Positions 1 through 35,473 of a stretch of 35,473 nucleotides of DNA are shown piece after piece. The notes below the pieces were generated by a model. That model had not been told where the DNA came from. It saw only the letters and a list, made by a program, of their open reading frames with translations, and did no database searches. A program made the position numbers and the translations under genes. This DNA is from Moorena sp. SS36440bin_2 (lineage in GTDB: Bacteria; Cyanobacteriota; Cyanobacteriia; Cyanobacteriales; Coleofasciculaceae), in the NCBI GenBank assembly GCA_011524395.1, contig WTKN01000428.1, positions 1-35,473 on the forward strand, in the 5' to 3' direction. Position 1 is the first letter of the stretch, and each line of letters starts with the position of its first letter.

Positions 1-45
1 CTCTACATTTATCGATTCTAAACTAGATTGATTTCTATTTGATGA

Positions 46-654
46 CACGCCCTAGCTAAGTACGAAAAAAAACTGGCCAAAAAGCAAGGTATTGCTGCCC
101 GAAAAAAACAAGGCAGTAATGGGCGCAAAAAAGCCAAAAAGATTGTAGCTAAGGTATACGAAAAGATTGGAAATGTCCGCCAATACTACCTCCATAAGCT
201 ATCTAGGAAGATAGTGAATCAGAACCAAGTAGTGGTAGTTGAAAACCTCAATGTCAAGGGCATGGTTCGTAACCATAAATTAGCTAAGGCAATATCTGAT
301 CTAGGTTGGGGAACTTTTGTGAATTTTCTTTCTTATAAGTGCGAGAAAGAAGGGAAAGTGTTGGTCGAAATAAGTCGATGGTTCCCGAGTTCCAAAACTT
401 GCTCTAATTGTCATTACCGCATCAAGGAATTACCACTGGATATCAGGACTTGGACTTGTCCAAGTTGTGGAATTCACCACGACAGAGATGGTAATGCGGC
501 AAAGAATATTAGAGCAGAAGGGATCAGGATGCTATCCTCCTCTGGGACGGGGGAGGTCAACGCCAATGGAGAAAAAGTAAGACCAAGACGTGGACGCCCG
601 TCCAAGTTAAGGCATTCTTCAGTGAAGTTGGAAGTCCCGACCTCTAGGAAGTAG
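46..654 (+). pseudogene. tnpB: 5'-truncated IS200/IS605-type TnpB (OrfB) remnant
   Basis: The frame is open from about position 46 after a TGA at 43-45, and reads as the C-terminal two thirds of a TnpB RNA-guided nuclease. Visible parts are a basic helical stretch (YEKKLAKKQ), the RuvC-II motif with its glutamate (VVVENLNVKGM), the WFPSSKTCSNC...CPSCG zinc ribbon, and the RuvC-III motif HHDRDGNAAKNIRAEG with its aspartate. The RuvC-I aspartate region and everything before it are missing, and no other frame in bases 1-45 restores it, so the copy should be catalytically dead. An internal ATG-less start near 214 would give only about 146 residues. The stop codon lies inside the right-end hairpin, as is common in this family. 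Rejoining of the 5' part left of the window cannot be checked. Confidence 0.85.
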
Positions 655-3000
655 AGGTCGGGGTAGTTCACACATGCTAGAAACTACGATGGCTCCACTG
701 GTTGCCACTAACGCCAACGCTGATGGTATAAAAGGTATCCATCCCCCTTGGAGTAACAGACCATAACAGACTCCAGATAAGAGGCTGATACCAAAAAAAA
801 CAGCAATTCCCAAGTAGGATGGGGAATGTAAACGCCAAACTAATAAGCCTCCCACCACAGACCAACTACCAATCCAAAGCACTTCCCCCCACTGTGGCAA
901 CCACCAGAGCAACGGTCGTTTATCCAAAACAGCACTAATAATCTGACTACTCATCTGAGCGTGAACCATAACCCCAGGTATTTTGTCAGACCATGGCCCT
1001 TTAGTATAGGGAGTCCGGTGTACATCCTTTAAATCTTTACCAACCCCAATCAAGACAATCTTATTCTTGACTAAATCCGGCAGTTGGGAGTCGAGTTTAC
1101 CCTTGAGTAAGTCTTGGAGATTAACTTGTTTGGGATTCTTGGCACGATAATTAAGGAGTATCTGATATCCCATGGCATGTTTTGGCTCTAACTGATACCC
1201 ACCAGCATTGTGTGGGAATTTCCGAAACACCACATCACCGATTTCTACATCCCCTGCTGAATTTCTCTTCATCGGCGGGACTTCCTTTTGTTCGGCTAGG
1301 TAATTCAGAGCCACTTGTAAACTTAGAGAGTAAGTAGTATTACAAGTATCCGAAGAGGGCATCGCTAGAAGGTGGCGGCGGATAATATCATCTGGGTCAC
1401 GAGAGAAATCACTAAAGCCGATCTGTTGTGATGCCATACCCGGTGGTGAAGCGATAGCAGAGTGATCAATACTTTTCATTTGGCACACCCCAATGAAACG
1501 AGGATTTTGTTTCAATTGAGTCCCTAAGTTAGGTTCAAACTCAAAGTCATGATAAATATCTAAGCCAATCACTCGCGGTTGATAAGGGTTGAGTTTCCGC
1601 AACAGTTGTGCCAAGGCTGTATCGGATAATGAAGATAATGACCCTTTCGGTGACCAACCCATCTTTTTCTGATACTGAATATCTGGTTCATCCACCGCAA
1701 TTACTAAAACCCGCTCATCCGGCTTTTCAGGTGGTCGCAGACCCATCAGATGGTCGAAAGCACGTAATTCTGATCCTTGTAACAGCCCTAGCGATCGCAT
1801 TGTGATCACTGCGATAGTGACCATAAAACTTACCAGTAAAACCCTTGGGAGTTTGGGTTTATGCTTGAGATAGTCTCGATCATCAATAGGATTGCTAATA
1901 TTTCGGATCAAGTCTTCCCAAGTTGGCGGTTCCAGAGCAGGATTCTGAAATATCACTGGTAACCAACTAGCACAGGGATAGTTATCTTCTACCTCCTCCT
2001 GCAATCTTTTCCGGGTTTCCCAAACTGAATCCGATATGGATTTTTGCTTTGTGGCAAATGCGTTGAGAAAATACGTCAAAAACGTCTGAGCTACCTCATC
2101 TGGCACCCTTTCCCGCATGACCAGGGTTGTCGAGATTGGTAAACTAACCAATTCTGCTGCTAATCCTAACCCATCACAGGAATTAAAAATAGCCAATTTT
2201 AAACCATTTTTAATCGCATTGCTTAGACCATACTTTAACTCTTCAATGGTTAGGCTTTCATCTTCATTGATGAAAAAACATCCTTGTAAATTATCTTTTT
2301 CCGTCAAACTATGACCAGCAAAAAACAATATATCCCACCTTTTATCCCATAATTCATGGCTTAATTGTTTTTTTTTGGGACTGATTAAAGGGACAATTTC
2401 TGCATCCGGTAATTCCTCCTGCAGTAATGTCAAATCCTTCTGGATATCAATCCCCGTGTCATCTCCTAGAATTGCCAATAGTCTGACTTTATTTCTATAT
2501 TGGTCGATTTCTGGGGAGGGTAAGGAAAATTCTGATGTACTGAAATTAACCTCAATATCACAATCGGACAAAACATCCCAGAGATGCCAAGGTAGTTGCC
2601 AAAGTTTGATATTATTAGTTTGGATAATAAACCGAATCTGGTCATTATTCGATAAAGATTTCAAGACTTGATCCCGGAAGCGTTGAAACTTTCTATCCGT
2701 TGAATTTAGCCAATTATTGATCGCCTCTTCTAAATCATGAGCTGAGTTTATAATTGAATAGTTGGTTATCTGTTCTGAGGGAGCTGTCAGTTTCCGATGC
2801 AGTTTGATTCTTCCTTGAGCACGATAGCTTAAGAGCCAACTGTCACACAATTGGTTAATCTGTGGTGCTGGTGGTAACCAACCGTCGATTTCTCTAGGCA
2901 TTAACTTATTGTCATTGGCATCAATACCAATTTTTAAGATTACCCGAAATCCCTTTTTAAAATCACCATCAACTATTTTTAATGTTACTAGTTTCGTCAT
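619..3000 (-). CDS. CHAT (caspase-like) - CHASE2 transmembrane protein with IS-derived C-terminus
   Basis: The protein has about 793 residues. The N-terminal 360 form a CHAT-type caspase-like domain: FFAGH supplies His230 and FNSCDG supplies Cys275, so the His-Cys dyad is intact. A membrane helix at about 385-403 leads into a CHASE2 extracytoplasmic sensor domain (about 408-683, with ELRAFDHLMGLRPP and VLVIAVDEPDI). Three more helices follow at about 702-776. The predicted topology is therefore protease inside, sensor outside. The ATG at 3000 is preferred over one at 3021 because AGGGG sits 7 bases before it. The last 17 residues (from the Cys codon at 670-672) are encoded by the end of the neighbouring IS element, so the native C-terminus has been replaced. 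It is the last gene of a set with the DUF1822 and sigma-like genes. The domains are well supported; the substrate and ligand are unknown. Confidence 0.85.
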   Translation of the reverse strand: MTKLVTLKIVDGDFKKGFRVILKIGIDANDNKLMPREIDGWLPPAPQINQLCDSWLLSYRAQGRIKLHRKLTAPSEQITNYSIINSAHDLEEAINNWLNSTDRKFQRFRDQVLKSLSNNDQIRFIIQTNNIKLWQLPWHLWDVLSDCDIEVNFSTSEFSLPSPEIDQYRNKVRLLAILGDDTGIDIQKDLTLLQEELPDAEIVPLISPKKKQLSHELWDKRWDILFFAGHSLTEKDNLQGCFFINEDESLTIEELKYGLSNAIKNGLKLAIFNSCDGLGLAAELVSLPISTTLVMRERVPDEVAQTFLTYFLNAFATKQKSISDSVWETRKRLQEEVEDNYPCASWLPVIFQNPALEPPTWEDLIRNISNPIDDRDYLKHKPKLPRVLLVSFMVTIAVITMRSLGLLQGSELRAFDHLMGLRPPEKPDERVLVIAVDEPDIQYQKKMGWSPKGSLSSLSDTALAQLLRKLNPYQPRVIGLDIYHDFEFEPNLGTQLKQNPRFIGVCQMKSIDHSAIASPPGMASQQIGFSDFSRDPDDIIRRHLLAMPSSDTCNTTYSLSLQVALNYLAEQKEVPPMKRNSAGDVEIGDVVFRKFPHNAGGYQLEPKHAMGYQILLNYRAKNPKQVNLQDLLKGKLDSQLPDLVKNKIVLIGVGKDLKDVHRTPYTKGPWSDKIPGVMVHAQMSSQIISAVLDKRPLLWWLPQWGEVLWIGSWSVVGGLLVWRLHSPSYLGIAVFFGISLLSGVCYGLLLQGGWIPFIPSALALVATSGAIVVSSMCELPRPLLPRGRDFQLH
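636..671 (+). mobile_element. right end of the IS200/IS605-type element: hairpin plus TTCAC
   Basis: A perfect 10-bp inverted repeat (CCCGACCTCT at 636-645 and AGAGGTCGGG at 653-662, 7-nt loop) follows the sequence GAAGT and is followed by GTAGTTCAC ending at 671. A subterminal hairpin just inside the 3' end is the feature recognised by TnpA Y1 transposases, and it also lies where the TnpB guide RNA is normally encoded. The exact cleavage site is inferred from the similarity to the element end at 31481-31525. Confidence 0.7.
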
Positions 3001-3049
3001 TTTTAATCCCCTATTATTCAATGTAGAATTTAGAATTTATAATTATACA

Positions 3050-3238
3050 TTCTGCCTTATGACTTCTGTCTTCTACATTCTACATTCTACATTCTGCCTT
3101 CTGCCTTCTGCCTTCTGCCTTCTGCCTTCTGCCTTCTGTCTTCTGTATTCTGTATTCTACATTCTGCCTTCTGTCTTCTACATTCTGCCTTCTGCCTTCT
3201 GCTTTCTACATTCTACATTCTACATTCTGCCTTCTGAC
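3050..3238. repeat. 27-copy heptanucleotide tandem array (TTCTGCC / TTCTACA)
   Basis: Exactly 27 consecutive heptamers of the form TTCTNNN (one degenerate copy) fill 189 bp between the DUF1822 and CHAT-CHASE2 genes. This is the short tandemly repeated repetitive (STRR) type known from filamentous cyanobacteria. With the flanks it accounts for most of the 308-bp gap 3001-3308. No promoter or terminator could be recognised in the gap. The array lies within the 5' leader of the CHAT-CHASE2 gene if the three genes are cotranscribed. Confidence 0.95.
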
Positions 3239-3248
3239 ATAAAACCTT

Positions 3249-3272
3249 GGCCTATTGGCCACGCTACGCTAA
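3249..3272 (-). repeat. copy of the GCGTAGCGTGGCC interspersed repeat
   Basis: On the minus strand this reads TTAGCGTAGCGTGGCCAATA followed by GGCCAAGG, matching the core of the longer repeats at 11670-11700 and 31370-31400. It is short and has no coding potential. Confidence 0.5.
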
Positions 3273-3308
3273 CAACCTCACAACTCTAAAGCTTCAACCC
3301 AAGATAGC

Positions 3309-4859
3309 TTAAAGGATAAACTCTTTGGAGAAGCTGGCATATCCCAGTACTATTTTTACCATAAACCTATCCCCTTTTTCACCATTAAACTCTAATTGAA
3401 TCCAATTATCAGCAGTTCTCGACTGAGCCGACAAGAAAATTTCTTCCTCGTGATCAAGTACTAGCAATTCGAGATTAGGTTTTAGATATTTACTCTTAGT
3501 AGGATACACCCGTAAGTGAACATTAATTTCCCCAGCTGCTTCAGGTATGAGAGTAACCATAAATGCTACTTTGGTCTCATTGAGTTGCATTTCTAAATCA
3601 ATTATCTTAACTCGCCTGATCCCAGCTTGGGGATGATTTGGGTCAAGTTTTCCCAAACTGACAGCGGCTTGGCGACGTAAGTCATGATCGTGAGTAGTAT
3701 TGATCATCTCAGCAAGCAATGCGATCGCCTCTAAGTTACTATGACCAATTTCACCCAATAATTCTATAGCGGGTAAGTTAGTGTCTTTACTGCTATTGGT
3801 CTTTATTAGTTTAATAATTGCGGTCACAGCTTCAGGGATATTTTCAGAAAAAGGGGAAGATGCTGAAGAATTATCCTTGAAACTATCTTTCAAACGAGTC
3901 GGTTGAGACCGGTAAGCTAAGCTTAAAGTAGGTTGACCATTACGTGCTCGAATTTCCTCAACAGTTTGCCAACCAGCCTCCAGGAAATTATCCAGCCATG
4001 AGAGTAAATTTATAGATCGCTTACGAGAGTCAACTAGGGAACGTTGTTTATATAATTCCTTGCGCCATTTAGAATTTGATACCAGTGCCTGCCACTGAGA
4101 AAAAGGAATATCTAGCCTCGGAGAATAAAGAGTTTCCTGGCTCAATTGCTTGATTAACGTTGTTGCTTCATCACAGGATAATCTTGCCATTGGCTTTACT
4201 ACCAGTTTGGGACTAGGAGCAAGTTCTTCTGTTACCCACATCACATTCAAATCTTCAATTAAATCTACTGCATCCACAGCGTAGGTTTCATCGATGATGT
4301 CATACTTACCATCACGTAACTGTTGATAAGTGGTGTATCCCCACACCTGTAACCAGCATTCTTCTAAATTCAGTTGCATCCCCACATAATAATGACTAGC
4401 CCACTCAGGAATATCAACCCACTCTCGCGGTACTCGCAACGCTGTAAACTTGATTTCTTCACTAGGAATTAATACCAGTCGCATCTGGTTTAGCTCAACA
4501 GCTGTACCATTCACTACGTCCCAGAAACTTGGTAAATCCCCCAACTCTGGCCATACTAATGCTTTGTTTAGTGGTTTATTTAGTGGTGTATCTAGTGGTT
4601 TATTTCTTGCTTTATCTAGGGCTGTTTCTAGGAAATTTGATTCTGTTAAATTTGGTTTTATTAAATTTGCTTCTGTGTCCAGATAGTTTAAAAACGTATT
4701 TACACAGAGACAATTGAGATACCCTCGCCAACGAGCAGCTTGGTTAGAATAAGGTTGCTCTTGGGTTTTCTGCCATGCTTTGTCTCGTTCTTCTGGGGAG
4801 AATTCTATCAACAATTGTTCTGGATGTAGGCAAGCTACATCCTCTAAACTTAATTTCAT
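3309..4859 (-). CDS. DUF1822 family protein
   Basis: A soluble protein of 516 residues resembling the cyanobacterial DUF1822 family: N-terminal LSLEDVACLHPEQLLIEFS, then a W-rich middle with REWVDIPEWASHYYVGMQL and WLQVWGYTTY, and the later block WLDNFLEAGWQTVEEI. Residues about 350-410 look like one or two HEAT-type helical repeats (AIALLAEM, DLRRQAAVSLGKLDP), followed by a beta-rich C-terminus. Residues about 80-105 are a low-complexity stretch (DTPLNKPLNKAL) encoded by a short tandem repeat in the DNA. A good ribosome site (AGGAG, 3 bases before the ATG) supports the start. The gene lies between the sigma-like gene (103 bp upstream) and the CHAT-CHASE2 gene. Its function is unknown; a partner, inhibitor or substrate role is inference from gene order. 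Confidence 0.8.
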   Translation of the reverse strand: MKLSLEDVACLHPEQLLIEFSPEERDKAWQKTQEQPYSNQAARWRGYLNCLCVNTFLNYLDTEANLIKPNLTESNFLETALDKARNKPLDTPLNKPLNKALVWPELGDLPSFWDVVNGTAVELNQMRLVLIPSEEIKFTALRVPREWVDIPEWASHYYVGMQLNLEECWLQVWGYTTYQQLRDGKYDIIDETYAVDAVDLIEDLNVMWVTEELAPSPKLVVKPMARLSCDEATTLIKQLSQETLYSPRLDIPFSQWQALVSNSKWRKELYKQRSLVDSRKRSINLLSWLDNFLEAGWQTVEEIRARNGQPTLSLAYRSQPTRLKDSFKDNSSASSPFSENIPEAVTAIIKLIKTNSSKDTNLPAIELLGEIGHSNLEAIALLAEMINTTHDHDLRRQAAVSLGKLDPNHPQAGIRRVKIIDLEMQLNETKVAFMVTLIPEAAGEINVHLRVYPTKSKYLKPNLELLVLDHEEEIFLSAQSRTADNWIQLEFNGEKGDRFMVKIVLGYASFSKEFIL

Positions 4860-4961
4860 TGACTCCTATCCTTTTTGATTAATCGTTACTTGATATTTTG
4901 GATATTTTGTGTTTTGACGTTTCACGTTTCAGGTGTCACTTTGACTAAATTGGTTTTGCCT

Positions 4962-6884
4962 TTATCCTGAGCCAGATTGCTCTATTAGTGCCTGATTTTC
5001 CTGGATCCACCGCTCAATAAATTTAGCGATCGCTGGTTTAGCTGATCTAAATTTAATCAATTCTATAGAAAAAAGTTCCTCAATCAATGCCTCAAAAATG
5101 GGTTGAATTATTTCCAGTAAATTATGATTTTTTATAGTTAAGTTATTTTTTTCTATATCACCAAGACTTATTTTGATTAAATGATCAACATTTTCATCAT
5201 AAATTTCATAAATAATTTGAGCAAATAATTCTTGACTATCAGCACTCAAATAAGCTTTTAGATAGTTATTAATAGAGTTAGTTTTAGTGGTTTTAGCAAG
5301 GTACTGTTTGATGTCTTTTGAGGTTAGATTTGTGCTCATAGCATCCTGAAAATAAAAGGTAACGGCTGCCTTCAAAATACGTTTAAAATAACGTTTAAAC
5401 TGGCGAGCCACTTGATATTGCTTTTTAAACCCGAAAAGCTCGATAAAATCTTGTTGATTGATGCCTAGACCAAGCCAAAGTCTTAGGGATGTTTGAGCTA
5501 CCTGATCTAAAGCAGTAAATTCTTTTAAGATAATAGTCCTGACTTGAGTCAACTCATCCTTTTCTTCCTCTTGGATTACCACCTCTAAAGGATTAGATGC
5601 TATATCAGTAATTTCCCCATACTCATCCAAGGATACTGAATTCCGCTGTTGAGACATCCGCACCGCTTGGATACAAATGGCTAGCATTTCTTCAATGTGC
5701 TGTTCCCGTAGGGTGGGGGTCGCCCATGTGCTGTTCCCGTAGGGTGGGCGTCGCCCATGTGCTGTTCCCGTAGGGTGGGGGTCGCCCATATGCTGAGTCT
5801 CGATTGCTGTTCGCCTAGGGTGGGCGTCGCCCATATGCTGTTCGCCTAGGGTGGGGGTCGCCCATATGCTGAGTCTCGATTGCTGAGTGTTAATTGTTGA
5901 GTGTTGATTGCTGTTCCCGTAGGGTGGGCGTCGCCCATATGCTGTTCCCGTAGGGTGGGCGTCGCCCATATGCTGATTGCTGGTTGCTGAGTAACGTATT
6001 ACTTGTCTTAACCAATCTGAATCACTTCTTTTAGGGTTATTCCTCTTAAAATCAGCACTTTGTAACTCAGAGATCACGATTTTAGTTAACCGATTTAACT
6101 GCTGATTGTAACGAGTAGCAATTTGGTTAAGCTGTTGCTGGCTTAGGAATTTAATTGGGGAGTTATTGCGAGTATTTCCCTTGCTGCTGGGGGGATACAT
6201 CTCGTTAAAGTAGTCTTTAAACGATTGCCAAGCCAGACGATAATAGTTTAAATCTTGATTAGTGATTCCATAGTTTTTAAGTGCTTGCTCAAGTTCGCTT
6301 TTATCCAAATATCGCAACAAGCCATAATCAGAAAATTTGATAGATTTTAACCTGAGTTCCTTGGCGACTTGATTTCTAATAATTCGCTTGAGGGCATTGA
6401 AAGCATAGCCATTGATAGAAGACTTGGCATAAAAATTAAATCCTCGGAGGAGTTTAGCTGGTTTGCTGGCTGCTTCACTAGCAATGATGAAACATTCTTC
6501 TACAGGATAATGTAAGGCAAGATTATGAGATTTACTCAACTGATGGGCGATCGCTTGAGCTGCAGACCAACAAACAAACTGTAGGTAATTGAATAAAAGC
6601 TGATCAGATAACGTTAACAATAACAGATAAGCTCTAATCACCCCGATCGGAAGATTAGTAATGGATAAAATCCGGGAAATATCAGATGCTTGTCTCAACT
6701 GATATAAGAAGCAATCAGCCCACTGGGCTTCGCTCCTGTCTGGCTCATACTGGACTAGATGTGCCATGAAAGCCTCTAATCTAGAATTAGATTGAAAAAC
6801 CGCTTCGAGCCCCCTATCACCTTGATGGTCTTTTAAATAAATAGATGTCGAAAACGGTTTAATACCTGAGTTGTTAGTAGGCAT
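4962..6884 (-). CDS. sigma-70-like protein with an in-frame repeat insertion
   Basis: A protein of 640 residues. Residues about 125-215 (IIASEAASKPAKLLRGFNF, then INGYAFNALKRIIRNQVAKE) resemble sigma region 2, which binds core polymerase and the -10 element. Residues about 445-505 (LRLWLGLGINQQDFIELFG, then YQVARQFKRYFKRIL) resemble region 4 with a helix-turn-helix. Between them, residues 301-396 are encoded by seven copies of a 31-bp DNA repeat and carry GDAHPTGTA / GRRPPYGNS / WATPTLREQ strings, clearly an insertion in the linker. The last 130 residues are helical and unrecognised. GAGG lies 9 bases before the ATG. It is first in the set with DUF1822 and CHAT-CHASE2. The sigma assignment comes from pattern reading only and needs a profile search; otherwise it is a conserved hypothetical. 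Confidence 0.6.
   Translation of the reverse strand: MPTNNSGIKPFSTSIYLKDHQGDRGLEAVFQSNSRLEAFMAHLVQYEPDRSEAQWADCFLYQLRQASDISRILSITNLPIGVIRAYLLLLTLSDQLLFNYLQFVCWSAAQAIAHQLSKSHNLALHYPVEECFIIASEAASKPAKLLRGFNFYAKSSINGYAFNALKRIIRNQVAKELRLKSIKFSDYGLLRYLDKSELEQALKNYGITNQDLNYYRLAWQSFKDYFNEMYPPSSKGNTRNNSPIKFLSQQQLNQIATRYNQQLNRLTKIVISELQSADFKRNNPKRSDSDWLRQVIRYSATSNQHMGDAHPTGTAYGRRPPYGNSNQHSTINTQQSRLSIWATPTLGEQHMGDAHPRRTAIETQHMGDPHPTGTAHGRRPPYGNSTWATPTLREQHIEEMLAICIQAVRMSQQRNSVSLDEYGEITDIASNPLEVVIQEEEKDELTQVRTIILKEFTALDQVAQTSLRLWLGLGINQQDFIELFGFKKQYQVARQFKRYFKRILKAAVTFYFQDAMSTNLTSKDIKQYLAKTTKTNSINNYLKAYLSADSQELFAQIIYEIYDENVDHLIKISLGDIEKNNLTIKNHNLLEIIQPIFEALIEELFSIELIKFRSAKPAIAKFIERWIQENQALIEQSGSG
5701..5973. 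repeat. seven-copy 31-bp repeat inside a coding region
   Basis: Copies start at 5701, 5732, 5763, 5808, 5839, 5912 and 5943. Copies in direct contact have a period of exactly 31 bp, and short spacers (GAGTCTCGATTGC-like and GAGTGTT-like) separate the blocks. The core reads TGTTCCCGTAGGGTGGG then CGTCGCCCATATGC, with TTCGCCTAGG variants. Since 31 is not a multiple of three, successive copies are read in successive frames of the host gene on the minus strand, and all three are open. Confidence 0.95.
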
Positions 6885-6949
6885 TGATTCTTTCCTCTAA
6901 CTTGTAAGCACCATTACCAAATTAATTACCTACTCGTAATCTCTGTAAT

Positions 6950-6964
6950 CCTTACATTGTAAGG
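6950..6964. promoter_or_regulatory. CCTTACA-T-TGTAAGG palindrome in the divergent intergenic region
   Basis: A perfect 7+1+7 dyad lies 66 bp upstream of the sigma-like gene and about 195 bp upstream of the gamma-glutamyltransferase gene. A further TTGTAAG half-site occurs at 6903-6909. The symmetry and position suggest an operator, but no regulator is identified. The rest of the 274-bp gap shows no other clear element. Confidence 0.4.
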
Positions 6965-7158
6965 CTTTGAGCTGTTAAAAATGTGCAATTAATTTTGTGT
7001 ACCTGCTTAGTAGCGCTTTAGCTTAACTACTAACTTGAATCCATTCATAGCTCAAACAACTAAGTAGAAGGAAACCTCATTATGTACTTAGTACCCAAGC
7101 TTAGGGGTTATGCAGCTTGTCTATAAAATAACTACAGAACATTTGATAATCGAAAATT

Positions 7159-8757
7159 ATGCTCAAGGGTAACTTAACCCATTATCCCTACCCCTCCAGA
7201 CGACGGGTAGTTATGGGTAATCGATTTGCCGTAGCCACCAGCCAATCCCTAGCCACCCTAGCTGGTATGGAAATGTTTTGGGCTGGAGGCAATGCTTTAG
7301 ATGCTGCTATAGCCACAGCGATCGCATTGACAGTGGTTGAACCTACCTCTAATGGTATCGGTTCTGATGCCTTCGCCTTAGTATGGGATGGATCACTCCA
7401 TGGTATCAACGCCTCTGGCAAAAGCCCTCAACACCTGACCCTTGAGAATTTTGCTGGCATGAGTCAAATTCCTGCTATCGGCTGGTTATCGGTAACAGTG
7501 CCAGGAGCGGTATCAGCATGGCGTAGTTTGTGGCAACGGTGGGGAAAGCTACCCTTTGAGCAATTGTTTGCCCCAGCCATTCGATACGCCGAAGCTGGAT
7601 TTCCGGTCTCCCCAGTCACAGCAAGAGCTTGGAAACAAGCGCAAGCTCTTTACCTCCCCCTGACCGGAGCAGAGTTTGAACCATTTAAACAGGTATTTTT
7701 CCCTAACCAGCGCGCACCAGTAGCTGGGGAGGTATGGGGGAGTAAGGATCATGCTAAGACTTTGAAAGCGATTGCAAACAGTGGTGGTGAAAGCTTTTAT
7801 CAAGGGGAAATTGCTGATGCGATCGCTAACTTTGCGGCTAATACTGGTGGCGTGCTCACCAAAGCTGACCTAGCTAGCCACCAAGCTGAGTGGGTAAACC
7901 CGATTTCAACTAACTATCGTGACCTGACCGTATGGGAGATTCCCCCCAACACCCAAGGGATGGCGGCATTAATGGCATTGAATATAATCGAAGGTTTTGA
8001 CTTAAGCCACTATCCCCGTGAATCAGCCCAAAGCTACCATCTACAAATCGAAGCCATGAAGCTAGCCTTTGCTGATGTTCACCGCCATATCACTGATCCT
8101 CGGTTTATGGAAGTCCCAATCGAAAAGCTATTAGACCATGGCTATGCAACAGAACGCCGGAAGTTAATTGGGCAAGAAGCGATCGCGTTAGCAAAACCCG
8201 GTTTACCCAAAGGTGGGACAGTTTATCTAGCAGCAGCAGATGGGGAATTAATGGTATCCTTCATCCAATCGAACTTTCAAGGCTTTGGGAGTGGGATTGT
8301 TATTCCTGGCACTGGGATTGCCTTGCAAAACCGAGCCTTCGGGTTTACCCTAGAATCCGGTCATCCTAATCAAGTTGCACCAGGTAAGCGGTCATATCAT
8401 ACCATTATTCCCGGTTTTCTGACTCAAAATGGTCAACCTCTTGGTCCCTTTGGAGTTATGGGAGGCCCCATGCAGCCTCAGGGACATGTACAGGTAGTGG
8501 TTAATCTGGCAGATTACGGGATGAATCCTCAAGCTGCTCTAGATGCTCCCAGATGGCGGTTTGTAGATGGGTCACAAGTCCTGTTGGAACAGAGTTTATC
8601 CCGTCATATTGCTCTGGAGCTAGCTGATATGGGTCATGATATTCAGGTTATGGCTGATAGCATAAATTTTGGTAAAGGTCAAGTAATCTTGCATCAGTCA
8701 GGGGTTTTGGTAGCGGCATCTGAACCCCGTGGTGATGGATTAGCATTAGCAGGGTGA
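7159..8757 (+). CDS. gamma-glutamyltransferase family protein
   Basis: A 532-residue Ntn-hydrolase of the gamma-glutamyltransferase family, which moves or hydrolyses gamma-glutamyl groups such as that of glutathione. The signature regions are VATSQSLATLAGMEMFWAGG, GGNALDAAIATAIALTVVEP, the T of KGGTVYLAAADG at residue 354 (the expected autocleavage site and N-terminal nucleophile of the small subunit), and GVMGGPMQPQGHVQV. No signal peptide is seen, so it is probably cytoplasmic. The substrate-binding block is of the divergent NGIGSDAFALVWDG / INASGKSP kind, closer to YwrD-type members than to classical E. coli Ggt, so the true substrate is uncertain. The stop is 7 bases before the next start, indicating cotranscription with the WD40 gene. 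Confidence 0.85.
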   Translation: MLKGNLTHYPYPSRRRVVMGNRFAVATSQSLATLAGMEMFWAGGNALDAAIATAIALTVVEPTSNGIGSDAFALVWDGSLHGINASGKSPQHLTLENFAGMSQIPAIGWLSVTVPGAVSAWRSLWQRWGKLPFEQLFAPAIRYAEAGFPVSPVTARAWKQAQALYLPLTGAEFEPFKQVFFPNQRAPVAGEVWGSKDHAKTLKAIANSGGESFYQGEIADAIANFAANTGGVLTKADLASHQAEWVNPISTNYRDLTVWEIPPNTQGMAALMALNIIEGFDLSHYPRESAQSYHLQIEAMKLAFADVHRHITDPRFMEVPIEKLLDHGYATERRKLIGQEAIALAKPGLPKGGTVYLAAADGELMVSFIQSNFQGFGSGIVIPGTGIALQNRAFGFTLESGHPNQVAPGKRSYHTIIPGFLTQNGQPLGPFGVMGGPMQPQGHVQVVVNLADYGMNPQAALDAPRWRFVDGSQVLLEQSLSRHIALELADMGHDIQVMADSINFGKGQVILHQSGVLVAASEPRGDGLALAG

Positions 8758-8764
8758 AGGGGTG

Positions 8765-9871
8765 ATGACAATCCAACAGATGTTAAGGAAAAAATTAATA
8801 GCGCTGTTGGCTCTATCTAGCACTACGGTTATCTTAACTATGGCTACAGGGATAGTCTATCCGCTAACCCTAGGACGCTCACATTATCAACAACCATTGC
8901 TAGCGCAGTCGTGGCAAGAGGCTCAGCTGACTCAACTTATTTCAGGTCATCGGTCAGATGTTAATTCTCTCGCCATTAGTCCAGATAGCCAAACTCTAAT
9001 TAGTAGTAGTAAAGACAAAACCATCAAATTCTGGAATCTCAAGGATGGTAGGCTACACAGGACGATCAAAGGGTTTACCAGAACGCCCAGTGCTCTGGTA
9101 ATCAGTGGTGATGGTAAACGTCTCGCTGCCGCAACAGAAAGACAAATAAATATCTGGAACCTAGAAACTGGAGCACCACCTCGTACCTTGAAAGGACATA
9201 GGGGTATAGTCCGATCAATAGCAATTAGTCCCGATGGCAAAATCCTAGTAAGTGGCTCTCCTGACAAAACCGTTATGGTGTGGGATGTCCTAACTGGCAA
9301 ACCTTTAGGCACCATTACCGAGCATTCCGACTGGGTTACTGCTGTTGCCATTAGTCCCGATGGAAAACATTTGGTTAGTGCCAGTGGAGGGTCAGATCGT
9401 TCTATCAAGATTTGGGATTTATCTACCCTAGAATTGCGGCAAACCATCTCAAAACAACCTGGTCAAATTTCTGATATTGCCATTAGTGAAGATAGCAATA
9501 TCCTAGTTGCTAGTGTTGATAAAACCGTCAAGTTGTGGGATATTAACAGTGGCGAAGAATTAGCTATCCTCGAAAGTCACTCCGCACCAATTCTTACCAT
9601 TGCCATTAGTTCCGATGGCAAAACTATCGCTAGTGCTGGCAGTGATAAAACTATCAAGCTGTGGGATGTAGAGAGTAGACAATTGCTGCGCACTCTCTCT
9701 GGACATGATGGCTGGGTTTGGTCAGTTGCCATTAGTCCCGATGGAAAAACTATTGTTAGTGGTGGGGAGGATGGCACCATCAGGATTTGGTCGTTAGTCC
9801 TGAATCCCATTAGTCTTAAACAGGGAATCGGGAATCGGGAATCGGGGGCGGTGTATGGACGCTTTAGTTGA
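8765..9871 (+). CDS. exported WD40 beta-propeller protein
   Basis: A protein of 368 residues from the ATG at 8765 (a GTG at 8762 is equally open; AAGGGG precedes both). A hydrophobic N-terminus (KLIALLALSSTTVILTMATG) looks like a signal peptide or anchor. Seven WD40 repeats follow from about residue 57 to 350, each with the SPDGK...VSGS.DKTIKLWD pattern, enough for one complete seven-blade propeller. Such proteins act as protein-interaction platforms; no partner is evident. The second and fifth blades are the most degenerate. The tail after the last blade (GNRESG) is encoded by a GGGAATC heptamer repeat and may be an acquired extension. It is tightly coupled to the preceding transferase gene. 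Confidence 0.85.
   Translation: MTIQQMLRKKLIALLALSSTTVILTMATGIVYPLTLGRSHYQQPLLAQSWQEAQLTQLISGHRSDVNSLAISPDSQTLISSSKDKTIKFWNLKDGRLHRTIKGFTRTPSALVISGDGKRLAAATERQINIWNLETGAPPRTLKGHRGIVRSIAISPDGKILVSGSPDKTVMVWDVLTGKPLGTITEHSDWVTAVAISPDGKHLVSASGGSDRSIKIWDLSTLELRQTISKQPGQISDIAISEDSNILVASVDKTVKLWDINSGEELAILESHSAPILTIAISSDGKTIASAGSDKTIKLWDVESRQLLRTLSGHDGWVWSVAISPDGKTIVSGGEDGTIRIWSLVLNPISLKQGIGNRESGAVYGRFS
9822..9850. repeat. GGGAATC heptamer repeat at the 3' end of the WD40 gene
   Basis: Three near-perfect copies of GGGAATC followed by GGGGGCG lie inside the last codons of the WD40 gene. The unit length is the same as the other STRR arrays in the window. Confidence 0.7.
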
Positions 9872-10070
9872 TTTTTCGTTACTAGCAATAAATCGAATTT
9901 ATAGTGAGTCAGTAATAGTTGAGATCATTAGCCAACTAATTACTTTATTGTTTATGAGGGATATAGCTTTTTGGGATTTGCTTAGTGCAGTAGTTTTTAA
10001 TCCCTGCTAACCTGACAAAGATTTAAAATTGGCTCAATTTTCGATAAGCTAGAGCCATTGGGAAAAATTT

Positions 10071-11543
10071 GTGAATAATCGACCACCTTCTCAGGAAAAG
10101 ACACCTTTATTAGACGCTCTGCGGGCATCAGCCCATAAGCCCCATGCAGCCTTTTATGCACCAGGACACAAACAAGGGAAGGGAATACCAGAGCCATTAG
10201 CGGATTTGTTGGGAAAATCAGTATTTAGGGCTGATTTGCCAGAATTACCGGAGTTAGATAATCTTTTTGCTCCAGAAGGGGTAATCCAAGAAGCCCAAGA
10301 CCTAGCAGCAGCAGCCTTTGGTGCAAGCAAAACTTGGTTCCTGGTCAACGGTTCTACTTGTGGGGTGATGGCTGCTATAGTAGCCACTTGCTATACCGGG
10401 GAGAAAATCCTGTTACCGCGTAATATCCACCAATCCGCGATCGCAGGATTAGTCTTGTGTGGTGCTATCCCCATCTTTATTAACCCCGAGTACGACCCAT
10501 CCACAGACTTGGTTTATAGCATCACCCCAACTGCAGTTAACCAAGCCCTGAATCAACATCCGGACACCAAAGCAGTGATGATGGTCTATCCAACCTATCA
10601 AGGAATCTGTGGTGACATAAAAGCGATCGCTAAAATAGTTCACCAACATAATATTCCCCTACTGGTGGATGAAGCCCATGGACCTCACTTTGCCTTTCAT
10701 CCCGATTTACCCCTGGATGCCCTATCAGCCGGAGCCGATTTAACCGTACAATCAACTCATAAAGTACTCGGTGCCATGACACAGGCATCGATGTTGCATA
10801 TTCAGGGCAATCGCATTGATGCTAAGCGCTTGAGTAAAGCATTACAGCTAGTTCAATCCACCAGTCCCAGTTACTTACTACTTGCTTCCCTAGATGCCGC
10901 ACGACAACAAATGGCACTCCATGGAGAACGACTCATGAGTCGTACCTTGCAGCTAGCCCAGGATGCCAGAAGTAAAATCAGTCAAATTCCTGGATTATCA
11001 GTTTTAGAACCGATAAAACCCCTAAGATTCCAAGCCCTAGACCCAACTCGCTTAACCATAAGAGTGACAGAATTAGGATTAAGCGGATTTGAAGCTGATG
11101 AAGTTCTTCATCAACAGCTTAGTGTCACAGCCGAGTTACCAACACTTCACCACTTAACCTTTATCATTAGCCTAGGCAATACCGAAACAGATATTCAGCA
11201 ACTTGTACAAGCTTTCACCAAACTTGCCCAAAATAACGACAATTCCTCCACCGAGCAACCTGCCTTCTGTAACCTACAACCTGCAACTGGCAACCTGCAA
11301 CCCTTACTATCCCCCCGTGAAGCCTTCTTTGCTGCCACCCAAACCCTACCGGTAACTGAAACCATAAACCGGATCAGTGCCGAATTAATCTGTCCCTATC
11401 CACCAGGAATACCAGCCCTAATGCCAGGAGAACAAATCAAATCAACTACTATTGAATACCTCCAAAAAATCCTAACCTTAGGTGGTCAAATTACCGGTTG
11501 TAGCGACCCCAGCCTCCAAACCCTAAAGGTGATTATTGACTAG
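10071..11543 (+). CDS. aminotransferase class I/II-fold PLP-dependent enzyme, Orn/Lys/Arg decarboxylase family
   Basis: 490 residues from a GTG start. It belongs to the Gram-positive/cyanobacterial type of basic amino acid decarboxylase. Characteristic blocks are FYAPGHKQGKG near the N-terminus, NGSTCGVMAAI for the phosphate loop, VDEAHGPHFAFH with Asp200 and His203 around the cofactor, and STHKVLGAMTQ with Lys231 as the likely PLP lysine. The C-terminal wing domain has PYPPGIPALMPGE. It probably makes a polyamine precursor (agmatine, cadaverine or putrescine); the sequence does not decide the substrate. Residues about 400-413 (CNLQPATGNLQP) look like a small repeat-encoded insertion (bases 11265-11305). 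There is no strong ribosome site before the GTG. It stands alone, 200 bp after the WD40 gene. Confidence 0.85.
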   Translation: MNNRPPSQEKTPLLDALRASAHKPHAAFYAPGHKQGKGIPEPLADLLGKSVFRADLPELPELDNLFAPEGVIQEAQDLAAAAFGASKTWFLVNGSTCGVMAAIVATCYTGEKILLPRNIHQSAIAGLVLCGAIPIFINPEYDPSTDLVYSITPTAVNQALNQHPDTKAVMMVYPTYQGICGDIKAIAKIVHQHNIPLLVDEAHGPHFAFHPDLPLDALSAGADLTVQSTHKVLGAMTQASMLHIQGNRIDAKRLSKALQLVQSTSPSYLLLASLDAARQQMALHGERLMSRTLQLAQDARSKISQIPGLSVLEPIKPLRFQALDPTRLTIRVTELGLSGFEADEVLHQQLSVTAELPTLHHLTFIISLGNTETDIQQLVQAFTKLAQNNDNSSTEQPAFCNLQPATGNLQPLLSPREAFFAATQTLPVTETINRISAELICPYPPGIPALMPGEQIKSTTIEYLQKILTLGGQITGCSDPSLQTLKVIID

Positions 11544-12062
11544 TATAGTAGTTTTAAATTAGGTGAGGTACCTCGTGCTGGCTTAATGGGAGTCGGGAGC
11601 GGTGCGACCCGTGGCGAATTTAATTCTTAATGGGTCAAGCGCACCGATCGCCTTTGGCGCAGCGAAGCTGATCGCGAAGCGTGGCCTACGGCCTTGGAAG
11701 TCGTTATGCCGCAAAGGCATTGGGTGCTTACCCCACCTTAATAAAGATGGAATAAAATTGAATACATCTAATAAGCATGAGCAAGGCTATAATCTTCGTA
11801 AATAGTTATGGTTATTCCGTACAAATTGATATTTTTTTTTTAAAAAGCAGCTACTATTTATGATAACAAATAAGTGAAACAAATATCAAGACTAGAGACA
11901 GTAATAGTTTGGGTTAATTTTAATTAAAATTAAAACCTAATCCTAACAGGTACCAAAAAGCCATAGTTATAATACTATTTTTGTGTTCTATACCTGAAGT
12001 GCTTAGTTTAATACACCAAAATAACTAAAGGAAAAACATACTCCGAAACCTACTTACCAAAA
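11544..12062. other. intergenic region with interspersed GC-rich repeats
   Basis: The first half (about 11600-11740) is a mosaic of palindromic repeats rich in CGCGAAGCGTGGCCTACGG, shared with 31370-31400. The second half is AT-rich, with a run of T (11832-11841) and a TTTTAATTAAAATTAA palindrome near 11918-11934, and leads into cbiT. The open frame at 11602-11805 is repeat sequence and is not taken as a gene. Confidence 0.6.
11670..11700 (+). repeat. interspersed repeat, AGCGTGGCCTACGGCCTT core
   Basis: The 18-base core at 11679-11696 is identical to 31381-31398, and the flanks are similar on both sides. This is a typical dispersed cyanobacterial palindromic repeat. Confidence 0.8.
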
Positions 12063-12665
12063 ATGTCATCCCCAATTTGGCCATACATTACTCCTGGAAT
12101 CCCAGATCACCTGTTTGAACGGCTACCCGGTATTCCCTTAAGTAAGCGAGAAGTCAGACTGCTGATCATTTCTGCTCTACGACTAGGAACCCAAGACCGG
12201 TTGTGGGACATCGGTGCTGGAACCGGTACCATTCCTGTAGAAATTGGACTACTGTGTCCCAAAAGTGAGATTATTGCCGTCGAACGGGATGAAGAAGTAG
12301 CCAACCTGATTCGAGACAATTGCGATCGCTTTAATGTAACCAACGTAGAAGTGATCGAAGGTAACGCCCCAGAATGTCTCAAAGATCTACCATTGAAACC
12401 CCACCGAGTTTGCCTTGAAGGAGGACGACCAATCAAAACTCTCCTCAAAGAAGTCTGGCCTTACCTACAATCTCCAGGGAGGATAGTAGCAACCACCAAT
12501 AATCTACAAGGACTCTATGCGATCTCAGAAGGCTTAGCGGAGTTACAGGCTCGCAATATCGAAGTCGTTCAGTCAGCCGTCAATCGCCTAGAGACACGGG
12601 GGAATTATCAAACATTTGCAGCAGTTAACCCCATTTTTATTCTTAGTGGAGAGAAGTTAGAGTAA
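12063..12665 (+). CDS. cbiT: precorrin-6Y/cobalt-precorrin C15-methyltransferase, CbiT type (decarboxylating)
   Basis: A 200-residue SAM-dependent methyltransferase. The glycine-rich motif I is LWDIGAGTGTIPVEIG, followed by the acidic end of strand 2 (IIAVERDEE) and the CbiT-like N-terminus PGIPDHLFERLPGIPLSKREVR. CbiT methylates C15 and decarboxylates the C12 acetate side chain in cobalamin (corrin ring) synthesis; in many bacteria it is fused to CbiE, here it is a separate protein of the usual stand-alone length. The start ATG follows CTTACCAAAA without a strong ribosome site. It is followed 91 bp later by cdsA, a gene of unrelated pathway. Confidence 0.88.
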   Translation: MSSPIWPYITPGIPDHLFERLPGIPLSKREVRLLIISALRLGTQDRLWDIGAGTGTIPVEIGLLCPKSEIIAVERDEEVANLIRDNCDRFNVTNVEVIEGNAPECLKDLPLKPHRVCLEGGRPIKTLLKEVWPYLQSPGRIVATTNNLQGLYAISEGLAELQARNIEVVQSAVNRLETRGNYQTFAAVNPIFILSGEKLE

Positions 12666-12713
12666 GCAATAGACCCATTTAGGGAACAAAATTAACAATA
12701 ATAATATAAATAA

Positions 12714-12735
12714 CCTGTTCTTGTGTGAGAACAGG
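12714..12735. promoter_or_regulatory. CCTGTTCT-N6-AGAACAGG inverted repeat upstream of cdsA
   Basis: A perfect 8-bp inverted repeat with a 6-base loop, 22-43 bp before the preferred cdsA start. The right arm runs into AGGAG at 12733-12737. It may be an operator or an RNA hairpin that hides the ribosome site; the sequence alone does not decide. Confidence 0.4.
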
Positions 12736-12756
12736 AGTGTCAAAAAAAAACGTCAT

Positions 12757-13671
12757 ATGCCCTGGTTACGGATTTTTAGTGGAATAGTTGCGATCGCCCT
12801 GGCAATGGGGATGATCTTACTTGGGGGATGGTATTTTACCATCGGCTTCTGTGTCATTGTCTATTTAGGTCAGTTAGAACTTTTTCAACTAGTAAAAGCA
12901 AAAGGGATGGTGCCAGCAACCAAAAGCACCATGTTTGTGTCTCAGCTACTGCTAATTACAGCTACCATTTCACCAACCCTGGCTGATGCGGTGTTTCCCA
13001 TTGCTGGAACATTTATTTGCTTTTACTTACTGTTCCAACCCAAGATAGCAACCATTGCGGATATTGGGGCTTCCATATTAGGTTTACTCTATGGTGGTTA
13101 TCTGCCCGGGTATTGGGTCCGTCTGCGAGTGGGTTTGACTGATTTGACTGAAACGTCCTCCCTAGCTAGAGATGCTACAGTCGCCGCTACGAACCTACCC
13201 AGCAGTGGATACTGGTCTAATTTTTCGATTAATCTAAGTCAACTACCTGCTGGGTTAACTTCAACTCTCCTAGCATTTAGCTGTATTTGGGCAGCAGATA
13301 TCGGAGCTTACACCTTCGGCAAATTTTTTGGTCGCACTCGCCTTTCTATGATCAGTCCTAAAAAGACTGTGGAAGGCGCTATATTTGGCTTTGTCAGTAG
13401 TATTGCTGTAGGAATCGCAGGAGCTTGGTATCTGAATTGGCCGTGCTGGCAGTTGAGTGGCATCATGCTCGGAGTAGTTATTGGTGTAACTAGCCTCTTA
13501 GGAGACTTAACGGAGTCCTTAATGAAACGGGATGCTGGTGTCAAGGATTCCGGGCAATTAATTCCTGGTCATGGTGGCATTTTAGACCGAACAGACAGCT
13601 ATGTGTTCACTGCCCCTTTGGTGTATTATTTTGTCACTCTGTTACTACCATTGTTACCGAGCTCCCTGTAG
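12757..13671 (+). CDS. cdsA: phosphatidate cytidylyltransferase
   Basis: An integral membrane enzyme that makes CDP-diacylglycerol from phosphatidate and CTP for phosphatidylglycerol, the only phospholipid class of cyanobacterial thylakoids. It has 304 residues from the ATG at 12757, with hydrophobic segments throughout. The family signature is complete near the C-terminus: SLMKRDAGVKDSGQLIPGHG followed by GILDRTD; the upstream block SPKKTVEGAIFGF is also typical. A TTG at 12721 would extend the protein by 12 residues, but homolog-like sequence starts at MPWLRIFSGIVAI. The upstream inverted repeat lies between the two candidate starts. Confidence 0.9.
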   Translation: MPWLRIFSGIVAIALAMGMILLGGWYFTIGFCVIVYLGQLELFQLVKAKGMVPATKSTMFVSQLLLITATISPTLADAVFPIAGTFICFYLLFQPKIATIADIGASILGLLYGGYLPGYWVRLRVGLTDLTETSSLARDATVAATNLPSSGYWSNFSINLSQLPAGLTSTLLAFSCIWAADIGAYTFGKFFGRTRLSMISPKKTVEGAIFGFVSSIAVGIAGAWYLNWPCWQLSGIMLGVVIGVTSLLGDLTESLMKRDAGVKDSGQLIPGHGGILDRTDSYVFTAPLVYYFVTLLLPLLPSSL

Positions 13672-13690
13672 TCTTGTGTCAAGGTAAAAA

Positions 13691-13798
13691 TTTATAGCGG
13701 TTTCCAGCGAGGGTAGAATACACAGCACGCCTCTGAGAAATTCCGAGTGCAATCACCGGCTGTAATAATCGGAATAAAAACCTGAAAACCGCTATAAA
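13691..13798. mobile_element. MITE-like 108-bp element with 17-bp terminal inverted repeats
   Basis: The ends are TTTATAGCGGTTTCCAG (13691-13707) and, inverted at 13782-13798, TTTATAGCGGTTTTCAG, identical at 16 of 17 positions. The interior of about 74 bp has no coding capacity. No convincing target duplication is visible. It occupies a good part of the 361-bp gap 13672-14032; the rest of that gap holds TGACTAATCAGTAATTA-like short repeats and nothing recognisable. Confidence 0.6.
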
Positions 13799-14032
13799 AG
13801 TGCATTCTGGATTGGGTAGACGGTAGAAACCACAGATGAGAAGATGAGAGGTAATGGTGCTAAGTTGGGATAACTATCATGTCCGGATTATAATTAATAT
13901 AGGCAAACACAGAACCAGAAAACGGTTTTTCGGTTCAAACCCAGCTTGGTGCTAATGACTAATCAGTAATTACGCGAAGCGCACTAATTAGGATACTAAT
14001 ACCGATGATTAGTGAGATAATTAGTAAGATGA

Positions 14033-14683
14033 TTAGTTACTAGTGTGATTGTTTAGTTCGATTAGAGCCGAATGAGCTACTTCTAGGCTTAGGCGGACTT
14101 GTTGGATAGAAGACAAAGACTGCCACTGTTGGGATTCAACTGAACCACTGACATTCATGGAGCCTGAGCCACTGCGCATGGCGTAAGCCCAAGGACGAGC
14201 TAACACCAATAGATCGTCTTCTGTCCAGTTTTGTAACAATGGCTTGACACAAAGCACAAGTTGCTCTGCTAAGGACAAGTTCTTGTGAACAACCTCTTGG
14301 GCTCTAGAAGCGATCGCTTCTAGCCATTCGGTAGGCATGCAAGACGCACATCCGTTAGCTAAAGCTGTCTTCAAAGAGTCAATGTTGGATTCAATGGTTG
14401 ATTCAATAGTTGATTCAAGCGGTAATTCCCAACACTGATTTAGTCGCTCAAAAAAGGCAATAGAAGCTTGAGCAATTTCCTGGTCATCTTGGATTTCGTC
14501 GAGGGAAAAACCTCCTTCTAGCTCAGCAAAATAAGCTTCTGCTTCTGGATCAGTTGGATCCCAAGGATAAAACTCCTCTTCTGGTTGTAATAGTAATTCT
14601 AGTAGTTCTTCTTGGATTTGAACCGAAGTATCCTCAAAATATGATTGTTGATGTTCTTGATATTGAATAGCTTGGCTGTTCAT
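14033..14683 (-). CDS. acidic conserved hypothetical protein
   Basis: 216 residues; not recognised as a named family. The first 110 residues are strongly acidic (EELLELLLQPEEEFYPWDP, DPEAEAYFAELEGGF). A short serine/threonine repeat (LESTIESTIESNIDS) follows, then a helical C-terminal half with cysteines (CASCMPTEWLEAIASRAQEV) and LVLARPWAYAMRSG. No membrane segment is seen. AGGAGGGG lies 4 bases before the ATG, a very strong ribosome site, which argues for real expression. It is on the same strand as, and 304 bp downstream of, the CHAT-FHA gene, so it may belong to that set; the repeat-free gap leaves this open. Confidence 0.65.
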   Translation of the reverse strand: MNSQAIQYQEHQQSYFEDTSVQIQEELLELLLQPEEEFYPWDPTDPEAEAYFAELEGGFSLDEIQDDQEIAQASIAFFERLNQCWELPLESTIESTIESNIDSLKTALANGCASCMPTEWLEAIASRAQEVVHKNLSLAEQLVLCVKPLLQNWTEDDLLVLARPWAYAMRSGSGSMNVSGSVESQQWQSLSSIQQVRLSLEVAHSALIELNNHTSN

Positions 14684-14987
14684 AATGCCCCTCCTGTTTG
14701 GGTTAGTAGATGAAACCTGACATAAAATAGCTACATCAATTTTTGAGGAAGTTCCGCAACAGCTGAAAAAATAATCTGGACTTCTCAGTTTTTTTTAATT
14801 CCCATGGCAACAGCACTTTCGTTCCTCAACTTATGTGTGATACTAGTGAGCTACTGAGATACTCCCTTCAGAATACAGCCACTAGTTGCCATTTGACTCT
14901 AACCAGTATCCTTGTCAAACTCCCATTGTTAACAGCATAGTTAACAGCATAAGCTCGACTTTATCTTCAGCACGAGGATAGTCCTAC
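14684..14987. other. 304-bp intergenic gap
   Basis: It contains a T-rich run (14790-14797) and a direct GTTAACAGCATA duplication at about 14928-14953. No gene, terminator hairpin or clear promoter could be recognised. Confidence 0.5.
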
Positions 14988-16622
14988 TCAAGATTCTGGG
15001 GAGTCAATAATAAACTCAAAGATCTGACCACGAGGACCACCAAACTTAAGCTGAATACCCGACCTTAGCTGAACTTCCTGATGATGAACAGTTTTCCAAC
15101 CATTATCGATTAATATTCTCGTACCATTACGAGAAAAATCCCTCAAGAAGTAAGTTGGATCCGAGCCTTGGTCAGTGAAAGCATCACGGCAGATAATTTC
15201 AGCATGTTGCTTACTAACACAAACTTCAGGAATCACCAAATCGTTGTGAGATTGTAGGCGTCCCACTCGCATCAATCCACCTCGAATCGGCCAGACCTGA
15301 TCGGTTTTTTCTATGGAACGCAAAGACGCAGTTGGGGGTGGACTTTCAAGCCAGCTTGAGGTGATGGTGGGCAGTTCTGTAATTCCTTCCCCCACCGGTT
15401 GGATTAACTCCCCATCAAACTGAGGATGCATATAAAGGATAGGCAAGGTCCAGGCTGGTTGGTTAAACTTGTAAAGGGTCAACATGTGCTGTCTGGCCAC
15501 AGCTACAGCATGGTCAATTGGCATGCGCTCCGCCAAGGCTTGGGCGAATGCTTGAATAAAACTCACGGCTTCTTGGTCAGCAATGGAGTCCCGCATCCCC
15601 AAAACTGCTGGGACACCGTGGTGAATGAGCACCTCAGCTAAACTACTACGGGGAATGGTTTGGGAATTAACTTGGTCAGGTTGGGCACTCCAACAGGCAT
15701 TGAATACAGCTAAGGCAACCTGGGTGCGGACCAAAACCTGAGCCAATTCCGTACCACTAATTTTCGCATCCGAGCGTAAAAATAGCAAACCTCCGTCTGG
15801 TGCGCTTTCACCATGACCAGCATAGAATAGGATGTTATAGGCACGCCTTTCGAGTGCTTTAATCAGTTCAGCTGGTGTGGGTTGTATTAGTTTTGAGACG
15901 TTGCAGGTAACTGGTGGAACGGATTGGTTCCTAGAAGTTTGAGCGGCTCTACCAGCTTGAAGGGCATTTACCAAGGTAGCCGCTTCTTTTTCGAGGTCCA
16001 AATTGGTAGTCGAACCATTTAATTTTTGAACCTTCTCTCCTAGAACTAACAAAATATTGAGAGCCTGGTGGGAGCGCAGGGGTTCGAGTGCGTCTACATC
16101 ACTAGTTGTGCGGCTAAACAGGATTTGCTGAGAAAGGGAAATTGCCTGTTTACCCGCCATGGGTTGCATAATTTCCCAGGGGAGGGGAATGAAATCTCGA
16201 GCGCGGACTTCTAAGCGCAGGCGAAGGGGTTTATTTTGTCCCAAGGCAATGCCTTGACTTCGTTCGAGGGCATTGCAAATTGAGCCTTGAAACAGCCACT
16301 GCCAGAGGTCAATGCCCAAACCTTGCATCAAACGACCACTGTAGCTAATCTCCGGACCTGTAGCACCGTTTTGATTCTCTGAGGGCAAAGTGGTGGGATA
16401 CTGGTTGTGATGACCACTAATCGGCACATGGTTTGAAAATGGGGAAAACATTTCCTGCCAAGCCAGCCAGGACTTAGTCATATATTCAGACCAAGTAGAA
16501 TCATGATGAACCATACCCCCTGGGTAAGGAGCTTTCAGGACCCAGATAGCCAAGTTTTCTCTGCCAGCGGCAGATAGACGAGCGATCGCTAAACTGAGGC
16601 AAGGATTTTCGATACCAGACAT
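14988..16622 (-). CDS. CHAT (caspase-like) - FHA domain protein
   Basis: 544 residues, soluble. Residues about 130-410 form a CHAT domain: LEVRARDFIPLPWEIMQP, the His of FYAGHGES at 270, and the Cys of VFNACWSAQ at 310; the dyad is intact, so peptidase activity is plausible. Residues about 450-535 form an FHA phosphothreonine-binding domain, with Gly-Arg (MRVGRL, 454-455), S-x-x-H (SKQHAEI, 470-473) and NGT (499-501). A poorly conserved linker with SPPPTAS joins them. It lies 207 bp downstream of a PP2C phosphatase gene on the same strand. This suggests control by protein phosphorylation: FHA would bind a phosphothreonine partner and the phosphatase would reverse it. The substrate is unknown. 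The start ATG is followed directly by a homolog-like N-terminus, but the ribosome site is weak. Confidence 0.88.
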   Translation of the reverse strand: MSGIENPCLSLAIARLSAAGRENLAIWVLKAPYPGGMVHHDSTWSEYMTKSWLAWQEMFSPFSNHVPISGHHNQYPTTLPSENQNGATGPEISYSGRLMQGLGIDLWQWLFQGSICNALERSQGIALGQNKPLRLRLEVRARDFIPLPWEIMQPMAGKQAISLSQQILFSRTTSDVDALEPLRSHQALNILLVLGEKVQKLNGSTTNLDLEKEAATLVNALQAGRAAQTSRNQSVPPVTCNVSKLIQPTPAELIKALERRAYNILFYAGHGESAPDGGLLFLRSDAKISGTELAQVLVRTQVALAVFNACWSAQPDQVNSQTIPRSSLAEVLIHHGVPAVLGMRDSIADQEAVSFIQAFAQALAERMPIDHAVAVARQHMLTLYKFNQPAWTLPILYMHPQFDGELIQPVGEGITELPTITSSWLESPPPTASLRSIEKTDQVWPIRGGLMRVGRLQSHNDLVIPEVCVSKQHAEIICRDAFTDQGSDPTYFLRDFSRNGTRILIDNGWKTVHHQEVQLRSGIQLKFGGPRGQIFEFIIDSPES

Positions 16623-16829
16623 TAAAGGTTCATCATTATAGGGAATATACCGATGTGAGGATCAGTCTATCGAGTCTCGGGTAGTATTGGTGCTATCAAT
16701 AATGAGTAATTGGTCATTAGTAACACATCATTAGTTTCCAGTTCTTAGTTGAAGAGTTGAGTGGTTAGTCAGAAAGCTTTGGTCAGCTAAAACTTAAAAG
16801 CAATAAGCTAATGACTACTTGCTCAAGAC

Positions 16830-19292
16830 TTAAGGAGATTGAGTAGGTCGAGGAGAACTAGACGGAGGCGTATTTTTCTTACATTGACTGACTTGGGTAG
16901 GGGTTGCTGTAAAATCACGAGCCATCATAGGTAAAATCTCCTTTTCTCTTATCCACCCTTCCTGTGCCTGTAACACCAAGGTAGCAGAGGGTTTAGTCTG
17001 CTTAGAGTTTAACGGTACTGAGGATGAGCCAACTTTGGGGGAGCTAGCCATTTGATCCGATGGAATATCAGTTGTGTTGGTTCCGGGTGAGCAAACTCTT
17101 AATTTAATCCACCAAGTCTCTTCCTGAGGATACCTTTTTCTGGCAATAACCTGCAAAACGCTACCAGCAGGAACTCTCCCAAGGATTGATTGCTTTTCAG
17201 GGTTAACCAAAAGTTGTACAGTTTGACCCACTGTTCTAATAATATCTTGGTTTTTAATTAAGGCAGCTGGCTTAGCAGTGGTCCCGGACTCAGGGGTTTG
17301 TCCTGGGATAGCTTTAGTTTCTGGACTCTGTGTAGGGGTTTTAGAACGGCTTATTTCTTGCCCCTTACCGAGACTAAAAACCCCACTCAGGAAGCGATTT
17401 ATCTGTCCACTCGCCTTTAGACTCAACACTGGACTCAACAGATAAATAACTACCCCTCCTAACACCAACAACACGAATATGCCCAACAACAGTCTGCCAG
17501 TCTTCTCAGGAGAGGTTGAAGCTGAATAATTAGGATTTTGTTGACCAGAGGCTTCCCCATCTTCGATGAGGTTAAGTGTGAGCAACGCTGTTTTTTGTTC
17601 ATCAATAGAAGCGGGTTGCTGATCACTCTTAACGTTTAACATTACAGTATTGTTGGTCTCGAGATTGCCAATGGATTCTAGCTGTGGGGGTGATAGTTGG
17701 ATTGGCATCGAAGGCTGGCTTGGTGTGACTTGACAGTAAATCAACCCCACCGTGACATTGTCGTGTCCGTTTTTGGTATTAGCAAGTTCAATGATTCGTT
17801 CTGCTGCTTTTTTGATATCAATTTGACCGTCGAGAATGGGCAGGATTTCTGTTTCCCAGTACTGCTCGACTCGGTCATTGTCACTAAGACCATCAGAACA
17901 CAGCAGAAAAACACAATCTTCATCCAACACCAAGCGCTGTACAGTCGGGTGTAGTGTGGTTGATGAACCCATCCCTAAAGCTTGCACTAGGGCACCAGAT
18001 GTTGGTTGTTGTAGAGCATGTCGGTAAAGGGTATATCCAAGCCGCACTTCTCTGGTGGCTAAATCATCATCTAGAGTAACTTGGTGACAACCATGGCGAC
18101 TCACCCAATAGATTCTGCTATCCCCGACATGGGTAATGTATATTTCATGGGCATGGGTTCTAGCCATGACCAAGGTTGTTCCCATACGCTGCCGATCAAA
18201 TCGGTTCTCATGATCATTGCGTTGGCTAATGGAGTCATTGGCAGCACATACAGCATTTTCCAATTCCAGGCTCTTAGTGGTTGGGTTCCACACCTCCAGT
18301 TTAGCTGGCAGTTGTTTGAGCTGTTGTCGCAGAGTGTCAATTGCCAGTTGGGAGGCAATTTCACCACCTGCTTGTCCACCAATGCCATCGCAAACCATTG
18401 CGATCGCTTCTTTACCTCTCGAAGAGCTAATTAGCTTACCATTAGGAGGGTAGCAAGCGTCTTCATTGTGGCTACGACCCGGACCGGTATCGGTACGAGT
18501 GAGAGTCTTATAGGTTCTCGATTGCCATGAACGGCATTCAAACAACCCTTTCGCCAGTAATGCTAACAGCTGCTCTGATGTCTGTATCTGTCCTTTTGTA
18601 AGCTGGGAACAAAGTTGTTGGTAAAACTCACTAATAACAGGGGAAGCTCCCTCAAGCAGTTGTGACCACAGCTGACCCAGCTGTTTTAAGGTTGGTGCTG
18701 GCGTTTGATCAGGCTGCAATTCCAACAACCTTAGCAAGGCTCCTTCCACCCGCACCTGGTTTGATTTCAGTAAACTAGACCCTACTCCTTCTCGGCTCAA
18801 CGGTTGCCAAAGTGAAGCCCATTGCTGCAACCAGTTGAGTTGGCGTATTGGTGAGGCATCTTTCCATACGCTGGTCAGTTCTGGTAACAGTTGTCCAAGA
18901 GTATTAATGTTCCCTGTTGCCTGAATTGGTACTCCTTCGAGTAACCAAATCTCTTTGTTATGCCTTGGCTTCGGTGTTAGCAGACCATACACTTGAGGCA
19001 GGTGTAATCCATAGGAAACCAGTCTCAAGTATGGGGTTATGGTTTGAGGAATCTCTAGTGGGGTCTCTGGCGGTACCGCTGGTTGAGTATCTAAAAGAAC
19101 ACGAGAGTGAATCAGGAGGTAGCGCTGAGCAATAAGTTCTCCCGGTTGATCGGCTTTTATGCCTGACCCAATAGCCCACAAGTATCGTCTGAGCAGCGGC
19201 GTGCGACATTTTTGGCAGAACTTGTTGGTCTGGGGATTGGGAGCCTGACATTGATGATTTGGGCAGTGGAGCGTTGCCGCCGGATTGTCCAT
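16830..19292 (-). CDS. membrane PP2C-type Ser/Thr phosphatase with zinc ribbon and SH3-like tail
   Basis: 820 residues. Order: a four-cysteine zinc ribbon at 10-30 (CPNHQC...CQKCRTPL), an unrecognised helical region of about 200 residues, a PP2C phosphatase domain at about 261-520, a single membrane helix at about 601-620, and a C-terminal region (about 680-800) with an SH3-like stretch (VQLLVNPEKQSILGRVPAGS). Metal-binding motifs are present: RSHNEDA, MVCDGIGGQAGG, THVGDSRIYW, LCSDGLSD and GHDNVTVG. It should dephosphorylate Ser/Thr in the cytoplasm and may sense envelope signals through its outer tail. The gene precedes the CHAT-FHA gene. The ribosome site is weak. Confidence 0.9.
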   Translation of the reverse strand: MDNPAATLHCPNHQCQAPNPQTNKFCQKCRTPLLRRYLWAIGSGIKADQPGELIAQRYLLIHSRVLLDTQPAVPPETPLEIPQTITPYLRLVSYGLHLPQVYGLLTPKPRHNKEIWLLEGVPIQATGNINTLGQLLPELTSVWKDASPIRQLNWLQQWASLWQPLSREGVGSSLLKSNQVRVEGALLRLLELQPDQTPAPTLKQLGQLWSQLLEGASPVISEFYQQLCSQLTKGQIQTSEQLLALLAKGLFECRSWQSRTYKTLTRTDTGPGRSHNEDACYPPNGKLISSSRGKEAIAMVCDGIGGQAGGEIASQLAIDTLRQQLKQLPAKLEVWNPTTKSLELENAVCAANDSISQRNDHENRFDRQRMGTTLVMARTHAHEIYITHVGDSRIYWVSRHGCHQVTLDDDLATREVRLGYTLYRHALQQPTSGALVQALGMGSSTTLHPTVQRLVLDEDCVFLLCSDGLSDNDRVEQYWETEILPILDGQIDIKKAAERIIELANTKNGHDNVTVGLIYCQVTPSQPSMPIQLSPPQLESIGNLETNNTVMLNVKSDQQPASIDEQKTALLTLNLIEDGEASGQQNPNYSASTSPEKTGRLLLGIFVLLVLGGVVIYLLSPVLSLKASGQINRFLSGVFSLGKGQEISRSKTPTQSPETKAIPGQTPESGTTAKPAALIKNQDIIRTVGQTVQLLVNPEKQSILGRVPAGSVLQVIARKRYPQEETWWIKLRVCSPGTNTTDIPSDQMASSPKVGSSSVPLNSKQTKPSATLVLQAQEGWIREKEILPMMARDFTATPTQVSQCKKNTPPSSSPRPTQSP

Positions 19293-19536
19293 GAAACTCT
19301 TTGCTGCTAAAGATAGCCTGATGGAACCGGGTTAACATTAGCACAGCTTTCTTTGAAGGAGTTATGTGCCCACAAAGGAAGTGCCAAAATCAGCCCATTG
19401 ATTAAAGATTGTAGCGCTTGACTTACGGGCTGGTTAATGATCTACTTCTATCATGAATGAGTTGCGCTTAAACATTCGTTCGCAGCAATGGTTACCGAGC
19501 GGGTCTATGGGGAAGATCAGAATTAAGTTTTATGTA

Positions 19537-19782
19537 TTAGTCATTGCGCAATATTGATGGCGTACCCTCACTCATAGCACTACTCTTGATTAGCTCAGGC
19601 CAGATCAGCAAAAAGTAGGTCCACCAAAGCAGAATTGGTATAGCAGCTAGTACTGTTATCCAGATGGTTTTGAAAACTAGCCAGATACTTAATATGATGA
19701 GCCCTCCGGTCAAGATTATTGACCAGGGTTGGCACCACCAAGGCTTATAACTCCAGGGATTGAATTTCTTTTGTGTAGACAA
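19537..19782 (-). CDS. small two-helix membrane protein (DUF6737-like)
   Basis: About 81 residues from a TTG start (no ATG is available upstream in frame). The N-terminus KKFNPWSYKPWWCQPWSII is very tryptophan-rich. Two hydrophobic helices follow (about 20-38 and 42-62), with a short polar tail. The pattern matches a small cyanobacterial membrane family annotated as DUF6737; the name is from memory and the function is unknown. It lies downstream of ndhM on the same strand. Confidence 0.6.
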   Translation of the reverse strand: MSTQKKFNPWSYKPWWCQPWSIILTGGLIILSIWLVFKTIWITVLAAIPILLWWTYFLLIWPELIKSSAMSEGTPSILRND

Positions 19783-19967
19783 GATTAGTCTTTTAAGCTA
19801 CCACGTCTTACTTATTTGTACTAAGCACAGGATTGATTAAAAGCATGAGTTCGTCAAGTGAACCAGCAGAGAGTGTGGCGGGGGATTAAGGCAGACAGGC
19901 GATACGGGTTATTAGCTGACGTTGTGACTTGGTTTTAAAGCAGCTTGTCAGCCTATCTGCGCTTTTC

Positions 19968-20306
19968 CTAATTCTGAGGTTCTACTTGGGGCAACCCCAT
20001 ACTGTAATTAATCACTCGGCTTTCTGTATTGTAGCTAATTTGTCCATTTTGTAAAAGCGATCGCACAAGGTGTTCTAGGTCAGAACCGATACGACGGAGG
20101 TTGTATTCGGTTAAATCAAATCCGCTGTAGGATTCAACCAACTCATCGAACTTCCGGTAAACCTGCTGTAGAGCGTCTTCATTCCAATTGAATTCGTTAT
20201 CGGGGTCAATGTCTAAGGTTAAGACGTTATCGCTCCCGACTAGTTCGTTATTTTTTACCTCTGCTGTATAGATCCGGACATGACGAGTGGTTGACTTTAA
20301 CAGCAT
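19968..20306 (-). CDS. ndhM: NAD(P)H-quinone oxidoreductase subunit M
   Basis: A 112-residue peripheral subunit of the NDH-1 complex on thylakoid membranes, which takes part in respiration, cyclic electron flow and CO2 uptake and is specific to oxygenic phototrophs. Recognisable blocks are [33 protein letters not shown], and [20 protein letters not shown] followed by [20 protein letters not shown]. The length is normal and a strong ribosome site (AGGAGG, 7 bases before ATG) supports the start. It is monocistronic or cotranscribed with the small membrane protein downstream. Confidence 0.93.
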
Positions 20307-20948
20307 CTATAAACCTCCTGCTCACAGACTTTATTTTTTCATCTTTTCAGGCATTAGTCAATGGTCACCATGTGAATTCCGGGGCAAATCCATCAAAGAT
20401 TTGCCGTGGGCGCCCGTTCGCGCCTTGAGCAAATTTAATTCGACGACTGTATGCCCACCAGTGAAATTAAACTTACTGACAGTTTTTAAGGAGATAATGG
20501 TCTGACAAGCACGTGCATGAGATTTGAGAGACATTACCAAAAAGTCACTTACTTTCATAGTAGGTTTCCCAGCAAGGGTAGACAGCAGTCCGCAAGCCGC
20601 TGTTTACTTCCACCGTGTGGGTCATTGGCGCTATTTGATGTGATCGATATCTATCATTTATCATTTATCATTTTATTGAGGTACAAATTACTGGTTAATC
20701 TGGAGTCGGAAGTCGGAAGTCATGAGTGTTTGTTTGTAGTATGATTTTCCGGTAATGGTAGGGGTAATAAAAAAAATTTGCACCTCATGATTATGATAGT
20801 TGATAGGGCAACCTGGGTTTGATCAGTGGTCTCCACGGGGGAATAAAAATTAACAATACATGCACTAATGGAAGATCCTGGTACTCTAAAGGGAAAAACT
20901 ATATTAAGTAAAGTCAAACACACCAATCCAATGTCATAGCTAAAAAAA
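20307..20948. other. repeat-rich intergenic region
   Basis: It contains an AATTCGACGACTGTA motif (20437-20451, also at 22326-22340), the GGGCGCCCGTTCGCGCC repeat (about 20408-20424), ATCATTT heptamers (20653-20675) and a GTCGGAA duplication (20704-20719). The several short open frames here are not supported as genes. Confidence 0.6.
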
Positions 20949-21887
20949 ATGTCTGGTACCATGGAAGATATTGCTAGACAAGCCCACCAGGGTAGCGTGG
21001 TGGCAATTATTCAAACACTGAATGAACGATTAGCCGATTTTGGGGTGAGAACTAGAGCCATTCTGGCTGATGGGGTATTGCAAGTTTTGTGTGAAGCAGC
21101 AAAACCAGAACAGCTGGAACAATCGATTCTAGTCAGTCAAATCCAGGAAATTCTGGAAGAAATTTCACCGCGTAACATTCGTCGTGTCAGGATCAACAGC
21201 CGCATCGTGCGAGAGGAACAATTACTCTGGTTAGAAGAAATTAGCCGTGACCCAGACAATCAGCTGTTATGGTACGAAGACATAACCCTTACTAGGCCAA
21301 ATTTCTTCAAGCAACTGGCTCAAACCTTCAACAATCGCCAAAACCTACCGAGCCAGCAACTGGCTCTAACACCAGGATTTTCCCGTCAACTGACCCAAAA
21401 AAAACTACCGAGTCAGCAACTGGTCTTACCGCCAGCTTCTTACAGTCAACTACGTAAAAAAGGTCGATTGCGGCAAGGTGTTGTGATTGGGTTAGGTTTG
21501 GGTTTATTCCTGATCCTAGTAGGTTGGTTACTGAATGATTGGTTTGGGAGGGAAATCGAATCCCATTACCCAACTCAAGCCGACCATTGGGCAAAAGACC
21601 CAGCCAATTTTTCTTCCGAGGGATCTTCTAGTAATCCAGACCCCCCCTTTACTCAGGACCCCTTTACTGAGGCAATGCGCCTAGCTCAAGAAGCAGCCGC
21701 AGCAGGCGAAAGTGTCGAAACCTCAGCTCAATGGTTAGATGTGGCAGCTAAGTGGGAACGGGCATCAAATCTAATGGAGACGGTAAAACCTGATGACCAA
21801 CGCTACCAGATAGCTCGTTATCGGGTTATACTTTATCGAAAAAACAGTGAGGAAGCTCAAAAACAAGCTAGAAAGAAGCGCTCCTAG
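20949..21887 (+). CDS. membrane-anchored cyanobacterial hypothetical protein
   Basis: 312 residues; not a named family that I recognise. The N-terminal 90 residues (MEDIARQAHQGSVVAIIQTL, then RAILADGVLQVLCEA) form a compact domain that I take to be widespread in cyanobacteria. Residues 130-170 contain two imperfect copies of LPSQQLaLtPgfsrQL. One membrane helix lies at about 177-196 (VVIGLGLGLFLILVGWLLND). The C-terminal 70 residues look like a helical hairpin (EAMRLAQEAAAAGES, LDVAAKWERASNLM). The start may be at 20961 (MEDIARQ); no ribosome site decides. The adjacent upstream and downstream regions are repeat-rich, so its unit is unclear. Confidence 0.7.
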   Translation: MSGTMEDIARQAHQGSVVAIIQTLNERLADFGVRTRAILADGVLQVLCEAAKPEQLEQSILVSQIQEILEEISPRNIRRVRINSRIVREEQLLWLEEISRDPDNQLLWYEDITLTRPNFFKQLAQTFNNRQNLPSQQLALTPGFSRQLTQKKLPSQQLVLPPASYSQLRKKGRLRQGVVIGLGLGLFLILVGWLLNDWFGREIESHYPTQADHWAKDPANFSSEGSSSNPDPPFTQDPFTEAMRLAQEAAAAGESVETSAQWLDVAAKWERASNLMETVKPDDQRYQIARYRVILYRKNSEEAQKQARKKRS

Positions 21888-22002
21888 TGGTGTTGAATTG
21901 AAGTTTTAAATCAGTTTTGTTTAAAAAACGGTATAAAAAGGTGCTCAATCGGTGTTTAATCTGGTTTTCAAAGTTAATCGATTTCAATCCCAGAGGTGGG
22001 AC

Positions 22003-22034
22003 CCAAGGCCGCGAGCAATCCCTCGCGGCCTTGG
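22003..22034. repeat. perfect 13-bp stem hairpin, copy 1
   Basis: CCAAGGCCGCGAG (22003-22015) pairs fully with CTCGCGGCCTTGG (22022-22034) across a 6-base loop. A related copy lies at 22271-22302. Confidence 0.85.
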
Positions 22035-22270
22035 AGATATGGAGTTTCTCAATTCTCTCCTGGGTTTCGAGGTACTAGTAGTCTACCCAACTCAGAGGCG
22101 CGCGCCTTTTGGGATTTTTACGCTATAAGCGTAAGGTCAAACTCCAAAAAGCCCTTACCCAATCTACCAAGCAAAATTAATTGGGTAAACGAATCTCAAG
22201 CAGTAACCATTTTGATATCGCGGTGCGGGCCCGTTCGCGCCCCGCGTCGGGCTTTGCCTAAAGACACTAC

Positions 22271-22302
22271 CCAAGGCCGTCAGCAATACCTCACGGCCTT
22301 GG
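22271..22302. repeat. covarying hairpin, copy 2
   Basis: CCAAGGCCGT pairs with ACGGCCTTGG; the unit has the same length (32 bp) and loop context as copy 1. A C-G pair in copy 1 is a T-A pair here, and the next pair is lost. Confidence 0.8.
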
Positions 22303-22586
22303 AGCCGTGACAATCACGGGAATTAAATTCGACGACTGTAAGCGCACCGGGGGCGAGTTTAACTCAACTGTGACGATTACATAATGGGAGTTGTACCACC
22401 GACCCACAGCTTCTCCTCGCGCCCAGAGTGATGATGGAAAGGGTGTGTCGGTCGGTTGTCGTAAAAAACTCCAATCTCTTGATCAAAAGCACTCTGATGC
22501 CGGGAACACTAATCCTAGCGAGATTACTGTTTTAACAGTAGTTGCTCTAGTCAAGACCAGTATTCACAAGTTGTGCAACAAGCATA

Positions 22587-24650
22587 ATGGATGCAGAAAG
22601 CGCGATTTTTGCCCCAAGAGTAAATTCCATCAACTCCCGTCTCTCAGCTACATTTGAACCAACCTTTAGCCAGGAGCATCAAGGTTCACTCATGCCTTAC
22701 CCGACAGAGTTAGCTCAGATCGGGCAACAAATTGCTAAGACGATACTAAATACCTCAGAAACGCAAACTCTGTTGGCGATGCTCGCCCAGGCTATAGGAG
22801 AGAGTTTTCAGGTGGATAACTGTTTAATTGGGGCGCTGGCTAACCCTAGCACTACACCCCAACTAGCCTGGTGGCGTGCTGATCAAAACCTCGACCCAGA
22901 ACACCGATACTACAAAAATCCAGTGCAACTGCTGGAACTCTTAACCACAGAGGATGACTTAGGCGGTGACTCAGTACTGGCAATGTCAGATTGGCACAAA
23001 TCGGATGCTTGGTCTAACTTAGATGTGGGTGAAGAAGTGCTATCTGCCAGGGCAATACTGAAGACCTCCACAAAGTTTCAGTCTGTAGTCAACGGGGTTA
23101 TTTTTTTAGGAAAAGCTCAGCCTTACCAATGGACAAAGACAGAGCAAGAACAATTAATTGTTGTTTCACAATGGGTATCGGTAGCAATTTCTCAAGTTCA
23201 GCTAACCCACCAAGTGAAGGCGGCTACTCGAGACCAAACTCTGCTCAACCAATTGAGTCAAGTGATGCATAGCTCTCTCAATCTCCTGGAGATTTTCCAG
23301 ATAGCTACCACAGCTGTTGCTGAAGCACTTCAGGTGTCACGGGCACTACTGCTACTGTTAGATGAAACGAATCCCCTCTGTTGCACTCTACCAGGAAAAC
23401 ATTCACCAAAACATGATCTGACAGTGGTTTGTGAATGGTTAAAGGAAACCTCTAGTACTGATCTATTTTCAAAAGGCGACGCACTGTTAAATAAATCCTT
23501 CGCAGTTTCTGAGTGTTCTTGGTACCAAGAGGCTATCAAACAAGCCCCTGAACCAATAGTCATCACTCATAGACCAGATCACCCGATGGGTATTGCTGAG
23601 CACCAGAGCATCTCACTCCTAGATCAGAACCTAAAGTCAGGGTTACTGATCTGTCCTCTGGTTGGGGCAGATAATCATGGCTTGCTATCCGTTAAGGTTT
23701 TGGGGTTTTTGGTCTTGCAAAATAGTCAACCTCACCCTTGGCTAGAGAATGAAATCAACTTGGTCAAGTGGGTCAGTACACAAGTTAGTAGCACTATTAT
23801 CCAAAATCAGACTCTCCAGCAAGTACAATCCCTTGTTGAAGAACGCACCGCTCAGTTACAACATAGTCTGAAAGTTCAGGCAGAGTTATACGAAAGAACT
23901 CGCCAGCAAATGGGTCAGTTAAAGGAATTAAATCGGCTCAAAGACGAATTTCTCAGTAGCATGAATCATGAGTTGCGGACACCTTTGACTGCAATGAGTC
24001 TAGCGATTCGGATGTTACGTCAACCCAAACTTGATCTTGAGCGTCGTGCCAAATATCTAGAAATCCTTGAGCAACAGTGTAATCAAGAAATTGAGCTAAT
24101 TAACGACCTGTTGAGTCTACAGCAGCTGGAATCTGACCAGTCCCAACTGCAGCTGCAAAGAATTGACCTGATGCCTATGATTAAGCACTTGGCTAAATCC
24201 TTTGAGTACAAATGGGCGGAGAAAGGCTTAACCTTAACAATCAATAGTTCAGTACCATCGCTGTTTATCAACACCGACGCTGAGAGCCTTAACCGTATCT
24301 TGCTGGAACTTTTAACCAATGCTGGTAAGTATTCTCTCCCAAATACTACAGTGGTGATCGAGGTAACTGAACAAATCCAGCAATCGGTGAAGCAGATTGT
24401 GATGAGTTTGAGCAATATTGGTCAGGGGATCTCTCCAGAAGACCTCAGACATATTTTTGATAAATTCCATCGCGGTCAGGGGATGACCCAAAAGGCAGTT
24501 CAGGGTACTGGTTTGGGTCTAGCGCTAGTAAAATGCTTAGTGCAGCATCTCAATGGCACAGTAGATGTCTCCACTGGCCCGTCTGACACTCCTCGCACCT
24601 CTCGGGTATCTTTCACAATTACTCTACCCCAGGTTCAATCTTTTATGTAA
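22587..24650 (+). CDS. GAF-GAF sensor histidine kinase
   Basis: 687 residues, soluble. Two GAF-type sensor domains (about 40-205 and 225-405) precede a coiled linker (LVEERTAQLQHSLKVQAEL), a HisKA domain with the phosphoacceptor His461 in LSSMNHELRTPLTAM, and a HATPase domain: N-box LLELLTNAGKYS (Asn578) and G2-box GTGLGLALVK (640-649). The G1 region reads SNIGQGIS, with Asn where an Asp (D-x-G-x-G) is usual. No receiver domain or partner regulator is next to it. The second in-frame ATG at 22692, preceded by AAGG, may be the real start, since the GAF fold begins just after it. Signal unknown; a cytoplasmic redox or bilin ligand is possible but no chromophore cysteine is evident. Confidence 0.88.
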   Translation: MDAESAIFAPRVNSINSRLSATFEPTFSQEHQGSLMPYPTELAQIGQQIAKTILNTSETQTLLAMLAQAIGESFQVDNCLIGALANPSTTPQLAWWRADQNLDPEHRYYKNPVQLLELLTTEDDLGGDSVLAMSDWHKSDAWSNLDVGEEVLSARAILKTSTKFQSVVNGVIFLGKAQPYQWTKTEQEQLIVVSQWVSVAISQVQLTHQVKAATRDQTLLNQLSQVMHSSLNLLEIFQIATTAVAEALQVSRALLLLLDETNPLCCTLPGKHSPKHDLTVVCEWLKETSSTDLFSKGDALLNKSFAVSECSWYQEAIKQAPEPIVITHRPDHPMGIAEHQSISLLDQNLKSGLLICPLVGADNHGLLSVKVLGFLVLQNSQPHPWLENEINLVKWVSTQVSSTIIQNQTLQQVQSLVEERTAQLQHSLKVQAELYERTRQQMGQLKELNRLKDEFLSSMNHELRTPLTAMSLAIRMLRQPKLDLERRAKYLEILEQQCNQEIELINDLLSLQQLESDQSQLQLQRIDLMPMIKHLAKSFEYKWAEKGLTLTINSSVPSLFINTDAESLNRILLELLTNAGKYSLPNTTVVIEVTEQIQQSVKQIVMSLSNIGQGISPEDLRHIFDKFHRGQGMTQKAVQGTGLGLALVKCLVQHLNGTVDVSTGPSDTPRTSRVSFTITLPQVQSFM

Positions 24651-24659
24651 AACTTAGTC

Positions 24660-24705
24660 ATTAGTAAGTAAGAAGGCAAAACTAATGACTAATGACTAAT
24701 AGCTC
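24660..24705. repeat. ACTAATG heptamer repeats
   Basis: Two to three ACTAATG/ACTAATA units at about 24682-24702, of the same heptamer class as elsewhere; related TGACTAAT strings occur near 13956 and 16705-16730. Confidence 0.6.
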
Positions 24706-24795
24706 GGAAAACTAACTGGGAACAATAGGTATTAAAGCAGATATGATCTGATTTATACTCCCGGATTGGATAGGAGTAACTATGAATAGCTGAGT

Positions 24796-26475
24796 ATGCT
24801 CACAACTGATGCGCCGAAGCCACCACGTTGGCAAAAACCTAACTATTCCCCCCTGGCTCGCCAGATCGATATTTTTACTGCGGCAGCGCAGTTTATGGTT
24901 TATTTATGGTGGGACAAGGTATGGGCTAATAATTCCCCCAAGCAAAGAAATCGTCGAGCACAGTGGTTAGTTAGAAAGCTCTTAGACTTAGGTCCAACAT
25001 TCATCAAGATCGGGCAAGCACTATCCACACGCCCTGATTTACTTAGCTTAGAATATGTGAATGCCTTGGCGCAATTACAAGATCGGATCCCAGAATTTAG
25101 TGTAACCGATGCTATAACTCTAATTGAATCAGAACTTGGTCACGACATTCATGCTTTGTATCGGGATTTTGAGCATTTTCCTCTAGCTGCTGCCAGTTTG
25201 GGACAAGTTCATAAAGCGCGATTGCACACCGGCGAAGATGTAGTCGTTAAGGTTCAGCGTCCTGGCTTAGAAAAGCTATTTAACCTAGATTTTGAGATTA
25301 TCCATCGATTGATTCGTTTTGTCAATCGATTTTTTCCGGGAACCAGAAAATATGATTTGGATTCCATAACCCATGAGTTTTTTAACCTGCTATATCAAGA
25401 AATTGACTACATCCATGAAGGCAAGAATGCTGAGAGTTTTCGTCATAATTTCACCAATTATCCTCGCATTAGTGTCCCGAAAGTCTACTGGCGATATACA
25501 ACTAAAAAAGTTTTGACTATGGAGTATATGCCAGGGATTAAAATTGATGACCGTCAGACCCTGGAATCCCTAGGCATAAACCCTAAAGAAATTATTCAGC
25601 TCGGAATTTGTTGCTACCTCAAGCAGTTATTACAAGATGGCTTTTTTCAGTCTGACCCCCATCCTGGAAATATGGCAGTCTCTACACAGGGCAGTCTGAT
25701 TTTTTATGACTTTGGCACAATGCTGGAGGTCAAGTCTATGAATAAAGACCAAATGCTCCAGACTTTTTTTGCTGTACTTCGTAAGGACACTGACATGGTC
25801 GTTAATAGTTTAACTTACATGGGGTTAATTGAACCCATGTCAGATCTCAAGCCAGTCAAGCGATTAGTTGCTTTTCTACTGGAAAAATTTACCGAAAAGC
25901 CCATAGAATTACAAGCTTTTGAGGAAATCAGTAGCGAACTTTACTTAATGTTTGAGCAGCAACCTTTTCGCCTACCAGCACAACTGACATTTATTTTAAA
26001 GTCACTAACAACTCTTGATGGGATCGCTCGTGCCCTAGATCCCCAATATAATTTGTTAGTTGCTACTGAGCCTTTTGTTAAAAGCCTGGCTGTTTTTCAA
26101 GGGCGGGGGAATATAGTGGGGGAACTAGCTAAACAAGCTAGGGATTTTGTTAAATATAACTTAAGTAAGGCTAGCGCTACCGAATTAGCCATTCGACGCT
26201 TAGAAGAGCGGCTCGAGCTGGGAGAGTTACAATTGCGTGTGCGTTCTGTAGAAAGCGATCGCATTCTCAAGCAGATCACCCTTGCTCTAAAAAGCCTAAT
26301 TTATGCTTGTTTAACTGGATTTACTCTGGTAGCTGGTACTATTTTCCTATCTGTTCCTTATAGTGGATGGGCGATAGCCGCCTTTGCCTTTTCCGGATTC
26401 TGGTTTTTGATTTTGCTGCGTTCTCTGATTAACTTAGCAATTAGAGAAAGACTGGATAGATTAGCTCAAAGGTAG
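24796..26475 (+). CDS. ABC1 atypical kinase (UbiB/AarF family)
   Basis: 559 residues. It carries the family-specific KxGQ motif (FIKIGQALSTRPD, K71-Q74), the Ala-rich nucleotide loop (AAASLGQVHKA, about 131-141), the catalytic-type lysine in VVVKVQRPGL (Lys152), the SDPHPGNM motif (Asp287) and YDFGTM (Asp305). Two C-terminal hydrophobic helices (about 505-550) anchor it. Members support quinone or prenyl-lipid metabolism by ATP-dependent action; in cyanobacteria several paralogs exist, so the target (plastoquinone, tocopherol or another lipid) cannot be assigned. The ATG at 24796 follows a short leader after the histidine kinase gene; the 145-bp gap holds heptamer repeats. Confidence 0.9.
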   Translation: MLTTDAPKPPRWQKPNYSPLARQIDIFTAAAQFMVYLWWDKVWANNSPKQRNRRAQWLVRKLLDLGPTFIKIGQALSTRPDLLSLEYVNALAQLQDRIPEFSVTDAITLIESELGHDIHALYRDFEHFPLAAASLGQVHKARLHTGEDVVVKVQRPGLEKLFNLDFEIIHRLIRFVNRFFPGTRKYDLDSITHEFFNLLYQEIDYIHEGKNAESFRHNFTNYPRISVPKVYWRYTTKKVLTMEYMPGIKIDDRQTLESLGINPKEIIQLGICCYLKQLLQDGFFQSDPHPGNMAVSTQGSLIFYDFGTMLEVKSMNKDQMLQTFFAVLRKDTDMVVNSLTYMGLIEPMSDLKPVKRLVAFLLEKFTEKPIELQAFEEISSELYLMFEQQPFRLPAQLTFILKSLTTLDGIARALDPQYNLLVATEPFVKSLAVFQGRGNIVGELAKQARDFVKYNLSKASATELAIRRLEERLELGELQLRVRSVESDRILKQITLALKSLIYACLTGFTLVAGTIFLSVPYSGWAIAAFAFSGFWFLILLRSLINLAIRERLDRLAQR

Positions 26476-26544
26476 GCACTCTTATCTAAAATCGCCTACC
26501 TCCACCTGTTGCATTTTTTGCTGTGTTTGTTTTGCTTTGCTATA

Positions 26545-26617
26545 TACCCCCAAGGGAATTCGAATCCCTGTCGCCTCCGTGAAAGGGAGGTGTCCTAGGC
26601 CTCTAGACGATGGGGGC
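26545..26617 (-). tRNA. trnE-UUC: tRNA-Glu (UUC)
   Basis: On the minus strand a 73-nt cloverleaf: acceptor GCCCCCA pairs with TGGGGGT (first pair G-U, usual for this tRNA in cyanobacteria), D arm, anticodon stem-loop CTCCCTTTCACGGAG with TTC, and T arm AGGGATTCGAATTCCCT, discriminator A. CCA is not encoded. Besides translation, this tRNA also supplies glutamate for tetrapyrrole (chlorophyll and heme) synthesis. Confidence 0.96.
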
Positions 26618-26698
26618 TTATTGATTTCACTTTTATAAGTGTAGTAGATATTTTGGTTTGTGTCAAGTGTTTGATCTAGAAAATTTTTTCCAGTCCCC

Positions 26699-27247
26699 TT
26701 ACTTGATACTATTGCGCAACTGCTCTAGGCGCTGCTGAGCCTTGGCATCCAAGGAATTAACTAAAAAACGACCACTAGAGGATTTCTGTGGTCGGTATTT
26801 GCGGCGGGTTCGACGAGCTGTGAATTCAACATCGCTGAGCAATTGCTGGGAAGACACGCATTGAGCACCATAACCCACAACCGTCAATTGCTCTGCCCGA
26901 TCTGACGTAGCGACGATCAGACGTTTAGTGGGTTTAACAAGCTTGTTTCTATATGAGGCACAAAATTTTTCGATGTAAGTGTCTGCTGTCTCCCCGAAAT
27001 CGGTGTAGTAAACCGATAAGTGATTAGTTATCACCTCACGACTGTTAGGGGTATTGAGTGAGTGAGCATCAAAGACAATCTCAGTGTCATAACCGACAAA
27101 GGCACTGTAATTGGCTAGGGTCTCAATTAACTCTTGGCGAGAACTCAGGAGACCATCACGATCACGGGTATTTTTCAGGAAAGACCAAGAGCCAATGACG
27201 TTATAGCCATCAACTAGTAAAATAGCCAGCGGTGAAGAACAAGACAT
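26699..27247 (-). CDS. NYN domain protein (YacP/Rae1-like ribonuclease)
   Basis: 182 residues with the NYN/PIN-like fold. The conserved first acid is in LLVDGYNVIG (Asp13), later acids are in VFDAHS, ETADTYIEKF and ATSDRAEQL, and the tail is basic (ARRTRRKYRPQK). The family relates to Bacillus YacP (Rae1), an endoribonuclease acting at ribosomes. Length is typical. The ribosome site is weak. The gene follows tRNA-Glu on the same strand by 80 bp in genome order and is expressed away from it. Confidence 0.88.
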   Translation of the reverse strand: MSCSSPLAILLVDGYNVIGSWSFLKNTRDRDGLLSSRQELIETLANYSAFVGYDTEIVFDAHSLNTPNSREVITNHLSVYYTDFGETADTYIEKFCASYRNKLVKPTKRLIVATSDRAEQLTVVGYGAQCVSSQQLLSDVEFTARRTRRKYRPQKSSSGRFLVNSLDAKAQQRLEQLRNSIK

Positions 27248-27498
27248 TTTCCATGGGACTATACTACTTACAGTCCCTATGGACTGCTCATATTGGCCAC
27301 AATAAATTTAACATTTCTTTATATTAGTATAAATTGCACTTGAGAAAAAGGCAAAAGGATTGAGCAAAAATGACACTCAACATTTAATTATTAACATATA
27401 TGATTTTATAATCACATGATTGTGTATTATAAATAACATTTACTAGTTAACATTTAGCAGATTACTAATCCTAGGACTTTCGGGAAACTTTCCGAGAA

Positions 27499-28167
27499 TC
27501 AGTGATTATGACCTACCAGTCTTTGTTTCAGACGTTCCGGTTCACCTTGGTCAATGACTCGACCCTGGTCTAACAAAAATGCTCCATCACAATAATCCAG
27601 CTCATCCAAACGGTGGGTAACCCAAATAGCTGTCAATCCTCGACTTTTGACTAAATTTCGTACTTGTGACACTAAATCCATCTGGGTATCGGGATCGAGT
27701 AGGGCAGTGGGTTCATCTAACAATAAAATCTCGCACTGTCTTGCGATCGCACCAGCGATCGCAATTCGCTGCTTCTGACCACCACTGAGGGCATAGATCG
27801 GTCGTCGCTCTAGCTCTAGTAAATTGACTGCAGCTAGTGCTTCTTTTACCCGGGCTTGAACTTGAGCTAGGTCGAGCTTTTCTGCTACCAGTCCAAAGGC
27901 TACATCAGCACCTACGCTAGGCATCACTAGCTGATGATCAGGATTCTGGAAAACAAAACCTGCTGAACCGCCTAGGTAAATTTCACCGGATTGGGGGGAC
28001 AATAAACCAGCCAGTAATCTAAGTAAAGTTGATTTACCACTGCCATTGGTTCCCAAGAGCATCCAAAATTCCCCCTTAGGGACTTCCAGGGAGCAAGATT
28101 GCAACACTGTCCCCCCTTTAGGCCAGTTGAAGCCAACCTCTGTTACTTGAATTGCTGGTTGAGTCAT
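27499..28167 (-). CDS. energy-coupling factor type ABC ATPase (CbiO-like)
   Basis: About 222 residues from the ATG at 28167, preceded by GGAG 11 bases away; an ATG at 28188 directly abuts the upstream stop and is the alternative (229 residues, translational coupling). Walker A is GTNGSGKST, the Q-loop is FVFQNPDHQL, the signature is ALSGGQKQRIA, Walker B is ILLLDEPTALLD and the switch His is in VTHRLDEL. FQNPDHQL is typical of ECF/CbiO ATPases. No transmembrane partner is adjacent; homologs in plastids (ABCI11-type) are also separate. The cargo, perhaps a metal or vitamin, is not known. It follows the UPF0367 gene in an apparent operon. Confidence 0.88.
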   Translation of the reverse strand: MTQPAIQVTEVGFNWPKGGTVLQSCSLEVPKGEFWMLLGTNGSGKSTLLRLLAGLLSPQSGEIYLGGSAGFVFQNPDHQLVMPSVGADVAFGLVAEKLDLAQVQARVKEALAAVNLLELERRPIYALSGGQKQRIAIAGAIARQCEILLLDEPTALLDPDTQMDLVSQVRNLVKSRGLTAIWVTHRLDELDYCDGAFLLDQGRVIDQGEPERLKQRLVGHNH

Positions 28168-28188
28168 CAGATCTCTTGCTCCATGCAT

Positions 28189-28455
28189 TTATTCAGCTAT
28201 GGCAAAGAAGCCGGGAGTACGTCCTGAGCCTGTGGCTCCAGATTTTTGAGAAATCATTGCTGCACTAATCTGATCGCTTAGAACGCCAATTTTCTTCTCT
28301 GCCTGGTGATCGCAGCTGAGTTCTAGCAACTGAGGATGCCCAGAGCGCATGGCTGTCAAAATTTCCTGGTAGGTCGCTTGCGCCTCTTCTTCTGACTTAC
28401 GTTGCACAGATAGTGGCATGGGTGTATTTCTTAGAATCAAGTCAATGGTGAACAT
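28189..28455 (-). CDS. UPF0367 family protein
   Basis: 88 residues, matching the cyanobacterial UPF0367 family across its length: FTIDLILRNTPMPLSVQRKS, YQEILTAMRSGHPQLLELSC, KKIGVLSDQISAAMISQKSG and RTPGFFAIAE. Function unknown; small, soluble, and conserved among oxygenic phototrophs. Its stop codon directly touches the next upstream-of-ABC ATG, suggesting joint translation with the ATPase. Confidence 0.9.
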   Translation of the reverse strand: MFTIDLILRNTPMPLSVQRKSEEEAQATYQEILTAMRSGHPQLLELSCDHQAEKKIGVLSDQISAAMISQKSGATGSGRTPGFFAIAE

Positions 28456-28638
28456 GGAGTATCAAGCCGTAGCGCGTTCTATTAATGTACTTCTTTTTCT
28501 TATCTTAGACCCCAGCCCAAAGCACCGTGTATAGCAGTATCTTGAGCAGTATCTTGGTTGCAGTTATTACCTAATTTTTTTTTAGGGGGTAGCAAAATTA
28601 AGAATTATGACATATTATGATAGTTATATTAGACGAAG

Positions 28639-28655
28639 TTTACTTTTCTTTACTT
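28639..28655 (+). promoter_or_regulatory. TTTACTT direct repeat upstream of psbD (HLR1-like)
   Basis: Two TTTACTT copies with a 10-bp period lie 66-82 bp upstream of the psbD start. HLR1 elements bound by RpaB at photosynthesis promoters are direct repeats of a similar TTACA-type half-site but with a longer period, so this is only a resemblance. AT-rich sequence around it is promoter-like; no -10 box is called. Confidence 0.25.
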
Positions 28656-28720
28656 AGACTACCTTTAATAAAGAAAGTAAGTCGCCTTACCGTACTTATA
28701 AATATTTGGAGATCCTTGCT

Positions 28721-29779
28721 ATGACAGTAGCAGTAGGACGCGCCCCCAGCACCAGAGGATGGTTTGACATCCTTGATGACTGGCTCAAGCGCGATCGCTT
28801 TGTATTCGTCGGCTGGTCCGGCATTCTGTTGTTCCCCTGTGCCTACATGGCGTTGGGGGGCTGGCTAACTGGTACCACCTTTGTTACCTCTTGGTACAGC
28901 CACGGCTTAGCCTCTTCTTACCTAGAAGGCTGTAACTTCCTGACCGTAGCAGTATCCTCTCCTCCTAACAGTCTGGGACATTCCCTGCTGCTGTTGTGGG
29001 GCCCAGAAGCCCAAGGAGACTTGACCCGCTGGTTCCAACTAGGAGGGTTGTGGAGCTTTGTGGCATTCCACGGAGCATTTGGTCTAATTGGGTTCATGCT
29101 GCGGCAATTTGAAATTGCTCGTCTAGTAGGCATCAGACCCTACAACGCGATCGCATTCAGTGCGCCGATTGCAGTATTTGTCAGCGTGTTCCTGATGTAC
29201 CCCTTGGGACAGTCGGGCTGGTTCTTTGGTCCTAGCTTCGGAGTAGCGGGTATCTTCCGTTTTATTCTGTTCCTGCAAGGCTTCCACAACTGGACACTGA
29301 ATCCCTTCCACATGATGGGTGTGGCTGGGGTACTCGGTGGTGCTCTGCTGTGTGCCATTCATGGGGCAACGGTGGAAAATACCCTGTTCCAGGATGGAGA
29401 TAAAGCTAACACCTTCCGGGCGTTCAACCCGACTCAAGCGGAAGAGACCTACTCTATGGTCACTGCTAACCGCTTCTGGTCTCAAATCTTCGGTATTGCT
29501 TTCTCTAACAAGCGCTGGTTACACTTCTTCATGTTGTTTGTGCCAGTAACAGGCTTGTGGATGAGTGCAGTAGGAATTGTAGGTTTAGCATTGAACCTGC
29601 GAGCCTATGACTTCGTTTCCCAGGAAATCCGGGCAGCAGAAGACCCAGAGTTTGAAACCTTCTACACTAAGAACATTTTGCTGAACGAGGGTTTGCGGGC
29701 TTGGATGGCTCCAGCAGACCAACCTCACCAAAACTTTGAGTTCCCTGAGGAAGTACTGCCTCGTGGTAACGCTCTGTAA
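28721..29779 (+). CDS. psbD: photosystem II reaction centre D2 protein, stand-alone copy
   Basis: 353 codons including the stop (352 residues, the normal D2 length) with GGAG 9 bases before the ATG. It is the core subunit that with D1 binds P680, pheophytin and the first quinone QA in the thylakoid membrane. The key residues are in place: Tyr160 (redox tyrosine D), His117 (accessory chlorophyll), His189, His197 (P680), His214 (iron and QA). Variant positions include [11 protein letters not shown], where most D2 proteins have Pro and Leu, and LEGCNF with a Cys. It lacks the usual overlapping psbC; the old overlap region reads only 13 codons. It is therefore like the second psbD of Synechococcus and Synechocystis, which is light-inducible. 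Whether another psbDC exists in the genome cannot be seen here. Confidence 0.97.
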
Positions 29780-29824
29780 GACTCCAAGGCTTATCCCGAA
29801 TTAAGGTTATCGCTTGGATTTTAT

Positions 29825-29852
29825 CAAAGCCCCGCCAGAAGGTGGGGCTTTG
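29825..29852 (+). terminator. terminator-like hairpin after psbD
   Basis: CAAAGCCCCGCC pairs with GGTGGGGCTTTG (12 bp including one G-U) around an AGAA loop, 45 bp after the stop. It is strong but has no T run beyond the stem, so factor-independent action is not certain. Confidence 0.6.
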
Positions 29853-30038
29853 AGCAGTTATAGAAACAGACAACTGGAACGCTGTGAGCAATAGACAGGC
29901 GAATTGATCATTAGGTTAGTTTGCAGAGGTTAGTAAAAACCTAGAGCAAATGTCGCAGAGTCTACCAAAAACTATTATTATTTGTTAGAATTAAGTTATG
30001 GTAAAACCGATAGGGATTACTATGTAACTTAAATTAAA
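29853..30038. other. leader region, no gene
   Basis: Nothing beyond AT-rich sequence is recognised. A promoter for the structured units that follow probably lies here. Confidence 0.4.
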
Positions 30039-30145
30039 GCCGAAAACCAAGGGTTTAATAGTTGCGCTCTCTATCCCGGTGGAACCAACTTTTTTGACAT
30101 TTTTATGGCGCTCGCGGGATATTCCGTCAGAGAAGCTCGGAGAGA
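30039..30145 (+). promoter_or_regulatory. structured leader resembling a ydaO-type (c-di-AMP) riboswitch, divergent
   Basis: About 107 nt begin with GCCGAA, contain GGTGGAACCAACTTTTTTG, and end with CCGTCAGAGAAGCTCGGAG. These three blocks occur in that order and at about the overall size of ydaO aptamers. CTCTC/GAGAG and ATCCCG/CGGGAT can pair within. The highly conserved GGGGTGAAT-like block is missing, so this may be a degenerate relative or chance. A covariance-model search with Rfam RF00379 would decide. Confidence 0.3.
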
Positions 30146-30315
30146 CCCCCTGGATGTGAAAGCATCTTTCATTGGCGCTCCTTGGTCTATATTGGTAGAC
30201 TTTGGTAGCTAAAAAGTATCGGTTGCCATTTGATCGATAGTCTGTTATTCTGAGGAAAGGTAATAATCCTGGAAAGGTACAAAAAACCGCTTAGGGATTA
30301 AAGGAGGTGATGCCC

Positions 30316-30387
30316 ATGGAAGATAGTAGTAAAATAATGGGTCATCTGGTTGGAGTTAGCCGGCTGTGCGCCGGGGCTGTTCTCTAG
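30316..30387 (+). CDS. candidate 23-residue leader peptide with a perfect ribosome site
   Basis: ATG at 30316 with AAGGAGGTGAT (30301-30311), a full match to the 16S rRNA 3' end and far stronger than any other site in the window. Spacing from AGGAGG is about 8 bases. The peptide starts MEDSSKIMGHL and ends CAGAVL; an in-frame ATG at 30310 is too near the ribosome site. It is followed by a highly structured stretch with a CTGC-TTCG-GCAG tetraloop stem (30433-30444) and a terminator. It may be a leader peptide, a small protein or chance. No homology is claimed. Confidence 0.4.
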   Translation: MEDSSKIMGHLVGVSRLCAGAVL

Positions 30388-30552
30388 GAGTTAGCTAGAT
30401 TTTCTACGGAGAATCTATATGACTGCTTCGGCAGGGCTACCTAAGAGTTCCTCTCGGCAGCCTGGTTTCAATCAGAAGACCCGCTAGACCGCTCTCACAC
30501 CACGTGTTATGGATTAGCCAAAACACTAGCCGTGAGAGCGGATAGTTTTTTG
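30360..30552 (+). ncRNA. candidate structured RNA ending at a strong terminator
   Basis: Dense potential stems: GGCTG near 30375 with CAGCC near 30461, AGATT with AATCT, a TTCG tetraloop, and the final long hairpin. The unit could be a separate small RNA, or the 3' end of a riboswitch-controlled leader upstream of the dehydratase gene. I did not recognise it as tmRNA, RNase P RNA, SRP RNA or 6S RNA. Confidence 0.35.
30489..30551 (+). terminator. long-stem factor-independent terminator
   Basis: CCGCTCTCAC (30489-30498) pairs with GTGAGAGCGG (30532-30541), with an inner GTGTT/AACAC stem, and is followed by ATAG and six T at 30546-30551. It is the clearest intrinsic terminator in the window and lies 35 bp before the dehydratase start. 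Confidence 0.85.
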
Positions 30553-30585
30553 TATGGGATTGTTTAAGCAGTGCATCTAAAAATC

Positions 30586-30867
30586 ATGGATCAACTACTC
30601 AGCGATGCAGAAATTCAAGCCAAGGCGAGTCAGCTAAAAGACTGGAGTGTGGAAGGGAAAACCCTGCGTAGTAAAAAGACATTCAAGGGTTTTGTAGAAG
30701 CGATCGCTTTTGTGAATAAACTTGTTGAACCATCTGAAGTGGCAGAACACCATCCTGACCTAGAGATTTCTTACAATCAGGTAACAATTACTCTAACCAC
30801 TCATGATAGTGGTGGCTTAACCTCAAAAGATTTTGACCTAGCGCAAGTTATTTCAGAGCTAAGTTAA
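30586..30867 (+). CDS. pterin-4a-carbinolamine dehydratase
   Basis: 93 residues from the ATG at 30586 (a GTG at 30571 is also open). The fold is that of PCD/DCoH, with the catalytic-type EHHPDLEISYNQVTITLTTH block holding the histidines and an N-terminal KDWSVEGKTLRSKKTFK stretch. It recycles 4a-hydroxytetrahydropterin; in bacteria it is also often annotated without a hydroxylase partner, and none is near here. No ribosome site is seen, and a terminator stands just before, so expression may come by readthrough or from its own weak promoter. Confidence 0.88.
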   Translation: MDQLLSDAEIQAKASQLKDWSVEGKTLRSKKTFKGFVEAIAFVNKLVEPSEVAEHHPDLEISYNQVTITLTTHDSGGLTSKDFDLAQVISELS

Positions 30868-31364
30868 TATCCTTTCAATAACTCTTGGGTAAGTGACAAT
30901 TGCTTTAGCAATAGACCCGCACCTAGCGCAGAAGTAATTCACAGGCATTGGCGAAAAAGTTGGTGTAGCACTTTGTCCATAAAGGCTATAGTATAAGAAT
31001 TGTTCCTCTAATAAATTGTTCCTGTAATAGGTTAATAGGTTTCATCGCTGCGGGCGCTGATTCTTATCGAAACCGCGATAAATCCTGTACTTTACCGTAT
31101 AGCGTAAGTGTAGGGATGGAGCGCGGGGCAAGGGTCGGAACAGAGCTTCATGATGCGATGTACTAGGGATAGTAGGGAAAAACAAATTAAGATCTAACCG
31201 CCACCTACGCGCCTGAACCTTGACAACCACCGAATATTGGGTTCCATTCAGAAAAAACTTGATAGTTTGAGTTATCTGTGGATGGGTAAAATTCCAGCAG
31301 TACAAAGTAAATAGAACTTTTTTGTATTGTTCCGGTGCGGAGGGGCATCCCGTGTCGTTAGTAA

Positions 31365-31460
31365 AGCTTACCGTTCGCGTAGCGTGGCCTACGGCCTTGT
31401 AACCGTTCGCGCAGCGTCGGCGAAAGCCGATACGCGCCCCGCGTCGGGCAAAGCCCGATA
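31365..31460. repeat. cluster of GC-rich interspersed palindromes
   Basis: It includes the AGCGTGGCCTACGGCCTT core (31381-31398, identical at 11679-11696) and CGCGCCCCGCGTCGGGC (31433-31449, identical at 22236-22252) in one block, so it joins two repeat families found apart elsewhere. Confidence 0.8.
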
Positions 31461-31480
31461 GCAGTAGCTGCTACTGGTAA

Positions 31481-31525
31481 GAAGCCCGCGCTGTCGCGTG
31501 TTTAGCAGCGTCGGGAGTATGTCAC
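31481..31525 (+). mobile_element. solo right end of an IS200/IS605-type element
   Basis: GAAG, then CCCGCGCTG and CAGCG-CGGG as hairpin arms, then GAGTATGTCAC. The layout (GAAG, hairpin, GTAG/GAGT, TCAC) is the same as the end of the tnpB remnant at 631-671. No transposase gene adjoins it, so it would be a decayed or non-autonomous remnant. Confidence 0.4.
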
Positions 31526-31558
31526 AATCCTCCGTGATTGATCCGGGGGAAAGTTCAA

Positions 31559-31571
31559 TACAATAATTGTA
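31559..31571. promoter_or_regulatory. TACAAT-A-ATTGTA palindrome before the porin gene
   Basis: A perfect 6+1+6 AT-rich dyad 22 bp before the start codon. In an iron-porin leader a Fur-type regulator is a reasonable guess, but the site does not match a firm consensus. Confidence 0.35.
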
Positions 31572-31593
31572 AAGGTGTGAGGATTAAGAGAAG

Positions 31594-33486
31594 ATGTCTA
31601 AACTACTGTTGAAGTCCCTACTGATAAGTCCTGCTGTAGTGGGTGCTGCTCTCGCCTTTGGTACCAATCAGGTACAGGCAGCCAACAATGCCAACTCGTT
31701 AACGGCTGAGAGTAAAATTACCACAGAAGCTGCCCCACGTCAAGCTGTCCCAGTAAAGACACTTGCGATAGCGGCGGCCCCCACTGCCCCAGAAGTAAAG
31801 GATACGGCAGTTTTTTCCACGAAGATGGGCTCTACCTTGGGTGAGGGAACATCAACCCTAGTTCCTAAGGTAGACGTACCGGAGGCGGAAACAAAAATAG
31901 CCCAAGCCGTACCCTCAGCATCAGATAACAGCCAGCTGTTAAATCAAATTCAACGCTACGGTAAAGAAGGTAGTAACAGCCAAGATCAGGTAACTAGCGT
32001 TTCCCAACTGCGGGATGTTTCCCCTGGAGACTGGGCTTATGAAGCTCTGCGTAGTCTGGTAGAGCGCTACGGTTGTATCGCTGGTTACCCAAACCGGACA
32101 TTCCGTGGCAACCGTGCTACCACCCGTTATGAATTTGCGGCTGGCTTGAATGCTTGTTTGAACCAAATTGAGCGTTTAATTGCTGCTAGTACTGCTGACT
32201 TTATTACCCGTGAAGACTTAGAAACGCTGCAACGGCTGATTCAAGAATTTGAGGCAGAACTGGCTACCCTCGGAGCACGGGTCGATAACCTCGAAGGTCG
32301 AGTCGCATTCCTAGAGGATCACCAATTCTCCACTACTACGAAACTGGAAGGGGAAGTGATATTCGCCCTGACCAATAACTTTGGTGATTTTGGGGAAGAT
32401 GACAATAACCAAGTTGTCTTTGGTGACCGGGTTCGTTTAGTTCTCGACACCAGCTTCACTGGTGAAGACAGTTTGGTAACTCGTCTGAGTGCTGGTAACC
32501 TGAATGCCTTCACAGCGGGGGGTAACTTTGCCCCAGAACTCGTACAGACCTTTAACACTGAAATTGATGGTACTGGTGACGGCAACGATATAGGGGTTGA
32601 CTGGTTAGCCTATTACGGTGACATTCCTATTGGTCCGTTTGGTCAAGTATCAACTTACATTGCTGCCTTTGGTGGTCGGCATGATGATTACGTTCCTACA
32701 CTCAATCCCTATTTCCAAGACTTCGATGGTGGTAGTGGCTCTCTATCCACGTTTTCTCAACAAAACCCCATCTATCGGATTGGTGGTGGTGCTGGTTTAG
32801 GGGTTAGCTTCCAACTTGGTTTACTAGAGAGCGTGATTGGACCAAGTACTATCACACTGGGTTACCTAGCTGGCAATGCGTCAGATCCTGATGAAGGGGC
32901 AGGTCTGTTCAATGGTGACTATTCTGCCTTGGGTCAGTTGAACTTCAACGTCAACGACCGGATTGGTGTGGGCTTTACTTACGTCCATGGTTTCCATAAA
33001 GAGGATAGTGCCATATTCAGCAAAGGCGCAGGAACAGATGGTATCGTAGGTACCCGTGCTGCCAACTTGAATCAAGAAGCACTTCTTGCTAGTCGTCTAA
33101 ATGATTCAGCTGACAAGGTAACCAACTCCTACGGAGCAGAATTAGCGTTTCGCCTCACCGACAAGATTTCCTTTAGTGGATTTTTCAACTACACCGATGT
33201 GATTGTCATTGGTGAAGGTGGTGGAGAAATCTGGAGTTATGGCGGTGGTTTAGCCTTCCCTGATTTTGGAAAAGAAGGTAGTGTGTTAGGTTTCTTTGGT
33301 GGTGCAGTTCCCTATTCGGATTTGAATGAGATTGAGACCCCAATTCACATCGAAGGCTTCTACAAGTATCAGCTATCCGATAATATCTCTATCACTCCTG
33401 GTGTGATCTGGGTGATTAATCCAGAGCAGAGTGATGATAATGATGATGCTGTGATTGGTACTATCAGAACCACATTCACCTTCTAG
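31594..33486 (+). CDS. iron uptake porin / SLH-domain outer-membrane porin (SomA/B, OprB family)
   Basis: 630 residues. A signal peptide (LLLKSLLISPAVVGAALAFG, predicted cleavage after VQA at 29) is followed by a proline/alanine-rich linker, one SLH domain (about 130-195, with DVSPGDWAYEALRSLVERYG and YPNRTFRGNRATTRYE) that binds the cell wall, a coiled coil (about 203-242, LQRLIQEFEAELATLGARVD) and an OprB-type beta-barrel ending in the terminal Phe of TTFTF. It allows passive diffusion of inorganic ions, probably including iron, through the outer membrane. Length is typical. The gene is monocistronic, with an AT-rich palindrome in the leader and a terminator after it. Confidence 0.92.
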   Translation: MSKLLLKSLLISPAVVGAALAFGTNQVQAANNANSLTAESKITTEAAPRQAVPVKTLAIAAAPTAPEVKDTAVFSTKMGSTLGEGTSTLVPKVDVPEAETKIAQAVPSASDNSQLLNQIQRYGKEGSNSQDQVTSVSQLRDVSPGDWAYEALRSLVERYGCIAGYPNRTFRGNRATTRYEFAAGLNACLNQIERLIAASTADFITREDLETLQRLIQEFEAELATLGARVDNLEGRVAFLEDHQFSTTTKLEGEVIFALTNNFGDFGEDDNNQVVFGDRVRLVLDTSFTGEDSLVTRLSAGNLNAFTAGGNFAPELVQTFNTEIDGTGDGNDIGVDWLAYYGDIPIGPFGQVSTYIAAFGGRHDDYVPTLNPYFQDFDGGSGSLSTFSQQNPIYRIGGGAGLGVSFQLGLLESVIGPSTITLGYLAGNASDPDEGAGLFNGDYSALGQLNFNVNDRIGVGFTYVHGFHKEDSAIFSKGAGTDGIVGTRAANLNQEALLASRLNDSADKVTNSYGAELAFRLTDKISFSGFFNYTDVIVIGEGGGEIWSYGGGLAFPDFGKEGSVLGFFGGAVPYSDLNEIETPIHIEGFYKYQLSDNISITPGVIWVINPEQSDDNDDAVIGTIRTTFTF

Positions 33487-33531
33487 AGACCTTGGCTAAT
33501 TACCCAAGGACTATTGAGAATTAGTTAGGTT

Positions 33532-33556
33532 TCCCTGCCCCTAGGCGGGGATTTTT
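33532..33556 (+). terminator. intrinsic terminator after the porin gene
   Basis: TCCCTGCC pairs with GGCGGGGA (one G-T pair) around a CCTA loop, followed by TTTTT. It lies 46 bp after the stop. Confidence 0.85.
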
Positions 33557-33631
33557 GTTTGAAGGGGTGGGAGTGTCAAAAAATACTAGGATGATGGATA
33601 GCAACTAATCACTTCATTATTACCAACAGTT

Positions 33632-34582
33632 ATGCGAATTGCTCCAAATATTACAGAATTGGTTGGTCGGACACCTCTAGTACAATTGAACCGTATTCCT
33701 CAAGCAGAAGGCTGTGTGGCTAGAATTGTAGCCAAGCTAGAGGGCATGAATCCATCTTCGTCTGTTAAAGACCGGATTGGTGTTAGCATGATCAACACAG
33801 CGGAGCAGAATGAGTGGATTACCCCCGGCAAAACTATTTTGGTGGAACCGACGTCGGGAAACACAGGTATTGCTCTAGCAATGGCAGCGGCAGCCAAGGG
33901 TTACCAACTGATCCTAACCATGCCAGAGACAATGAGCATTGAGCGACGGGCTATGTTGCGAGCTTATGGTGCTCAGTTGGAACTGACACCAGGTAGTGAA
34001 GGCATGGGTGGCTGTATTAGGCGAGCTCAGGAAATTGTAGAAACCACATCCAATGCCTATATGCTGCAACAGTTTCGTAATCCAGCTAACCCAAAAATTC
34101 ACCACTGTACCACCGCTGAAGAAATTTGGGACGATACGGAAGGACAGGTGGATTTCCTGGTGGCTGGAGTTGGTACGGGTGGTACAATTACTGGTGTTGC
34201 TGAAGCGATCAAAAAACGCAAGCCCAGTTTTAAAGCGATCGCAGTTGAACCAGCTAGTAGTTCTGTACTTTCTGGAGGGTCTCCAGGACCTCACAAAATT
34301 CAGGGTATCGGTGCGGGTTTTATTCCAGAAGTACTCAAGGTTGAATTTCTTGACGAGGTGATTAAAGTTACGGATGATGATGCGATCGCATACGGTCGTC
34401 GTTTAGCCCGTGAAGAAGGAATTCTTTCCGGCATTTCCACTGGAGCCATACTATCAGCGGCGATTCAAGTGGCCAAACGTCCAGAAAATGAGGGTTCTCT
34501 GATTGTCATGATTCAACCGAGTTTTGGGGAACGGTACCTAAGCACCCCCCTGTTCCAAGAGCCGACCGCCACCACGGATTAG
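33632..34582 (+). CDS. cysK: cysteine synthase A (O-acetylserine sulfhydrylase)
   Basis: 316 residues. A PLP enzyme of the beta-replacing group that makes cysteine from O-acetylserine and sulfide. Motifs: [10 protein letters not shown] with the PLP lysine (Lys46), [13 protein letters not shown] for the substrate loop, [16 protein letters not shown] for phosphate binding, and [11 protein letters not shown]. The end reads [15 protein letters not shown]. Length is normal and the gene is single. No strong ribosome site; the AT-rich leader after the porin terminator suggests its own promoter. Confidence 0.94.
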
Positions 34583-34717
34583 TGTTATGGGGCAAGGCGC
34601 TTCGATTCACTAGTTATCCTAAAACCTCTGGAAATCTATGGAAATATTGGATTGAGCTTGCTTGGTAACTCAATTATTATACTATCGCTGCCGGTTTAAG
34701 TAGGTTTAGTGTCGCCC

Positions 34718-35419
34718 ATGTCAGACTCGAATCACTACCAGACTCTGGATGTTCATCCCCAAGCTACGACCCTAGAAATCAAACAAGCCTACCGACGGCT
34801 AGCCAAGCGCTTTCATCCAGATAGCAACAGCCCCACCGCTGATACCGAAAAAATTATCCAAGTTAATGCTGCCTATGAGGTACTCAGTAACCCTGAGCTG
34901 CGGCGTTCCTATGACCAAAAGAGGAATTACTTTCAGGATTCATTAGAGCATCAGAATCGACAACAGCGAACAGCTCATGCCCAAAGACATTACCAGCATC
35001 ATCGGCAAAAGGTAAAAAAGACTGATGCCCAGCTAGGGTACTGGTTACAGCAAATTTATCAACCTGTAAACCACCGGATTAGTCATATCCTTGAGCCTCT
35101 AGAGGCTCAACTCGATGAACTCTCCGCTGACCCGTTTGATGATGAACTCATGGCAGAGTTTGAAGCTTATCTGGAAGAGTGTGGCGATCATCTCCATCAA
35201 GCTCAGAGCTTGTTTCATTCTCAACCTAATCCTGCCACCGTTGCCAGTGCTGCTGCTAACCTTTACTACTGTCTTAATCAGTTAGCAGATGGGATAGAAG
35301 AATTAAAGCTGTTTACCCTTAACTACGACGACTACCACCTACACACAGGTCAAGAACTGTTCAGAATCGCTTCCCATCTGCTCTGGGAAGCTAAACACAC
35401 AGTTCAAGATTTTTGGTAA
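34718..35419 (+). CDS. J-domain protein (DnaJ-like)
   Basis: 233 residues from the ATG at 34718 (a GTG at 34709 is also in frame). The N-terminal 65 residues are a full J domain with the HPD tripeptide (KRFHPDSN, 33-35) that stimulates Hsp70 ATPase, plus YEVLSNPELRRSYDQKR. The rest has no zinc-finger or G/F region: it is helical, with His/Gln-rich stretches (HAQRHYQHHRQK) and an acidic end (FDDELMAEFEAYLEE). It is thus a class C J-protein, whose client is unknown. The window ends 54 bp later without another feature. Confidence 0.88.
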   Translation: MSDSNHYQTLDVHPQATTLEIKQAYRRLAKRFHPDSNSPTADTEKIIQVNAAYEVLSNPELRRSYDQKRNYFQDSLEHQNRQQRTAHAQRHYQHHRQKVKKTDAQLGYWLQQIYQPVNHRISHILEPLEAQLDELSADPFDDELMAEFEAYLEECGDHLHQAQSLFHSQPNPATVASAAANLYYCLNQLADGIEELKLFTLNYDDYHLHTGQELFRIASHLLWEAKHTVQDFW

Positions 35420-35473
35420 TGGGTAAGCAATAGGATAATTCTCGCTTACCAAATAATGAGCAATCTTGGCTTA

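Follow-up and report, generated by a model that had tools for sequence, protein, structure and literature searches.

The minus strand of positions 619-6884 of the window (the whole contig analysed, 35,473 nucleotides from the cyanobacterium Moorena sp.) carries the genes of a divergent sigma-70-like protein, a DUF1822 protein and an EACC2-CHAT-CHASE2 membrane protein, and this order is conserved in other genomes far beyond chance (Table 1). All three open reading frames lie on one strand, as the original prediction had it. The sigma-DUF1822 pair is the steadier core of the set, and the third gene varies. The explanation that we favour, at somewhat less than an even chance, is that DUF1822 holds the sigma factor until an outside signal sensed by CHASE2 makes CHAT cut DUF1822, by which the sigma factor would be freed.

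The gene combination itself is already in print. Kaur et al. (2021, eLife, PMC8195603) reported on EACC2-caspase proteins, a part of which have CHASE2, whose genes neighbour those of an ECF sigma factor and DUF1822, and proposed that protease activation ends in sigma-driven transcription; autoproteolysis is emphasised, and DUF1822 is termed a TPR protein. The set in the window resembles these neighbourhoods in its three gene types and in the variable C-terminal sensor, including CHASE2, and it shows the constant N-terminal module before CHAT, the variable C-terminus and the sigma and DUF1822 neighbours of EACC2 systems. On the other hand, the portions of that text at hand contain no mention of DUF928, of two sigma classes, of a promoter motif or of a sigma-DUF1822 core, and the TPR label differs from our structure model of the window DUF1822 protein, which consists of helices, a HEAT-like insert and a beta-sandwich. 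What is added here is the steadier sigma-DUF1822 core, the long-class assignment of the window sigma, a CHASE2-DUF928 link, a motif of the short sigma class and a congener in which the set is split.

Table 1. Features of the three-gene set in the window
Feature	Position	Strand	Remarks
Sigma-70-like protein, long class	4962..6884	-	640 aa
Region-2-like part of sigma-70-like protein	residues ~90-230		
Region-4-like HTH of sigma-70-like protein	residues ~460-510		
C-terminal extension of sigma-70-like protein	residues 517-640		
In-frame 31-bp repeat array within sigma gene	5695..5992	-	inter-half linker, residues ~298-397
DUF1822 protein	3309..4859	-	516 aa; proposed sigma partner or inhibitor
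HEAT-like insert of DUF1822 protein	residues ~341-405		
Beta-sandwich of DUF1822 protein			predicted; C-terminal
7-bp tandem repeat array	3050..3236		DUF1822-CHAT intergenic gap
EACC2-CHAT-CHASE2 membrane protein	619..3021	-	N-terminal constant domain and membrane segments
CHAT domain	1963..2439	-	
CHASE2 domain	844..1818	-	
Catalytic His (H237) codon	2311..2313	-	
Catalytic Cys (C282) codon	2176..2178	-	

Regarding the conservation of the order, the search for DUF1822 gave at least 150 matches, 138 of those listed being outside the window's own genome, and 100 regions from 40 genomes were sampled, covering 102 of the 138. The 36 matches left out comprise 10 weak ones within long ORFs of the f24 genomes and 26 more, weaker for the most part, from genomes G002, G011, G022, G033, G045, G058, G066, G083, G093, G095, G109, G111, G116, G118 and G123. 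A sigma-like gene was found upstream of 87 of the 102 sampled DUF1822 ORFs, a count favoured by the training of the sigma HMMs on genes upstream of DUF1822, while an EACC2-CHAT gene followed 58 and both neighbours were present in 47; the other 44, some of them at contig ends, had no EACC2-CHAT gene within 1 kb downstream. Free of this training bias is the count taken from the sigma side, where, of 27 sigma relatives in other genomes, 25 had a same-strand DUF1822 match no more than 1.1 kb downstream. The two counts bear out the co-occurrence of the genes elsewhere that the original prediction called for. Near-identical loci and related strains enter these counts as non-independent cases, and two loci (L099 and L332) are apparently one contig. 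The genes are closely packed, with a median gap of 24 bp between sigma and DUF1822 (16/87 overlapping) and of 44 bp between DUF1822 and CHAT (5/58 overlapping). The own genome holds ten DUF1822-CHAT units, nine with a visible sigma-like gene upstream, and a CHAT gene follows all ten full-length DUF1822 genes. One CHAT gene (L049) has no Pfam CHAT match, yet its motifs are kept. Congener G146 has the set split: ~614 kb separate the sigma-DUF1822 pair from the CHAT gene, which is retained at 92% identity.

The sigma similarity of the 640-aa protein is real by sequence comparison, weak for the protein taken singly and firm for its family, and the predicted sigma-70-like identity stands at the latter level. 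The single protein matched none of the Pfam sigma models, and its TIGR02937 match (E=4.4e-4) scored 19.9 bits where the cut-off is 42.9. The profile of the 23-member family found region 4 of solved SigF at E=4e-7 and FliA at 1e-4, in a search where some non-sigma HTH proteins appeared at 1.7e-4 and weaker; the region 4 helix-turn-helix of the sigma-70 family is thus recognised by the match to SigF. Region 2 is weaker, with E=0.9 for the family profile against the N-terminal domain of SigE, and one short-class paralog matched Sigma70_r2 at 1.7e-4, under the cut-off of that model. Among Foldseek ranks 1-32 of the sigma model, 30 came from RNA polymerase complexes or were a sigma fragment (E 0.17-1.5). 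Eight plasmid loci were inspected, long-class sets of Nostoc C052 and Anabaena cylindrica PCC 7122 among them; RefSeq names the gene upstream of DUF1822 "sigma-70 family RNA polymerase sigma factor" at five of the loci, whereas at the other three it is a "hypothetical protein". Two sigma classes, long and short, were distinguished, the window sigma belonging to the long one. As possible identities for this class, the named Anabaena sigma factors SigJ and SigI were considered; SigJ is placed beside SigF in the part of PMC2758279 at hand, and the string "DUF" occurs nowhere in PMC6495340. Pairwise dN/dS over whole genes was 0.41-0.59, that is, below 1.

The 516-aa protein matches DUF1822 at E=9e-82, looks soluble, and its HEAT_2 match (27.5 bits) falls just below the cut-off of 27.7. 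Its profile had no match below E=0.75 among solved chains. Of the best 50 of 850 Foldseek rows, two reached E<=0.001, both Brr2, and were taken as meaningless (TM-scores 0.04-0.12, rmsd ~22), the remaining ones being mostly partial, ~80-140 residues long and to beta-sandwich-like domains. Csx30 is absent from these best 50, its presence in the libraries being unconfirmed. The suggested comparison of DUF1822 with Csx30 therefore yielded no likeness in either the sequence profile or the fold search, and nothing usable for kinship.

In the third protein, CHASE2 (E=7e-63) and CHAT (E=1.5e-11) were recognised, and CHAT is predicted to be a cysteine protease. Its His-Cys dyad is intact, as had been claimed: H237 and C282 are both kept in 145 of 151 aligned family rows without any substitution, and the remaining six are split or truncated ORFs with a gap at one or both positions. 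Since membrane segments are oriented by the positive-inside rule, the basic stretch KHKPKLPR preceding the first of them (390-408) places CHAT inside and CHASE2 outside, in agreement with the outward-facing sensor first proposed. The protein has 800 aa from TTG 3021 and 793 aa from ATG 3000 (residue 8); the family alignment opens at the ATG, which makes this the likelier start. The constant N-terminal part, which comes before CHAT, aligns over 10 paralogs. The C-terminus is CHASE2-like in 32 of 57 EACC2-CHAT proteins, and four further proteins that were scanned carry Peripla_BP, nSTAND1-WD40, NB-ARC-TPR and TPR modules. The CHAT profile found no relative among solved chains (best E=0.54).

CHASE2 is linked to a further gene. 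An exported-looking DUF928 protein is encoded downstream of 21 of 30 CHASE2 versions and of 0 of 20 non-CHASE2 versions, after the removal of 8 entries (7 distinct CHAT ORFs) in which there was too little room or the CHAT ORF was truncated; before the drop the counts were 22/32 and 1/27, the single case being the broken ORF of L218. The contig stops short of the place downstream of the window's CHAT gene where a DUF928 gene would be expected. Among the third genes found, EACC2-CHAT is the most frequent, and the alternatives beside sigma-DUF1822 are trypsin-like, C14 and TPR-CHAT proteins, part of which look exported. By hydropathy and visual inspection of the N-termini, signal-like starts occur in the Trypsin_2 proteins of L182, L191 and L254 and the TPR-CHAT proteins of L178, L210 and L268, which therefore should not meet a cytosolic DUF1822.

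Covariation, weak as evidence, sets sigma-DUF1822 above background and is mixed for DUF1822-CHAT. Within each sigma class, a small sample with 47 and 28 effective sequences, sigma-DUF1822 exceeded sigma-CHAT in 19/20 and 16/20 bootstraps. For DUF1822-CHAT, the within-class figures were 17/20 and 12/20 when top scores were compared and 5/20 and 14/20 by fraction; in the pooled 21-letter run, where both sigma classes are mixed, it resembled sigma-DUF1822. Agreement between the trees of the three genes would already follow from their linkage. An ECF-type motif, TGTAAC-N15/16-CGTAAA, was found upstream of short-class sigma genes only: with at most one mismatch, it precedes 13 of 69 such genes, in comparison to 2 of 835 other ORFs and 1 of 71 long-class sigma genes. 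With three mismatches allowed, it no longer discriminates (34/69 vs 338/835). No promoter motif was found for the long class, to which the window belongs, and the intergenic regions of four congeners contained no common block that could be called a promoter; upstream regions of relatives were read by eye.

Several known systems offer comparisons. In type III-E, the CHAT protease Csx29 cuts Csx30, which binds and inhibits CASP-sigma (PMC10028731); the likeness lies in a CHAT protease, a mid-sized partner and an ECF-like sigma factor. Craspase is RNA-guided; in the window no CRISPR-like array was found, the direct-repeat families detected being two tandem arrays only, and neither a CRISPR array nor Cas7-11 nor Csx30 was found in the material scanned. 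PADLOC recognised no Cas model in 13 window proteins, its single family being PDC-M43B on a histidine kinase. We take the single "Cas12f1-like_TNB" match, at 214-654, for the remnant of a transposon TnpB. In RseA/RsiW-type systems, signal-driven proteolysis of a membrane-spanning anti-sigma factor frees an ECF sigma, while here DUF1822 looks soluble and the protease itself bears the sensor. Such anti-sigma factors are named in PMC10028731. CalpL-CalpT-CalpS is likewise a ligand-switched protease, anti-sigma and ECF sigma set, in which the protease is of the Lon type and detects cA4 by a SAVED sensor (PMC11417357). In the cyanobacterium Anabaena, HetF cuts PatU3, the restrainer of the regulator HetZ (PMC12288457). 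The window CHAT matched the HetF model weakly (22.3 bits; cut-off 1200). To our knowledge, HetF-PatU3-HetZ involves neither a sigma factor nor a CHASE2 sensor, and few of the many cyanobacterial caspase-like proteins have a known substrate.

With Csx29/Csx30 and HetF/PatU3 as precedents by analogy, we infer the following course for the favoured explanation. The sigma-70-like factor would be produced together with DUF1822 as its dedicated partner, which most likely keeps it inactive, since DUF1822 occupies the anti-sigma slot of the operon. CHASE2 would read the outside signal, probably with the DUF928 encoded downstream in relatives, and thereby activate the cytoplasmic CHAT protease, which would cut DUF1822; the freed sigma factor may then drive transcription of its targets, to which, in the short-sigma paralogs, its own operon would belong. 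A proteolytic switch of this kind was the core of the original prediction, is plausible and comes close to the proposal of Kaur et al.; the sigma similarity and the co-occurrence speak for it, as do the short gaps, the intact dyad, dN/dS below 1, the sigma-DUF1822 covariation, the short-class motif and the DUF928 link. The parallel to Csx30 is an analogy only, since DUF1822 gave no match indicating kinship to a solved protein. A simple switch is weakened because some third genes look exported and the DUF1822-CHAT covariation is mixed; the 44 of 102 cases with no EACC2-CHAT gene following, the split set of G146 and the lack of the motif in the long class also count against it. In a broader form, possible but doubtful, sigma-DUF1822 would be a widespread cyanobacterial sigma/inhibitor cassette with pluggable proteases and sensors; in its CHASE2 version, exported DUF928 would be the outside partner of the sensor and one cytoplasmic CHAT cut in DUF1822 would release sigma, giving about ten parallel channels per cell and a membrane-ligand counterpart of Csx29-Csx30-sigma. 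Should the switch exist, sigma factors would be controlled by CHAT in bacteria more widely and not as a CRISPR speciality. The conserved unit of intact CHAT, outside sensor and sigma leads directly to candidate substrates, with DUF1822 the first, and to candidate ligands through DUF928 with CHASE2.

The protease could also be the output, with sigma and DUF1822 controlling the neighbouring protease, sensor and DUF928 genes and the substrates of CHAT lying elsewhere. We consider this rather unlikely, even if the pair is steadier than the third gene (87 vs 58 of 102), some third genes look like exported proteases, the short-class motif stands ahead of an operon containing the CHAT gene, and G146 keeps the pair without an adjoining CHAT gene. 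At DUF928 (0/100) and CHAT genes (0/149) themselves, the motif does not exceed background, the C14 third genes of L204 and L235 lack any membrane or signal-like segment, and the commonest third gene, EACC2-CHAT, has a cytosolic CHAT next to a sensor, the arrangement expected of an input module. Less probable again is a mainly autoproteolytic CHAT, responding to CHASE2 or another signal as part of immunity or programmed cell death, in which sigma would act only later. This is close to the printed model of Kaur et al., and the exchange of C-terminal modules behind a constant N-terminal and CHAT part would suit it, but PADLOC matched none of the three proteins and the pairing of sigma with DUF1822 points to transcription rather than killing.

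It is improbable that sigma itself is the substrate, a long-class pro-sigma trimmed by CHAT at the 517-640 extension or in the long linker. The extension is indeed fast-evolving (dN/dS 0.58-0.80) past a conserved region-4 half (0.19-0.25), but short-class sets share the CHAT family with a much shorter sigma, several long-class relatives of ~400 aa lack most of the extension, and sigma-CHAT covariation lies below that of sigma-DUF1822. Mere neighbourhood without functional coupling, for which the distant CHAT gene of G146 could be quoted, is hardly credible given the order conserved in many genomes, the gene overlaps and the 92% identity at which that separated gene is kept.

The operon contains 9 consensus sigma-70 sites, below the mean of 11.4 obtained with shuffled sequences. 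The 31-bp repeats of the sigma gene lie in a stretch (residues ~270-392) that is absent in 22 aligned relatives and differs in length in three congeners.

The sigma/DUF1822/CHAT-CHASE2 locus is a real, conserved regulatory unit that has already been described in outline, and it is probably functional. As originally predicted, the three genes stand in a row on one strand, the minus strand (619-6884), of contig C401, the window itself, in a host genome of 7.75 Mb in 441 contigs. The sigma-like and DUF1822 genes are separated by 102 bp and the DUF1822 and CHAT genes by 287 bp, a gap in which a 7-bp repeat array sits. Judged by the CHAT protein, Moorena sp. SIO3I8 is the closest named relative (86% identity; very near records may be missing). 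Pairwise dN/dS among congeners was 0.41-0.54 for sigma, 0.55-0.59 for DUF1822 and 0.44-0.47 for CHAT, all below 1 (no significance test), the range to be expected if purifying selection acts; some sub-regions, among them the HEAT-like insert and the linker of the sigma, reached values of about 1. Because the DNA match to three congener genomes breaks off at 674-681, the final ~18 codons of the CHAT ORF are unlike those of its relatives. A TnpB-like (Cas12f1-like_TNB) ORF lies at this 3' end (619-674 region).

Coordinates of the genes and neighbouring features (G, sampled genome; C, contig; L, fetched locus)
Feature	Position	Strand	Remark
Sigma-like gene, 640 aa	4962-6884	-	first in transcription order
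DUF1822 gene, 516 aa	3309-4859	-	second; DUF1822 E=9e-82
CHAT-CHASE2 gene, 800 aa	619-3021	-	third; CHASE2 E=7e-63, CHAT E=1.5e-11
31-bp repeat array	5695-5992		in frame, within sigma-like gene
TnpB-like ORF	214-654
HetF-like CHAT-FHA gene and PP2C phosphatase gene	14988-19292		same strand as each other
CHAT gene, congener G146	C1:643929-646274
Sigma-DUF1822, congener G146	C1:1259835
CHAT-family genes with other C-terminal modules	L053:6718-9441, L180:5616-10001, L214:4803-8222
TPR-CHAT beyond DUF928	L332:496-3375, L330:1-2241		exported-looking start in L332; L330 cut
TPR-CHAT downstream of DUF1822	L178, L210, L268
Trypsin_2 downstream of DUF1822	L182, L191, L254
Peptidase_C14 downstream of DUF1822	L204, L235
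M48 peptidase downstream of DUF1822	L223
TPS-domain protein downstream of DUF1822	L200
TPR proteins downstream of DUF1822	L207, L250, L274
Ordinary neighbours downstream of DUF1822	L193, L202, L216, L217, L221, L258, L260

The sigma-70-like identity proposed for the first protein holds at the family level. A single-protein search reached TIGR02937 with E=4.4e-4 at most, below that model's cut-off, and a profile of the window protein and 22 relatives matched region 4 of solved SigF (4e-7) and FliA (1e-4), with non-sigma HTH proteins trailing from 1.7e-4. The predicted structure was of modest quality (pLDDT 64), and 30 of its 32 top Foldseek matches were RNA polymerase initiation/holoenzyme chains or a sigma fragment, at weak E-values of 0.17-1.5. 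From the profile and Foldseek matches, region 4 is therefore secure and region 2 probable. In eight plasmid loci, RefSeq labels the gene upstream of DUF1822 as 'sigma-70 family' (5/8) or 'hypothetical protein' (3/8). BLAST clustering of the proteins directly upstream of DUF1822 gave two clusters covering 56 of the 57 compared, one short (mostly 210-320 aa) and one long (mostly 390-640 aa), the window sigma being a member of the latter. Its residues ~270-392, missing from all 22 relatives, are mostly made up of the 31-bp repeat array; a search of the host genome with the repeat pattern gave seven copies, all inside this gene. Linker length varies among four congeners, and shorter versions occur in three congeners.

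Upstream of the short-class sigma genes we found a recurrent motif, TAAAGTTTTGTAAC-N15/16-GCGTAAAA. Its first half, GTTTTGTAACA, with up to two mismatches, was present in 27/70 upstream regions of the short class and 3/74 of the long class; over 50 Markov shuffles of the 70 short-class regions, the count averaged 4.4 and never exceeded 10. Counted as two halves (15-17 nt spacer, no more than one mismatch over the 12 core bases), the motif preceded 13/69 short-class sigma genes vs 2/835 other ORFs (Fisher p=9e-14, overstated because some of the 13 are closely related and the motif was discovered on the counted set), and was found at 0/100 DUF928, 0/149 CHAT and 1/71 long-class sigma genes. With two mismatches the counts were 21/69 vs 48/835, and with three the contrast was lost (34/69 vs 338/835). 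The motif resembles known ECF promoters, with their AAC core and CGTA, and speaks for autoregulation of the short class. No comparable upstream motif was seen for the window's long class.

In the host genome, a same-strand CHAT gene follows all 10 full-length DUF1822 genes, and a clustered sigma-like gene lies upstream in 9 of the 10 units; on contig C418 a partial DUF1822 copy intervenes, and the unit without such a gene is at a contig end. DUF1822 matches are present in 102 of 146 sampled genomes of the phylum. The three genes recur together elsewhere, a check that the original prediction proposed: among 27 genes found outside the host genome with the window sigma query, 25 are followed on their own strand, at no more than 1.1 kb, by a listed DUF1822 match. 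DUF1822 matches also served to fetch 100 loci in 40 genomes; these hold 102 DUF1822 ORFs with a sigma-like gene upstream of 87, an EACC2-CHAT gene (the family of the window's third gene) downstream of 58, and both at 47. Of 78 named loci retrieved with the CHAT protein as query, 68 have DUF1822 upstream. Two window-sigma relatives, G109:C1:4025286 and G119:C1:1788148, have no adjoining DUF1822 among the matches listed. DUF1822 matches also occur on plasmids: of 25 such records, 11 belong to mobilizable or conjugative types. Weak matches also occur in f24, a group of small genomes outside the window's class (e.g., G115:C6, G122:C25), in ORFs of ~500-1300 aa and, among the matches listed, mostly to the N-terminal half.

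In regard to the third protein, the predicted His-Cys dyad is indeed intact, H237/C282 being kept in 145/151 aligned rows, with gaps from split or truncated ORFs in the rest. Membrane segments were oriented by the positive-inside rule; because basic residues precede the first one, CHAT would lie inside and CHASE2 outside, in agreement with the outward-facing sensor originally proposed. Other C-terminal modules in this family are Peripla_BP_6, nSTAND1-WD40 and NB-ARC-TPR.

A fourth gene, DUF928 (PF06051), lies downstream of CHAT in the majority of versions with CHASE2: after 62/80 CHASE2-CHAT genes in named loci and, in the phylum sample, after 21/30 CHASE2 vs 0/20 non-CHASE2 versions (Fisher p=2e-7; genes with room to see DUF928, the counts before dropping truncated or edge cases being 22/32 and 1/27). 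A hydrophobic N-terminal stretch was found in 88/94 DUF928 vs 9/182 DUF1822 proteins. The CHAT orthologues of three congeners are followed on their strand by DUF928, at distances of 0.5, 2.0 and 5.7 kb; for the window DUF928 is a prediction, since the contig stops 618 bases past the CHAT gene. In congener G146, the CHAT gene is ~614 kb from sigma-DUF1822, yet DUF928 remains beside it, and this separation suggests two modules, sigma-DUF1822 and CHAT/CHASE2-DUF928. The CHASE2-DUF928 neighbourhood was noted for one species in the cited passage of PMC5587647, besides which the library searched listed no paper on DUF928. Exported-looking DUF928 is tied to CHASE2 proteins in L099, L322-L328, L330-L332 and most CHASE2 loci, and adjoins four host-genome CHASE2 genes (L056-L059) without DUF1822 in the stretch seen. 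Beyond DUF928, a TPR-CHAT gene may follow, on the opposite strand in 18 of the 22 loci with such a neighbour.

At the third-gene position, we scanned 20 downstream proteins, one per locus, from the 44 DUF1822 ORFs without EACC2-CHAT. A signal-like hydrophobic start was seen in the trypsin-like and TPR-CHAT proteins and not in the two C14 proteins. This variety has two implications, suggesting that proteolysis matters at this gene position but also that the protease may be an output. Covariation in 98 complete sets, background-corrected, is a hint only, as effective numbers were 47 (short class) and 28 (long class). With both pairs under the same linkage, sigma-DUF1822 exceeded sigma-CHAT in 19/20 short-class and 16/20 long-class bootstraps. 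For DUF1822-CHAT the picture is mixed: it exceeded sigma-CHAT by top scores in 17/20 short-class and 12/20 long-class bootstraps, and by fraction in 5/20 and 14/20, while in a pooled 21-letter run its strong-pair share equalled that of sigma-DUF1822, at ~2.5 times sigma-CHAT.

The cited passages of Kaur et al. 2021 (PMC8195603) describe the same gene neighbourhoods, for which they suggest a path from sensing through caspase autoactivation to sigma-driven transcription. Besides that paper, the library searched has DUF1822 in PMC9679502 and EACC2 in one that by its title deals with colorectal cancer. No paper in it uses the terms CHASE2, CHAT domain and cyanobacteria together, or the latter two with sigma factor and caspase. 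The Csx29-Csx30-CASP-sigma mechanism invoked by the original prediction is described in the cited part of PMC10028731, as are CalpL/T/S in that of PMC11417357 and a cyanobacterial precedent, PatU3 cut by HetF, in that of PMC12288457. The parallel with Csx30 stands at best as a working principle and not as kinship, no solved relative of DUF1822 having been found by profile search of solved chains or among the Foldseek matches listed. The cleavage-release model is a reasonable but tentative reading, slightly less likely than not. Several points are absent from the cited passages and the literature searched and may be new: that sigma and DUF1822 form a core whose third gene is exchangeable, that the sigmas fall into two classes, that CHASE2 is regularly linked to DUF928, that short-class genes have a promoter motif, and that the two modules can be separated in nature. 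Elsewhere in the window, a gene for a HetF-like CHAT-FHA protein adjoins a PP2C phosphatase gene.
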